DNA from: an uncultured Pelagibacteraceae bacterium
GTDB taxonomy: Bacteria; Pseudomonadota; Alphaproteobacteria; Pelagibacterales; Pelagibacteraceae
Length of the DNA: 64,000 bases
Assembly: GCA_902598825.1 (NCBI GenBank)
Contig: CACKDD010000004.1
Location: 1-64,000 of the forward strand
Direction: 5' to 3'
Positions 1 through 64,000 of the stretch are shown piece by piece. The notes under the pieces are model-generated. The model did not search any database and was not told the DNA's origin. It worked only from the letters and a program-made list of their open reading frames with translations. The position numbers and the translations under genes were made by a program. Within the stretch, counting starts at the first letter, position 1; the number at the start of each line of letters is the position of its first letter.

Positions 1-807
1 AGATCTAGCGCTTATTGTGTCTTTTTTGGCTTGTTCGTATTCTAGTTTAGCAATAATTAAATCGGGATTACTTTTTATTGATATTTCAATTGCAGAGTTT
101 AATTCTTGTGGCAAAGTTACTTCTTTAATTGACTTTTTATCTAATGTTTCAGGATCATTTATGCTTCCAATAACATTTTCATAATTTAGTTTGCTTGTTA
201 AGAAATCATTTTCTGCTTGTATTAGTTTTGCTTGAGCTCCAGCTAAAGAAGACTCAGATTGAGCAACATCTGATAATGAAATTTGACCTCTCTCAAGTCT
301 AATTCTGTCTGTCTCAACTTGTCTATCTAACAAGTTAACATTTGATTTATTAATCTTAAGTTTTTCATTTGCTGAAATAAGTCCTGTATAGGCTTCAATA
401 GATTTGTATAAAATTTCTTGTTCTTTTTTTAAAAGTTTTGCGTCTGCTAAATCAATTCCAATCTTGCTTTTTGCTAATTCAGCTCCTCTACCTAAATCAA
501 TTAAAGTTTGAGTAATTGTTATTGATTTAGTAGTTGGGTCTACATCATTAATTGAAGCATCAGTCCCATTTCTATTTGTTAATTTGTCTGTATCCTCCTG
601 GCTTTTACTCCCACTTAAAGTTACAGTTGGAAGATAAGCTCCTTTTGAAATATTTAATTCCTGTTTTGAAATATTTAAATTTTCTCTTTCAGCATTTAAC
701 TCAGGATTGGTGTCATACGCTCTTTTTAATGCCATCATAAAAGTCTCTGCAAAAACAGAGCTCATGAAAAAAGTTATAATAAGAATCGTTTTAAAGAATA
801 ATTTCAT
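1..807 (-). CDS. tolC: TolC-family outer membrane efflux protein (3' end truncated by window edge)
   Basis: Reverse-strand reading from ATG at 805-807 gives MKLFFKTILIITFFMSSVFAETFMMALKRAYDTNPELNAERENL..., a signal peptide followed by TolC-like repeats; open to the window edge. Confidence 0.85.
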   Translation of the reverse strand, partial: MKLFFKTILIITFFMSSVFAETFMMALKRAYDTNPELNAERENLNISKQELNISKGAYLPTVTLSGSKSQEDTDKLTNRNGTDASINDVDPTTKSITITQTLIDLGRGAELAKSKIGIDLADAKLLKKEQEILYKSIEAYTGLISANEKLKINKSNVNLLDRQVETDRIRLERGQISLSDVAQSESSLAGAQAKLIQAENDFLTSKLNYENVIGSINDPETLDKKSIKEVTLPQELNSAIEISIKSNPDLIIAKLEYEQAKKDTISARS

Positions 808-1733
808 TTGTTTCTGTATATAGCAGATTTGATTTGATGGTTATTATTTAAATTAAATATAATTGAAGCATATTTTGGCATGTTCTTAAACATATTCTGC
901 GTAATTCTTTGATAGGTCTGCATAAAATTAATTACATCTTCTCTATTCATAATTTTTAATTTTGAATTTTTTTTACTTTTAAGCCAAAGTTTACGTTCTT
1001 GTTTAAGCCTCCATTTTTGTAACAAGCTAAAATTTTTCGCTTTTAAATAAATTAAGCAATTCAATTGTGAATATAAGTTTTTGTATTTTGTTTTCAATTG
1101 TTGGTTAACGTACTTTCTCCAAATTTGTCCCTGATCCTCTAATTTTTCCATAGAATTTATTGTTCTCTTTAAAGTAATGCTATTTTCTGACTTAGCCCCA
1201 ACACACCAACCTTCAAAAATAATTACATCAGGTTTGTTTTTTAAATCATACCACTTTTTTTTATTAAATCTGTCATCAATGGCTTTATTAAAAGTTGGCA
1301 GTTTTAACCTTTTAAATTTCTTAATTTTTGATTTTTTAAAGAAATTCAACATCATATTTATATCATGGGTTCCGGGTACCCCTCTTGTTAAAAGCATGGG
1401 ATGCACTCTTTTTGATAAATTTATTCGCTCTTTTCTTGTTTTATAAAAGTCATCTATTGAAATCCTAAAAACATTTAATTTAAAGTATTTAGTTAAGATG
1501 ATTCTGATTAAGGAACTAATTGTAGTTTTACCAGTTCCTTGGCCTCCTGCTAAACCTACAAAATATGGTCTTTTCTTATTAGCCTTTTTGCTAATCCAAA
1601 AACATAAGGGAATTAAAAAAGATTTTATCATCTTTTCTTTATTCTTAAATTTGTCAGCTTTTGTCTCTTGAGATTTAATAAACTTTAAGCAATCTTTTTT
1701 TACTTTGCCAAAACATAAACTAAATTGTTGCAT
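804..1733 (-). CDS. P-loop kinase, D-glycerate 3-kinase-like
   Basis: ORF with Walker A GLAGGQGTGKTT and a kinase-like DDFYKTRKER region; overlaps the tolC start. Confidence 0.65.
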   Translation of the reverse strand: MQQFSLCFGKVKKDCLKFIKSQETKADKFKNKEKMIKSFLIPLCFWISKKANKKRPYFVGLAGGQGTGKTTISSLIRIILTKYFKLNVFRISIDDFYKTRKERINLSKRVHPMLLTRGVPGTHDINMMLNFFKKSKIKKFKRLKLPTFNKAIDDRFNKKKWYDLKNKPDVIIFEGWCVGAKSENSITLKRTINSMEKLEDQGQIWRKYVNQQLKTKYKNLYSQLNCLIYLKAKNFSLLQKWRLKQERKLWLKSKKNSKLKIMNREDVINFMQTYQRITQNMFKNMPKYASIIFNLNNNHQIKSAIYRNK

Positions 1734-1738
1734 GAAAA

Positions 1739-2101
1739 TTATTTTTTATCTAATGGATGATTTTGACCATCATTTACTGGAACTTCTTTAATATCGAAAG
1801 TATTTATTTCATCAATGCAGCCTACATTAAATCCTGTCATTGCAGGATTAATTCTTGGGTTATGGTGGGTATAGATTCCACAGTCAGAGCAAAAGTAATG
1901 TTTCGCAACTTTTGAATGAAATTGATAAAGTTTCAATTTGTCTTCTCCTTTTACAATTTTAAAATCTTCATTTTTCACCATAGACATAATCGCTCCTTTT
2001 CTTTTACAAATAGAACAATTACATTTTATTACTTTAGCTAAATCTCCATCTAAATTTATTTCTGCTTCAATTGCTCCACAATGACATACTAATTTTTTCA
2101 T
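1739..2101 (-). CDS. GFA (glutathione-dependent formaldehyde-activating) family protein, copy 1
   Basis: CHCGAIEAE..CNCSICKRKG...YFCSDCGIYTHH cysteine pattern. Confidence 0.8.
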   Translation of the reverse strand: MKKLVCHCGAIEAEINLDGDLAKVIKCNCSICKRKGAIMSMVKNEDFKIVKGEDKLKLYQFHSKVAKHYFCSDCGIYTHHNPRINPAMTGFNVGCIDEINTFDIKEVPVNDGQNHPLDKK

Positions 2102-2103
2102 TT

Positions 2104-2472
2104 TTATTTTCTATCCTTTATATGGTTTTGACCATCTTTTATAAAGGTCTTAAGTTTAAATAATTCATTTGGTTCTATTTCGTCAATACACCCTACATTA
2201 ATACCAAAAGTATTTGGGTCACTTCTCCTAAGGTTATGTGTGTGAATTCCACACTCTGAACAAAAATGATGCTTGGCTACTTTAGTGTTAAATTGATAAG
2301 TCTTAATTTTGCTCTCCCCCTTAATAATCTTCAAATCATTTTTGTTAATTGTTATAATCATTGTTCCTTTTCTTTTGCACATCGAACAATTACATCTCAT
2401 CAATTCATCAATATTTTTTTTTAAATTAACTTGAATTTCTACTTCCCCACAATGGCATGTTAATTTTTTCAT
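2104..2472 (-). CDS. GFA family protein, copy 2 (tandem paralog)
   Basis: CHCGEVEIQ..CNCSMCKRKG...HFCSECGIHTHN; clear similarity to the adjacent ORF. Confidence 0.8.
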   Translation of the reverse strand: MKKLTCHCGEVEIQVNLKKNIDELMRCNCSMCKRKGTMIITINKNDLKIIKGESKIKTYQFNTKVAKHHFCSECGIHTHNLRRSDPNTFGINVGCIDEIEPNELFKLKTFIKDGQNHIKDRK

Positions 2473-2589
2473 ATTTGTATTAAATTAAACTATCCTTGGT
2501 TAAAGTTATCCACAACCATACAAAATGTAGTTTTAATGTTCACGTTTTGATTCACTTTTGATTCAGTTACAGACTCAAAATACAACCTC

Positions 2590-2618
2590 TTGCGTACATT
2601 ATATAAATGCGCTATAAA
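2590..2618 (+). promoter_or_regulatory. Candidate sigma70 promoter of umuDC: TTGCGT-N17-TATAAA
   Basis: -35 at 2590-2595, -10 at 2613-2618, 17-bp spacer. Confidence 0.5.
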
Positions 2619-2621
2619 TAA

Positions 2622-2636
2622 GAACAAAACAAGAAC
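2622..2636 (+). promoter_or_regulatory. Candidate LexA/SOS box GAAC-N7-GAAC
   Basis: GAACAAAACAAGAAC matches the alphaproteobacterial LexA consensus GTTC-N7-GTTC in reverse orientation; just downstream of the -10 and abutting the umuD ATG. Confidence 0.7.
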
Positions 2637-3032
2637 ATGAAACTAACTATTCCTTATTATCTGCATAAAGCTGGTGCTGGTTTCCCATCACCTGCAACCG
2701 ATTATATCGAAGAAGATATCGATCTGAACATGCATTTAATCAAAAATGTTCCAGCTACTTTCATCATCAGAGTTCAGGGTAAATCCATGGTAGATGTTGG
2801 AATTAATGATGGGGATTTATTAGTTGTCGACAAAAGTTTAAAACCAAAAAACTTTTCAACCGTTATTGCCAATGTTCATGATGAGCTTGTAGTTAAAACT
2901 TTAGTTCAAGAAAGAGATAAAAAATTCCTATCCTCAGGCTCTAAAGATTTTTCTAATAGAATTTTAATCAATGAAGAAGAAGATGTCTTTATTTGGGGGG
3001 TTGTGACGTATGTCATCCATTCAACGTACTAA
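2637..3032 (+). CDS. umuD: UmuD-like S24 peptidase
   Basis: GFPSPATDYIEEDIDLN, catalytic GKSMVD and VVKTL; followed by overlapping umuC. Confidence 0.9.
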   Translation: MKLTIPYYLHKAGAGFPSPATDYIEEDIDLNMHLIKNVPATFIIRVQGKSMVDVGINDGDLLVVDKSLKPKNFSTVIANVHDELVVKTLVQERDKKFLSSGSKDFSNRILINEEEDVFIWGVVTYVIHSTY

Positions 3033-4287
3033 AAAAATAGGCCTGGTTGATTGTAACTCTTTCTATGTTTCATGTGAAAGATTATTCAATCCAAGAATAA
3101 GAAAAAAACCTGTAGTTGTACTGTCAAATAATGATGGTTGTATTATTTCTAGATCCAATGAAGCAAAAGCTTTGGGGATTAAAATGGGTGAACCTTATTT
3201 TAAAGCAAAAGATATTATTGTTAAAAATAAAGTTGAGGTTTTTTCGTCAAATTATTCTTTATATGGAGATTTATCTAGAAGAGTAATGAGAACGCTTAAG
3301 AGGTTTAATACTGAAATAGAAGTATATTCCATTGATGAAGCGTTTATAGATTTATCCAATTTTCCAGACTCTGAGGTTGAAAAAGTTGGCAGAGAAATTA
3401 GAGAAACAGTTTTGCAATGGACTGGTATTCCAACGAGTATCGGTATTGCTAAAACTAAAACTTTAAGCAAAGTTGCAAATCATATTGCAAAGAAAAAACA
3501 ATCGGGTGTAACGAGTTTAATTGGAATAGAAAACTTAGACCCTATTTTAGAAAAAGTTGAAATCAATGATATATGGGGTGTTGGCAGGCAACTGACAAAA
3601 TTCTATCAAAAAAATGGTATCTATAACGCTAAACAACTTAAGAATAAATCTAATACCTGGATCAAAAAATGCTCTAATGTTTTAAGCTCTAGAACCGCAA
3701 TGGAACTTAGAGGAATACCTTGTATCAATTTAGAAACTACTCAAACTAAAAGAAAGAGCTGTGTAGTTTCAAGATCATTTGGTAAAAGAATTGAAAAATT
3801 TCAAGAACTAAAAGAAGCAGTTGCCAACTATTGTTTAAATGCATCTGAAAAAATTAGATCAGAATCTTTAGTTGCAAAAGCAATTACAGTTTTCGTTCGA
3901 ACCAGTCCTTTTCAAAGAGACTATGGTTATTATTCAAATGCTAAAACAATTGACTTTCCAATTGCAACAAACAATAGCATTGAAACTGTTAAGACTGCAA
4001 TTATGATACTAGAAAGCATATTCAAAAATGGTTATCGTTATCAAAAAGCAGGTGTAATGTTGACAGGACTACGTAATGACGATGGCAGAAAAAATTTATT
4101 TTCTTCTGAAAAAGATGAAAAAATAAAAAGTTTAATGCGGTCAATAGATAACACTAATTATAGATATGGTAGATCCACTTTGAGTCTTGCAAGTGCTGGG
4201 GTTCATAAAAAATGGAATATGCGAAGACAATATTCTTCTAAAATAGATACGGCTGATTTTTATTGTCTACCAACGATAAGAGCTTAA
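3010..4287 (+). CDS. umuC: DNA polymerase V subunit UmuC-like (Y-family)
   Basis: GLVDCNSFYVSCERLFNP, VLSNNDGCIISRSNEAKALGI, YSIDEAFIDL motifs. Confidence 0.92.
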   Translation: MSSIQRTKKIGLVDCNSFYVSCERLFNPRIRKKPVVVLSNNDGCIISRSNEAKALGIKMGEPYFKAKDIIVKNKVEVFSSNYSLYGDLSRRVMRTLKRFNTEIEVYSIDEAFIDLSNFPDSEVEKVGREIRETVLQWTGIPTSIGIAKTKTLSKVANHIAKKKQSGVTSLIGIENLDPILEKVEINDIWGVGRQLTKFYQKNGIYNAKQLKNKSNTWIKKCSNVLSSRTAMELRGIPCINLETTQTKRKSCVVSRSFGKRIEKFQELKEAVANYCLNASEKIRSESLVAKAITVFVRTSPFQRDYGYYSNAKTIDFPIATNNSIETVKTAIMILESIFKNGYRYQKAGVMLTGLRNDDGRKNLFSSEKDEKIKSLMRSIDNTNYRYGRSTLSLASAGVHKKWNMRRQYSSKIDTADFYCLPTIRA

Positions 4288-4291
4288 ACAA

Positions 4292-5122
4292 TTAATTTTG
4301 AATTAATTTTAAAAGTTTTTCTTTACTGCTTGTTCTAAAAAGATTGTCATAGTAAACAACTTGAGTTGGGTAATCTCCATGTACTTCATCGTTCCATCTA
4401 CTAATCCAGCTATGATAAATTCCAAATTTATTAAAAAATTTGCCACCATAACCCGTCCTGCCTTTGTAATCATTATAGAGTACATCATCCACATACATCT
4501 TAATAAATCCTTTGTCTGGATCTTTAGACATTTTGGTATGAAATATAATAGTTGTCCACTTGCCTCTCATGTCATCAATCTTTAAATGCTTGTAAATCAA
4601 TCCTTGAGAGTCCATTCCATTTACAGCAAAATATCTCGGTTCTAAATTACCTCTTTTAACTCTAAGCATCATCCTAGGATGTCTTTGTTGATTGGTATTT
4701 CCCCATTCATAAATCTGAAAAAGAGAGGTGCTAACAGGTTCAACTGTTTTAAAATCTTTAGGTATAAAAATACTTACTGAGATCCATTTCTCACCAGTAT
4801 ATCTAGGTTTTGCAGAATACTCACTTCTTGCTCGATCTCCTCCGCCATGTCCAACCACAGCATCTCTACCATTATTTGTACAATCTGAATAATCACCGTC
4901 TTGATCCCTGCCGCAATCTCTAGGTAGCAATGTTATCTTCCAAGCTTTATCCCCTAAAGCTGGAGAGGTGACAGTTTCTCTAAACTTAGAAAGCTTCTTG
5001 CCTTTTGCTACACTTTTTTTCCATTGAAGATTTGTAATTTCTTTTGCATTAATTTTGTTTAGTAAATTCGATGGATCTAATAGAAATACACTTATAAAAA
5101 TTGTAATAAAAATTTTTTTCAT
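4292..5122 (-). CDS. Secreted heparin-lyase-like / polysaccharide lyase family protein
   Basis: N-terminal signal peptide; WISVSIFIPKDF...SLFQIYEWGN...TTIIFHTKMS pattern resembling the Polysacc_lyase fold family; not verified by search. Confidence 0.55.
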   Translation of the reverse strand: MKKIFITIFISVFLLDPSNLLNKINAKEITNLQWKKSVAKGKKLSKFRETVTSPALGDKAWKITLLPRDCGRDQDGDYSDCTNNGRDAVVGHGGGDRARSEYSAKPRYTGEKWISVSIFIPKDFKTVEPVSTSLFQIYEWGNTNQQRHPRMMLRVKRGNLEPRYFAVNGMDSQGLIYKHLKIDDMRGKWTTIIFHTKMSKDPDKGFIKMYVDDVLYNDYKGRTGYGGKFFNKFGIYHSWISRWNDEVHGDYPTQVVYYDNLFRTSSKEKLLKLIQN

Positions 5123-5127
5123 AAAAT

Positions 5128-5997
5128 TTATTTAATATTTTCAATATTGTTTATGTCAGATAAAGCTTTATCAAATTCTGCCATATTTTCTCTTAAAGCT
5201 AAATTCGAAATTGAGTAGACGGCTATTAATAAAAATACCAAAGGCAATGCCGTCACCACAGAGGCATTACTCTTAATAAACAAGATATATAAAATGATAA
5301 ACAAACCTGAACGAATTAAAAATGTTTTTCTAAAAACACTCATGATTGAAAGTGAATGTTTTATCAAATTTAAAAAACTCATTTTTGATGGACCAAAATA
5401 TCTAATGCCTCTGGTAGATGGTATTGGCAATAAATTATTTTCAATTTTTTTTAATGATCCTGAAAAACTATTCCAGGTCGCTTTTTCTTTGATCATTTTT
5501 TCAACTGTGCTTTTTGGTAGGCATGTATAGTTTCCAAATTTAATTGATTTACCCGTAAAAGTGAATGTAATTAATTTATGCAGTTGATAGCAAATTTTAA
5601 AAATAAATTTTTCTGATCTTTTCACACGTTCACCGACTATTGGATTATTATTTGAATTTTCAATTTGATTGATAAATTCTTTAATTTCCTCTGGTCTATC
5701 TTCTCCATCTCCATCCATTGGAATTACATAATCAAAGTCTTCTTTTTCAAAGATATATTTCAATCCAGTTGCAATACATCTGGCGTGACCTTGATTAATT
5801 TTCATATTTAAAATTTTAATTGAGTGAATATTGTTAAAATCCTTTTGCTCTTCTAGACGATCATGTGTTGAAGCATCATTGACAATAATCACAGAGATTT
5901 CGTGATCCAAATCTGAAATATTATTATTAATTTCATCTAGCAATTTTGAAGCTGATTGCCAGTCGTTATAAATAGGTACTAAAATTTTAATTTTCAT
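5128..5997 (-). CDS. Family 2 glycosyltransferase
   Basis: KILVPIYNDW..IIVNDAST..GHARCIATGL..VIPMDGDGEDRPEEI; hydrophobic C-terminus. Confidence 0.85.
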   Translation of the reverse strand: MKIKILVPIYNDWQSASKLLDEINNNISDLDHEISVIIVNDASTHDRLEEQKDFNNIHSIKILNMKINQGHARCIATGLKYIFEKEDFDYVIPMDGDGEDRPEEIKEFINQIENSNNNPIVGERVKRSEKFIFKICYQLHKLITFTFTGKSIKFGNYTCLPKSTVEKMIKEKATWNSFSGSLKKIENNLLPIPSTRGIRYFGPSKMSFLNLIKHSLSIMSVFRKTFLIRSGLFIILYILFIKSNASVVTALPLVFLLIAVYSISNLALRENMAEFDKALSDINNIENIK

Positions 5998-6004
5998 TTA
6001 ATAA

Positions 6005-7363
6005 TTAATATCTTCCCAAACAAACATCACCTACACAAATAAATTGTGATGAGTTATTGAGTATCTCTTTATTATCAAATCCCTCCCACTTTGGTCTAGA
6101 TTTAAGGTGATATGAGAGGTTCCCAGCTTTCCACTCATCACCAGTTACAAATTGAATTTCTTTATCAAAATCTTGATCCCAAACATATTGAATTTTCATT
6201 GCAATTTCTTTTCCAGGATAATCAGTTCGTTTATCTGTTTGTGATAATGAAACATAAGAATAAATAATAGGCGATAAAAAAAATAGAAATAGAAATCCAT
6301 AAAGAAATGAATTTATTTTTTTTAAATTAATTTGTGATTTTAGAAGATATAAAAATAATACTCCAAAAAATAAATAAAATGGCGTCATCCACATCGTTCT
6401 TATTTTTGAGCCAGTAATCAATGATGTAAGAAACATTAAAATAATAGGCATAAAATTAATAAATAGTAGGAACATCAATTTTTTATCTTTTACATTAAGC
6501 TTAAATTTTATCTTTTTAGTGAGTAACCAAATCAAAAAGAAGAAAGGAACCAGTATTCCAATTTGTTTTGATAAAAATAATAATGGATTACTAATGTGAT
6601 CTAAAATACCAGAACCTTCTGATCCTGTTCGATTTAATCCATACGTTACAGTTATAAAATCATTGTTAAAGAGCCAAATTAAATGAGGAACTAATAAAAC
6701 TAAAAAGACCTCAATTGTTATCAAATATTTAAAATCAAATTTTTTAGTTTTTTTGAAAAAAATTAAATAAATGAACAATAAATCGATTGATATTAAAAGG
6801 TAGAGAAACAAGTATTTAGATAAAAAACCAACCGCACCAAATAAACCAACTAAAAAACAATCTGAAAATTTAATTTCCTGTGACGAATAAATTTTCCATG
6901 AATAATAAACTACTAATGACCAAAATGGTAATTGGCAAACATTTACATTAAATTCAGGAGTAGTGAAATTATAGAAATAGATAGAAACTAATAATAAAAC
7001 AGAAATTAAACTTAATTTTAAATCTCTAAAAATTTCAAAAGCAAATTTAAATACGTAATAAAAAGCAATTATCACGAATATTTGACTTAATAAATAATAA
7101 ACCCAATCTTGAGAGCCAAAGATTTGAAAAAATACTTCAGGAAAAAAAGCACTCATGGGTGGATGTTTATTAAAACCCCAATCTAAATTGCTTCCCCAAG
7201 CTAAAGCTTCGATTGTGTCTAATGGTAAATTTTTATTTGTTAATGAGGGAATCAGTGTCCAAATTATTAAATGCGATAATGCAAAAATAAAAAATATATT
7301 ATTAATATTTCTATTTAAGACATTCATAAGTAAATATTTACAATAATTAACGTTGCTTGACAC
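6005..7363 (-). CDS. ArnT/GT39-like membrane glycosyltransferase (true start may be 7327)
   Basis: Multi-TM protein with DTIEALAWGSNLDWGFNKHPPMSAF near the N-terminus, typical of PMT_2 proteins. Confidence 0.75.
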   Translation of the reverse strand: MSSNVNYCKYLLMNVLNRNINNIFFIFALSHLIIWTLIPSLTNKNLPLDTIEALAWGSNLDWGFNKHPPMSAFFPEVFFQIFGSQDWVYYLLSQIFVIIAFYYVFKFAFEIFRDLKLSLISVLLLVSIYFYNFTTPEFNVNVCQLPFWSLVVYYSWKIYSSQEIKFSDCFLVGLFGAVGFLSKYLFLYLLISIDLLFIYLIFFKKTKKFDFKYLITIEVFLVLLVPHLIWLFNNDFITVTYGLNRTGSEGSGILDHISNPLLFLSKQIGILVPFFFLIWLLTKKIKFKLNVKDKKLMFLLFINFMPIILMFLTSLITGSKIRTMWMTPFYLFFGVLFLYLLKSQINLKKINSFLYGFLFLFFLSPIIYSYVSLSQTDKRTDYPGKEIAMKIQYVWDQDFDKEIQFVTGDEWKAGNLSYHLKSRPKWEGFDNKEILNNSSQFICVGDVCLGRY

Positions 7364-7405
7364 CCCTATTTTGCTGAATATACTCCCTCGAATTCAAATT
7401 GAAAG

Positions 7406-7930
7406 ATGCCTAAAACTAGTAAAGTTAAAAAAAAGGTTACTAAAGTTAAAAGCAAGCCTGTAAATAGAACAAAAGCAAAAGCGGCTATAAAGTCAAAAAT
7501 TGTTGTTAAAGGTCCTATTAAAATTTCTAAAACCTATATACCTAAAGATACTGAAAAATATATGTGTGAAAAACATAAAGTATTTTTTAGAATAAAGTTA
7601 CAAGATTGGAAAAAAGAATTAGTCAGAGCGAATAATGAAGCTCTCTATAATGGAAGTATGGATGATAATAGCATTTCTGCAGATATTGTTGACCAAGCAA
7701 GTTCATATACCGATAAAAACGTAGAAATGAAATCAATCAATAGACAAATCAAATTAATTTCTGAAATTGATAAAGCTTTATTAAGACTTAAAGACGATAC
7801 TTATGGTTATTGTCTAGACACTGCTGAACCGATTGGGTTAAAAAGACTCATGGCAAGACCTGTTGCAAAATATACAATTGCTGCACAAGAAAAACATGAA
7901 AAAAATGAAAAGGTTTATGCAGATGAATAA
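7406..7930 (+). CDS. dksA: DksA/TraR-family RNA polymerase-binding protein with Lys-rich N-terminal extension
   Basis: DxxDxA-like coiled-coil region and GYCLDTAEPIGLKRLMARPVAKYTIAAQEKHE zinc-finger-region homology. Confidence 0.85.
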   Translation: MPKTSKVKKKVTKVKSKPVNRTKAKAAIKSKIVVKGPIKISKTYIPKDTEKYMCEKHKVFFRIKLQDWKKELVRANNEALYNGSMDDNSISADIVDQASSYTDKNVEMKSINRQIKLISEIDKALLRLKDDTYGYCLDTAEPIGLKRLMARPVAKYTIAAQEKHEKNEKVYADE

Positions 7931-8051
7931 AAAAAAGAAAAAAAATAAACAAGCTCACAATCCAATCACTTACAACTTTACTAAAAAATATATTTACTTT
8001 TATTATGGTTTTTTTTGGATCCTTTTATTATTATTTGTATTTACTAGATGA
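7923..8051 (+). CDS. Micro-ORF, 42 aa, basic N-terminus plus one TM helix
   Basis: ATG at 7923 overlaps the dksA stop; MNKKKKKNKQAHNPITYNFTKKYIYFYYGFFWILLLLFVFTR. Confidence 0.5.
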   Translation: MNKKKKKNKQAHNPITYNFTKKYIYFYYGFFWILLLLFVFTR

Positions 8052-8152
8052 ATAAAAAATTAGTATTTATAGTTATTGTGGTTTTATTAATAGAATTGTC
8101 TGGTCACGGTATATTTGCTTCTTTATTTAGATTATTAAATTCAGTAAATTAA
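8048..8152 (+). CDS. Micro-ORF, 34 aa, single TM/signal-like
   Basis: ATGA overlap with the preceding micro-ORF; MNKKLVFIVIVVLLIELSGHGIFASLFRLLNSVN; absent from the supplied ORF track because of its length. Confidence 0.45.
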   Translation: MNKKLVFIVIVVLLIELSGHGIFASLFRLLNSVN

Positions 8153-8775
8153 GGTTTTGGTATAACTTCATCTTTATTCATAAAAGAAAAACCTCTTATA
8201 ACAGCTTCTCTTTTTGCAATATCATTGTACCATCTTGTCAAATTTTTATAATTAGAGAGACCTATATCATGCCATTCATGCCTAGCAATCCATGGGAAGG
8301 TTCCTATGTCTGCTATTGTATAATCATCGCCTGATAAAAATTTTGAATAAGAAAGTCTTTGATTAAGTTCAGTATAAATTCTTTCTGCAATTTTGAAATA
8401 TCTCTCTTCTCCAAATTTACTTTTTCCTGGGTTGTAATGATGAAATTGGTGGTGTTGACCTAACATTGGTCCGACATAACCCATCTGAGCCATTAGCCAC
8501 TGATTTATCTCTAATCTATTTTTTTGGTCATAAAATTTTCCACTTTCCTCTGCCAAATAAATTAATATTGCACCTGACTCAAAAATTGTTTTATTTTTAT
8601 TCTGATCAATAATTACTGGAATTTTACTTAATGGACTAATCTTTTTAAATTCAGGTTTGTGTTGTTCACCTTTATCAAGATCTATCTTGGTAGTTTTATA
8701 TTCATAACCAATTTCTTCGAGCATAATACTAATTTTTTTTCCATTAGGAGTATTAGCTGAAAAGAGTTCAATCAC
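8149..8775 (-). CDS. Glutathione S-transferase family protein
   Basis: MIELFSANTPNGKKISIMLEEIGYEY..SPLSKIPVI..ESGAILIYLAE. Confidence 0.9.
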   Translation of the reverse strand: MIELFSANTPNGKKISIMLEEIGYEYKTTKIDLDKGEQHKPEFKKISPLSKIPVIIDQNKNKTIFESGAILIYLAEESGKFYDQKNRLEINQWLMAQMGYVGPMLGQHHQFHHYNPGKSKFGEERYFKIAERIYTELNQRLSYSKFLSGDDYTIADIGTFPWIARHEWHDIGLSNYKNLTRWYNDIAKREAVIRGFSFMNKDEVIPKP

Positions 8776-9787
8776 TTTTTATACCAAGTCTATCTTTGAT
8801 CGTTTTTGATGAAGTTGTAAATTCAAATCTATATTTTTCATTAGGTCTTGCTAACTTAAAGCATGCTCTAGCAGCTAAAGCACCTTCATGAAAACCTGAT
8901 AAGATAAGTTTTAATTTACCAGGGTATTTGCAAATATCTCCTACTGCATAAATACCTTTTTGATTTGTTTCAAATTTTTCTGTATCTACCTCTATAGTTT
9001 TTTTATCAATGTTTAATCCCCAATTAGCAATTGGACCCAGCTGCATGATTAAACCAAAAAAACCTAAAACATAATCAGTTTTTAAGTTTTTAGTCCCTCC
9101 ATCATCACTCTTAATATCAATACTTTCTATTTTGTTCGATCCACTTACGCTCACAAGCTGATATTTTGTTAATAAATTAATTTTTCCAGCGCTAGTTAAT
9201 TCTTTTACTTTATTCAATGTTGCATCTGCACCTCTAAATTCATCTCTTCTATGTACAAGATTAACTTTTGCGATTTTTGATAATTCAACTGCCCAATCTA
9301 AAGCACTATCTCCCCCACCAAAGATTGTAACCGTTTTTCCATCGAATACTTTTTTATCTTTAACTGAATAAAACAAAGATTTATTTTCAAATTTTTCACA
9401 TTCTTTTGGGGAAAATTTTCTTGGTTCGAAAGAGCCTACTCCACCAGCAATTATAACATTTGGAGTGGAAAAAGACTTACCATTATTCGTTTTAACAATC
9501 CAATTATCATTATCTTTTTTTACTTCATCAACTCTTTCGCCCAAATGAAATTTAATATTAAAAGGTTTTAGTTGTTTGATTAAATTATTTGTTAATTCTT
9601 CACCGGTACACTCTGGTACTGCAGGAATATCGTAGATTGGCTTGTCAGGATACAGCTCTATACATTGCCCACCAATTTTATCTAAATTATCCACTACCTC
9701 ACAATCTAAACCAATTAATTTCAATTGATGTGCTGTAAACAAACCAGTTGGTCCAGCTCCAATAATTAATGTGTCTGTTTTGATCAT
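8768..9787 (-). CDS. Ferredoxin/flavodoxin-NADP+ reductase, thioredoxin-reductase-like type
   Basis: TLIIGAGPTGLFTAHQL, VTIFGGGDSALDWAVEL, GIYAVGDICKYPGK. Confidence 0.88.
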   Translation of the reverse strand: MIKTDTLIIGAGPTGLFTAHQLKLIGLDCEVVDNLDKIGGQCIELYPDKPIYDIPAVPECTGEELTNNLIKQLKPFNIKFHLGERVDEVKKDNDNWIVKTNNGKSFSTPNVIIAGGVGSFEPRKFSPKECEKFENKSLFYSVKDKKVFDGKTVTIFGGGDSALDWAVELSKIAKVNLVHRRDEFRGADATLNKVKELTSAGKINLLTKYQLVSVSGSNKIESIDIKSDDGGTKNLKTDYVLGFFGLIMQLGPIANWGLNIDKKTIEVDTEKFETNQKGIYAVGDICKYPGKLKLILSGFHEGALAARACFKLARPNEKYRFEFTTSSKTIKDRLGIKSD

Positions 9788-10108
9788 TTAAGTTTGCTTT
9801 GATGGAATATCTACTATTAATCCATCCAGTTCAGTAGAAACTGTAAGTTGGCAACTAAGCCTACTATTTGTTTTTGGTTCAAATGCCATATCTAACATAT
9901 CTTCTTCACCATCTTCTTTTATTGGAAGTTTATTTAACCAATCTTCTTTGACATAAACATGGCAAGTAGCACAAGCCATTCCACCTCCACAATCAGCATC
10001 AATTCCTGGAATATCATTTTGGACAGCCCCCTCCATCACCGTTAACCCGTTTTGTACTTCAACTGTGTGACTTTTCTTGTCATGTGTGATGTAAGTTATT
10101 TTTGGCAT
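9788..10108 (-). CDS. 2Fe-2S ferredoxin
   Basis: [17 protein letters not shown]...LSCQLTVS. Confidence 0.92.
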
Positions 10109-10133
10109 AGGATGTATATAGCCCTAAAAAAAA

Positions 10134-10167
10134 ATAGGGCAAGTATGCAAAAACATACTCGCCCTAT
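10134..10167 (-). terminator. Intrinsic terminator downstream of proteorhodopsin
   Basis: Minus-strand RNA AUAGGGCGAGUAUG-UUUUUG-CAUACUUGCCCUAU followed by U8; 14-bp stem including one G-U pair. Confidence 0.85.
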
Positions 10168-10187
10168 AAATTTAATTTAAACAGTAA

Positions 10188-10961
10188 TTATCTGCTTCTT
10201 GCACCAGCTCCAGAACTTACTGCAGCAGCCCAAATTACTAGACCGAATGCAATTTTGTTAATGAAGTCAGCTAAATTGTAAACGACGTTTAGTGAGTTAG
10301 CGTCTACACCACCTGTTAGGTAACCAAATACATAACCTAGTGGGTAAATTGCCCAACCTACTGTAACGATCATTCTCATCGCACCAAAAGCAGTAACAAG
10401 AGCTTTGTTTCCACTTTTTGAAGCAGCTTTTCCAGCTTCACCTGAGAATATTTCATAAAGAATGTATACCCAACCTGCCATACCAATTACAAAACCAAGT
10501 GTAGCGTTGATGTATCCAGCTTCTCCTAAATATCCACCGATTAACATTACTAATGAACCAATTAACAATCTCCAGAAAATTCCAGAGTTTGCTTTTCTTA
10601 CAGCTACTAGAATTAAGTAGAATTCTATCATCTGTAATGGCACAGTAATTAACCAATCAATATATCTGTATACCGTTGGTGAGTCGCCAGTTGATACCCA
10701 TACATCTCTCATGTACATGTAATGGATAAAAGCAATACCAGTTACTAGACCAGCTACTGTTACTGATGTCTTCCATGCTGGATTAACAGTGCTTCTTTCC
10801 ATGAAGAAAAAAGCTGTTGAAGCCAACATACCCATTGAAATTATCCAAAAAGATATTCCAACGAAGTCATCTTGCGCTAACATAGCGGTCGCAGCGTTTG
10901 CTACAGTTGTGATACCCAACAGGGCAACAGCTGTAAGAGCAAACAATTTAAGTTTTTTCAT
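10188..10961 (-). CDS. Proteorhodopsin (blue-tuning residue Q)
   Basis: YRYIDWLITVPLQMIEFYLIL (helix C acceptor/donor and tuning site) and NLADFINKIAFG retinal lysine. Confidence 0.97.
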   Translation of the reverse strand: MKKLKLFALTAVALLGITTVANAATAMLAQDDFVGISFWIISMGMLASTAFFFMERSTVNPAWKTSVTVAGLVTGIAFIHYMYMRDVWVSTGDSPTVYRYIDWLITVPLQMIEFYLILVAVRKANSGIFWRLLIGSLVMLIGGYLGEAGYINATLGFVIGMAGWVYILYEIFSGEAGKAASKSGNKALVTAFGAMRMIVTVGWAIYPLGYVFGYLTGGVDANSLNVVYNLADFINKIAFGLVIWAAAVSSGAGARSR

Positions 10962-10994
10962 AAAAAACTCCCTCTTTAGTTAGTTTTTACTTAT

Positions 10995-11030
10995 TAGTTT
11001 ATATAAACTAGGCTTAAGCTTCCTTAAGCC
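10995..11030. repeat. Adjacent palindromes in the proteorhodopsin leader/promoter
   Basis: TAGTTTATATAAACTA (10995-11010, perfect 16-bp palindrome) directly followed by GGCTTAAG-CTTC-CTTAAGCC (11011-11030). Confidence 0.8.
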
Positions 11031-11175
11031 AAAGTTGAGCGTTAAATACCAAATTAAAACAGTTAATAGAAGACAAAATTACTATTAATAAGCATTGATT
11101 TTACTTACTTTTTAAAATTAAATACACTTTTTAAGTTAAAAATCAATAAAAGGGCAATAACGAATCAAATTTTAA

Positions 11176-13077
11176 ATGTCTGACAAATTTAACAAAATTT
11201 ACGAACAGTCGATTAATAATCCTGAAAAATTTTGGGAGGAGGCAGCAAATGATATCTTTTGGTTTAAAAAACCAATTAAAATTTTAAATAAATCAAACCA
11301 TCCTTTCTATAAATGGTATGAAGATGGGGTAACAAATACTTGTTATAATGCTTTAGACATTCACATCGATCAAGGTAACGGAAAAAGAACTGCACTAATA
11401 TACGATAGTCCGATCACTGGTAATAAAAATAAGTTCACTTATGAAGAATTAAGATCAAAGGTCTCAATATTCGCAGGGGCACTTAAAGACCAAGGCGTTA
11501 ATAAAGGAGATAGAATTATCATTTATATGCCTATGATACCAGAGGCAGTAGTTGCTATGCTTGCTTGTGCAAGAATAGGAGCAATACACTCTGTGGTCTT
11601 TGGTGGATTTGCCTCTAACGAGCTCGCAAGTAGAATTGATGATAGTAAAGCAAAAGTATTAGTTACTGCCTCATGTGGTTTTGAGCCTGGAAGGACCGTA
11701 GAATATAAACCACTAGTAGATGAAGCAATTAAACTTGCTAGTCACAAAATTGATAAAATGATTTTATTTCAAAGATTAGGTCATGAAGTAAAATTAAATG
11801 CTCCAAAAGAAGTAAGTTGGGAAGAAGTGGTTTCAAAAGCAACTGAAGTTGATTGTGTTGAAATGAATTCAAATGAATTTGCCTATATTCTATATACATC
11901 TGGAACCACGGGCACTCCTAAAGGAATAGTAAGAGATATTGGTGGTCATATAGTTGCATTAAAATGGACTATGAAAAATATTTATAACATAGATGCAGGA
12001 GATACTTGGTGGTCAGCAAGTGACATTGGTTGGATTGTTGGGCATTCATATATTGTTTATGCTCCTTTGTTTAAGGGATGTACGACAGTTCTATTTGAAG
12101 GTAAACCAGTAGGTACTCCAGATGCTGGAGCGTTTTGGAAAATTATTTCTGACTATAAAGTAAAATCTTTATTTACAGCACCAACTGCGTTTAGAGCAAT
12201 CAAAAAAGAAGACCCCGAGGGAAAATTTTTTTCTAAATACGATTTATCTAAATTTGAAAGTCTATTTCTTGCTGGAGAAAGAGCAGATCCAGATACAATC
12301 AAATGGGCTGAAAATTTATTAAATGTTCCTGTTATTGATCACTGGTGGCAAACTGAAACTAGCTGGGCAATCAGTTCTAATTGTACAGGAATTGAAATGA
12401 TGGAAACGAAATATGGTTCAGCTTGTAAAGCTGTACCGGGTTATGATGTTAAAATTATAAAATCAAATCAAACATTAGCTAAACCAAATGAGATGGGAGA
12501 TATTGTAGTAAAATTACCTTTGCCTCCAGGAACTTTTCCAACTCTGTGGAATGCAGATCAAAGATATAAAGAAAATTACATGTCAAATTATGAGGGGTAT
12601 TATCAAACCTATGATGCAGGTCACATTGATGAAGATGGTTACATCTGGATTATGTCAAGAACTGATGACATTATCAATGTTGCAGGTCACAGATTATCAA
12701 CTGGCGCAATAGAAGAAGTCTTATCAGAACATCAATCAGTAGCTGAATGCGCGGTGCTTGGTATAGCTGATAAATTAAAAGGTCAATTACCTATTGGATT
12801 AATTGTTTTAAAAGCAGGAGTAGATAAAGATAACGAGACAATTTCAAAAGAATGTATCCAAATGGTAAGAGATAAAATTGGACCAGTAGCTGCTTTTAAA
12901 GTTGCAATAGTTATTAAAAGACTTCCAAAAACAAGATCAGGTAAAATTTTAAGAGGAACAATTAGAAAAATCGCTGATAAAGTTGAATATAAAATGCCTC
13001 CAACCATTGATGATCCAGCCATTTTAGATGAGATCAAAGAGGATTTAATCAAAAATAATATTCTTAAAAGTGCTTAA
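11176..13077 (+). CDS. prpE: Propionyl-CoA synthetase-like acyl-CoA synthetase
   Basis: AMP-binding YTSGTTGTPKGIVRD; GFEPGRTVEYKPLVDEA; RSGKILRGTIRKIAD. Confidence 0.85.
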   Translation: MSDKFNKIYEQSINNPEKFWEEAANDIFWFKKPIKILNKSNHPFYKWYEDGVTNTCYNALDIHIDQGNGKRTALIYDSPITGNKNKFTYEELRSKVSIFAGALKDQGVNKGDRIIIYMPMIPEAVVAMLACARIGAIHSVVFGGFASNELASRIDDSKAKVLVTASCGFEPGRTVEYKPLVDEAIKLASHKIDKMILFQRLGHEVKLNAPKEVSWEEVVSKATEVDCVEMNSNEFAYILYTSGTTGTPKGIVRDIGGHIVALKWTMKNIYNIDAGDTWWSASDIGWIVGHSYIVYAPLFKGCTTVLFEGKPVGTPDAGAFWKIISDYKVKSLFTAPTAFRAIKKEDPEGKFFSKYDLSKFESLFLAGERADPDTIKWAENLLNVPVIDHWWQTETSWAISSNCTGIEMMETKYGSACKAVPGYDVKIIKSNQTLAKPNEMGDIVVKLPLPPGTFPTLWNADQRYKENYMSNYEGYYQTYDAGHIDEDGYIWIMSRTDDIINVAGHRLSTGAIEEVLSEHQSVAECAVLGIADKLKGQLPIGLIVLKAGVDKDNETISKECIQMVRDKIGPVAAFKVAIVIKRLPKTRSGKILRGTIRKIADKVEYKMPPTIDDPAILDEIKEDLIKNNILKSA

Positions 13078-13402
13078 AACTTATCTATTTTTAATTGGTG
13101 CAATTTTTTGTGAAGTGGCTGGAACAATGTTATTACCAGTTTCACAAAACTTCACAAAACTTGTCCCTACAAGTTTTCTCGCAATATTTTATTTGACTGC
13201 TTTTTATTTACTTACTTTTGTAGTGAACAAGCTACCGATAGCCATAGTTTATGCTACTTGGAGTGGTCTTGGAATATTTACAATCGCAATACTGGGGTAT
13301 ATTTTTTTCAAACAAACTTTGGCTTGGCAAGCAATTTTAGGAATGTTTCTAATTGTAATTGGAGTTGTGCTTGTAAATACTTTTACAATAAAACTTAATT
13401 AA
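13070..13402 (+). CDS. Small multidrug resistance (SMR) family transporter
   Basis: Four-TM 110-aa protein, GAIFCEVAGTMLLPVS, AIVYATWSGLGIF; GTG start overlapping prpE. Confidence 0.85.
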   Translation: MLKTYLFLIGAIFCEVAGTMLLPVSQNFTKLVPTSFLAIFYLTAFYLLTFVVNKLPIAIVYATWSGLGIFTIAILGYIFFKQTLAWQAILGMFLIVIGVVLVNTFTIKLN

Positions 13403-14702
13403 ATTTTAAAGGAGTTCCGTCTGGTTTCCCTAAAATTTTACCATCTTTCATCTTTATTTTTCCAGCAATAATAGTCGAAACAGGTGTACCTTTAAATTCA
13501 ACACCATTAAAAGGAGACCATCCACACTTACTCTCTATATTTTCATTTTTAATGACAATTTTTTTATTCATGTCTACTATTGTAAAATCTGCATCAAACC
13601 CCTCTTTGATAAATCCCTTATTCTTTATTCCAAAAATTTTAACTGGATTTTCACAAACAAAATTCATCAATTGATTTAAAGATAATTTTCCATCATTAAT
13701 ATGATTTAACATAACTGGCATTAATGTTTGAACACCCGGCATACCGGATGGTGAGTTTGGATATTCTTTATCTTTATTGATTTTTAAATGAGGTGCGTGA
13801 TCCGAACCTATAGTGTCATTAAAATTATTTTTAACTGCATACCATAATCTATCATAATGAGACTTGTCTCTTATTGGAGGGTTCATCTGAGCATAGGTAC
13901 CAAGTTTATCATAACAGTCTGGTGCATAAATTGTTAAATGCTGTGGAGTAATCTCAAAAGTAATATTTCCTTTATGTTGAGATAAAAAATCAATCTCTTG
14001 CTTTGTTGTTATATGTAGGACGTGCGCTTTTTTATTATAACGCTCCGCAATACGAACTATCCTTCTTGTTGATGAAATTGCACATTCATCACTCCTCCAA
14101 ATTGGGTGAGAGTGAACATCGCCTTTTTTAATTAATTTTTTATTAATATTTAAAATTGCTTCATCTTCAGAGTGAACAGCTACAACTTTTGAACTATTTT
14201 GAAATACTATTTCAATATCTTTTTCATCAGCAACTAAAAGATTTCCTGTTGAAGAACCTGCAAAAAGTTTGATCCCACAACAACCTTCTAAATTTTTTAA
14301 ATCTGCTAAATCATTAGCATTATCTGCTGTTGCACCAAAATAAAAAGCGTAATTGCAATACATTCTATTTTTTGCAAGGTCTAATTTTCTTTGGAATTCT
14401 TTTTTATTCGATGTTGGGGGGTTAGTGTTTGGCATTTCAAATACTGCTGTTATCCCTCCAGCAATAGCTGCTCTACTTCCTGAGTGGAGATCTTCGGTAT
14501 CTGTAGATCCTGGCTCCCTAAAATGAGTTTGAGTATCTATACATCCTGGTAAAACAGTTAGACCTTTAGCGTCTACTGTGTCTTTAGCCTCTTCAGTGAT
14601 TTTACCTATGTTTTGAATTTTGCCATCTTTAATCGAAACATCGACATCTTTAAGCTGCCCATCAATATAACACTGACCATTTTTGATTATAAGATCTAAC
14701 AT
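13395..14702 (-). CDS. pyrC: Dihydroorotase
   Basis: PGCIDTQTHFREPG, GSDHAPH, amidohydrolase architecture. Confidence 0.92.
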   Translation of the reverse strand: MLDLIIKNGQCYIDGQLKDVDVSIKDGKIQNIGKITEEAKDTVDAKGLTVLPGCIDTQTHFREPGSTDTEDLHSGSRAAIAGGITAVFEMPNTNPPTSNKKEFQRKLDLAKNRMYCNYAFYFGATADNANDLADLKNLEGCCGIKLFAGSSTGNLLVADEKDIEIVFQNSSKVVAVHSEDEAILNINKKLIKKGDVHSHPIWRSDECAISSTRRIVRIAERYNKKAHVLHITTKQEIDFLSQHKGNITFEITPQHLTIYAPDCYDKLGTYAQMNPPIRDKSHYDRLWYAVKNNFNDTIGSDHAPHLKINKDKEYPNSPSGMPGVQTLMPVMLNHINDGKLSLNQLMNFVCENPVKIFGIKNKGFIKEGFDADFTIVDMNKKIVIKNENIESKCGWSPFNGVEFKGTPVSTIIAGKIKMKDGKILGKPDGTPLKFN

Positions 14703-15633
14703 TTATGAAAAAAGTAATTATATTAAAAGTTCGTTTGATGCAAATATGAAAAATAGTGTTTTTATATTACAGGACAGAGCCATAATTTATGTCAATGGTC
14801 CAGATGCTAAAGATTTTCTACAAAATCTTATAAGCAATGACATTAATAAAGTTACAGATAATTCAAGTTGTTTTGCCTCTTTGCTGACCCCGCAAGGTAA
14901 ATTTCTGTTTGAATTTATAGTAGTTAAACATAAGTCAGGATTCTTTATTGATTGTGAAAAAAATCAATCCGATGAAATATTTAAACAATTAAGTCTTTAT
15001 AAAATTAGATCAAAAGTTGAAATTTTGAATTTAAGCAATGAATTTGTTGTTGCAAGTTTTGGGTACGAAAAATACCTTTCAATTGAAGGCTCTGAGGATA
15101 TTTTAGGTTTCACTTTCAAGTATAGAGAGGATCCAATTATTTTAGATCCAAGAAATAAAAATTTAGGTGCAAGATTAATTATTAACTTAGAAAAGCTTTA
15201 TTTATCACTTAAAAAATTAGACCTTAAGGATGATAAAATTGAAAACTATTATATTCAAAGTCATAATCTTGGGATTGTTCCAAAAAACTTAAATCAACTA
15301 CAAAATAAATTATTTGGTATTGAGTGTAATTATGAAGAACTAAATGGCATAGACTTTAAAAAAGGATGTTATGTTGGCCAAGAAAATACCGCGAGAATCA
15401 AATTAAAAAATAAACTTTCAAAAAGATTATTACCTATCAAAGTTATCGAGGGAGAACTGACTGAAAATGAAAAAATTTACAATAATAATATCGAAATTGG
15501 AAAAGTTCTAATTAGTAATGATTACCCTTTTGGGCTGATCAAATATCAAGATGAAAATTTTAATAAAGATCAAACTTTTAAAAGTGAAAATGGTACTTTT
15601 AAAGTTTTTATACCTCAATGGCTTAAAATTTAA
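14683..15633 (+). CDS. ygfZ: YgfZ/GcvT-like folate-binding protein (start may be 14746)
   Basis: KGCYVGQENTAR motif. Confidence 0.85.
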   Translation: MIIRSNIYEKSNYIKSSFDANMKNSVFILQDRAIIYVNGPDAKDFLQNLISNDINKVTDNSSCFASLLTPQGKFLFEFIVVKHKSGFFIDCEKNQSDEIFKQLSLYKIRSKVEILNLSNEFVVASFGYEKYLSIEGSEDILGFTFKYREDPIILDPRNKNLGARLIINLEKLYLSLKKLDLKDDKIENYYIQSHNLGIVPKNLNQLQNKLFGIECNYEELNGIDFKKGCYVGQENTARIKLKNKLSKRLLPIKVIEGELTENEKIYNNNIEIGKVLISNDYPFGLIKYQDENFNKDQTFKSENGTFKVFIPQWLKI

Positions 15634-15637
15634 GTTT

Positions 15638-15723
15638 TGGTGCGGCCAGAGAGACTCGAACTCTCATGGACTAGGTCCACACGGCCCTCAACCGTGCCTG
15701 TCTACCAATTTCAGCATGGCCGC
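15638..15723 (-). tRNA. tRNA-Leu (GAG)
   Basis: Reverse strand GCGGCCATGCTGAAATTGGTAGACAGGCACGGTTGAGGGCCG...GAGAGTTCGAGTCTCTCTGGCCGCACCA; long variable arm, encoded CCA. Confidence 0.95.
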
Positions 15724-15779
15724 AAATATGACCCACATTAAATCAATGACAAGTAGGTTTCAAATTGATAAATTTTCTC

Positions 15780-16769
15780 ATGGAATTTAATCAAGAGGTT
15801 AAAAAAGCTACTGATCCAATTTATCAGAAGATATCAAAGGTTATGCCTGAGATTGAGTGGTCAGTGCATGCTCCCTATATTCATAAAATTAATAAATTAA
15901 AAAAAGAAAAAAATGCAGTTATTCTTGCTCACAACTATCAAACTCCAGAAATCTATCATGGTATAGCAGATTTTTCTGCAGACTCTTTAGCTCTTGCAGT
16001 TGAAGCATCAAAAACTTCAGCAGATATAATTGTGATGGCTGGAGTTCATTTTATGGCTGAGACAGCAAAACTAATGAGTCCTAATAAAAAAGTTTTATTA
16101 CCAGACATGAAAGCAGGCTGTTCTTTGTCATCGTCTATTACAGGCAAAGATGTGAGACTTTTAAAGGAAAAATATCCAGGAGTTCCTGTGGTTTCATATG
16201 TTAATACATCAGCAGATGTAAAAGCAGAAACAGATGTATGTTGTACTTCTGCTAATGCTGTTAAAATTGTAAAATCACTTGGAGTTAAAAAAGTAATTTT
16301 TTTACCTGATGATTATTTAGCAAAATATGTTGCTTCTCAAACAGATGTTGAAATTATTGCATGGAAAGGCATTTGTATGGTTCATGATCAATTTAATGAA
16401 AAAGAAATTAATGATATTAGAGATAAAAATCCTGGAATCAAAATTATAGCTCATCCAGAATGTCCTCCCGAAGTTATCAAGGCAAGTGACTTTGCTGGTT
16501 CAACTTCAGGAATGATTAATTACGTAAAAGATAATCAACCTAAAAAAGTTATGATGGTAACTGAATGTTCAATGAGTGATAATATTCAAGTAGAAAATCC
16601 AAATGTTGAATTTATTAGACCATGCAATCTATGCCCACATATGAAAAGAATAACTTTACCAAAAATCTTAGACTGTTTAGAAAATGAAACTGGTGAAATT
16701 ATTATGGATTATGAGACAATTAATAAAGCAAGATTGTCAGTAGAAAAAATGGTTGCTATTGGTAGATAG
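15780..16769 (+). CDS. nadA: Quinolinate synthase
   Basis: AVILAHNYQTPEIYHGIADFSADSLAL, MKAGCSLSS, ECSMSDNI, CNLCPHMKRITL; ORF opens at TTG 15765, ATG at 15780. Confidence 0.95.
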   Translation: MEFNQEVKKATDPIYQKISKVMPEIEWSVHAPYIHKINKLKKEKNAVILAHNYQTPEIYHGIADFSADSLALAVEASKTSADIIVMAGVHFMAETAKLMSPNKKVLLPDMKAGCSLSSSITGKDVRLLKEKYPGVPVVSYVNTSADVKAETDVCCTSANAVKIVKSLGVKKVIFLPDDYLAKYVASQTDVEIIAWKGICMVHDQFNEKEINDIRDKNPGIKIIAHPECPPEVIKASDFAGSTSGMINYVKDNQPKKVMMVTECSMSDNIQVENPNVEFIRPCNLCPHMKRITLPKILDCLENETGEIIMDYETINKARLSVEKMVAIGR

Positions 16770-16775
16770 CTTTTT

Positions 16776-17609
16776 GTGTCAAAAATAAAACTTAGTGAAA
16801 ATTTTATAAGAAACACTGTTAAGCTTGCACTTAATGAAGATTTATATCCATCTGGAGATATAACCTCTAGTCTTGTTGAAAATAATAAAATAATAAAAGT
16901 AAAATTAATATCAAATCAAAATGCTATAATTGGTGGTCTATTATTTGCTAAGCATGCTTTTTCTTTAGTTGATAAAAAAATTAAATTCTTAATTAAAAAA
17001 AAAGATGGTTCTTTTGTTAAAAAAAAGTCATTAATTGCTACAGTACAAGGAAAAGCCCAAAATATATTAATAGCAGAGAGAGTTGCTTTAAATTATTTGT
17101 CTCATATTTCAGGAATTGCAACTAAAACAAACCAATTTGTTAAATTGGCAGGTAAAAAATGTAAAATTTGTTGTACACGCAAAACAATTCCAAACTTAAG
17201 AGTAATTCAAAAATATGCTGTTAAACTGGGTGGTGGAACTAATCATAGATTTAATTTAAGTGATGAGTATTTGATTAAAGACAATCATATAGCTTCTTCA
17301 AATATAAAAAGTTTAGTCTCTTTAGCTATTAAAAATAAAAGAGGAAAAAAAATTACAGTTGAAGTTGACAATTTAAAACAACTTAAACAAATAATAGGGC
17401 TCAAATTTAATACCGTTTTATTTGACAATATGAATATTAAAAATTTAAAAACAGGTGTAAAAATTGCAAAAAAATTTTACAAAACTGAAGCTTCAGGAAA
17501 TATAAATCTCAAAACTGTTAAAACAGTTGCTGCAACAGGGGTAGATAGAATCTCAGTTGGAAGCATCACTCATAGTGCTTCAGCTATAGATTTTAAATTA
17601 GAAGTTTAA
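16776..17609 (+). CDS. nadC: Nicotinate-nucleotide pyrophosphorylase
   Basis: ALNEDLYPSGDITS, RVALNYLSHISGIAT, CTRKTIPNLRVIQKYAV. Confidence 0.93.
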   Translation: MSKIKLSENFIRNTVKLALNEDLYPSGDITSSLVENNKIIKVKLISNQNAIIGGLLFAKHAFSLVDKKIKFLIKKKDGSFVKKKSLIATVQGKAQNILIAERVALNYLSHISGIATKTNQFVKLAGKKCKICCTRKTIPNLRVIQKYAVKLGGGTNHRFNLSDEYLIKDNHIASSNIKSLVSLAIKNKRGKKITVEVDNLKQLKQIIGLKFNTVLFDNMNIKNLKTGVKIAKKFYKTEASGNINLKTVKTVAATGVDRISVGSITHSASAIDFKLEV

Positions 17610-17977
17610 TTAACAAATTTTGAAAGATCAGGTTTAAAATATTTTGGTCCTTTCATAACTTTGCCTGACTCACTATAAATTGGCTTTCCGTTTTCATCCA
17701 ATTTACTCATATTAGAGTTTTGAACCTCCTCAAAACACTTATCTAAATCAATGCCAAATGCATGCCCTGCTCCATAAGTAACATACAAAATATCTGTAAG
17801 TGCATCTGCTACCTCTAGTAAATCTTTATTTTTCATAGCCTCTGTAAGTTCCTCAAGCTCTTCTTTGATTAAATCGATCCTTAATTTATTGATTTTATCT
17901 GTACTAAATGCGGGTTTATCCTTTACCTCTTGACCAAAAGTTTTCATGAAAGTTCCAACCTTACTAAAATTTGACAT
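17606..17977 (-). CDS. MazG-like / PRA-PH-fold nucleotide pyrophosphohydrolase
   Basis: EELEELTEA...LLEVADALTDILYV. Confidence 0.75.
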   Translation of the reverse strand: MSNFSKVGTFMKTFGQEVKDKPAFSTDKINKLRIDLIKEELEELTEAMKNKDLLEVADALTDILYVTYGAGHAFGIDLDKCFEEVQNSNMSKLDENGKPIYSESGKVMKGPKYFKPDLSKFVN

Positions 17978-18043
17978 ATTGCTCCTGTAAGTTTTATATA
18001 ATTAATGTATATTTATAATAATTTATTAATTACTTGTTAATCA

Positions 18044-19432
18044 ATGAAATTAAGAAAAGAATTCGATAGCATTGGCTCAATAAATGTTCCTGGTGATAAA
18101 TATTGGGGAGCTTCAACACAAAGATCAAAAAAATATTTTGATATTGGTGAGTTTTTAGTCAGACCAGTTTTAATCAGATCAATAGCTATTATTAAAAAAG
18201 CTGCTGCAATAGTTCATGGTAAAGAAAAACAAATCTTACCACAAATTTCAAAAGCTATCATAAAAGCATCTAATGAAGTTATATCTGGTAAGTTAGATGA
18301 GCATTTTCCATTAAAAGTTTGGCAAACAGGCTCTGGTACTCAAACAAATATGAATGTTAATGAAGTTATAGCAAATAGAGCAATTGAAATTTTAGGGGGC
18401 AAAAAAGGTTCTAAAAAACCTGTTCACCCCAATGACCATGTCAATAAATCTCAATCTACAAATGATGTATTTCCCACTGCGATGCATATTGCTATTGTAA
18501 TGGAAACAAAAAATAAATTGTTGCCATCTTTGGAGTTATTAAATAAAGAGTTAAAAAGAAAAGTTTCTCAATTCAAAAATATAATTAAAGTGGGTAGAAC
18601 TCACTTACAAGATGCAACACCATTGTCTTTAGGACAAGAGTTTTCTGGATACCAATCTCAGATAGAGGATTGTATTAGTAGAATAAAAAATGCTTTGAAT
18701 GAAATTTACTCATTAGCTCAAGGTGGTACTGCTGTTGGAACCGGAATTAATAGTAAAAAAGGTTTCGATAAAAAAATTATCAGTGAAATAAAAAAGATTA
18801 CTAAACTGCCTTTTAAACCAACTAAAAATAAATTTGCAGCTTTGGCAGCTCACGACGAAATAGTAAATTTTTCTGGTACTTTAAATACCACGGCAGTTAG
18901 TCTAATGAAAATTGCAAATGATATAAGATTTTTAGGTTCAGGTCCTAGAGCTGGCTATGGTGAAATTATTTTACCTGCTAATGAACCTGGCTCTTCAATA
19001 ATGCCTGGCAAAGTTAATCCCACACAATCAGAAGCCGTAACAATGGTATGTGTTAAAGTTATTGGAAATCATAATGGAATCACCATGGCAGGTTCTCATG
19101 GTCATTTTGAATTAAATGTTTTTAAACCTTTAATAGCTCACAATATTTTACAATCAATTGATCTACTTGCTGACAGTACTAATAATTTTTCATTATATTG
19201 TGTTAAAGGAATAAAGGCTGACAAAATTAAAATTAAAAAATTTTTAGACAATTCTTTAATGTTGGTTACTGCACTAGCACCTCATATTGGCTATGACAAT
19301 GCCGCAAAGATTGCTAAATCGGCTTTAAGAAAAGGAACTACTTTAAAAGAAGAAGCTTTAAAAACTAACTTAATTAGTAAAAAAGATTTTGATAGAATTG
19401 TAGATCCAAAAAAAATGATTTACCCAAAATAA
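18044..19432 (+). CDS. fumC: Fumarate hydratase class II
   Basis: [32 protein letters not shown]. Confidence 0.95.
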
Positions 19433-20904
19433 GCCAAAAAAATATTATTAACAAAACTCTTAAAAGTTATTTTGTTAAAAACTTTTTCACCACTTGAATT
19501 GAAATTCATTATAAATCTATCTAATTTTTCATTCGATTTATTATCGATCCTAAAATTATCAAAGGAAACTTTTTTTTCAATTATGTCATAATTGAAATCA
19601 AATTCTATTTTTTCTAATTTTTTTCTTAAATCTTTGTTAATTTGAAAATGTCTAAAAAAATCATCTTTTTCTTTTATAGTAATTAACATTTTGCCATTTA
19701 AATTAATTGAATCTCCATCATAATCTATTAAACCCTCAACTAATGATAGATCTATATTTTCCTTCCATTTAATTTTTGACTCAGAAAAAGTTAAATCACC
19801 TTCCTCTATTTTTAATTTTAAAAATAAATCTGCAAAACGATCAAAATCAACTATTTTTTTTATATTAATATTTATTTCAGCATTTAAATTTTCATTACTA
19901 ATTATTTTAGTTTTGATAATATCATTTAATAAAGGATTACTAATTAAGTCTGAAAGCTTTAAATTTTGATAATTTAAATTAGAGATCATGTAAAATGGTT
20001 TAAATTCAATTTTCCCATTATAGGTTTTATTGGAGTCCTCTAAAGAAAAATCTAATGAATTTTTTTTTAACTCATAATTTATAAGGTTGCTTTTATTTTT
20101 AAAATTTATTTTTAAAAATCCAATCTTGTTTTCTTTTCTATAATTAACTTGATTTTCAATTTTCAACCTTAATTTATTCATAACTAATTTTGTAGATGAG
20201 GTTTGATTTAATTTATCATTTTTGATTGTTATCTTATATGGAACATTAAAAATCTTATTTTTTGATGAATAAATATTTTTTAGATTTTTAAAATCAAAAT
20301 AGAATTTACTATTATCTATTTGATTTATGAATAAAACTTCCTCATCTTTATTTAAAAAAAAAATAGTACTATTTTTAATAATAAGTTTTTGTCTGTTTGG
20401 CTCAGCCTCTAAAATATTAGTAAAAAGATTTAAATCTGATTTTTGAATATTAAATTCTAGTTTATTAAAAATTAAGTCTTTTATTTGAATTTGATCAAAC
20501 TTAAAAAAATTTTTAAACCCTATAAAAATTTTCAAATTATTTACAACTGCTATTTCTTTTTTGTCATTTAATATAGATAAATTTTTTGCTACAAAATGTG
20601 GCTTTGGAAATAGGCCATAATTAATTTTGTCACTAAAATCTATTCTAATTTGATACTTTAAAAAAACCTGATTCTTTATTTCTTTTTGAATTAAATCTTT
20701 ATTGTATGCTGTTGGAACTAAAAAGTAAGCAAGAGTTAAAAAAATAATTCCTACAAACACGAAAATAACTCTATTATCTCTAGTGAATTGAAATTTTTTA
20801 GGATTTGAGATGAATAATCTCAGTTTGTTAAAATAGCTTTCTATTAAATTATTTATAGATAAGATTTGTTTTCCAATTTTTTTAAATGATAAATTTTTTC
20901 CCAT
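19420..20904 (-). CDS. AsmA-like inner-membrane-anchored protein
   Basis: Single N-terminal TM then a low-complexity beta-rich region with [18 protein letters not shown], AsmA-like. Confidence 0.55.
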
Positions 20905-20938
20905 AAAAATTGGAACAAGTTATAATTAAAAAATAAAA

Positions 20939-22972
20939 ATGTTAAACTCTGAATATATTAAAAATCTAAATAAGGCTCAAAAAGAAGCAGTTATGCACCT
21001 TGATGGGCCCTTATTAATAGTAGCAGGAGCAGGTTCGGGAAAAACAAAAGTCCTCACTACCAGAATAGCTAACATTATTAGAGAGAAAAAAGCATATCCC
21101 AACCAAATCTTAGCAGTAACTTTCACAAATAAAGCAGCAAAAGAAATGCAATTAAGAGTGAGTAAAATTCTTGGTTCTGCTGCTACAGGATTATCTTGGT
21201 TAGGAACTTTCCACTCTATCTGTGCTAAACTTTTAAGAAAACATGCTCCAGCAGTAAATCTTAACTCAAATTTTACAATTATCGATACTGATGATCAAAC
21301 CAGATTAATTAAAAATATTTGTAAGGCAGAAAACATTGACATTAAACAATTAGCTCCAAGATATATTTTAACAATAATTGATAGATGGAAAAACAAAGGC
21401 TTCTATTCAGATGAAGTTCAAATTAATCAAAAAGATATTTATGAAAAAACTGTATTGCCAATATATAAAATTTATCAACAAAAACTTACTGACCTTAATT
21501 CTTGTGATTTTGGAGATTTAATTTTACATGCTGTTAAAATTTTAGAAAAAAATTCCGATATTAGAGAAATTTATTCAAAAAATTTCAAATATATTTTAGT
21601 TGACGAATATCAAGACACAAACTTTATTCAGAGCAAGTGGTTGAAATTACTCTCAGAAAAAAATAGAAATATTTGTTGTGTTGGAGACGATGATCAATCT
21701 ATTTACAGTTGGAGAGGTGCAGAAATAAAAAATTTTTTAGAGTTTGATCAAGTTTATGAAAATACAAAAGTAATTAGACTTGAAGAAAACTATCGGTCTA
21801 CAGAAAATATTTTGTCAGTTGCATCAAATCTAATATCAAATAATAAAAATAGAGTTGGCAAAACCCTTAAAACTACAATGGAAAAAGGAGAGTTAGTCAA
21901 GTTAAATTGTTTTAAAAATGGAAAAGACGAAGCGATAGGTATTTCTGACGAAATTGAAAAGTTAAAAAAAAAATACACGTATAATAATATTACAATTCTT
22001 GTAAGAGCAATATTTCAAACAAGAGAATTTGAAGAAAGATTTTTAAAGATTGGTTTGCCCTACAGAATTTTAGGAGGTACTAAATTTTATGAAAGAGCTG
22101 AAATAAAAGACTGTGTAGCATATTTAAGATTAATATATCAAGAGAAGGATGATTTGGCTTTTGAAAGAATAGTAAATAATCCAAAACGTTCAATTGGAGA
22201 AAGTTCTCTTAAAAGTATTCATGAATATTCTAAAAAGTATAAAATTTGTTTGGAAAGTTCGTCTAAGAAAATGATACAAGAAAATCTAATCAAACCTAAA
22301 GCAAAAATTGGTTTATCCTCATTTTTAGAATTAATTTTTAAATGGAGGAATGATTTAAAAATAAAACAAATAAATCATGTAAAATTACTTCAAATGGTTC
22401 TAGATGAGTCTGGTTATTCAGCAATGTTAAAAAATAAAAAAGATTTTGATAATGAGAATAGACTTGAAAATATCAAAGAACTTTTAAGTGCAATGAAAGA
22501 ATTTGATAATTTGGAAAGTTTTTTAGAGCATGTCTCTTTGGCTACTTCAGTTGATCAAGAGTGGGAGGGAGAAAAGATTAATATGATGACTATGCATGCA
22601 GCAAAAGGTTTGGAATTTGAAGTTGTTTTTTTACCAGGTTGGGAGGAAGGTCTATTTCCCCATCAAAAATCTATTGAAGAAAAAGGTCAAAGTGGACTTG
22701 AGGAAGAAAGAAGATTGGCATATGTCGGACTGACAAGAGCTAAAAAAAAAGCAATTATATCCTTTTCTATGAATAGATTTTATCAAGGTGATTGGATTGA
22801 TAGTATGGCTTCAAGATTCATTGATGAACTACCAGAAAAATATTTGGAAAAAAATTCATTTTTTGATGAAGAAAAAGAGGAATTAGAAGAATTTGAATTT
22901 AATCAAGATTTTGATAATGACGATAATATCAAAAGTCCAGGATGGATAAGATATCAAAAACGAATTAAATGA
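20939..22972 (+). CDS. uvrD: UvrD/PcrA-like superfamily 1 DNA helicase
   Basis: VAGAGSGKTKVLTTRIA, VDEYQDTN, GDDDQSIYSWRGA, MTMHAAKGLEF. Confidence 0.95.
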   Translation: MLNSEYIKNLNKAQKEAVMHLDGPLLIVAGAGSGKTKVLTTRIANIIREKKAYPNQILAVTFTNKAAKEMQLRVSKILGSAATGLSWLGTFHSICAKLLRKHAPAVNLNSNFTIIDTDDQTRLIKNICKAENIDIKQLAPRYILTIIDRWKNKGFYSDEVQINQKDIYEKTVLPIYKIYQQKLTDLNSCDFGDLILHAVKILEKNSDIREIYSKNFKYILVDEYQDTNFIQSKWLKLLSEKNRNICCVGDDDQSIYSWRGAEIKNFLEFDQVYENTKVIRLEENYRSTENILSVASNLISNNKNRVGKTLKTTMEKGELVKLNCFKNGKDEAIGISDEIEKLKKKYTYNNITILVRAIFQTREFEERFLKIGLPYRILGGTKFYERAEIKDCVAYLRLIYQEKDDLAFERIVNNPKRSIGESSLKSIHEYSKKYKICLESSSKKMIQENLIKPKAKIGLSSFLELIFKWRNDLKIKQINHVKLLQMVLDESGYSAMLKNKKDFDNENRLENIKELLSAMKEFDNLESFLEHVSLATSVDQEWEGEKINMMTMHAAKGLEFEVVFLPGWEEGLFPHQKSIEEKGQSGLEEERRLAYVGLTRAKKKAIISFSMNRFYQGDWIDSMASRFIDELPEKYLEKNSFFDEEKEELEEFEFNQDFDNDDNIKSPGWIRYQKRIK

Positions 22973-24669
22973 TAAAAGAGAGAATTCAAAAATTAATTAA
23001 TAGATTTGATAAATATAAAATTGATGGCTATGTAATTCCCAAAAATGATGAGTTTTTTTCTGAATATTCAAAAAATGATAGATTAAGAACGATATCAAAT
23101 TTTACTGGTTCAGCAGGTTATTCTGTAATCTTAAAAGATAAATATTATTTATTTGTTGATGGAAGATATACAATTCAAGCTGATAAAGAGTCTGGTAAAA
23201 TTTTTAAGATAGTAAGTTACGATAAAATTATAAATTGCAATTTATTTAAAAATCTTACTTTAGGAGTTGATCCAAAAATATTTACCTCCCAACAAATTAA
23301 GAGATATTTTAGCAAACACAATAAGGTTAAGATTATTAAAGAGAATCTAATTGATCAAGTATATGAAGAAAAATCTTTTTTTTATAAACCTTTCTTTTCA
23401 ATCGAAAATAATATTGTTGGAGAAAGCTATAAAGACAAGCTTTTAAAAATCAAAAAATATCTTAACAAAAATAATTCGGATTTAATGTTTATAACTGCTC
23501 CTGAGAATGTTGCATGGTTGTTGAATATCCGAGGATTTGATAATCCCAATAGTCCAATACCAAACTGCCATTTATTGATAGACAAAAAGAATAATCTATA
23601 TTTGATTTGTGAAAAAAAGAAAGCCAAAAAGATAATTTTAGAAAAAAAAATTAGGAAAAAACAAGTTATAGAATTTAAAAATTTTGAAAAACTCATCGAA
23701 GATCTCAAGGGAAATAAAATAATTATTGATTATAAAACTTGTTCATTATTCTTTGAGAATATTTTAAAAAAAAAGTTTAAGATTTTAAAAAAAGAAGATC
23801 CTATTTATTTATTAAAATCAATTAAAAGTAATAAAGAGATAAAAAATATGATTTCAAGCCATATAATAGATGGTGCCGCTCTAACTAAATTTCTTTATTG
23901 GATGAAAATAAAGAATAGGAAAAAGATTACTGAATATGATGCTCAAAACAAATTGGAATATTTTAGAAAAAAAAATAAAAAATATCTTTATCCAAGTTTC
24001 AATACTATCGCTGGGACTGGATCTAATGGAGCTATTGTTCATTATAGAGCAACAAAAAATAATTCTAAAAATATAAAAAAGAGTGATATTTTTTTGTGTG
24101 ACTCAGGAGGGCAATATAAATATGGAACTACTGATGTTACTAGGACAATTTGTTTTTCAAAACCAAAAAAAAGAATAAAGAATATTTTTACCAGAGTTTT
24201 AAAAGGTCATATTGCAGTTTTTCAGTCTGATCTAACTAAATATAAAACCGGCAAAGATATTGACGTACGGGCAAGAAAATTTTTAAAAAAAATTAATTTA
24301 GATTATGCCCATGGAACAGGACATGGGGTTGGTTTCTTTTTGAATGTTCATGAAGGACCACAATCAATCTCTAAATTTAATAAAATTAAAATTCAGGAAG
24401 GCATGATTTTAAGTAATGAACCAGGCTTTTATAAAAAAAATGATTTTGGAATTAGAATTGAAAATTTAGTTTATGTAAAAAAAATTCACAATAAGCTTTG
24501 TTTTGAAAATTTAACTTTAGCTCCAATTGATAAAGATTTAATTGATCATAACCAGTTAACGAAAGATGAAAAAGATTATTTATTTAAGTACAATTTAGAA
24601 GTCTATTCTAAACTTTATAATTACCTAAGTATTTACGAAAAAAGGTGGCTAGCCAGTTTTATTTATTAA
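22969..24669 (+). CDS. pepP: Xaa-Pro aminopeptidase (M24)
   Basis: LCDSGGQYKYGTTDVTRT, HGTGHGVGFFLNVHEGP, LSNEPGFY. Confidence 0.9.
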   Translation: MIKERIQKLINRFDKYKIDGYVIPKNDEFFSEYSKNDRLRTISNFTGSAGYSVILKDKYYLFVDGRYTIQADKESGKIFKIVSYDKIINCNLFKNLTLGVDPKIFTSQQIKRYFSKHNKVKIIKENLIDQVYEEKSFFYKPFFSIENNIVGESYKDKLLKIKKYLNKNNSDLMFITAPENVAWLLNIRGFDNPNSPIPNCHLLIDKKNNLYLICEKKKAKKIILEKKIRKKQVIEFKNFEKLIEDLKGNKIIIDYKTCSLFFENILKKKFKILKKEDPIYLLKSIKSNKEIKNMISSHIIDGAALTKFLYWMKIKNRKKITEYDAQNKLEYFRKKNKKYLYPSFNTIAGTGSNGAIVHYRATKNNSKNIKKSDIFLCDSGGQYKYGTTDVTRTICFSKPKKRIKNIFTRVLKGHIAVFQSDLTKYKTGKDIDVRARKFLKKINLDYAHGTGHGVGFFLNVHEGPQSISKFNKIKIQEGMILSNEPGFYKKNDFGIRIENLVYVKKIHNKLCFENLTLAPIDKDLIDHNQLTKDEKDYLFKYNLEVYSKLYNYLSIYEKRWLASFIY

Positions 24670-26676
24670 TCTAAGCCATTCAGATTGGTTTATAATTTTA
24701 ATATTTAATTCTTTGGCAGCTTCAATTTTTCTATTTGTAGGTTTTTCACCTATAATTAAATAATCAAGTTTTTTTGATACATTACTAATTATTGAACCAG
24801 AATTTTTTTCAATTAAAGATTTAGCCTCAGCCCTACTTATACCGTTTAGTTTACCGGTTAACATAAATGTTTTATTACTTAAAATTCCACCCTTTTTATT
24901 CTCAATAGCCTTTTTAATATTTAAAATTTTTTGAAGATTATTTATTATATTTAAATTAGTTTTATTTTTAAAAAAATTTTTAATAGAATTAATTTGTGTT
25001 TCTCCTATTCCATCAATATTTAGTAGATCATCAAATTTATCATCTTTTGAAAGATTAACAAAACTTTCTGATGACTTTAGTGTTTTAGCTATCAATTTTG
25101 CATTCTCAAAACCTATGTGTCTTATACCAAGTGAATAAATAAATCTTTCAAATGAAATATTTTTTTTATCATCTATTGCATATTTAAGATTTAAAACTGA
25201 TTGTTTACCCCAGCCATCTAATGACTCTATTTTTTTATAATTTAGATTGAATATATCTTGTGGAAGTCTTACTAATTTTAAATCCCAAAAATTTTCAACT
25301 ATTTTTTTACCAAAACCGTCAATATTAAAACCTTCCTTCGAGACAAAATGTTTTAGTCTTTCCTTAGCCATTCTATCGCAGTCAAACCCCCTATCTGGAC
25401 ATCTTCTTACTGCATCAAATTTTTTAGTTATCTTGTTGTATTCCTTTATTGTTTCATAACCACATGGGCACTTTTTTGGAAAAAAAAATTTTTTAGACTC
25501 TTTTTTTCTTTTTTTTACATCTACTGAAACAACGTGAGGTATCACATCACCAGCTCTTTCTACGACAACTGTGTCGTTTATTCTAATATCTTTTCTTATT
25601 ATTTCATCCTCATTATGGAGAGTTGCATTTGAAACAACTACTCCACCAATATTTAATGGGTTTATTTTTGCTACAGGAGTTAAGGCACCTGTTCTTCCAA
25701 CTTGAATATCTATATTAAGTATTTTGGAAATACCCTTATTAGCAGAAAATTTATGTGCTATAGCCCATCGTGGCGAATTTGCTACATTTCCTAAACGTTT
25801 TTGTAAATCAAAATCATTAATTTTATAAACAATTCCATCAATATCAAAATCAATCTCATTTCTTTTTTTCTCAATTTCATAATAATTATTCATTAAATTT
25901 TGAACACCTTTTAAAGTTTTATTAAGTGGATTTGTTTTAAATCCCCACTCTGTTAACCTTTGTAAATATTCATTTTGTTTTTTAACTTTCATTCCTTTTT
26001 CATGACCAAATGTATAAGCTATAAATTTAAGAGGAATTTTTTTCGTATCATTTGGATTTTTTTGTCTCAAAGAACCTGATGCAGCATTTCTAGGGTTAGC
26101 AAACTTATCTTTTATTTTTTCAAAATCTTTATTGCCAATAAAAACCTCACCTCGTATATCAATGTCTGTTGGAAAATCTTTAATTAAAATTTCTTTAGGT
26201 ATATCATTTATCGTTTTTAAATTTTGAGTGATATCTTCTCCTTCTTTTCCATCACCTCTAGAAAGACCCATTATGAATTTTCCTTTTTGATAAGTCAATG
26301 ATGCTGAGATTCCGTCAATCTTTGGCTCTGCACTATATTCAATTTCAAAGGAACTATCTTTATCCAAAAAATTAATTATTTTTTTTTCAAAATTAATTAA
26401 ATCCTCCTCAGAGAATGCATTTGAGAGTGAAAGCATTGAAACTTTATGAAAAACTTTTTTAAAAGTTTTTGAAGGCCTATAACCAACTTTTTTTGAGGGA
26501 GAATCCTCACTTTTTAAAAAATTGTACTTTTTTTCTAATGAGAAAATTTCAGATTTAATTTGATCATATTCTTGATCCTCAACAAGAGGCTTACTTAATT
26601 CATAATAATATTTGTTGAGTTTAATTAGATCTTTAATTTTCTTTTGGTATTCTTTATTAATTTTTATTTTATCCAT
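24649..26676 (-). CDS. ligA: NAD+-dependent DNA ligase
   Basis: EPKIDGISASLTYQKG, HhH motifs, C-terminal BRCT; 675 aa. Confidence 0.97.
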   Translation of the reverse strand: MDKIKINKEYQKKIKDLIKLNKYYYELSKPLVEDQEYDQIKSEIFSLEKKYNFLKSEDSPSKKVGYRPSKTFKKVFHKVSMLSLSNAFSEEDLINFEKKIINFLDKDSSFEIEYSAEPKIDGISASLTYQKGKFIMGLSRGDGKEGEDITQNLKTINDIPKEILIKDFPTDIDIRGEVFIGNKDFEKIKDKFANPRNAASGSLRQKNPNDTKKIPLKFIAYTFGHEKGMKVKKQNEYLQRLTEWGFKTNPLNKTLKGVQNLMNNYYEIEKKRNEIDFDIDGIVYKINDFDLQKRLGNVANSPRWAIAHKFSANKGISKILNIDIQVGRTGALTPVAKINPLNIGGVVVSNATLHNEDEIIRKDIRINDTVVVERAGDVIPHVVSVDVKKRKKESKKFFFPKKCPCGYETIKEYNKITKKFDAVRRCPDRGFDCDRMAKERLKHFVSKEGFNIDGFGKKIVENFWDLKLVRLPQDIFNLNYKKIESLDGWGKQSVLNLKYAIDDKKNISFERFIYSLGIRHIGFENAKLIAKTLKSSESFVNLSKDDKFDDLLNIDGIGETQINSIKNFFKNKTNLNIINNLQKILNIKKAIENKKGGILSNKTFMLTGKLNGISRAEAKSLIEKNSGSIISNVSKKLDYLIIGEKPTNRKIEAAKELNIKIINQSEWLRLINKTG

Positions 26677-26677
26677 C

Positions 26678-27526
26678 TCAATTGATAAGAGATTTAAATT
26701 TTTTTAGAAAACTATTGCTCTTTTTTTTATAAGTTTTAAATCTCTCCTTTTTTTTAATCTCGTAGTTTTTATTAAATAAACTATAAGAGTTTTCATACCA
26801 TTTTGATGATTGATAATTATAACCTAATAACTGAGCATATTTTTCAGCTTCGTCAATTAAACCAAGGGTATAATGAACTTCGACTAATCTGTGTAACGCT
26901 TCTTCTGCATAAATAGTCGTATCATATTCATCAGTAATTTTTCTAAATCTATTTATAGCTGGTATCCATTTTTTTTTATCAAAATAGTATCTAGCTATAT
27001 ACATTTCCTTTGCAGCAAGAATATCGTTTATTAAGTCTATTTTAAATTCTGCATCCATAGCATATTCAGAATCGGGATAATTTTTTATGATTATTTTGAA
27101 ATTTTTTTTTGCATTAATTATTGCTTGTAAATCTTTTTTTTCATCAACAATTTGTTCATAATAACAAACTGAAAGTAAATAATAAGCATAAACTAAATCT
27201 TTATGTAAAGGATAAACTCTTATGAACCTTTCTAACTCTGCAATTGAGTCTCCGTAATAATCTTGAATGTAATATGCGTATGCTGCCATCAAAGCAGCTT
27301 TGGGCGCCCATTGACCTTGTGGAAATAATATTTCAGCTTCATTAAATTTTTTTGCTGCAAATAAGATATCACCATCCTCTAAAGCTTCTAATCCACCCTG
27401 ATAAGCTTCTAGTACTTGAAGATCTAGACTTTTTTCTTTGATTGTAGATTTTTGAATATTTTCTTTTGAGCAAGAATTACCTAGAACAAGCAATATTAAA
27501 AATAAAAAAATTTTAAGTTTAATCAT
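26678..27526 (-). CDS. bamD: Outer membrane assembly lipoprotein BamD-like
   Basis: Lipobox LGNSC, TPR-like repeats, FPQGQWAPKAALMAAYAYY. Confidence 0.88.
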   Translation of the reverse strand: MIKLKIFLFLILLVLGNSCSKENIQKSTIKEKSLDLQVLEAYQGGLEALEDGDILFAAKKFNEAEILFPQGQWAPKAALMAAYAYYIQDYYGDSIAELERFIRVYPLHKDLVYAYYLLSVCYYEQIVDEKKDLQAIINAKKNFKIIIKNYPDSEYAMDAEFKIDLINDILAAKEMYIARYYFDKKKWIPAINRFRKITDEYDTTIYAEEALHRLVEVHYTLGLIDEAEKYAQLLGYNYQSSKWYENSYSLFNKNYEIKKKERFKTYKKKSNSFLKKFKSLIN

Positions 27527-27573
27527 ATTTGTTTTATATAGATTTAACTTACAATTTAAAAGGTCTATATGGA

Positions 27574-28494
27574 CTATGCAATTGATCTTAATAAACTTTT
27601 ATTAATGATATTGTGTGGAAGATTTCTTTCTTGAATTTCAATGATTGAAAAATTTTCTTTGTTTTGGAATACCTTTTTTAATAATTGATTGGTTAAATAA
27701 TGACCACCCTGAGAGCAATTTATACTAGCTACAATTCTATACCCACTAGTGTAAAGATCACCAATACAATCAAGTATTTTATGATTAACAAATTCTTTAG
27801 AATTTCTAAGTTTTTCTTTGTTTAATATTTCAGTATCTTTTACTACTACTGCATTATCTAGGCTTCCACCTTTTGCCAGTCCATTTTTTTTAATTTTTTC
27901 TATATCTTCATATAAACAAAAAGTTCTAGAGTTGAAAATGTCATTTAAATCATCCTCATAAACATTAACTTTGTTTTTTTGATTTCCTATTACAGCATTA
28001 TCATATTTTAATTGAAAATTAATATCTAAACTTAATTTAGAAGGTTCGATGGATATTGATCTTTCACCCTCATTGAATGATATTTTTTTTTTAATTTTTA
28101 TAATCTTAATTGGGACTTCACTTTGTTTTAATCCGCTCTTAACTAACTTTTCAATAAATTCTTTTGCTGATCCATCTAAAATAGGAACTTCTTCATTATC
28201 AATTTCAATTAAAGCATTGTCTATTCCTAATCCAAATAATGCACCCATCAAATGTTCTATCGTAGAAACTTTAACACCAAAATCATTAGATATTGTGGTA
28301 TTGAGTGAGGTGTTGGTAACATTTGCAAAACTCGGAAATATTAAATTGTTATTTTTTAAATCAACTCTTTTAAATATTATTCCAGTGTTAGGTTCTGAAG
28401 GATTTATAGAAATATTAACAATTTGGCCATTATGAAGACCTATTCCCGTAAATTTTACAGGATTGTTAATTGTTTTTTGGTTTAATAAAGTCAC
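27574..28494 (-). CDS. lpxC: UDP-3-O-acyl-N-acetylglucosamine deacetylase
   Basis: QKTINNPVKFTGIGLHNG, STIEHLMGALFGLGIDNA, HKILDCIGDLYTSGY. Confidence 0.96.
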   Translation of the reverse strand: MTLLNQKTINNPVKFTGIGLHNGQIVNISINPSEPNTGIIFKRVDLKNNNLIFPSFANVTNTSLNTTISNDFGVKVSTIEHLMGALFGLGIDNALIEIDNEEVPILDGSAKEFIEKLVKSGLKQSEVPIKIIKIKKKISFNEGERSISIEPSKLSLDINFQLKYDNAVIGNQKNKVNVYEDDLNDIFNSRTFCLYEDIEKIKKNGLAKGGSLDNAVVVKDTEILNKEKLRNSKEFVNHKILDCIGDLYTSGYRIVASINCSQGGHYLTNQLLKKVFQNKENFSIIEIQERNLPHNIINKSLLRSIA

Positions 28495-28557
28495 AACGCA
28501 CTTTTAAGGCTGAAGATCAGAAAATTGAAAACAACAAATATTACTGTAAAATACAGT

Positions 28558-29262
28558 TTAACTAAAAAGGTCAAAAAATTTTTCGAAAAAACCCTTTCTT
28601 TTAAGGGTTTTATTGACCAAGGATATCTCATTATTATTATAGCCTGAAACTATTCTGCTTGCAGTTGTATAAATATTTGGATTTTGTTGATCTTGGAACT
28701 GTTTAATATACTCAGCATTTAATATTTGATTTACTATAATGTGATATTTTTTAAGTATTGACTCATAATGTTCGGTTAAATTTTTGGATAAACATATAAA
28801 TTTAATGTCTAAAGAAAAATTATTACACTTTAAATTTTCAGGTAAAAAAGAATAATCTTTACCATCAATTTGATAATTTTCTATTAACATGTGAATGATT
28901 TTTTTATCCTTAAAACTAAATTGACACAAATTTTTTAAAACATTTAATGGATTGATTAAGTTTTCTTGAGATATAGAATTACCATTATGCCCTTTTTTAA
29001 TTGAAATTTCGATTGGAAAAAATTCTCTGTCATCTAAAATTATGTATGCATCTTTAACAAAATTTTTTAAATTTTTTTCTATTTTTAAGATATTTTGTGC
29101 AAGAAATTCATCTAATATTTTCAATTTAGAATCTTTATTATGATCATCAAATAATTTTTCTTCCTTAAAAAAAACTTCAAATGTTTTTTTTTTAATAATG
29201 CAAATAACTAATTTTTTTTTGTTTATAAATAAATAGGTTTCAAATTTAAGTTCCTCACTCAT
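28558..29262 (-). CDS. Shortened, divergent FtsA-like protein (1C-domain-like region plus C-terminal amphipathic helix)
   Basis: FtsA position between ftsQ and lpxC; IENYQIDGKDYSFLPENLKCNNFSLDIKFICLSKN..HYESILKKYHIIVNQILNAEY resembles the FtsA 1C region; C-terminus KRKGFFEKFFDLFS; no actin-fold phosphate 2 motif. Confidence 0.6.
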   Translation of the reverse strand: MSEELKFETYLFINKKKLVICIIKKKTFEVFFKEEKLFDDHNKDSKLKILDEFLAQNILKIEKNLKNFVKDAYIILDDREFFPIEISIKKGHNGNSISQENLINPLNVLKNLCQFSFKDKKIIHMLIENYQIDGKDYSFLPENLKCNNFSLDIKFICLSKNLTEHYESILKKYHIIVNQILNAEYIKQFQDQQNPNIYTTASRIVSGYNNNEISLVNKTLKRKGFFEKFFDLFS

Positions 29263-29923
29263 AAGTAATTACCTGATTTCGAGGTCGAGCATCAATAGAT
29301 TTAATATTATCAAATTGTTTGTAATCTAATAAATTTAAAGATAATTCTAAAGACTTTTCTATATTTTCAATTGGTAATTTAATTAAGACACCTGAGGACG
29401 TTTCTATATCCCATCTACCTGAAGGAAAAAAAAATAGATTTTCAACATCATTGTAATCTAACTTTGAACTATCAATCATTTTTTTTAAAGATAAGAATTT
29501 TTCAATATTTGGATCTCCAAAAATATATGGTAAATTTTTTACCACATCTTCTACCTCAATTAATTTTCCGTTTGATCCAATATAAAAAATTTTTCCTCTT
29601 CTATTTAAAAGTGCTAATACCTCAGTTTCAATTATCTTGATTTCTAAAGATGATGGATATCTTTTAAAAATTACATACTCCTCAATTAAGTTATTTGAAT
29701 TTAATAATTCTCTAACTTTCAATTTATCAAGATAAAACAATGTCTCCATTTTAAATAAATCTAAACTTTTTTGAAATTCTTTATCTTTTATTTCTAACCC
29801 TTCAATTTTGATTCTTTCAATATTTGGAAATTTCAATTGAGCTAAATTCTTATTATTCAATGATCCAAAAATTATAAATAAAAAAAAATATACTAAAATT
29901 TTTTTACTTACTTGTTGAGGCAT
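29255..29923 (-). CDS. ftsQ: Cell division protein FtsQ
   Basis: N-terminal TM, POTRA-like IERIKIEGLEI, IFKRYPSSLEIKIIET. Confidence 0.85.
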   Translation of the reverse strand: MPQQVSKKILVYFFLFIIFGSLNNKNLAQLKFPNIERIKIEGLEIKDKEFQKSLDLFKMETLFYLDKLKVRELLNSNNLIEEYVIFKRYPSSLEIKIIETEVLALLNRRGKIFYIGSNGKLIEVEDVVKNLPYIFGDPNIEKFLSLKKMIDSSKLDYNDVENLFFFPSGRWDIETSSGVLIKLPIENIEKSLELSLNLLDYKQFDNIKSIDARPRNQVITYE

Positions 29924-30818
29924 CTTTTAAAATTAATCTTATGAGCTTAATAAAACTTATACCATGATATGCAGCTATTTCAGGAACTAAAGATAGACTA
30001 GTCATTCCTGGCTGAGTATTTATTTCAAGAAGATAAAATCTACCTTTGTAAAATTTAAAATCAGAGCGAGTTACACCTCTACATCCCATTAATTTGTGAG
30101 CTTTAAGAGCTAAGTACATAAGTTTATTAAAATCTTTTTTACTTAATTCTACTGGAATAATATGTTTTGTTTTTGCTTTTGAGTTATATTTAGCCTGATA
30201 ATCATAAAACTTTCTTTTTGGTTGTAATTCAATTGCTCCTAGTTTTTTACTGCCAATTATAGCTGCTTGAATTTCACGTCCTGGAATAAATTGCTCTATC
30301 ATTATTTTTTTATAATCTTTTAATAATTTAATTTTTTTAAAAACATCGTTTTTTGAACAAATAAATACATTTACACTAGATCCCTCATTAATTGGCTTAA
30401 TTACTACAGGAAATTTTAATCTTTGATTAATCAATTTAATTAAATCTTTATTAGATTTATCAAAACAATATGAAAAATATTTAGGGGTTAATATTTTATT
30501 TTTAATAAATATCTTTTTGGATAATACCTTGTCCATAGCTAAAGATGATGAAATTATACCTGAGTGTGTGTATGGAATCCCTGTAGTTTCTAAAATAGTT
30601 TGAATATATCCATCTTCACCAAACTGACCATGCAAAGCATTAAAAATAATATTTGGCTTAAATAATTTAATTATATCAAATAATTGATAATCTGGTTCTG
30701 AAATTTTAACATTATAACCATTTTTAGTTAGCTCTTTTGCAACCTGCTTACCAGTATCGAGACTTATTATTCTTTCTTTAGATATTCCACCAGAGATTAC
30801 TAATATTCTTTTTTTCAA
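29904..30818 (-). CDS. ddl: D-alanine-D-alanine ligase
   Basis: NALHGQFGEDGYIQTILE, ATP-grasp EINTQPGMTSLSLVPEIA. Confidence 0.95.
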   Translation of the reverse strand: MKKRILVISGGISKERIISLDTGKQVAKELTKNGYNVKISEPDYQLFDIIKLFKPNIIFNALHGQFGEDGYIQTILETTGIPYTHSGIISSSLAMDKVLSKKIFIKNKILTPKYFSYCFDKSNKDLIKLINQRLKFPVVIKPINEGSSVNVFICSKNDVFKKIKLLKDYKKIMIEQFIPGREIQAAIIGSKKLGAIELQPKRKFYDYQAKYNSKAKTKHIIPVELSKKDFNKLMYLALKAHKLMGCRGVTRSDFKFYKGRFYLLEINTQPGMTSLSLVPEIAAYHGISFIKLIRLILKDASTSK

Positions 30819-30819
30819 G

Positions 30820-31758
30820 TTATTCCAAAATTTTAATTTCTTTTTCTAAACTAATTCCAGTCTTTTCTAAAACATTTTTAGCAACAAAATCTATTAATTT
30901 TTTCATATCTTCAAATTTTGCATCTCCTTTATTTACAAAAAAATTACAATGTTTTTTAGAAATACATGCATCACCAAAACTTTTATCTAAAGGGACTGAC
31001 TCTTTTATAAGTTCCCAGACTTTTTTTTGAGTTTGTGATGTGGGGTTTTTAAAAGTACTGCCACTAGTTTTTATTTTTGTTGGTTGGTTTTTTTCTTTTT
31101 CTAATTTTAATTTATCGGTATTTTCTTTAATTTTTGTATAATCATCTTTGACACCTTTGAAAGAAGCACTTAAAAAAATTAAGTCATCAGATAAGTTACT
31201 TTTTCTGTATTCAAACTTAATATCTTTGGATGGTATTGAAATTACTTTTCCAGATTTATCAATTGCTTGTATTGATAACAATATATCTTTAAACTCTTTT
31301 CCAAAACAACCAGCGTTCATCCTTATTCCTCCACCAATTGTTCCGGGAATACAAGATAAAAATTCGAAACCAGCCAGGTCATTTTTCATTGCAAAATCTG
31401 AAAGGGATTTATCTAAAACTGCGCTTCCAGCTATAATTGTATTTTCACCTAATAGAGAAATATTATTAAAGTTTTTGCTCAATTTTATTACTACTCCATC
31501 AAACAATTCATCTTTTATTAATGTATTCGAGCCTGCACCTAGTACAAAAATTTTTTCTTTTTTATTTAATTTTTTTAAGAGATTTACTAACTCTTTTAAA
31601 TTATCTGCTTTATAAAAAACCTTTGTTTTTCCACCAATATTAAACCAATTTTTTTTTTTAAGGTCATGTTCGTATCTTACGTTTGTACCAAATTCTTTTA
31701 ATATATTTTTTAATTCAGAAATTTGCATTACATTAACTCTGGTAGTTTCCTCATCCAA
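30820..31758 (-). CDS. murB: UDP-N-acetylenolpyruvoylglucosamine reductase
   Basis: NWFNIGGKTKVF, LGAGSNTLI, SCIPGTIGGGIRMNAGCFG. Confidence 0.95.
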   Translation of the reverse strand: MDEETTRVNVMQISELKNILKEFGTNVRYEHDLKKKNWFNIGGKTKVFYKADNLKELVNLLKKLNKKEKIFVLGAGSNTLIKDELFDGVVIKLSKNFNNISLLGENTIIAGSAVLDKSLSDFAMKNDLAGFEFLSCIPGTIGGGIRMNAGCFGKEFKDILLSIQAIDKSGKVISIPSKDIKFEYRKSNLSDDLIFLSASFKGVKDDYTKIKENTDKLKLEKEKNQPTKIKTSGSTFKNPTSQTQKKVWELIKESVPLDKSFGDACISKKHCNFFVNKGDAKFEDMKKLIDFVAKNVLEKTGISLEKEIKILE

Positions 31759-33122
31759 TTAGAAATAGATCCAGCACCCATTCCAACTACAATTTTTTTA
31801 CCATACATATTTTTTTTTAAAAATTTTGCTAGTTCAATATTATCTTTAACTAAAAAAAGTTTTACTTTTGAATTTTTAATAAGCTGTTTTGCAAAATTTA
31901 AATAGTTAAATCCTAATTTTATTTTCTCTCCAGCAGCATAAATTGGACATAGAATAACTGTATTGGCATCCTTAAAAGCAAAAGAAAATTCATTCTTTAA
32001 ATCTTTTAATCTTGAAATTCTATGTGGTTGGAATACACAAATTTTATCATATCCCTCATAAACTTTATTAACTCCTTCTAATACAACTTTAATCTCAGTT
32101 GGATGATGTGCATAATCATCAAAAAAATCTACTCCATTATAAGTAAAAATTTTATTAAATCTTCTTTGTACTCCCTTAAATTTTAGCAATCCCTTTTTTA
32201 TATCAGAAACTGATATTCCAACAGTAATAGCAACTGCTGCTGCTGCAACAGAATTTCTAATATTATGTATCCCCAATAAAGGAATTCTAATTTTTTTAAT
32301 TATAACTCTTTTTTTATTTGGAAGATTTACTTGCAAATCAAATTCTGAAAATTTCATACTTCGCTTGATATTTTTAATCAAAAAATTTGATTTTGAATTC
32401 ACACCATAGGTATAAAAATTTTTACCTTTCAATCTTTTTACAAGTTCATTATTAATTTTATCATCAAGACAAATAAATGATTTTCCAAATGAAGGTACCT
32501 TTTCAATAAATTCAATAAAATATTTTTTTAAGTCTTCCATAGATTTATAAAAGTCCATATGTTCCCTATCTATATTTGTAATGATGGAATAAGTTGGTGG
32601 AATGTGAATGAAACTTCCATCAGACTCATCTGCTTCTAGAATTGACCAATCACTTTTACCCAATTTTGCTGTATTTTTAATTGAATTTATTACCCCTCCA
32701 TTAATAATAGTTGGATCTATATTTGTTGTTTGAAAAATTGATGTAATTAACGAGGTTGTAGTTGTTTTCCCATGTGAACCAACTACAACTATATTTTTCA
32801 TTAGGGATACAATGTGTGCCAACATTCTGCCCCTTTTAATTATTGGTAAATTTTTTCTTTTTGCTTCAATAATTTCTGGATTATTTTTTTTTATAGCTGA
32901 AGATACTACAACTATTGTTGCATCTTTAAGATTTTGTTTTTTTTGACCTATAAAAATTTTAATTTTTTCTTTTTTAAGTCTTTCAACATTTTTATTTAGA
33001 CTCAAGTCACTTCCTTGAACTTTAAAACCCTTACCTTTCATAATCAAAGAAAGTCCACTCATCCCTATTCCACCAATTCCAACAAAATGAATTATCTCAG
33101 TTTTTGCTATTTCAATTTTCAT
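31728..33122 (-). CDS. murC: UDP-N-acetylmuramate-L-alanine ligase
   Basis: HFVGIGGIGMSGLS, GSHGKTTTTSLI, DDYAHHPTEI. Confidence 0.96.
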   Translation of the reverse strand: MKIEIAKTEIIHFVGIGGIGMSGLSLIMKGKGFKVQGSDLSLNKNVERLKKEKIKIFIGQKKQNLKDATIVVVSSAIKKNNPEIIEAKRKNLPIIKRGRMLAHIVSLMKNIVVVGSHGKTTTTSLITSIFQTTNIDPTIINGGVINSIKNTAKLGKSDWSILEADESDGSFIHIPPTYSIITNIDREHMDFYKSMEDLKKYFIEFIEKVPSFGKSFICLDDKINNELVKRLKGKNFYTYGVNSKSNFLIKNIKRSMKFSEFDLQVNLPNKKRVIIKKIRIPLLGIHNIRNSVAAAAVAITVGISVSDIKKGLLKFKGVQRRFNKIFTYNGVDFFDDYAHHPTEIKVVLEGVNKVYEGYDKICVFQPHRISRLKDLKNEFSFAFKDANTVILCPIYAAGEKIKLGFNYLNFAKQLIKNSKVKLFLVKDNIELAKFLKKNMYGKKIVVGMGAGSISNWMRKLPELM

Positions 33123-34176
33123 TTATAATTTCCAATATTTTTTGATTAACATTAATCCAAGTATTTTGATAATTTAATTTCTTTAAATTTTCCTTTTTTT
33201 TTAAGTAATCAATTTTATCGGTCAAAATCTCACTCAAAAGATGCTCAATTTTTTTCTCAAAATTGGTTTGCTCAATTACCCAGCAACAATCATTTTCTTT
33301 ATAGAAATTAGCATTTTCTAATTGATGATTGTCTTTTGAAGTTGGTAATGGAACAGCTATAAAAGGAATGTTGATAACTGATAGCTCCGCCAGAGTTGAT
33401 GCGCCCGATCTAGTTATGCAAAGATCTGCATCTTTAATAATATTTTCAAAGTTATTTTCAAAATTAAAAATTTTATTTTCAATGTTATTTTTTAAATAAA
33501 AATCCTTTAAGTACGAAACATTTTCTTTGTTAGTCTGCTGAATAATCTTAATTGGTTTTTTCTTCGATATATTAACAATTGAATTCTTAAGACTCATATC
33601 AAAAATACTGGCGCTTTGACTTCCACCTACTATCAATATTGTAAATTTATCTTTTATGCTACCTGATGATTTTAATTTATAAATATTCTCTCTTACTAAA
33701 GGATTTATTATCACCATCTTATTTAAAAGATTTTTGGGAAAATTTATAATTTTTTTATTATAGCAAAAAATTTTTTTACAAGAACTTAAAAAATATTTAT
33801 TTGCACGTCCTAATACTTGATTGGGTTCTAATAAAAAAATTTCTAATTTAAGTATCCTTCCTGCTAAAATTAGTGGTAAAGACATATATCCACCAGTAGA
33901 TAAAATTTTCTCTACTTTTTTATTTTTTAATAGAAATAATGATTTTAAGGTTAAGATAATTATCTTAATCATATTATAGGGTAAAAGAAAAATATTATCT
34001 AATCTTGGAGTGTTAATAATTTTGCATTTATAAAATTCGTTATCAAAATATTTTAATCCCCTTTTATCAGTTGTTATAATTACATTTTCTTCTTTTGATA
34101 AATGTTCATTAAGAATTAAAGCTGGTATGACATGACCTCCAGAACCTCCAGTAGTAATTAAGAAATTTTTTTTCAT
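33112..34176 (-). CDS. murG: MurG N-acetylglucosaminyl transferase
   Basis: TTGGSGGHVIPAL, CITRSGASTLAELSVINIPFIAVPLP. Confidence 0.95.
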   Translation of the reverse strand: MKKNFLITTGGSGGHVIPALILNEHLSKEENVIITTDKRGLKYFDNEFYKCKIINTPRLDNIFLLPYNMIKIIILTLKSLFLLKNKKVEKILSTGGYMSLPLILAGRILKLEIFLLEPNQVLGRANKYFLSSCKKIFCYNKKIINFPKNLLNKMVIINPLVRENIYKLKSSGSIKDKFTILIVGGSQSASIFDMSLKNSIVNISKKKPIKIIQQTNKENVSYLKDFYLKNNIENKIFNFENNFENIIKDADLCITRSGASTLAELSVINIPFIAVPLPTSKDNHQLENANFYKENDCCWVIEQTNFEKKIEHLLSEILTDKIDYLKKKENLKKLNYQNTWINVNQKILEIINEN

Positions 34177-34177
34177 T

Positions 34178-35302
34178 TCAATTAATTTTTCTTTTTGTCA
34201 AATTTAAGATTATACCTGATAAAATTGAGATACTTATAATAGAGGAACCACCGTAACTAATAAAAGGTAGAGTCATACCAGTCGTTGGAAATAGTCTTAT
34301 ATTAACTCCAATATGTATCATCGCTTGCATCAAAATAAGGCTTATACAACCCACTAAAATTAATTTTATTTTTTCCTCATTTTCAAAATAAACTTTTTTA
34401 AATACTGAATAAATAAATATTAAAAACAATAGTAAAATCAGTATTATAGCAATGACACCAAACTCTTCAGAAATAACAGAGATAATGTAGTCAGTGTGAG
34501 CTTCGGGAACTCTATTTTTTAATGTTCCTTCTCCAATTCCTTTTCCAAAAAAACCCCCACTTGTAATTGAGTCTATGGCTTTATCAGATTGAAAATTATA
34601 CGTTCCTGTCTCTGAGTTAAAGAAAGATATCAATCTATTTTTAATGTATTCAAACTTTGGGACAAGGAAAAATAAATATGAAAATACAAATATTAAAAGT
34701 AAAAATAAAATTAATAAAAAAACAATACTTATACCTGAGGTAAAAATTAAAATTGACCAGCTGAAAAAAACTAAAAGAGTCTGTCCTATATCAGGCTGAA
34801 CAGCAAGCAATAGGGCTACTAACAATGTGATTAAAAAAGTAAAAAAGTATTTTAAGTAAATATTAGAAAATTTTTCACTACTTAAAATTAAACTTATAAA
34901 AATTATCAAAAAAGGCTTTAGAAGTTCAATTGGTTGAAATCTAGGTAAAAAATATAAATCAATCCACCTTTTAGATCCCTTAACTTCAATACCTATAATT
35001 GGGACTAAAATCAGTGAAATTAATGAGAAGATAAAAATTATGCTAGAAAATTTTAAAAGTTTTTCTTGTTTAATTGAAGAAAGAAAAAAAATTGTGATGA
35101 TGCCTAATAAAATAAAAATTAAATGTTTAAAAAAAAATGAATAATCATTAGTGTCTAGTTTATCTGAAACTACCAATGAGGTAGATGCTAATGAGAAAAA
35201 CAATCCAATAAAAAATAATAAAAGAATTAAAGAAAATATGAATTTATCAATATTTTTCCACCAATCATAATATAAATTGTATAAAAAATTTTTATTTTCC
35301 AT
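34178..35302 (-). CDS. ftsW: FtsW/SEDS lipid II polymerase
   Basis: Multi-TM; RWIDLYFLPRFQPIELLKP, PEAHTDYIISVISEEFG; probable start at 35302 (ORF extends to 35380). Confidence 0.93.
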   Translation of the reverse strand: MENKNFLYNLYYDWWKNIDKFIFSLILLLFFIGLFFSLASTSLVVSDKLDTNDYSFFFKHLIFILLGIITIFFLSSIKQEKLLKFSSIIFIFSLISLILVPIIGIEVKGSKRWIDLYFLPRFQPIELLKPFLIIFISLILSSEKFSNIYLKYFFTFLITLLVALLLAVQPDIGQTLLVFFSWSILIFTSGISIVFLLILFLLLIFVFSYLFFLVPKFEYIKNRLISFFNSETGTYNFQSDKAIDSITSGGFFGKGIGEGTLKNRVPEAHTDYIISVISEEFGVIAIILILLLFLIFIYSVFKKVYFENEEKIKLILVGCISLILMQAMIHIGVNIRLFPTTGMTLPFISYGGSSIISISILSGIILNLTKRKIN

Positions 35303-36587
35303 TGAAATATCTTTTAACCAATTGATTAAAATAGAGCCCTCTGTCCTCAAAATTTTTAAAATTATCAAATGAAGCTGCACAAGGGCTAAATAGTATTGTG
35401 CAATGAGCCAGTTTTTCCTTCTTAACTAAATATGAAATACTTTTTAGAGCATCTTTTAATTCACTAAAGTTTTTTGATTTTAATTTATTTTTAAGTTGTT
35501 TATTAAAAAAATTTTTGTTTTTTCCATATATGAATGCTCTTACATTATTCAATTCTTTTTTTTTCAAAGTGAATTTATCACCTTTTTTATTAATTCCACC
35601 TAATAACCATAAGATATTAGAATTTGCTTTCAAAATACTAAAAGTAGAGGAAAAACTAGTTGATTTTGAGTCATTAATAATTGTCAAACCATTTCTTTTT
35701 AAAATTGTTTGCTGACGGTATTTCAAACCCTTAAAATTTTGAATTGTTTTTAAAAACAAATTATTTTTAAGTCTTAATTTTTTTGCTATTTCAATCACAA
35801 ACGATAGATTTTCTTTATTTGCATCATTGAAAAAATAATTATTTTTAATTTTTTTAAAAAAAAAATTGTTGTGACTTGTATCAACTTTAGTAATTTTACT
35901 GTTAAATTTATTCAATCTCAAATTTTTATTAATTAACTCATCATTTTTTTTTACAAAAGCAAAACTTTTTTTATCTTGAAATTTTAGAAGTTTGAATTTT
36001 GCATCTACATAACTTTTTAAATTTTTATGTCTTTCAAGATGATCTGGTCTTATATTCAAAATAATCGCATATTTTGAAGTAAATATTTTGCTATAATCTA
36101 ATTGATAAGACGATGCCTCGATTACAAAAATTGTTTCTTTTTTTATTTTTCTTTCATTTAATATCGGGTTACCAATGTTCCCAACAAGTCTCACATCTTT
36201 TTTTTGAGCCAACAAAACGTCATGTAAAATTTTAGCTGTTGTTGATTTTCCATTTGTTCCTGTAACTGTGATACTCTTATTTTTGTAAAATGAGTAAAAT
36301 ACATCTAAATCTGTAAAAATTTTTGAATTATTTTTTTTTAAAAATTTTGATAATTTACAATTAGAAATATTAATACCAGGACTGATAATAATTATATCTA
36401 CTTTTATTTTTGTTACTTCACTTAGACTAATAAATTTTTGATTGAATAATTTGTTTATTTTTAAATTATCATCAAATAAATATATTTGAGCTAAGTCCTT
36501 TAAAAATTTGAAAGATGAAATTCCACTCTTACCCAGACCATAGATTAATATTTTTTTTTCTAAAAAAATATTTTGAGCTATTTTCAT
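35292..36587 (-). CDS. murD: UDP-N-acetylmuramoylalanine-D-glutamate ligase
   Basis: LIYGLGKSGISSF, VTGTNGKSTTAKI, NDSKSTSFSS; probable start at 36587. Confidence 0.93.
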   Translation of the reverse strand: MKIAQNIFLEKKILIYGLGKSGISSFKFLKDLAQIYLFDDNLKINKLFNQKFISLSEVTKIKVDIIIISPGINISNCKLSKFLKKNNSKIFTDLDVFYSFYKNKSITVTGTNGKSTTAKILHDVLLAQKKDVRLVGNIGNPILNERKIKKETIFVIEASSYQLDYSKIFTSKYAIILNIRPDHLERHKNLKSYVDAKFKLLKFQDKKSFAFVKKNDELINKNLRLNKFNSKITKVDTSHNNFFFKKIKNNYFFNDANKENLSFVIEIAKKLRLKNNLFLKTIQNFKGLKYRQQTILKRNGLTIINDSKSTSFSSTFSILKANSNILWLLGGINKKGDKFTLKKKELNNVRAFIYGKNKNFFNKQLKNKLKSKNFSELKDALKSISYLVKKEKLAHCTILFSPCAASFDNFKNFEDRGLYFNQLVKRYFNGK

Positions 36588-37672
36588 TATCTTAATTTTA
36601 GTGTAGCTAAACCTACCATTGCCAAAATTATAGAAATAATCCAAAATCTGATTACAACAGTCGACTCTGGCCAACCTTTCTTTTCAAAGTGATGGTGTAT
36701 TGGAGCCATTTTAAAAATTCTTTTTCCAGTAAGTTTAAATGAAATTACTTGGACCATCACTGAAACTGCTTCTAAGACAAAAAGACCTCCAGTAATTGCT
36801 AAAACAATTTCATGTTTAGTAATTATCCCCACTGCACCTAAAGATCCTCCAAGGGATAATGAGCCAGTGTCACCCATAAAAATTTTGGCAGGTGGAGCAT
36901 TGAACCACAAGAAACCTAAACAGGAACCTATTATCGCTCCACAAAAAATTGAAATTTCACCTGTTCCTTCAATATAAGGAATATTTAAATAGTCTGAAAA
37001 TACTATGTTACCAGTTACGTAACTAATAAAAGCAAAACAAGCTGCAACTAGTATTACTGGTACTGTGGCTAGACCATCCAAACCATCAGTAAGATTAACA
37101 GCGTTTGATGATCCAATAATTACAAATATTGAAAAAGGAACAAAGAACCATCCAAGGTTTATGATTAAATCTTTAAAAAATGGAAAATATAAATTTGTTA
37201 CATCTTGATAGTCCACAAATTGTAGATAAAAAATAACTCCTATAATCGCTAATATTATTTGTAAAACAATTTTTAATTTCGATGAGATACCTGAAGAGTT
37301 TGTAAATTTAATCTTTTTGTAATCATCATAGGCACCTAATAATCCAAAAGAGATTGCAATATATATACAAAATAAAATATTAATATTAGATAAATCTGCC
37401 CAACATAAAACTGATACAAGTAATCCTAATAAAATGATTACCCCCCCCATTGTTGGAGTACCAATTTTTTTTACAATATGATCCTCTGGTCCATCATTAC
37501 GGATTGGGTTATAAATTTTTTGATTAGAAAAAAATTTTATAAATGGACCTCCAATTATTAAAACTATTAACAAAGATGTAAAAACTGACAAGCCAGTCCG
37601 AAATGTTAAATACTTAAAAACATTTAAAAATCCAAATGTATCTACAAAATTTAATAAAAATTGGTAAAGCAT
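36587..37672 (-). CDS. mraY: Phospho-MurNAc-pentapeptide transferase
   Basis: GTPTMGGVIIL, NAVNLTDGLDGLA, MGDTGSLSLGG, PIHHHFEKKGWPE. Confidence 0.97.
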   Translation of the reverse strand: MLYQFLLNFVDTFGFLNVFKYLTFRTGLSVFTSLLIVLIIGGPFIKFFSNQKIYNPIRNDGPEDHIVKKIGTPTMGGVIILLGLLVSVLCWADLSNINILFCIYIAISFGLLGAYDDYKKIKFTNSSGISSKLKIVLQIILAIIGVIFYLQFVDYQDVTNLYFPFFKDLIINLGWFFVPFSIFVIIGSSNAVNLTDGLDGLATVPVILVAACFAFISYVTGNIVFSDYLNIPYIEGTGEISIFCGAIIGSCLGFLWFNAPPAKIFMGDTGSLSLGGSLGAVGIITKHEIVLAITGGLFVLEAVSVMVQVISFKLTGKRIFKMAPIHHHFEKKGWPESTVVIRFWIISIILAMVGLATLKLR

Positions 37673-40512
37673 TAATTTAGCCCCTTTAAATCTTTCACTA
37701 TTCTATTGAAACCTGTCGCATTTGAGGCTTTGATCATCAAATAATCATCATTATTTAAGTCATCTCTTATCAAATTAATAATTTGTGATTTATTTTTCAA
37801 AATTCTACCTTTTTTAGATTTTGTAAGTTGATTAAATATAGATGTCACCTTGGTTCCTTTAACAAAAACTTTATCTACCTTAGTTTGATTAATAATAGGT
37901 ATAATAGATTGATGAAGTTTTTTTGAATGATTTCCAAGTTCCAACATATCACCAAGTAAAAGGTATTTTTTTGATTTTTTTGAATTAATTTTATCATAAT
38001 TAAGTATTGCAGATTTTAATGATAATGGATTTGAATTGTAACTTTCATCAATTAAATTAATATTTTTGCCATTAACTTTAATTTTAGAAAAGTCTCCTCT
38101 TCCATTAGGTACTTCAAAATTTAAAAAAATATTTTTATTCAAATCAAAGACATTTATATAAATATTAATAACAGCTATTGCAGCTAAAATATTATATACA
38201 TTATTTTGAAAATCATTTGAAATTAAAAAATATTTTTTTAAATTATTTATTTTAATGTAAATTTCAAAATTATCATTTTTTTTCAAACAATTTAATAATT
38301 TAACATCAGATTTAGGATTCTTTATACCAAAAGAAATTATTTTAAGATTATTTTTAAAAGCTATTTTTTTATGTAAATTAAAAAATTTATCATCTGCATT
38401 TAAAACAACAAAACCACCAGATTTAGTATTATTAATAATTTCAGATTTGGCTAAAGCAATTTGTTTTATATTTTTGAAATTTTTTGCGTGTGCGTAGTTT
38501 ACATTAGTTATAACGCTAATATCTGGTTGTATGATTTTTGTGAGATAATCAATTTCACCTTTTTTATCCATTCCAACTTCTAAAACACCAAAATTGTCTT
38601 TATGGGTTAAATTAAAAAGACTTAAAGGGACTCCATATTTATTGTTATATGATTTAGGAGAGATGCTTACTTTTGAAATTTTTTTCAATGTGTTGCCCAA
38701 TAATTCTTTCAATGTAGTTTTGCCACAACTCCCTGTTATAGCAATTAGTTTAGCATCTATATTTTTTCGAAAAATTTTAGAGATAACTGTCAAAAATTTT
38801 AAAGAATCTTTTACTTTAATTTGTTTTGATTTTTTCAGACTATTTTGAAATCGATTTACAATAGCTAGGGATGCCCTATTTTTAAATGATTGTTTTACAA
38901 ATTTATTTCCATCATTTTTTTCGCCTTTTATTGCAAAAAAAATATCATCTTTTTTCACTTCGTTTGAATTAATTTTTGCTAGCTTAATGGATAATGATGA
39001 AGAAACTCTTTTATTACCTGAAATCTCTTTAATTATATTTAACTTTAAATTATCAGATAAATTTAAGTTTTTAGTTTTAATTGCTTTAAGAATAATTTTT
39101 TTATCTGAAAAGTAAATTTTATGCTTACCTATAACCTGAGTTTTTTCATGCCCCTTTCCAGCAACTAATAAAATTTCTCCAGTGTTCAAATTTTTTATTG
39201 CTTCAAATATTGCTTTCTTTCTATCAGAAATCTCAATGATTTTTTTTCTCTTAATTCCTTTTTTAATATCTCTTCTAATTTTATCTGGGTTCTCAAATCT
39301 AGGATTATCATCAGTAAGATAAATTTTATCAGAGAAATTAGATGCAATTTTACCCATTTTTGATCTTTTATTTTGATCTCTATTTCCACCACAACCAAAT
39401 AATAAACAGAGCTTTTTATCTGGAAATTGTTCTCTCAAGTTTAAAAGGCAAGTTTTTAGGGCCTCTGGAGTGTGTGCGTAATCAAGAATTATTTTTGATT
39501 TATTTTTAATTTTACCAATTTTTTCAAATCTGCCCTCTACTGGTTTAATTTTTTCAATAATATCGAAAATCTTTTTTAAATTAATATTTTTTTTAGCAGC
39601 AAATATTGCCATTAATATATTCTTTAATTGAATTTTTCCTATTAAGTTAAGATTAATCTCTCTTATGGAGTTTTTATATATAATTTTAAGTAATTGACTT
39701 TCACCTTTAAAAGTATGAGATAAAACTCTAAAATTATTTTTTTTATCATTCAATGTAATTATTTTTAATCTTTTTTTTTTTGCAATTTTATTAATTGCTC
39801 TAAATTCAGGTATTTTATCGTCTGTTATTATATTCCCTTTTTTTTTGATAAGATTTCTAAATAGATAAAGTTTTGCATTAAGATAATCATTTAAATTTTT
39901 ATGGTAATCTAAATGATCCTGAGACAAATTTGTAAATATTCCAGAATTAAATTTCAAACCATCGAGCCTATTCTGTTTAAGGCCATGACTCGAAGCCTCC
40001 ATAATAACATTGTCTATTCTTTGATGTTTTAGTTTTTTTAAAATCTTGCCCAATTGAATTGGATCAATTGTAGTATTAGATAAGTCTAAATTAAAACTGT
40101 TGGACTTAACCCCTAAAGTTCCAATTGAGGCGACCCTTTTATTATTTAATTTTAAAATTTGATAATAAAAATCTGCAATAGATGATTTCCCGTTTGTGCC
40201 CGTAACCGCAATTAAATTTTTTGGTATTCTATTGAAAATTTTGAATGAAACTTCTGACAATAATTTTCTAATATTTTTTGTATGTATAAACAAAATACCA
40301 TTTTGAAATTCTTTAACTTTTTTTTCAGTAATAATAATTTTTGAGCCTTTTTTAATCGCAATTGAGATAAATTTGTTTCCATCAATTCTATTACCCTTAA
40401 TAGCAAAAAAAATATCATTTTTTTTTATCTTAGAACTATTAAAGGATATTCCTGAAAAAAAGATATTTCCGAGTTTTTTATTGATATTAGGGATGTAGTC
40501 TTTCAGTAACAT
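37672..40512 (-). CDS. murE-murF: Fused MurE-MurF bifunctional Mur ligase
   Basis: Single 946-aa ORF with two Mur ligase modules: VTGTNGKSSIADFY...TDDNPRFENP (MurE) and ITGSCGKTTLKELL...ESYNSNPLSLKSA (MurF). Confidence 0.93.
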   Translation of the reverse strand: MLLKDYIPNINKKLGNIFFSGISFNSSKIKKNDIFFAIKGNRIDGNKFISIAIKKGSKIIITEKKVKEFQNGILFIHTKNIRKLLSEVSFKIFNRIPKNLIAVTGTNGKSSIADFYYQILKLNNKRVASIGTLGVKSNSFNLDLSNTTIDPIQLGKILKKLKHQRIDNVIMEASSHGLKQNRLDGLKFNSGIFTNLSQDHLDYHKNLNDYLNAKLYLFRNLIKKKGNIITDDKIPEFRAINKIAKKKRLKIITLNDKKNNFRVLSHTFKGESQLLKIIYKNSIREINLNLIGKIQLKNILMAIFAAKKNINLKKIFDIIEKIKPVEGRFEKIGKIKNKSKIILDYAHTPEALKTCLLNLREQFPDKKLCLLFGCGGNRDQNKRSKMGKIASNFSDKIYLTDDNPRFENPDKIRRDIKKGIKRKKIIEISDRKKAIFEAIKNLNTGEILLVAGKGHEKTQVIGKHKIYFSDKKIILKAIKTKNLNLSDNLKLNIIKEISGNKRVSSSLSIKLAKINSNEVKKDDIFFAIKGEKNDGNKFVKQSFKNRASLAIVNRFQNSLKKSKQIKVKDSLKFLTVISKIFRKNIDAKLIAITGSCGKTTLKELLGNTLKKISKVSISPKSYNNKYGVPLSLFNLTHKDNFGVLEVGMDKKGEIDYLTKIIQPDISVITNVNYAHAKNFKNIKQIALAKSEIINNTKSGGFVVLNADDKFFNLHKKIAFKNNLKIISFGIKNPKSDVKLLNCLKKNDNFEIYIKINNLKKYFLISNDFQNNVYNILAAIAVINIYINVFDLNKNIFLNFEVPNGRGDFSKIKVNGKNINLIDESYNSNPLSLKSAILNYDKINSKKSKKYLLLGDMLELGNHSKKLHQSIIPIINQTKVDKVFVKGTKVTSIFNQLTKSKKGRILKNKSQIINLIRDDLNNDDYLMIKASNATGFNRIVKDLKGLN

Positions 40513-40514
40513 TT

Positions 40515-42203
40515 TTAATTAATTTCACTGTATTTTGTGGCTAAAATAGGCCCAATTTTTTCAACTATTTGACCTGTTGTTTCGACTGTAGTCCATCCAG
40601 CAGTATTATATGGAGTACCTTTATATTTTATATTAGACCCATCTCTATAATGATAAACATAATCTTGATTGGTCTTTGGCTCATCTAGCATGACTGCTAA
40701 AACAAATTTTGGTCTAGATGTGGGAAATACCGAAATAAAAGAATTTATCTTTTTTTTAGAATAACCTCCCGTTGTACTTTTTTGTGCTGTTCCTGTTTTT
40801 CCACCAATTTCATATCCATTAACATTTGCTAAAGAAGCAGTCCCTTCTTTAGTGTTAACAATTTTTCTTAAAATAGGTAAAATTTTTTCTGATACTTCTT
40901 GGTCTAAAATTTTTTCTTTTTTTTCTTTTTGAGATTTTTTAATAATAGTAGGACTTATGTGATGACCTCCATTGACAATAATCGCATAGGCTTTTGCTAG
41001 CTGTAACAAAGTTGTAGTAATTCCATGCCCAAAAGAAGCAGTAGCTAGAGGACATTTTCCCCAATTGAATTTAATAGGTTTTCCAACTTCCTCAATATCA
41101 AAGTTTATCTTTTCCAATATTCCAATCTTGGATAAAAATAATCTGAACTTTTCCTCACCAATTTGCTGACCAATTCTAACTGAACCTATATTTCCTGATC
41201 TAATAAGAATTTGTTCTGCAGTCAAATCTGATGGTATTTTATCGTCATACTCTCTAATAGGAAATCCTGCACAAGTTAATGATTTTGGTAAATCATTATA
41301 TTCTGTTTCAGGTTCAATAATTTTTTCATCCAAAGCTGCAGCTAAAGTGAAGGTTTTAAAAACAGATCCAAATTCATAAACTCCTTTAGTTGCTCTATTA
41401 ATTAGATTTATATCAGAAATAGTTTCTCTTTTGTTTGGATCAAAATCTGGCAAAGACACTAAGGATAAAATTTCACCGTTATTAACATCCATTAAAATTG
41501 CAGCACTACCTTTGGTTTTAAAAATCTGATTAAATTTTAAAAGCTCATTTCTAATTAAAAATTGTATGTCTTTATCAACTGTTAGTTTTATTGGTTCTTG
41601 AAGATTTTTAAGTTCGTTATCTAACGACTTTTCAAGACCTGATATGCCATTGTTATCATTATCAATTTGACCAATAATATGGCTAAATAAATTTTTTTCA
41701 GGATATATTCTAGTCAACTTTTCTTCAGGCTGAATAGACTTATCACCTAATTTCATTATTTTTTCATAATTTTCATCAGAAATCATTTTTTCAAGATAGA
41801 AAAATTTTTTATTTATTAAATTAGACTCAATTTTTTTGTAATCTTTATTGGGAAAAATATACTTTAAATTAATTATAAGTTTTTTTTTATCAATAACTTT
41901 TTGTGTGCTTATGCCTATATCAACAGAACTTACAGTCTTACTTAAAAATTTTCCATTTCTATCAAGAATATCTGCCCTGTAAAGATTATTAATCGAATTA
42001 TTTATATTTTCATTTATTTCATTTTTTGATTTTCTGGATCCCAAATGAATTAGATGAATTGAATAAATAAAGAAAATGATAAAAAAAATAAAAAAAATAA
42101 ATGATACCCTATTAAAAGATAAATCTAAATTTGACTTACTTTTTTTATACGAAAAAGCATCTTGATGATCCTCTAAAATAATTTTAAAATTTCTATTACT
42201 CAT
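40515..42203 (-). CDS. ftsI: FtsI / PBP3 transpeptidase
   Basis: YEFGSVFKTFT, SGN, KTGTAQKS motifs. Confidence 0.94.
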   Translation of the reverse strand: MSNRNFKIILEDHQDAFSYKKSKSNLDLSFNRVSFIFFIFFIIFFIYSIHLIHLGSRKSKNEINENINNSINNLYRADILDRNGKFLSKTVSSVDIGISTQKVIDKKKLIINLKYIFPNKDYKKIESNLINKKFFYLEKMISDENYEKIMKLGDKSIQPEEKLTRIYPEKNLFSHIIGQIDNDNNGISGLEKSLDNELKNLQEPIKLTVDKDIQFLIRNELLKFNQIFKTKGSAAILMDVNNGEILSLVSLPDFDPNKRETISDINLINRATKGVYEFGSVFKTFTLAAALDEKIIEPETEYNDLPKSLTCAGFPIREYDDKIPSDLTAEQILIRSGNIGSVRIGQQIGEEKFRLFLSKIGILEKINFDIEEVGKPIKFNWGKCPLATASFGHGITTTLLQLAKAYAIIVNGGHHISPTIIKKSQKEKKEKILDQEVSEKILPILRKIVNTKEGTASLANVNGYEIGGKTGTAQKSTTGGYSKKKINSFISVFPTSRPKFVLAVMLDEPKTNQDYVYHYRDGSNIKYKGTPYNTAGWTTVETTGQIVEKIGPILATKYSEIN

Positions 42204-42501
42204 TATCTAATATTAGATTATTTATTTGAAGCTTTTTTTTGCTTTGATCTATTATCTTAATTTCATTTATATCTTTTTTATCTAATTCATCATCAAAGTA
42301 TAAGTTTTGAAATTCAATTAATTTTTCTGTTGAACTTAAAAATTCATATTCTAACTTAATATTTTCAAAATCCTTTTTTAATGCCCTAATATTCTCCTTT
42401 ATTGTAAAAATCTCATCATCAGTTCTTTTTGTTGAGTTTTTTACAAGTGCTGTAGATAAGATTAAAAATACTATTAAAAAAATGACTGAAAATTTCTTCA
42501 T
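42196..42501 (-). CDS. ftsL: FtsL-like septum protein
   Basis: Small single-TM coiled-coil protein between rsmH and ftsI. Confidence 0.65.
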
Positions 42502-43508
42502 AGCTTGTTTCCAAAATTTTCTATCTCTATTAAATACTCAAATTTCTTTAAAATATCTGTTTTGAAATTATAAAAATCATCTTTTTTAACAATATATCTA
42601 AGTTTTGCTGATCTTGATGGCAAATTTTCTTTTAGCTCTGTTTTAGAGGGAGTCCTAGGTTTTTTTTCCAACATTTGAAATAACGTGTCAGCCTGCTCAA
42701 TTTTAGGAACATATCTTGATATACTTTTTTTCTCTGACAAACTTTTAAAGAAATATTTGACTATTTTATCCTCTAGTGAATGAAAAGTAACAACTGCTAA
42801 AATACCATCTTTTTTTAAAACTTTTGCTGCAGCTATTAATCCATAGATAAGCTCTGTAATCTCTTTATTAACAAAGATTCTCAATGCTTGAAAAACTTTT
42901 GTGGCACTATGAATCTTAAAGTTTTTTTTCTTTTTGTTCTTTGCAATTAACTCTACTAAACTTTTTGTATCAATTTTATTTATACTTCTTTGCTTAACAA
43001 TACTGCTGGCAATTTTTTTTGCATATTTTTCTTCCCCAAAAAATTTAAATATTTTTTCAAGATCTTTTTCATCTAATCTATTTATTACCTCTTTTGCTGA
43101 AAAATCATTTAAACCCATTTGCATATTCAAATCTCCCAAAGAATTAAATGATAAGCCTTTTTTTGGATCTTTAATTTGTGTGGTTGAGTAACCCAAATCG
43201 AAAATTATTCCTCTTACATTGGTATTTTTAATTTTCAAATCATCTAATTGACTAAATTTCTTATTCTTAAAAATAAATCTATCTTGAAACTCTTTTGAAA
43301 TTTTATCTGCTTTTTTTTTACTTTCTAGATCTCTATCTAGGGCGATTACTTGAGTATTTTGATAACTTAAAATTTTTTTTGTGTAACCACCTTGACCGAA
43401 GGTGCAGTCAATAAATGTGCCACCATACTGAGGGGTAATAATGCTAATTAATTCATTTAGCAAAACCGGATAGTGTTTTACAATATCCGATTGCATGGTG
43501 GCTTGCAT
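42498..43508 (-). CDS. rsmH: 16S rRNA m4C1402 methyltransferase
   Basis: [44 protein letters not shown]. Confidence 0.96.
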
Positions 43509-43526
43509 TTATTTTTTTGAAGACCA

Positions 43527-44984
43527 TTAATTTTTTTGTCTTCTTAAAAATGCTGGAATCTCAAGATCATCATCTTCTTGATCTTCTTCGGATGATCCCA
43601 ATAAATCATCTGAATTTTTTGCTTCAATATCTGAATTAAATAAATCTGGCTCATCTATATCAACACCAAATTCTTTTAAATCTCCTGAAACTTCTTCTTT
43701 CTCTGATGATCTTATTGCTTCTTCTGAAAAAGAAACTTCATTCTCCTTAGATGTGTCCTCAACTATGCTTTCAACCTCTTGATTTTTGAGTAATTCTTCA
43801 TGATACTGATTGTTAACTTCATCTATAGTTTCATTTTGATTTTCAGAGACAACCTCATTTTCCAGTTTCAAAGCATTAGCTCCATGTGTAGCTATATTTG
43901 AAGCCGTATTAGAAAAAGAAAATGATGCTGTGTGATTATTTGAACCAAAATCAGAATATCCAGTATTACGATTTTGTATTCTATGCACCATATTAACAAC
44001 TGACTTAGACTCAGGTTGTTGATTGTCTAATGATGTGGCAACTATTGAAACTCTTATTTTGCCTGCAAGAGCTTCATCAGTTATTGCACCTATAATAACT
44101 TCTGCATCAGCTTCAACTTCTGATCTAATTTTATTAACTACTTCATCAACTTCAAAAAGTTTAAGATCTTTTCCGCCAGTAATATTAACTAATAAACCTT
44201 TTGCTCCTTTAAGCGTATAGTCATCTATTAAAGGATTACTAATTGCCATTTCTGTAGCTTGCATAGCTCTACCTTCGCCTTCGGCTTCACCTGTACCCAT
44301 CATAGCTTTACCCATTGATGCCATAACAGTTTCAACATCAGCAAAATCTAGATTAATTATTCCAGGTCTAACCATTAAGTCAGTTACACTTTGTACTCCA
44401 TGCATCAAAACATTATTTGAAAGATTAAATGACTCCTCAAATGTAGTTTGTTCATTTGCTATTTTAAACAAATTTTGATTTGGTATTACAATTATTGTAT
44501 CTACATGTTTTCTTAATTCCTCAAGACCAATTTGGGCCCTTCTCATTCTTGAAGGCCCTTCGTATAAGAAAGGAAGTGTTACTACACCTACAGTGAGTAT
44601 ATTTAATTCTTTTGCTGCTCTAGCTATAACATGTGCTGCACCAGTTCCTGTTCCACCACCCATTCCTGCAGCAATGAAAACCATATTTGCGCCTTGCAAA
44701 ATATTTACAATTTCATTTAAAGATTCATCAGCTGCAGCCTGTCCAATATCAAGCTTAGCGCCTGCACCTAATCCTTTCGTCAAATTTAAACCAATTTGAA
44801 TTTTCGATTTTGCTTTACTATGTTTTAAATCTTGAGCATCAGTATTTACAGCTATAAATTCAACTCCCTGCATTCCGTTATCAATCATCTCATTAATTGC
44901 GTTCCCTCCTGCACCTCCAATTCCCATTACTAGAAGTCTTGGTTGCAACTCTTTTATCTCTGGTGCTCTTAAGTTAATTGTCAT
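43527..44984 (-). CDS. ftsZ: Cell division GTPase FtsZ
   Basis: GIGGAGGNAINEMI, GGGTGTGAA tubulin signature; C-terminal peptide DLEIPAFLRRQKN. Confidence 0.98.
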   Translation of the reverse strand: MTINLRAPEIKELQPRLLVMGIGGAGGNAINEMIDNGMQGVEFIAVNTDAQDLKHSKAKSKIQIGLNLTKGLGAGAKLDIGQAAADESLNEIVNILQGANMVFIAAGMGGGTGTGAAHVIARAAKELNILTVGVVTLPFLYEGPSRMRRAQIGLEELRKHVDTIIVIPNQNLFKIANEQTTFEESFNLSNNVLMHGVQSVTDLMVRPGIINLDFADVETVMASMGKAMMGTGEAEGEGRAMQATEMAISNPLIDDYTLKGAKGLLVNITGGKDLKLFEVDEVVNKIRSEVEADAEVIIGAITDEALAGKIRVSIVATSLDNQQPESKSVVNMVHRIQNRNTGYSDFGSNNHTASFSFSNTASNIATHGANALKLENEVVSENQNETIDEVNNQYHEELLKNQEVESIVEDTSKENEVSFSEEAIRSSEKEEVSGDLKEFGVDIDEPDLFNSDIEAKNSDDLLGSSEEDQEDDDLEIPAFLRRQKN

Positions 44985-44998
44985 TTTATTATCCCCCG

Positions 44999-45454
44999 TT
45001 ATTTGTTAAGTTGAAGCTCCCACTTAAGGCTAGCACGATTTAAATTTGCTTTTTTCTTTGCGTTAACCTTAAATTTTTCAAAGGCTGCTGGTTCCCAAAT
45101 TTGAAAGGTTTTTCCTTGGCCAACAAACAACATGCTATTTTTTATTTTTGCATGTTTTAATAATTTTGTAGTGAGTGAAATTCTTCCTTCACTATCAAAC
45201 TGTAAATTAATACTTTCAGATAATATTGAAGTTGCAAAATAATCTCTTTTTTCATCAAAAGGATTAAGTGTGTCAATTGTATTCGAAATTTTTTCTATTC
45301 TATCTTGTGGCCATGCTTCTATTGATTGGTGATTGAAAGATGGGTAACAAATTACTCCATTATACCCTAGGTTGGATAAATAAGACCTATAACTTGCAGG
45401 CACTGATACTCTTCCTTTCTTGTCTAATTTGTTTTCGTAGCTTGCTAAAAACAT
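44999..45454 (-). CDS. mraZ: Transcriptional regulator MraZ
   Basis: FLASYENKLDKKGRVSVPASYR; duplicated SpoVT/AbrB-like domain. Confidence 0.94.
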   Translation of the reverse strand: MFLASYENKLDKKGRVSVPASYRSYLSNLGYNGVICYPSFNHQSIEAWPQDRIEKISNTIDTLNPFDEKRDYFATSILSESINLQFDSEGRISLTTKLLKHAKIKNSMLFVGQGKTFQIWEPAAFEKFKVNAKKKANLNRASLKWELQLNK

Positions 45455-45482
45455 AAACCATAATTTCTATATACCCTTTATT

Positions 45483-45506
45483 TGGGAATATATGGGATAT
45501 TATGGG
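45483..45506. promoter_or_regulatory. Candidate MraZ box: three TGGG repeats with 10-bp period
   Basis: TGGG at 45483, 45493 and 45503. Confidence 0.7.
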
Positions 45507-45525
45507 TTTTTGATAATAGAGTCAA
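45497..45525 (-). promoter_or_regulatory. Candidate sigma70 promoter of mraZ: TTGACT-N17-TAATAT
   Basis: -35 at 45520-45525, -10 at 45497-45502, 17-bp spacer; -10 lies inside the MraZ box. Confidence 0.65.
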
Positions 45526-45612
45526 TACCCTGTGTTCTGTATTATTATAAGTAATTTGAGCAAAAAGAAGTGAATCAAAACATGAACATTTGTTTTAATT
45601 TTTAGAAAAGAT

Positions 45613-45971
45613 TTGCCAGATAAACTATAAGCCGGGTTCTGTCATTTAAACTTATCATTTGTCTAGGCTTAAGATCACTCTTAAACTCAAGCAACTAACC
45701 CTGATGACTAGCCAAGGACGGCTTTTAGTTTTTCAACAGTGTCATCTCTACTTAGTCTTGCTCCCAGTGGGGTTTTCCAGCGTTCATTGTTACCAATAGA
45801 ACCGGTGTGCTCTTACCACACCTTTTCACCCTTGCCATGTTATGGCGGTTTATTTTCTGTGGCACTATCCCTAGGGTTTCCCCTGCCAGGCGTTATCTGG
45901 CACTGTGTCCTTGTAGAGCCCGGACTTTCCTCTTTAAATTAATTTAAAGCGACAAGTCATTTATCTGGCAA
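45613..45971 (-). ncRNA. rnpB: RNase P RNA
   Basis: Reverse strand has GAGGAAAGTCCGGGCTC, GGGTGAAAAGGTGTGGTAAGAGCACACCGG, ACAGAACCCGGCTTAT; P1 helix GCCAGATAAA/TTTATCTGGC. Confidence 0.95.
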
Positions 45972-46013
45972 TACTAATTTATTATGAAATTTTAAAAATT
46001 CAAGTTTAATAAT

Positions 46014-46757
46014 TTATGAAATTATTAGATTTTTACTTATTAAAAAGCACTCTTTATCAATTAGACCGTTTACCAATTCTTGTCTAAATCTTCTTTGAAA
46101 AGCCTTAATTATCAACCGGTCTTTTTTTGATCTTTTTTGACTAATTTTCATATACCCTATTTTATAAAGATTTTTTGTAAAACTTTTTTCATCTTTCTTT
46201 GAGGAAAGTCTAATTTTTCTAAATTTTTTTATTTTCTTTAAATCTAAATTATGCCACCAAGCTAATTTATTTTGAGCTAATTCACGCCAAGGAAATTTTT
46301 CACCTGGATCTTTTTTACGATCAGGCGATACATCAGAATGACCAAGAACATTCTTATGTTTGATTCTATATTTTTCAATTAGATATTTTAAGAGTTTTTT
46401 CAGTGAAGTAATTTGTTTTGAAGTAAAACTTTTATATCCATTTTCATGACCTGGATTCGTGATCTCGATCCCAATAGAATTTTTATTCAATGATTTAAAA
46501 TTTTTCCACCTTGATTTCCCTGCATGCCAAGCTTCATATAAATCAGGAACTAGGTTAAGTAAATTTCCATTTTTCTTAACGTAATAATGTGAACTTACTT
46601 TTGACTTTGGGTCCAGCAATCTTTTGATTGCGGTTGATTCTGCTTTCATCCCTGTGTAATGAATTATTATAAACTTAATTCTTTTTTTTGATCTTTTTGG
46701 AATACTAAAGTTATATGAATAGTTGGTGGTCAATTTTATGCCTATTTTTCGATACAT
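46014..46757 (-). CDS. AmpD-like N-acetylmuramoyl-L-alanine amidase (Amidase_2)
   Basis: IIHYTGM, AWHAGKSRW, IGIEITNPGHENGY, LGHSDVSPDRKKDPGEKF. Confidence 0.9.
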   Translation of the reverse strand: MYRKIGIKLTTNYSYNFSIPKRSKKRIKFIIIHYTGMKAESTAIKRLLDPKSKVSSHYYVKKNGNLLNLVPDLYEAWHAGKSRWKNFKSLNKNSIGIEITNPGHENGYKSFTSKQITSLKKLLKYLIEKYRIKHKNVLGHSDVSPDRKKDPGEKFPWRELAQNKLAWWHNLDLKKIKKFRKIRLSSKKDEKSFTKNLYKIGYMKISQKRSKKDRLIIKAFQRRFRQELVNGLIDKECFLISKNLIIS

Positions 46758-46809
46758 TTTAGATAAATAGTTAATTTACATTAATGTTTAATATATTATA
46801 ACGACACCA

Positions 46810-47595
46810 GTGATGAAAAAAATACTAATAATTATTTTTACAACTTATGCGCTAACATTAAATGTTATTGCTAGTGATGACGGAGAATTAATATTAAAAA
46901 AAAATGATCCTGCAGAAATTGAAGATTGCTCAGAAAATTTCAATAGAGCAACTTTTAAATTTAACCAAGCATTAGATGGTGTAATTTTCCAACCTGTAGC
47001 TTCAGTTTATAGAAAACTCCCTTCACCTGCAAAAACAGGGGTGAGCAATTCACTTGAAAATATTTCTCATCTTATAACTATACCAAATAATCTTATTCAA
47101 GGAGACTTTAGACAAGCAGGAGTTAATACTGGAAGATTTTTAGTAAACACAACTATTGGTGTTTTAGGACTATTCGATGTTGCTCAACATTTGGGTTTAA
47201 CTGGTTTTGAAAAAGAAGATTACGGCCAATCATTAGCTACTTTAGGTGTTGGCCCTGGATGCTATATTGTGCTTCCAATTTTAGGACCTAGTACTGCAAG
47301 AGATACCGTGGGATCAACTTTAAACTTTTTTGGTGGTGACCCTTGGTACAACGTGACTGTAAGAAATGATACTCAATATTTTAATGAAGCTAATTACTAT
47401 ACCTCAAAAGGAGTTTCAGGAGTTGATTTCAGAGCTAAAAATTATGACTCTATTGAAAATTTAGAAAAAAATTCTTTAGATTTTTATGCTTCAGTTAAAA
47501 GTTTGTATTTACAAGATAGACAGCAAAAAATTCTTAATACAAAAAAGATTACTGACACTCAGGATGATAGCGATTGGGAAGAAATCAGCCAATAA
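46810..47595 (+). CDS. mlaA: MlaA/VacJ family lipid-asymmetry protein
   Basis: ENFNRATFKFNQALDGVIFQPVASVYRKLP, QSLATLGVGPGCYIVLPILGPS. Confidence 0.9.
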   Translation: MMKKILIIIFTTYALTLNVIASDDGELILKKNDPAEIEDCSENFNRATFKFNQALDGVIFQPVASVYRKLPSPAKTGVSNSLENISHLITIPNNLIQGDFRQAGVNTGRFLVNTTIGVLGLFDVAQHLGLTGFEKEDYGQSLATLGVGPGCYIVLPILGPSTARDTVGSTLNFFGGDPWYNVTVRNDTQYFNEANYYTSKGVSGVDFRAKNYDSIENLEKNSLDFYASVKSLYLQDRQQKILNTKKITDTQDDSDWEEISQ

Positions 47596-47607
47596 TTAAA
47601 AAAAACT

Positions 47608-48198
47608 ATGAAAATAAAAAAAATTGTTGTCGTAGTTTTTTTGTATCTTTTAAATTGTAATTATTCATATTCTATTGAGCCTGAAATATTTGTGCAATCA
47701 ACTGTAAATAGAGCCTCAAAAATATTATCTGAAAACATTTCAAAAGAGAAAAAAATGGATGAATTAAGATTAATAGCCAAAGAAACTGTGGATATAAGAG
47801 GTATAGGATTTTATACTCTTGGTTCAGTGAGAAAGACCCTCAGCGACGGCCAAAAAAAAAGATATGCAATGTTATTTGAAGAATATTTTCTTAAGAGTTT
47901 TTCAAGTAGATTAGCAGAATACACAAATCCTGAAATTGATGTCCAATCCAAAGAAATATTAAGTGAGAATTATACGATTGTTAACAGTCTTTTAAAGGGG
48001 ACAGCGGAAAGACCAGAGGTAAAAATTGATTGGAGAATTTATACAAAAAATCCTGATAATCCTTTAATCAGAGATTTAATTATTGAAGGTTTGAGTTTAG
48101 CAAGAACTCAAAAAGAGGAGTTTTCTTCAATATTAAACTCAAATGACAATAATATAAATGCTCTTTTTAAAACTTTAGAAGAGTTTTCTAAAAATTAA
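47608..48198 (+). CDS. mlaC: MlaC/Ttg2D family periplasmic protein
   Basis: Signal peptide; FYTLGSVRKTLSDGQKKRYAMLFEEYFLKSF. Confidence 0.85.
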   Translation: MKIKKIVVVVFLYLLNCNYSYSIEPEIFVQSTVNRASKILSENISKEKKMDELRLIAKETVDIRGIGFYTLGSVRKTLSDGQKKRYAMLFEEYFLKSFSSRLAEYTNPEIDVQSKEILSENYTIVNSLLKGTAERPEVKIDWRIYTKNPDNPLIRDLIIEGLSLARTQKEEFSSILNSNDNNINALFKTLEEFSKN

Positions 48199-48208
48199 TT
48201 AAAATATT

Positions 48209-48285
48209 TGGTGGGCCCGCCAGGACTCGAACCTGGGACCAATACATTATGAGTGTACTGCTCTAACCAACTGAGCTACAGGCCC
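48209..48285 (-). tRNA. tRNA with CAU anticodon, probably tRNA-Ile2 (lysidine-modified)
   Basis: GGGCCTGTAGCTCAGTTGGTTAGAGCAGTACACTCATAATGTATTGGTCCCAGGTTCGAGTCCTGGCGGGCCCACCA; C4-G69 and C5-G68 fit TilS determinants. Confidence 0.85.
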
Positions 48286-48354
48286 TTTTTACACACACTA
48301 AAACTTTTATAACTTTTTAAATTAAAATCTACATATAAATTGTTTTTTTATAAA

Positions 48355-48429
48355 TGGTGGGCCGTGTTGGTTACGCTCCAACTACCCCTGCAATGTCAAT
48401 GCAGTACTCTACTATTGAGCTAACGGCCC
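48355..48429 (-). tRNA. tRNA-Val (GAC), non-canonical T-loop and D-loop
   Basis: GGGCCGT TA GCTC AATAGTA GAGT A CTGCA TTGACAT TGCAG GGGTA GTTGG AGCGTAA CCAAC ACGGCCC A CCA; all stems pair (one G-U in the D-stem). Confidence 0.8.
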
Positions 48430-48443
48430 AAAGTTAATAAATT

Positions 48444-50270
48444 TTAACTTTCTAAGAAACTTTTTAATTGTTTTGATCTACTTGGATGTTTAAGTTTTCT
48501 AAGAGCTTTGGCTTCTATTTGTCGAATTCTTTCTCTTGTAACCGAGAACTGTAACCCAACTTCTTCTAGTGTATGGTCTGTATTCATTCCAACACCAAAT
48601 CTCATTCTCAAAACTCTTTCTTCCCTTGGAGTTAAAGTAGATAAAATTTTGGTTGTTGCTTCCCCTAAATTAGATTTAATTGCCTGTTCTAACGGTGCAA
48701 GAGCTTTTGTATCTTCAATAAAATCTCCTAAGCTACTATCTTCTTCATCACCAACTGGCTTTTCAAGTGAAACTGGCTCTTTAGAAATTTTTAATACTTT
48801 TCTAACTTTATCTAATGGCATTCTGAGTTTTTTAGCTAATTCCTCTGGAGTAGCTTCTCTGCCAAACTCACTTAAAATCAATCTTTGAGTTCTTACAATT
48901 TTATTAATTGTTTCGATCATATGAACTGGAATTCTAATTGTTCTTGCTTGGTCAGCAATCGATCTAGTAATAGCTTGTCGTATCCACCAGGTTGCATAAG
49001 TAGAGAATTTGTAACCTCTTCTATATTCAAATTTATCAACTGCTTTCATTAGTCCAATATTGCCCTCTTGAATTAAATCTAAAAACTGCAAACCTCTATT
49101 CGTATATTTTTTAGCAATAGAGATTACCAATCTCAAATTTGCTTCGACCATCTCTTTTTTCGCAATTCTAGACTCTTTTTCTCCTTTTTGAACTCTACTA
49201 ACTAATTTTTTAAAGTCAGTTACTGACATTCCTATTTTGTGACTAAATTCAATTAATCTTTCTCTTATTTCTTTAAATTGATCTTTATTTTTAGAAAAGA
49301 ATTGTTTCCAATCGGGATTTGTGTCCAAAAATTTTTTTAAATTTGGGTTAATTTCATTTCCTATATAAAATTTTATAAATTCATTTCTAGGAATATTATG
49401 ATTTATAGCTAATCTTAAAAGATTTCCTTCTAATGAAATAATCTTTTTATTTTCTACATAATGCTTTTGTACTAATTCCTCTAAAACGGATGGAGATAAT
49501 TGAAGAGATTTGATATTTTCTAATATTACTTGAACAATTTTCTCATAACTTTTTTCCTTAGCAGACGAAAAACTTTTTGAGAATAATATACAATCTAATT
49601 TTTCTTTTTGGTATTTTATAAGTTTATTGTAATCTTTAGTTAGTAGAGCAACTGTTTTTAAAACTTTAGGTTTAATCTCTGTTTCCATAGCAGCAAGAGT
49701 AGGATTAAATTCCTCATCAGTGTCTTCTCCTGAACCATCTTCACTAACAGTTTCACCTGCATTTTTTTGTTTTGCACTAGGACCTGTTGACTCATCTTCC
49801 ATATAATTTGTGTCTATATCAATAATTTCCCTTACTAAAATTTCATCTTTTTGTAATTGTTCATTCCAATCTGAAAATTGTTTTGCTGTAATTGGACTTT
49901 GTGAAAGTGCAATCAACATTACATCTTTTCCAGCTTCTATTCTTTTTGCTATAGCAATCTCTCCCTCTCTTGATAGTAATTCAACTCCACCCATCTCCCT
50001 AAGATACATTCTGATAGGATCGTCGCTTTTCTCCATTGTCTTACCTTCTTCTTTAGAAGAGCCCTCTTTTTTTCTTAAAACTTTGAAGTCTGATTTTTTT
50101 TCTACAAGAGAAATTTTTTCGTCTAAGATATGAATAAAAGCTTGAGATAAATTATCATCAGAAAGATTCCTTTTTCCTAAGGATTTACTTAATTCCTCAT
50201 AGGTAATGAAACCCCTGTGAGTTCCTCGACCCATTAATCTAGCAAATGATTTAGTAATTATTCTTTCCAC
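48444..50270 (-). CDS. rpoD: Primary sigma factor RpoD
   Basis: [32 protein letters not shown], region 4 [20 protein letters not shown]. Confidence 0.97.
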
Positions 50271-50336
50271 AACAATTAAATTGAAGAGTCTTATATAATG
50301 TCAAATCTACAAAAATCCATTCTTTATTTGTAAGGA

Positions 50337-52115
50337 TTAGTTGATATTTTGCTTTTTTTTTAACTCTTTTAGCTCATTAAATGTTGCTTCACTCAAATCT
50401 TTAGAGAACTTCGATTCTAATTCCTGAATTCTATATTCTAAATCGTAATTATTAAGATCTCGATTAATATCCTCTAATATTTCAATAACAGCATTTTCAT
50501 CTTCAAGTTTATTTTTTAAAATATGTTTTATTGGAGCAAATTTATTTATTTTATCAATCAATTGTGAGTCTATATCTAGATCACTAATTGAGATTTTTTG
50601 TTCAGATCTTAACTTCAACATAATCTTTTCGAAAATTTGCTTGTTTACTTCAGTGAATAACTTAACATTTTCAATCAAATGAATGTTTTCCTGCATCAAT
50701 TTTAGATTTGTCATAACAAGATAAATTAATGAAAATTCTTTTAACTCAACCCCAGTCAAAGATTGACTTTCAGTAAAATATTTTTTTGTAGACTCTAATG
50801 ATCTAGTTTTTTTAATATAAAAGTTTTTTCTATTTTGAATAGTGTGTGGAGTAAGCTCAGAAATCTTCTCTAAGAAATACTCTAAAACATATTTTTTTAT
50901 ATAATCATCTTTGATGGTATTTGCTATGGCTCTTAATTTCTTATCAAAAATTGCCAAAGAAGATGGATTATTTTCAGTTTGTTTTTTATAATGGCTAAAT
51001 ATGAATTGATGTATAGAGATTTTACTTTGTTTAGTAAAATCAATAAAATAATTTTTTCCATTTTTATTTACAAAACTATCAGGGTCTTCTTTATCTGGTA
51101 AAAATAAAAATGAAATTTGTTTTTCAGGTTTTAAATCTTTTATAGAATTTTCTGCTGCTCTTAAAGCTGCTTTATAGCCACTCTCATCACCATCGAAACA
51201 AATAATTATATCATCAAAAAACTGATTTAAAGTTAAGATCTGTTTGTCTGTTAAAGAAGTACCGAGATTAGCTACAGCATTTTCAATACCATTTTTGCTT
51301 AAGCCTACAACATCCATATAACCCTCAACTAAATAAATATTACTTAATTTATTAGATAACTTTCTTGCTAAATCTAAATTATATAAATTTGAACCTTTCT
51401 TAAAAAACATTGTTTCAGGAGAATTAATATATTTTGCTAAATAATCTAATTGCTCAATAATTCTTCCACCCAACGCGATGGGTTGACCTGAAATATTGTT
51501 GATTGGAAAAATTAATCTTCCCCTAAATCTTTCAATAAATATTTTCTTTTTTTCATCTAAGTAAAACAAACCACTATCAACTAGTGTTTGTTCGCTAAAT
51601 TGATCTTTTAATTTATCAAAAAAATTTGGATTTTTTTCTATATAGCCAATTTTAAATTTCTTAACTTCTTCTTTACCTAAAGATCTATTTTTTAAATAAT
51701 CTCTTGCATTGAAACAGGCATTATTTTTTAATAACTCGTTATGATAATAATTAACATACTGGCTGTATATAGATAAGTATTCCTTCCACTTTTTTTCTCT
51801 TTCCTCATCTTGTTTAGAAAACATGTAGGGCTGCATCCCTGCAAGTTGAGCCAAATGTTTTACTGCTTCACCAAATTTAAAGTTTTGAGTTTTCATTACA
51901 AAATCAAAAATATTTCCATGTTCAGATGTTGCAAAACAATGATAAAACTCTTTTTCATCATTAACAGTAAATGACGGTGTTTTTTCATTTTTAAATGGAG
52001 ATAAGCCTACATACTCTTTACCTCTTTTTTTTAAAGCAACTGATTTTGAAACAACTGTAGAAACTTTTAATCTTGTTTTAATTTCATCGAGATATTCTTT
52101 AGGATATTTCATCAA
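50337..52115 (-). CDS. dnaG: DNA primase
   Basis: GLSPFKNEKTPSFTVN, LVEGYMDVVGL, CFDGDESGYKAALRA. Confidence 0.95.
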   Translation of the reverse strand: MMKYPKEYLDEIKTRLKVSTVVSKSVALKKRGKEYVGLSPFKNEKTPSFTVNDEKEFYHCFATSEHGNIFDFVMKTQNFKFGEAVKHLAQLAGMQPYMFSKQDEEREKKWKEYLSIYSQYVNYYHNELLKNNACFNARDYLKNRSLGKEEVKKFKIGYIEKNPNFFDKLKDQFSEQTLVDSGLFYLDEKKKIFIERFRGRLIFPINNISGQPIALGGRIIEQLDYLAKYINSPETMFFKKGSNLYNLDLARKLSNKLSNIYLVEGYMDVVGLSKNGIENAVANLGTSLTDKQILTLNQFFDDIIICFDGDESGYKAALRAAENSIKDLKPEKQISFLFLPDKEDPDSFVNKNGKNYFIDFTKQSKISIHQFIFSHYKKQTENNPSSLAIFDKKLRAIANTIKDDYIKKYVLEYFLEKISELTPHTIQNRKNFYIKKTRSLESTKKYFTESQSLTGVELKEFSLIYLVMTNLKLMQENIHLIENVKLFTEVNKQIFEKIMLKLRSEQKISISDLDIDSQLIDKINKFAPIKHILKNKLEDENAVIEILEDINRDLNNYDLEYRIQELESKFSKDLSEATFNELKELKKKQNIN

Positions 52116-52573
52116 CTATTTAATAATTCTTTAATAAGAAGACCAGCTTTAGAAAAGTCAATTTCATCAGAATGTAATTTTTTTAGTTCACCCATTACTT
52201 TTCCCATATCTTTTACAGAGCTTGCTCCAAGCCTGGTGATTGTGTCAGTGCATATTTTTTTGGTTTCTTCTTCGCTTAATTGTTTAGGTAAAAATCCTGT
52301 TAGAATGTCATACTCACTTTGCTCAACCTCTAAAAGATCTTTTCTGTTATTTTTTTTGTAAATATCAATCGATTCGGCTCTTTGTTTAACCATTTTTTTT
52401 AGAAGCTTTTTAATGTCCTCATCATCTGTTTCTTTTTTATTTGGGCCTGATCTGTTTGTTATGTCTAGATCCTTTATAGAGGACAAAATTAACCTATAAG
52501 TTGATATTTTAGTTTTATCTTTGGCTTTCAAGGCATTTTTGTATTCAGTTTCAATTGTTTCTTTTAAAGGCAT
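52112..52573 (-). CDS. GatB/YqeY domain protein
   Basis: YRLILSSIKDLDI, VKDMGKVMGELKK. Confidence 0.9.
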   Translation of the reverse strand: MPLKETIETEYKNALKAKDKTKISTYRLILSSIKDLDITNRSGPNKKETDDEDIKKLLKKMVKQRAESIDIYKKNNRKDLLEVEQSEYDILTGFLPKQLSEEETKKICTDTITRLGASSVKDMGKVMGELKKLHSDEIDFSKAGLLIKELLNS

Positions 52574-52697
52574 ATTTTTAATTTACTGCAAAGAAAAAAA
52601 TCTTCAAAAGAAAAATTGTTTTTTTACAATTTTATAATACATCTCTGTTGCGATAATAAATCAATTATTGTATTAACCTTTAACTTATGAGTTGTAA

Positions 52698-53891
52698 TTG
52701 ATCAAAAAAGTAAAAAAAACTCACTCAAAAAATTCTCAAATTAATACAGGTATTTTAGTTCTTGAAAATAAGAAAGTTTTTAAGGGTATTGGGATAGGTT
52801 ACCAAGGGGAAGCAACTGGAGAGGTTTGTTTTAATACCTCATTAACGGGATACCAAGAAATAATATCAGACCCATCCTATGCGGGACAAATTATAAACTT
52901 TACATTTCCACATATTGGCAATGTTGGAACTAACAAAGAAGATTTTGAGTCTGATAAAATTTGGACTAAAGGGGTAATTTTTAATTCAGAAATAACTTCA
53001 CCATCAAATTATAGATCTTTTCAACATTTAGATGCTTGGCTTAAAAAAAATAAAATAGTTGGAATTACAGGACTGGATACTAGAAGTTTAACTAATTTTA
53101 TCAGAGACAAAGGTGCTCCAAAGGGGACTATTGCTTACTCAAAAAAAGGAAGATTTAATATTAGTAAGCTTACAAACTTAACAATAAAGTGGAGTGGATT
53201 AAAAAATTTAGATCTTGCAGAAGCTGTGACCACACCAAAGAATTATATTTGGAAAGGACTAAAAACGTGGAAAAAAGAAATAGGTTATAAAAAAAATACT
53301 AAAAATTCTTTTCATGTAGTGGCCATAGATTATGGAATCAAAAAAAATATTCTTAGGTATTTTTCTGACTTTAAATGCAAAGTCACTGTAGTTTCGTGTA
53401 AGACATCTGCTAAAAATATTTTATCTCTTAAACCTAATGGTATATTTTTATCAAATGGGCCTGGAGATCCAGCTGCAACCGGAAAATATGCCATTAAAAT
53501 AGTTAAAAGTCTTATTGAAAAAAAATTACCTTTATTTGGTATTTGTCTTGGTCATCAAATACTTGCACTAGCATTAGGTGGCAAAACGAAGAAAATGAAA
53601 TTAGGGCATAGAGGTGCAAACCACCCAGTTAAAAATTTAATTCATGACAATGTAGAAATTACTAGTCAAAACCATGGTTTTGAAGTTGTCAAAGAAAGTT
53701 TACCAAAAAATATTGAGGTCACTCATAAATCTCTATTCGATAACAGTATTGAGGGTATTAAATTAAAAAATAATCCAGTGTTTTCTGTTCAGTACCATCC
53801 AGAGTCAAACCCTGGACCACAAGACAGCGTGTATTTATTTCAAGAATTTATTAACAATATGAAAAAAAATGCCAAAAAGAAAAGATCTTAA
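52698..53891 (+). CDS. carA: Carbamoyl-phosphate synthase small subunit
   Basis: [45 protein letters not shown] start. Confidence 0.97.
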
Positions 53892-56800
53892 AAAAATATT
53901 AGTTGTTGGCGCAGGGCCCATTATTATTGGTCAAGCATGTGAATTTGATTATTCAGGAACCCAAGCATGTAAAGCATTAAGAGATGAGGGATACAAGGTT
54001 GTGTTAATTAATTCAAATCCAGCAACAATTATGACTGATCCAGATGTTGCTGATAAAACTTATATTGAGCCTATTACTTTAGAGGTTTTAGAAAAAATTC
54101 TCAAAAAAGAAAAACCAGATGCAATCTTACCCACCATGGGAGGTCAAACTGCTCTTAATCTGGCAATGGAAGCTGAAAAAAAAGGAATTTTAAAAAAATA
54201 CAAAATAGAACTAATTGGAGCAAATTCTAAAGCTATTGCTAATGCAGAAGATAGAAAGAAGTTCAGAAAAAATATGATTGATATTGGTTTAGATTTACCT
54301 AAATCTGAAATTGTTAATAACATAAACCAATCTTCTAAAGTTTTAAAAAAAATTGGGTTACCTGCAATTATTAGGCCTGCATTTACACTAGGAGGTTTAG
54401 GTGGAGGAATAGCTAAGAATATAAAGGACTACTTAAAAATTATCAAAACTGGTTTGTATGAATCCCCTGTTAGTCAAGTTCTAGTAGAGGAATGTTTAGA
54501 GGGTTGGAAAGAATTTGAAATGGAAGTTGTAAGAGATAAAAAAGATAACTGTATAATCATCTGCTCAATTGAAAATGTTGATCCAATGGGAATACATACC
54601 GGAGACTCTGTGACTGTTGCCCCAGCACTCACTTTAACCGATAAAGAATACCAGGTAATGAGAAATGCCTCTATTGCTTGTTTAAGAAAAATTGGAGTTG
54701 AAACAGGTGGTTCAAATGTTCAATTTGCCATAAATCCTAAAAATGGTCGTATGGTGGTGATTGAAATGAACCCAAGAGTATCTAGATCATCAGCTCTTGC
54801 ATCAAAAGCAACTGGATTTCCAATCGCAAAAGTTGCAGCTAAACTTGCTGTTGGTTATACTTTGGATGAACTAAAAAATGAAATTACTAAAATAACTCCA
54901 GCATCATTCGAGCCAAGTATAGACTATGTGGTAACTAAAATTCCAAGATTTACTTTTGAAAAATTTTCGACTTCCCCAGCAACTTTAGGTACATCAATGA
55001 AGTCTGTTGGAGAAGCAATGGCAATAGGTAGAAATTTTAAAGAGTCGCTTCAGAAAGCTTTGGTCTCTCTTGAAACTGGCTTTTCAGGGTTAGATAGAAT
55101 TTTCGATCTAAATAAAAAACAAATTGAAAAAAAACTTAAAGAAAATATTCCTAATAAATTACTATTAGTTGCTGAAGCAATTAGAAAGAAAATCAATTTA
55201 AAAAGAATATTTGCATTATCTAAAATTGATCCTTGGTTTTTAGAACAAATAAAAGAAATAATAGATAGTGAATTTAAAATCAAAAGCAAAGGATTACCAA
55301 AAAATTTTAATGAATTAAATAAAATAAAATCTATTGGTTTTTCTGATAAAAAATTAGCAGAATTAACAAATACTTCGGAAGATGTAATAAGGCAAAAAAG
55401 AACTGCTCTTAAAATTTTACCTGTATTCAAGAAAGTTGATACCTGTGCGGCTGAATTTAAATCCTTTACACCCTACATGTACTCAACTTATCAAAGAAAT
55501 TTTTCAATAAAGTCTGAGTGTGAAGCTGATCCATCAGCTAAGAAGAAAATTATAATATTGGGAGGAGGTCCAAATAGAATTGGACAAGGAATTGAATTTG
55601 ATTATTGCTGTTGTCAGGCAAGTTTTTCTCTTAAAGATGCTGGTTTTGAAACTATAATGGTTAATTGTAATCCAGAAACAGTTTCGACTGATTATGATAC
55701 CAGTGACAGACTATATTTTGAGCCCTTAAAAGAAGAGTATGTTTTTAACATAATTAAAAGAGAAAGGGAGAAAGGTAATTTAATTGGTATTATTGCACAA
55801 TTCGGTGGTCAAACTCCAATTAAACTAGCAAAATTTTTATATGAGAATAAACTTCCAATTTTAGGAACACAATATACTTCAATAGACTTAGCTGAGGATA
55901 GAGATAGATTTAGAAATCTTCTTAACAGATTAAAATTAAAACAAGCAGAAAGTGGAATTGCAAAAACTTATAAACAAGCAATCCAAATAGCAGAAAAAAT
56001 TGGTTTGCCGTTGATGGTAAGACCTTCATATGTGTTAGGTGGAAGAGCTATGGAAATTGTTCATGAAAAAAGTCAACTTAAAAACTTTGTTCAGGAAGCA
56101 TTTAAAGTTGCAGAAGATAACCCAATTTTAATAGACAAATTTATTGATCATGCAATGGAGGTAGATGTTGATGCAATATCTGACGGAACACAAGTACATG
56201 TTGCTGGTATTATGCAGCATATAGAGGAGGCTGGAATTCATTCGGGAGACTCAGCTTGCAGCTTACCTCCAATATCAATTAAGCCTTTCTTAATTAAAGA
56301 AATTGAAAATCAAACTAAAAAATTAGCTTTAGCATTAAAGGTCAAAGGTTTCATGAATATTCAGTTTGCTATCAAAAAAGATGAAATTTATGTTATCGAA
56401 GTAAATCCGAGGGCAAGTAGAACGGTACCATTTGTTTCAAAAGCAAAAGGTCTACCTCTTGCTAAAATTGCTTCAAGAGTAATGGCTGGAGAAAAATTAT
56501 CTAAGTTTAATTTAAGAGATAAATCCAATGGTATGTTTGCTGTTAAAGAGGCGGTGTTTCCATTTAATAAATTTCCTAATAGTGATTTACTTTTGGGTCC
56601 TGAAATGAAATCAACTGGGGAAGTTATGGGATTTGACAAAAACTTTGGAATGGCATTTGCTAAAAGTCAAATAGCTTCAGCTAACTCTTTACCTAAGCAA
56701 GGTCTTGCTTTTATTTCTTTAAAAAATTCTCATAAAGACGAGGGAATTGATTTGGCAAAAGAATTAATAAAACTTAAATTTTCTCTGTGTGCTACAAAAG

Positions 56801-57093
56801 GAACTGCAGAGTATATCAGAAAACATGGTATGAGATGTAAAATTATAAATAAAGTCAGTAGTGGCTCACCTCATATAGTTGATGTTTTAGACTCTAAGAA
56901 AATTGCATTAGTAATAAACACTGGAGGTGGAAATAGTGAACACAGATTAAATGATGCAATAGCTCTTAGAAGAGGAACGCTTAAAAACAAAGTTCCATAT
57001 TGTACTAATATGTCAACTGCACTTGCATGTTTAGAGGCTATTAAATCTCTTAAAACTAAAAAATTAGAAGTCAATTCTCTACAGGATATTTAA
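53869..57093 (+). CDS. carB: Carbamoyl-phosphate synthase large subunit
   Basis: 1074-aa duplicated ATP-grasp protein; [26 protein letters not shown]. Confidence 0.98.
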
Positions 57094-57755
57094 GTATTTA
57101 CTTTCCAATCAGTTTCGAAAGTCACATAATTTACTTGGATACATCTTCTTTCTTTAACTATTTTCTTCTTTTCCATCCCATGCCAAGTATTTGGCCCACT
57201 AGTAAACAAATATCCATAATTATGCTTATAAGGAACTGTTTTAACTTTTTCTAATTTCTCGTTATAAAAATCTGTGCCTAAGTCTTCAGACTCATTTGCA
57301 TTATTTACAAAAATTAAACCAGACATTAGTTTTTCTTTAATGTCACAATGAGGCTTCAACCAAAATCCTTCTCGATCACAGATAACTTCCAAACGAACAT
57401 ATGAATTTGATAAATCTTTATTTATCATTTTTGAAATATTTTCATAAACCTCTTTTGATTGTAGTTCATTAATAAATTTTACTAAATGAGGAAATTGTGA
57501 AGCGTTATCTTTTGTTATAAAACATCTAAATTTAATTGCCTTACCTCCAGAAGAATCTCCTTTTCTAAATTCTGCAGCACCTCCATCAATCGCTCTTGTT
57601 CCATCATAATTTAGATTATGTTTACTTACATCTGGAATATCAGCTTTGACAATTTCTTCTATTGCGGCATCAGTAAGTGCATCGTAATACTCATAATGTT
57701 CAAATGGAAATTCATGTTTTTTGGATTGTTTTTGAATTGAATTGATAAAAGACAT
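57090..57755 (-). CDS. 2OG-Fe(II) oxygenase-like protein
   Basis: [17 protein letters not shown] ... [11 protein letters not shown]...RRCIQVNYV (HxD...H plus Arg arrangement). Confidence 0.65.
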
Positions 57756-58699
57756 TAAGAATTAATTTTTTGTTTAATTATTTTTGCTACTCTATTAGTT
57801 TCATCTAGTTTTTGATAGTTCCAATTTTCCTCTTCCTCACCTAAATTTCTAATTATATTTAATTCTCTAAATAATTTTCTAAATTTTTGGAATCTTTTAT
57901 CATTTTTTTTAGGTGAAATATTTGCGACATAAATAGGTTTTCCAGTTAAAGCTGCCTCTGAAATCATTGAGCTTGAGTCACAAGTTACCACTATACTTTG
58001 AGATATTGATAAAGCAGATAAATAAGCTTTTTTATCAATATTATCAATAATTGTGTGATTTTCCCCAAAATATTCTTTAGCATAAACGATTGAATTTTTT
58101 GGTGTTCTCATAGATGGAATGACAACAAGCTGAAAATCATTTTTTTTTAAGAAATTATTTAAAAGAAAGAAAATATTTTCAATATTTTTTAAAGAATAGT
58201 CATAGTACTTAGTTGGACCACCCAAAATTAAAGTGCAAATTTTTCTTTGATCTTTTTTAATAAATAAATTTAAATAATCTTTGTTCTTAATTATTTCATC
58301 ATTTGTAAGATAGTGAATCGCACCTTTCGTATTAATTACATTTAGACCTTTTATGGAGTCATGTTCAGGAGCAACTATAAAATCAAAATTGTTGAAATTT
58401 ACTTTTGGATCTTGAATATGAATACTAATTACTTTTTTTTTAAAACTATTTTTAAGATGAATTGAGGGAATTACACTTTTGCGTCCACAAGAAATAATCA
58501 TATCAAAATCAGATTGATTAACTTTTTTGTAAACTATTTGTGAAATTGGAGTGAATTTTGGAGGAATCATTTTCCAAAAATTATTTAGTTCAACTGTATG
58601 GTGTGTAAAATCTATGTTTAAAGCTTTTGCTAAACCCTCTACTTGGCTGATCATGCCATGCATGCCTTGAGTTAATAATATACCTTTTAATTTGTTCAT
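57755..58699 (-). CDS. ELM1 family (mitochondrial-fission-ELM1-like) protein
   Basis: MISQVEGLAKAL, ISCGRKSVIPSIHLK, HIQDPKVNFNNFDFIVAPEHD, VTCDSSSMISEA. Confidence 0.8.
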   Translation of the reverse strand: MNKLKGILLTQGMHGMISQVEGLAKALNIDFTHHTVELNNFWKMIPPKFTPISQIVYKKVNQSDFDMIISCGRKSVIPSIHLKNSFKKKVISIHIQDPKVNFNNFDFIVAPEHDSIKGLNVINTKGAIHYLTNDEIIKNKDYLNLFIKKDQRKICTLILGGPTKYYDYSLKNIENIFFLLNNFLKKNDFQLVVIPSMRTPKNSIVYAKEYFGENHTIIDNIDKKAYLSALSISQSIVVTCDSSSMISEAALTGKPIYVANISPKKNDKRFQKFRKLFRELNIIRNLGEEEENWNYQKLDETNRVAKIIKQKINS

Positions 58700-58720
58700 T
58701 AATTACTATATAGCTTCCAT

Positions 58721-59668
58721 ATGAGTCAAAATCCAACTAAACACACAAAAGTGTTAATAATTGGATCCGGTCCAGCTGGTTACACGGCTGCAGTTTATGC
58801 AGCTCGTGCAATGTTAAACCCAATTTTGGTTTATGGATCTGAACCTGGAGGTCAATTGACAACAACTACTGATGTTGAAAATTATCCTGGGTTTGCTGAT
58901 GTTATTCAAGGACCTTGGTTAATGGATCAAATGAAAGAGCAAGCAAAAGCAGTTGGTACTGAGATGATAGAGGATCATATTGGATCGGTAAATTTAAAAT
59001 CGACTCCATTTGAAGCAATTGGTGATAGTGGTCAAAAATTTACTGCAGATAGTATTATTATTTCAACTGGTGCTCAAGCAAGATGGTTAAACATAAAATC
59101 AGAGCAAGAATTTAGAGGTTTTGGAGTGTCGGCATGTGCTACATGTGATGGATTTTTCTTTAAAGAAAAAGAAGTAGCAGTTGTTGGTGGTGGTAATGCT
59201 GCTGTAGAAGAAGCAATGTTTCTTACGAAGTTTGCTTCGAAGGTCAAATTAATTCACAGACGTGATAGTCTGAGAGCAGAAAAAATGCTTCAAAAAAAAT
59301 TAATGGAAAACAAAAAAATTGAAATTATTTGGGATACTATAATTGAAGACGTGATAGGTGATAAAGAACCTAAAAATGTCAAAGGTATTAAAGTAAAAAA
59401 TGTAAAAACAAATAAAATTGAAGAAATCAAAGTTGATGGTTTATTTGTTGCAATTGGTCATGATCCAGCAACTTCATTATTTAAAGATCAATTGAAAATG
59501 GATAATGAAGGATATTTGATTACCAAACCGGACTCTACTGAAACTAATGTTCCTGGAGTTTATGCTGCAGGAGATGTGAAGGACAAAACATTTAGACAAG
59601 CTGTAACCGCTGCAGGTATGGGATGTATGGCTGCACTTGAGGCTGAAAAGCATCTTTCGCATAAGTAA
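58721..59668 (+). CDS. trxB: Thioredoxin reductase
   Basis: CATCDGFFF redox motif, GSGPAGYTAAVYAARA. Confidence 0.96.
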   Translation: MSQNPTKHTKVLIIGSGPAGYTAAVYAARAMLNPILVYGSEPGGQLTTTTDVENYPGFADVIQGPWLMDQMKEQAKAVGTEMIEDHIGSVNLKSTPFEAIGDSGQKFTADSIIISTGAQARWLNIKSEQEFRGFGVSACATCDGFFFKEKEVAVVGGGNAAVEEAMFLTKFASKVKLIHRRDSLRAEKMLQKKLMENKKIEIIWDTIIEDVIGDKEPKNVKGIKVKNVKTNKIEEIKVDGLFVAIGHDPATSLFKDQLKMDNEGYLITKPDSTETNVPGVYAAGDVKDKTFRQAVTAAGMGCMAALEAEKHLSHK

Positions 59669-59669
59669 A

Positions 59670-60617
59670 GTGAAAAATAATTTACATGTTTTTTTAGGAG
59701 CAACTGTAGCTGATGCTGCAGCTAGACCATTACATTGGGTTTATAATCAGAAAAAACTACTAACTTATATTAAGGGAAAACAAGACTTTACCTTCTTAAA
59801 AAAAAATAAAAGTCCTTTTTACAATATTAAAACTGGCAAAGTTTCTGGTTATAATGAAGTTGGTCAAGTGATGTTCAAAACTTTAGTTGAAGGTCATCGA
59901 AATATAGAAGAAAGATTTAAAAAAAATATTACAAAAAATTTTGGTCCAGGAAGTATTTACTGGAAAAATTTAAATCTAAGAGCAAAATACAGAAAAGTTA
60001 AAGACTGGCGAGGAATAATAAAAGGACCTTGGATCCATCAAAATATCATTGAAACTGTAAGAAATATTAAATCTAAAAAAAAATTAACTGGAGGTAAAAA
60101 GGTAAACGAGTCTGATGGTTATTGTGCTGCTCTTCCATATTTTTTGTATGGCTATAATCTTAAAGATGTAAAAAAAATTATCTCTGCAATAACTGTTTCA
60201 AAAATAAGTCTCAAATATGCTTTAGCAAAATTTTATCTAATAGATTTAGCACTAAAAGGTTGCAAAGATCCTATAAACGAATTCATGAAGATATTTAAAA
60301 AAAATTCATATTTCAAAAGTGTTGTTGAAGATATGAAAAAAGTTAAAAGATTAAAATCAAAACCTCACCCTCTTGTGGTTAAAAAATTGGGCATGGCTTG
60401 TAGCTATCCAGGAACATTTAATAGCTCAATTCATTCAATTATTAATTCCACAAATTATAAAGGGGCTATTTTAAAAACTATTAAAGCTGGTGGCTGTAAC
60501 TGTTCTAGAGTTAATTTTATTGGAGCTTATTTTGCTGCTTTAAAAGGAATAGGTACTATCCCGAAATCTTGGATAAAAAAAACTGATTTAGCTAAAAAAA
60601 TATTAGAGCAAAAATAA
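59670..60617 (+). CDS. ADP-ribosylglycohydrolase-family protein
   Basis: LGATVADAAARPLHWVYNQ; probable GTG start at 59670 (ORF track begins at 59637). Confidence 0.7.
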   Translation: MKNNLHVFLGATVADAAARPLHWVYNQKKLLTYIKGKQDFTFLKKNKSPFYNIKTGKVSGYNEVGQVMFKTLVEGHRNIEERFKKNITKNFGPGSIYWKNLNLRAKYRKVKDWRGIIKGPWIHQNIIETVRNIKSKKKLTGGKKVNESDGYCAALPYFLYGYNLKDVKKIISAITVSKISLKYALAKFYLIDLALKGCKDPINEFMKIFKKNSYFKSVVEDMKKVKRLKSKPHPLVVKKLGMACSYPGTFNSSIHSIINSTNYKGAILKTIKAGGCNCSRVNFIGAYFAALKGIGTIPKSWIKKTDLAKKILEQK

Positions 60618-60623
60618 AATTAT

Positions 60624-64000
<3,377 letters not shown>

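Follow-up and report, generated by a model that had tools for sequence, protein, structure and literature searches.

What is the 23-nt sequence that stands upstream of both umuD and mraZ in this Pelagibacteraceae genome, and what might read it? An earlier note on the window (the whole stretch of DNA that was analysed, 64 kb) proposed that one regulator, possibly LexA, acts at both sites and could link DNA damage to ftsZ expression. The pair itself is real: both copies are found exactly where they were reported, and they are identical at 22 of 23 positions.

2535..2557, plus strand: 23-mer copy A, which reads AATGTTCACGTTTTGATTCACTT; the first module of the RF01827 element, kept family-wide
45568..45590, minus strand: 23-mer copy B, which reads AATGTTCATGTTTTGATTCACTT (minus strand, 45590-45568); in the rnpB-mraZ intergenic region, a conserved island in the alignment

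As claimed, both copies are sense-oriented relative to the downstream gene (umuD on the plus strand, mraZ on the minus strand). Copy A is 79 nt upstream of umuD, within a match to the Rfam family RF01827 on the opposite (minus) strand, and copy B is flanked by the rnpB 3' end and mraZ. The earlier note had missed both the RF01827 overlap and the rnpB-mraZ position.

No third match with up to three mismatches is present in the window (expected number 0, from 100 shuffles), and the 20-base core of the 23-mer matches these two sites alone in the host assembly (883 kb, 73% complete). Of 146 genomes from across the Pelagibacteraceae, 111 have the 23-mer (with up to three mismatches); the reversed control has almost no matches. 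RF01827 was detected in 110 of the 146, and in none of the genomes listed from another family of the same order. Most close relatives have two copies, one in RF01827 and one between rnpB and mraZ; where the mraZ copy has been lost, the RF01827 copy is usually kept (allowing for incomplete assemblies). At mraZ, the 23-mer occurs in groups g1, g3, g8, g10, g11, and g13, of which g1 is the host genus, Pelagibacter, and includes HTCC1062. A dispersed repeat, which the earlier note had named as a reason to abandon its proposal, was rejected: there are few copies per genome, typically two and sometimes one or three. These results support the view that the 23-mer is a real conserved sequence common to both loci.

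RF01827 as RNA or DNA

The umuD copy is part of a dense cluster of sites:

2104..2472, minus strand: GFA-family gene (PF04828), on the far side of the RF01827 element from umuD
2498..2587, minus strand: match to RF01827 ("SAR11_0636 sRNA"), 113 bits against a gathering score of 67; read here as a DNA element
2506..2514, plus strand: perfect DnaA box TTATCCACA in the RF01827 element, conserved in most RF01827 copies
2549..2553: GANTC site 1 (GATTC), within the 23-mer
2560..2564: GANTC site 2 (GATTC), 11 bp further
2572..2576: GANTC site 3 (GACTC), 12 bp further
2590..2618, plus strand: candidate umuD promoter, TTGCGT-N17-TATAAA, from sequence inspection
2622..2636, minus strand: LexA/SOS box GTTCTTGTTTTGTTC, between the umuD -10 and the ATG; GAACAAAAYAAGAAC is conserved in most umuD contexts
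2637..3032, plus strand: umuD-like peptidase S24 (PF00717, E = 6e-22)
3010..4287, plus strand: umuC-like polymerase (IMS; PF00817, E = 1e-41)

The SOS-type site that had been reported next to umuD is thus present, at 2622-2636.

Meyer et al. 2009 proposed that RF01827 is a separately transcribed RNA, with no P2 pair supported by covariation, and noted its neighbor SAR11_0635, annotated as S24-peptidase-like or as an SOS repressor (PMC2704228). In HTCC1062, our match at 622437 falls inside the gap between SAR11_0635 and SAR11_0636 (622388-622552; gap coordinates from PMC2704228). For the Rfam structure, 40 distinct sequences gave one doubly changed cell in 920, a covariation score of 0.089 (versus 0.088 for shuffled data), and an RNAalifold covariation term of -0.14; the support for the structure comes from conservation only. 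Given the absence of covariation in these 40 sequences, we rejected a structured RNA. What is kept is a pattern of DNA sites: a DnaA box, followed by TGTTC and by three sites for CcrM methylation (GANTC), spaced at roughly one helical turn. In other words, there are four TTC/CTC modules at a pitch of 12, 11, and 12 bp, and three of them are GANTC. The third module may read GACTC, GATTC, or GAATC, and every one of these is GANTC. The invariant blocks are the DnaA box and the GAATCAAAA/GAGTC-type repeats. In alignment A1, columns 17 and 22, which are not paired in the Rfam structure, tend to swap jointly (C17/T22 and T17/C22) between GANTC modules two and three.

If RF01827 were a trans-acting small RNA, its 23-nt segment could pair with the rnpB-mraZ transcript. 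This would fit the Rfam family and the proposal of Meyer et al. (PMC2704228), the complementarity of the two window copies (with one G-U pair), and a -10-like TATAAT on the minus strand upstream of the element. Besides the lack of covariation, however, the pairing is not maintained: in the 21 genomes that have both copies, pairing is broken by 48 differences and 8 others are wobble-compatible, which does not improve on shuffled partners (49.4 +/- 1.4). Furthermore, the candidate mraZ promoter is 3' of copy B, so an mRNA that started there would not contain the segment. We rejected this pairing as largely refuted, and we consider a trans-acting small RNA to be highly improbable. We read RF01827 as a DNA element, probably not an RNA, because covariation is absent, the DNA-site blocks are invariant, and the pairing with mraZ is not maintained.

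On the minus strand at 2590-2636 of the window, the LexA box is overlapped by a promoter-like arrangement (TTGTTC-N18-TATAAT), from which transcription would run into RF01827. In the umuD context, this arrangement could render a transcript SOS-controlled.

In other genera, RF01827-like copies adjoin genes for GFA, TenA-like, MFS, GMC, dxs, rhomboid, or typA (gene names were assigned by inspection and by similarity), and some lie between convergent genes without umuD. Because of these other neighbors, RF01827 is not a umuD-specific operator. Extra RF01827-like copies are found in other SAR11 genera (L126-L129 and L139-L145), and DnaA-like boxes flank some of them.

In E. coli, DARS and datA are DnaA-binding loci. 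RF01827 might similarly be a locus that controls replication, either oriC or a DnaA-binding site like DARS and datA, with the mraZ copy borrowing one of the proteins that bind there. The conserved TTATCCACA beside phased GANTC sites would suit this role, as would an additional DnaA-like box at the far side of some copies (L126, L141, and L043), the copies in convergent intergenic regions, and the number of copies per genome (one to three). However, RF01827 is off the GC-skew minimum in HTCC1062 and G063 (from sampled stretches, which are noisy), there is no cluster of TTATCCACA there, and copy B at mraZ lacks a DnaA box. The skew and the unclustered boxes led us to reject oriC, and a replication-control locus of any of these kinds seems very unlikely.

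The mraZ-ftsZ promoter and candidate readers of GANTC

Copy B lies upstream of a candidate promoter for the division genes:

43527..44984, minus strand: ftsZ (PF00091 and PF12327), directly 3' of mraZ
44999..45454, minus strand: mraZ (PF02381, E = 1e-21)
45483..45506, minus strand: three MraZ-type boxes (CCCATAATATCCCATATATTCCCA) at a 10-bp pitch
45497..45525, minus strand: candidate mraZ promoter, TTGACT-N17-TAATAT, from sequence and conservation
45519..45523: GANTC overlapping the mraZ -35 (TTGACTC, minus strand), co-lost with the 23-mer
45612..45968, minus strand: rnpB (RNase P RNA class A; RF00010, 290 bits)

Since mraZ directly precedes ftsZ, the mraZ promoter is likely also the ftsZ promoter. 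We aligned this region from 85 loci, which are the window and 84 relatives (a few genomes may have been counted twice); relatives were taken as the top 80 by similarity. The earlier note had asked if the mraZ copy is conserved upstream of orthologous mraZ genes. It is, and it is tied to the promoter: the 23-mer forms a conserved island, ATGTTC-NNN-TTTTGANTC, in a variable spacer, about 44 nt upstream of the -35 (mostly 41-48 nt). To count conservation, we used 58 loci from close relatives, chosen solely by GACTC at the mraZ -35. Every base of ATGTTC and of TTTTGA-TC is at least 97% conserved in these loci, and free variation in TTTTGANTC is confined to the N of GANTC (T in 41 loci, C in 16, and A in one). 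Exactly two GANTC sites are present between rnpB and mraZ in 54 of the 58 loci (one of the two being the -35 GACTC that was used for grouping), versus zero in 20 of the 27 remaining loci.

The 23-mer and the -35 GACTC are gained and lost jointly (co-occurrence counts 55/5/2/23, Fisher p = 7e-14). Two loci, L057 and L110, have GACTC at the -35 and lack the strict 23-mer motif, and these are near-misses. Lineages that lost the 23-mer mostly read TTGACA or TTGACG at the -35. In a quick tree of mraZ-ftsZ (77 rows, 12 supported independent pairs), about eight independent pairs were concordant and none were discordant in most draws (median p = 0.008, range 0.008-0.07). Since the tree has 14 and 12 changes as well as these concordant pairs, we rejected common descent alone as the cause of the co-loss.

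The best explanation that we have is that the 23-mer is a DNA operator of the GANTC/CcrM-GcrA type, and we hold it tentatively, as slightly more apt to be wrong than right. The operator would be double-stranded, ATGTTC-NNN-TTTTGANTC, with a CcrM methylation site (GANTC) in its right half. At mraZ, it would act jointly with the second GANTC, about 44 bp downstream over the -35 hexamer (TTGACTC). The pair would tie mraZ-ftsZ transcription to methylation state and hence to replication timing, and its likely readers would be CcrM and the sigma70 cofactor GcrA. At umuD, the operator module would be the first of the four TTC/CTC repeats (11-12 bp pitch), beside the DnaA box. We infer that GANTC is methylated and that CcrM and GcrA read these sites, and also the direction of the effect and a role for the TGTTC half.

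The genes for such a system are near-universal in the family. CcrM-type proteins with a RAMA domain, mostly of about 360 amino acids, are encoded by 17 of 17 genomes, including the host (G000:C4:87717). GcrA is present in 16 of the 17; there was no match in the host assembly, which is 73% complete. HTCC1062 has about half as many GANTC sites as expected (504 versus 1043), and such depletion was reported in alphaproteobacteria with CcrM, of which SAR11 has a homolog (PMC3973325). In Caulobacter, ftsZ is directly activated by GANTC methylation (PMC3973325), and according to work cited in PMC7987155, methylated promoters use GcrA as a sigma70 cofactor. Pelagibacter was reported to lack ctrA and to belong to a cluster that retains CcrM and GcrA (PMC2877005).

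Several observations go against this explanation. The first module of RF01827 almost invariably reads GATTC, and therefore the constraint there exceeds GANTC alone. The preference of GcrA in Caulobacter (YGAKTCG) predicts neither the TGTTC half nor a position some 44 bp upstream of a -35. The SAR11 sites do not match this extended motif, as they read TTGAYTCA or TTGACTCT, and the Caulobacter consensus may not be that of SAR11. The -35 GACTC was met in Pelagibacter only: in the other genera with the 23-mer (g3, g8, g10, g11, and g13), the mraZ -35 is TTGACG, TTGACC, or TTGACA. A shift to TTGACA could compensate for the loss of any activator. Also, some RF01827 copies lie between convergent genes, which is odd for a promoter operator.

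Another transcription factor, perhaps winged-helix-like, might bind the TTCA direct repeats at their 11-12 bp pitch, in which case GANTC would be incidental. The four regularly spaced modules in RF01827 and the fully conserved TGTTC half, which is not GANTC, suggest such a factor, and a change from TTGACT to TTGACA at the -35 fits the loss of an activator. Nevertheless, the one position that varies freely coincides with the N of GANTC, the -35 also changes to TTGACG, which is not promoter compensation, and the rnpB-mraZ region tends to have two GANTC sites or none. We consider this factor rather unlikely. The 11-bp repeats also brought to mind CtrA or another OmpR-type regulator, which we rejected given the reported lack of ctrA in Pelagibacter (PMC2877005). 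An IHF site was rejected by inspection only: a TTGATW half is present, the second half has mismatches, and at mraZ the site is broken by the T-to-C change.

LexA and the mraZ slot in sister genera

We took the alphaproteobacterial LexA box to be GTTC-N7-GTTC, an 11-bp direct repeat. The boxes of SAR11 lexA genes (GTTCTACAAAAGTTC in the host and GTTCTACAAGTGTTC in HTCC1062) have this form, as does the one at umuD (GTTCTTGTTTTGTTC). In HTCC1062, recA (L230, near 625.8 kb) has a one-mismatch SOS box, GTACACATTTTGTTC, or GTAC-N7-GTTC; judging from this site, SAR11 LexA may tolerate GTAC half-sites.

By this definition, LexA as the regulator at the 23-mer is not supported in the host genus. The 23-mer has GTTC-N8-ATTC, with a pitch of 12 bp rather than 11, and its right half at about 60 mraZ sites is GANTC, not GTTC. 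It is absent from both lexA and recA (the recA promoter was read in HTCC1062), an absence that the earlier note had itself taken to weigh against its proposal. No SOS box with up to one mismatch is present in the rnpB-mraZ region of the window.

Other genera use LexA-like sites at the same place. Perfect SOS boxes (GTTC-N7-GTTC) lie between rnpB and mraZ in nine genomes from g5, g7, g9, and g12 (L244, L251, L252, L254, L255, and L258-L261), which suggests that LexA controls the division cluster in these groups. Variants of the GTTC-N7-GTAC type are found there in six genomes (g4 and one genome from g12). Neither the box nor the variant ever occurs together with the 23-mer at mraZ. The slot is used by one kind of site or the other. 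Perhaps LexA can bind a degenerate site in Pelagibacter; alternatively, control was rewired between the SOS and cell-cycle inputs. Thus, the proposed link between SOS and division is not supported for LexA at the 23-mer in Pelagibacter and is plausible in the sister genera with SOS boxes at mraZ.

Could the 23-mer still be a derived LexA operator, GTTC-N7-G(A)TTC, by which LexA would control umuD and mraZ-ftsZ? It resembles GTTCTTGTTTTGTTC with one inserted A, all 17 genomes have lexA, the recA site hints that GTAC is tolerated, and LexA boxes are known from the E. coli dcw cluster (PMC3265435). The exclusive use of the slot in sister genera is also in keeping with this. Against it are the pitch, the right half, and the absence from lexA and recA, as described above. 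In addition, a separate perfect SOS box coexists with the 23-mer at umuD, the perfect boxes that sister genera have at mraZ point the other way, and loss of the 23-mer tracks the GANTC at the -35. We judge a derived LexA operator to be unlikely.

Possible role and comparison with known systems

RF01827 and its satellite at mraZ might form a family-wide control element of SAR11, with a DnaA box and phased CcrM sites, that ties replication state and repair capacity to mraZ-ftsZ transcription in a lineage without CtrA, and whose slot at mraZ is taken by LexA in sister genera. This broader picture is possible, if doubtful. SAR11, which rank among Earth's most abundant cells, have few regulators and no reported CtrA, and the element would bear on how they couple replication, damage, and division. 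The promoter architecture at mraZ-ftsZ, with two GANTC sites that are gained or lost jointly, is specific and testable, an SOS box is found in the corresponding slot of sister genera, and a catalogued Rfam small RNA is argued to be a DNA regulatory element.

The closest parallel is the CcrM/GcrA system of Caulobacter, with GANTC in the promoters of ftsZ, mipZ, and ctrA. Both systems have GANTC in a division-gene promoter, genes for CcrM and GcrA, and the ftsZ cluster as a target. In contrast to Caulobacter, SAR11 has two fixed GANTC sites, one of them inside the longer ATGTTC-NNN-TTTTGANTC motif, and the target is mraZ-ftsZ; furthermore, Pelagibacter lacks CtrA, and for SAR11 we infer GANTC methylation. 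By sequence, the umuD copy is a full member of the SAR11_0636 sRNA family of Meyer et al. 2009 (113 bits), but covariation and context point to a DNA element instead of a structured RNA. Like DARS and datA of E. coli, RF01827 is a short conserved intergenic locus with a DnaA box; unlike them, it has a GANTC cluster, no demonstrated IHF site, and a linked motif at a promoter. The 23-mer shares a GTTC half-site and a TTTTG core with the alphaproteobacterial LexA/SOS box, which has the corresponding position at mraZ in sister genera, but it differs in its 12-bp pitch, its ATTC or ACTC right half, and its absence from lexA and recA. Finally, the dcw cluster of E. coli is controlled by MraZ, PdhR, and LexA. 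SAR11 also has MraZ-type boxes in the mraZ promoter, and the LexA boxes at dcw parallel those of the sister genera, whereas in Pelagibacter proper, a GANTC motif replaces the SOS box and mraZ is directly before ftsZ.

Follow-up and report, generated by a model that had tools for sequence, protein, structure and literature searches.

The window, i.e. the whole 64,000-nucleotide stretch of DNA from an uncultured Pelagibacteraceae bacterium that was analysed, carries on its minus strand a short ftsA gene and its neighbours, with ftsZ at the opposite end of the dcw cluster:

27574..28494, minus strand, lpxC (identified with Pfam/NCBIfam)
28558..29262, minus strand, short ('half') ftsA, 234 aa, ATG start
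29255..29923, minus strand, ftsQ, 222 aa (identified with Pfam/NCBIfam)
29904..30818, minus strand, ddl, D-Ala-D-Ala ligase (identified with Pfam/NCBIfam)
43527..44984, minus strand, ftsZ, 485 aa, within the same window
43530..43562, minus strand, FtsZ C-terminal peptide EIPAFLRRQKN

The start of the short ftsA overlaps the end of ftsQ by 8 bp and the spacer to the downstream lpxC is 63 bp, in agreement with the approximately 60 bp given in a preliminary description of this DNA, which had also placed the open reading frame (ORF) at the ftsA position of a ddl-ftsQ-X-lpxC array; the Pfam/NCBIfam identities of ddl, ftsQ and lpxC support this placement. The gene occupies the dcw operon position after ftsQ that belongs to FtsA, and at the loci examined the ftsQ-X-lpxC slot is identical for short and full-length forms. 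At one locus (L123, genome G165) ftsZ is present and neither ddl, ftsQ nor lpxC was detected in the 19.3 kb examined, unlike the other long loci, a layout that may reflect either a rearranged dcw cluster or a misassembly.

Taken as a single sequence, the 234-residue product gives weak, collinear Pfam/NCBIfam matches to SHS2_FTSA (E 0.022) and TIGR01174 (E 0.0049), the latter pairing residues 114–184 with profile positions 111–181 and scoring 16 bits, under the curated NCBIfam cut-off of 175.85 bits, which most full-length SAR11 FtsA likewise do not reach; phmmer of the single sequence against the PDB gave no match. The resemblance of the middle of the ORF to FtsA that had been noticed initially, weak for one sequence, is strong for the family. 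SHS2_FTSA is matched by 16 of 28 short homologues (best E 1.7e-6), and hhalign comparison of these 28 with 21 full-length SAR11 FtsA yielded Prob 99.8 and E 2e-29 over residues 1–216, of which approximately 1–190 form the trustworthy portion. The profile of the 28 short homologues finds E. coli FtsA (7Q6D, E 1e-3) in a PDB set, and with a profile of 66 members ORFs of 396–452 aa, the canonical FtsA length, are recovered from other Alphaproteobacteria at E down to 1e-10, so that common descent with FtsA is established by sequence profile.

Structure prediction, which had been suggested as a check, was consistent with this assignment in that similarity to both 1A and SHS2/1C of FtsA was seen in the AlphaFold (AF2) model (pLDDT 86.9, pTM 0.81). 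The best 19 matches of a Foldseek search of the PDB are all FtsA (E 4e-12 to 3e-8, with TM by query reaching 0.66), among them 4A2A, a solved FtsA complex with an FtsZ peptide, and are followed by PilM and GspL (E 2e-7 and worse). The place of the latter two just below FtsA is what could be invoked for a PilM/GspL-type protein having replaced ftsA in the operon, but every FtsA structure outranks them, the sequence-profile matches are to FtsA, and both the C-terminal helix and the 1A-1C sequence agree with those of the full-length SAR11 FtsA that occupy the same slot. The model lies no closer to PilM/GspL than to FtsA, and the sequence link to the full-length relatives refutes this identity, leaving it a negligible probability. 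The 234-aa ORF is an FtsA homologue, the ftsA of this SAR11 lineage.

Alignment and model together give the following anatomy:

29035..29262, minus strand, N-terminal part of subdomain 1A, residues 1–76 (three strands, helix 43–65, strand 71–76)
28747..29034, minus strand, subdomain 1C (SHS2), residues 77–172 (strand-helix-strand-strand-helix)
28693..28746, minus strand, return into subdomain 1A, residues 173–190 (strand 176–182, short helix 183–187)
28675..28698, minus strand, approximate site of the missing domain II, residues 189–196, by comparison with full-length SAR11 FtsA
28645..28674, minus strand, last helix of subdomain 1A, residues 197–206, aligned by eye with EDICQSGFQFG of the full-length forms
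28600..28644, minus strand, conserved linker, residues 207–221 (G207, N209, N211, E212, K218)
28561..28599, minus strand, putative membrane-targeting C-terminal amphipathic helix GFFEKFFDLF, residues 222–234

In the model a beta-beta-beta-alpha-beta portion of 1A is followed by 1C (82–171), the strand 176–182 and short helix of 1A, a helix at 197–205 and the C-terminal helix at 225–232; the last 15–20 residues are modelled with low confidence, the pLDDT of the C-terminal helix being about 47–49. The N-terminal 190 residues correspond by alignment to 1A and 1C of the 369-aa form (L132/L135), with 1C (SHS2) inserted in 1A as in FtsA. The C-terminus, KRKGFFEKFFDLFS, aligns with the helix KQGFFEKLFHFF of full-length relatives, in keeping with the FtsA-like amphipathic helix recognized at the outset, membrane binding itself being a prediction. 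When the end of the short form L104, ICQIGYNLNRGLNKQEVLIVPKKIEKSGFFEKLFHFF, is set against that of the full-length L132, ICQSGFQFGMGINKQEVVLIPKKQIKQGFFEKLFHFF, the last 1A helix, the linker and the membrane helix correspond; for the last 1A helix the correspondence was set by eye, the MAFFT joint alignment having misplaced it.

Between these conserved ends, domain II (2A and 2B), about 135 aa in full-length SAR11 FtsA, is missing, and the spacing from Y185 to E212 across the junction is 26–29 residues in all short forms. By the canonical definitions of the ATPase motifs, phosphate 1 is decayed (YLFINKKK against IIDCGSSK) and the phosphate-2 and adenosine motifs are absent. Thus, the protein has neither the actin ATPase motifs of FtsA nor domain II with its FtsZ-binding 2B. 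The preliminary description had phosphate 2 and everything after it absent: this stands for phosphate 2, the adenosine motif and 2A/2B, and fails for the last 1A helix, which is kept. Its broader view, that a 1C-like region and the anchor are retained while the ATPase half and 2B are lost, agrees with the domain anatomy, from which the functional consequences would follow. As judged from the alignments, the short protein consists of domain I and the anchor, domain II having been lost from within the chain.

The ftsA locus was searched in 197 Pelagibacterales genomes. The genus of the window contains 67 intact ORFs of 220–245 aa and 31 of 368–401 aa, with no intermediate sizes; 11 more matches, truncated at contig ends or interrupted by frame breaks, lie outside these counts. 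Some shorter ORFs are contig-end artefacts and were set aside rather than taken as short forms (L118–L121, L124, L128, L129, L131; G348). At the loci examined in other genera and in a second family, the forms are 393–411 aa long. The short form is found in the named single-cell genomes AG-390-M02 and AG-325-J17, and also in several Candidatus Pelagibacter ubique assemblies; genome G013 (1,456,888 bp) has it, and G011 (1,308,759 bp), of a sister lineage, has the full-length form. The comparison with other SAR11 clades that had been recommended has found the short form to be widespread and under selection.

The short ftsA is under purifying selection: omega is 0.14–0.36 for close pairs, in the range of ftsQ and higher than lpxC. 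The most conserved region is the C-terminal helix, with the linker second (G207, N209, N211, E212 and K218 at 95–100%), and F53, E62, K63, H124, Y185, G207, E212, G224, F226, E227, F229, F230 and F233 are invariant in 66 homologues. At two loci, L117 (in G026, a single-contig genome) and L130 (G152), the short ftsA has a frame break within an A-tract close to the N-terminal helix; these breaks may be sequencing errors. A decaying relic, a pseudogene on its way out, could be seen in those two loci and in the poor conservation outside the helix. Against it are the 67 intact ORFs in a narrow size range, the omega values, the residues invariant across 66 homologues and the uniform junction spacing of 26–29 residues, besides the possible origin of the two breaks in sequencing, so that such a relic is very unlikely. 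The intact ORFs, the invariant residues and omega likewise rule out a chance ORF.

A complete ftsA elsewhere in the genome, the other check proposed initially, was sought by profile. Eight short-form genomes 97–100% complete (G003, G005, G013, G017, G020, G026, G036, G048) gave no second FtsA. Besides the short gene, where it scored above threshold, the FtsA-profile matches in these genomes are only ORFs of 345–366 aa and of approximately 650 aa, the former MreB-sized (MreB was identified by sequence in the genome of the window), the latter DnaK-sized as judged by length and matched position. The window's own genome gave only MreB and a marginal 34-residue match to the FtsA profile, and, as it is 73% complete, the argument from absence rests on its finished relatives, in which a full FtsA elsewhere is ruled out at this level of search. 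The conservation of the FtsZ tail, described below, would be accounted for if FtsA were split, with domain II made as a separate protein and assembling with the short one, but in finished short-form genomes profile positions 169–355 match only the same MreB-sized (345–366 aa) and approximately 650-aa ORFs. Since all matches are MreB- or DnaK-sized, neither a full FtsA nor a separately encoded domain II is present at the sensitivity of the profile search, and the split gene was rejected at that sensitivity as highly improbable.

The best reading of the gene is one from which domain II (2A and 2B) would have been excised in frame. A tree of six neighbour genes distributes the short forms over several groups with full-length groups in between and rejects a single clade of short forms (p-AU 6.5e-5). 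The tree of the N-terminal part of ftsA joins the short forms (SH-aLRT 90), the alternative in which they stand apart not being rejected (p 0.34). Recombination in either direction would reconcile the two trees; one excision followed by later recombination and several excisions, each limited by having to leave domain I closed, are both possible histories.

Erosion of the ATPase is seen beyond the short forms. Already in the full-length FtsA of the order, phosphate 2 has no GGGT (it reads IDIGFNKTS or similarly), and in genera g5 and g6, which belong to the same family, the proteins of 396–400 aa in the ftsA slot (L159–L165) no longer have the phosphate-1 Asp, the adenosine GG or phosphate 2, with no excision. 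The latter are apparent pseudo-ATPase FtsA whose domain II is not shortened. The motifs having been lost by excision in the short forms and without it in g5 and g6, it may be inferred that nucleotide use was lost in two ways in this order.

The FtsZ peptide site on FtsA lies in subdomain 2B. The prediction that the FtsZ tail would have changed where 2B was lost was not borne out, EIPAFLRRQKN being the same throughout the genus in genomes with short and with full-length FtsA. The search for other tethers covered ZipA and SepF and found neither, SepF giving only three sub-threshold scraps. Of 13 genomes, 12 have ZapA; it was not found in the 73%-complete genome of the window. The conserved C-terminal peptide of FtsZ is bound by FtsA and in other bacteria has further known ligands and roles (PMC5832921). 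In FtsA filaments the longitudinal contacts are IIA-IIB and the lateral ones IC, and in E. coli and Vibrio FtsA the IA-IC cleft binds the FtsN tail (PMC7613929). The SPOR profile did not detect FtsN in the finished SAR11 genomes searched, in which the only SPOR-domain matches are L252–L259; those inspected are RlpA-like lipoproteins and were rejected as FtsN. FtsQ (29255–29923) is short, with approximately 8 residues before its membrane segment, and so offers little cytoplasmic tail to FtsA.

The explanation that we favour, and consider probable, is that excision of domain II has left a membrane-bound, ATP-independent domain-I adaptor that recruits divisome partners. The protein would consist of 1A, its nucleotide site not usable, together with 1C and the C-terminal amphipathic helix. 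This helix is predicted to anchor the protein to the inner membrane where the cell divides, and a divisome membrane protein would have its cytoplasmic tail bound in the 1A-1C cleft. The longitudinal 2A-2B contacts found in FtsA filaments could not form and the canonical 2B pocket would not be available to the FtsZ tail; the IA-IC cleft would be kept, as would the lateral surface of IC, and it is from this balance of surfaces kept and lost that a membrane-held 1A-1C adaptor is proposed. The computed results are that the protein descends from FtsA, lacks domain II, is conserved and is under purifying selection, and that no second FtsA was found in finished genomes. Membrane binding, partner binding and the loss of ATPase activity and canonical FtsZ binding are deduced from domain anatomy. 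One point against certainty on the adaptor is that the SPOR profile did not detect FtsN, which is known to bind in the 1A-1C cleft.

With the 2B pocket lost, either a new contact on the short FtsA or some other protein would have to hold FtsZ. The unchanged FtsZ tail and the failure to find ZipA or SepF leave room for the first, a sub-case of the adaptor that differs in who holds FtsZ: the short FtsA would still be the membrane tether of the Z-ring, with the peptide on a new surface, e.g. the G-x-N-x-N-E-V linker or 1A/1C. The 95–100% conservation of five linker positions would fit, but the linker motif is partly older than the excision (NKQEVVLIPKK in full-length relatives), and the other ligands and roles of the FtsZ tail (PMC5832921) may also account for its constancy. 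We regard this tether as a serious possibility, at somewhat less than even odds.

If the adaptor is correct, the essential core of FtsA would be domain I plus anchor, and a new way of attaching FtsZ to the membrane is implied, the finding pointing to a new FtsZ tether or a new FtsZ contact. The purpose of the ATPase and polymerization of FtsA is a long-standing question, and SAR11 is among the most abundant cell groups on Earth. On balance, with only a slight preference, we take much of the SAR11 genus to divide with an FtsZ ring whose FtsA lacks the nucleotide cycle, the actin-type filament and the canonical FtsZ contact; a step considered central to bacterial division may then be dispensable in SAR11. 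A natural FtsA without domain II, with full-length sister lineages, makes the functions of domain I directly testable.

With canonical FtsA (E. coli 7Q6D, V. maritimus 7Q6F/7Q6I, T. maritima 1E4F/4A2A) the short form shares the operon slot, the 1A and 1C fold and the C-terminal amphipathic helix; it differs in size (about 234 against about 400 aa), in the lack of domain II (2A, 2B) and of the phosphate-2 and adenosine motifs, and in its decayed phosphate 1. The full-length SAR11 clade of L132, L133, L135 and L136 (368–369 aa), at the same locus in the same genus, is about 30% identical to the window protein in the 1A-1C part and nearly identical in the membrane helix, but keeps domain II and the phosphate-1 Asp, its phosphate 2 being without GGGT. 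PilM and the cytoplasmic domain of GspL, of type IV pili and type II secretion, share an actin-like fold, and PilM, which also has a 1C-type domain, binds the N-terminal tail of PilN in its IA-IC cleft (PMC7613929). They are not cell-division proteins, and their structural match to the short FtsA is weaker than that of FtsA. A search confined to the open-access literature found no report of FtsA truncation in SAR11 or of a natural FtsA without domain II. Going by the title of work by Corbin in 2004, cited in PMC7613929, a subdomain of FtsA can reportedly interact with proteins of late septation in the absence of the Z ring. Laboratory FtsA 1C constructs are engineered fragments in E. coli, whereas the short SAR11 FtsA is natural and long established.
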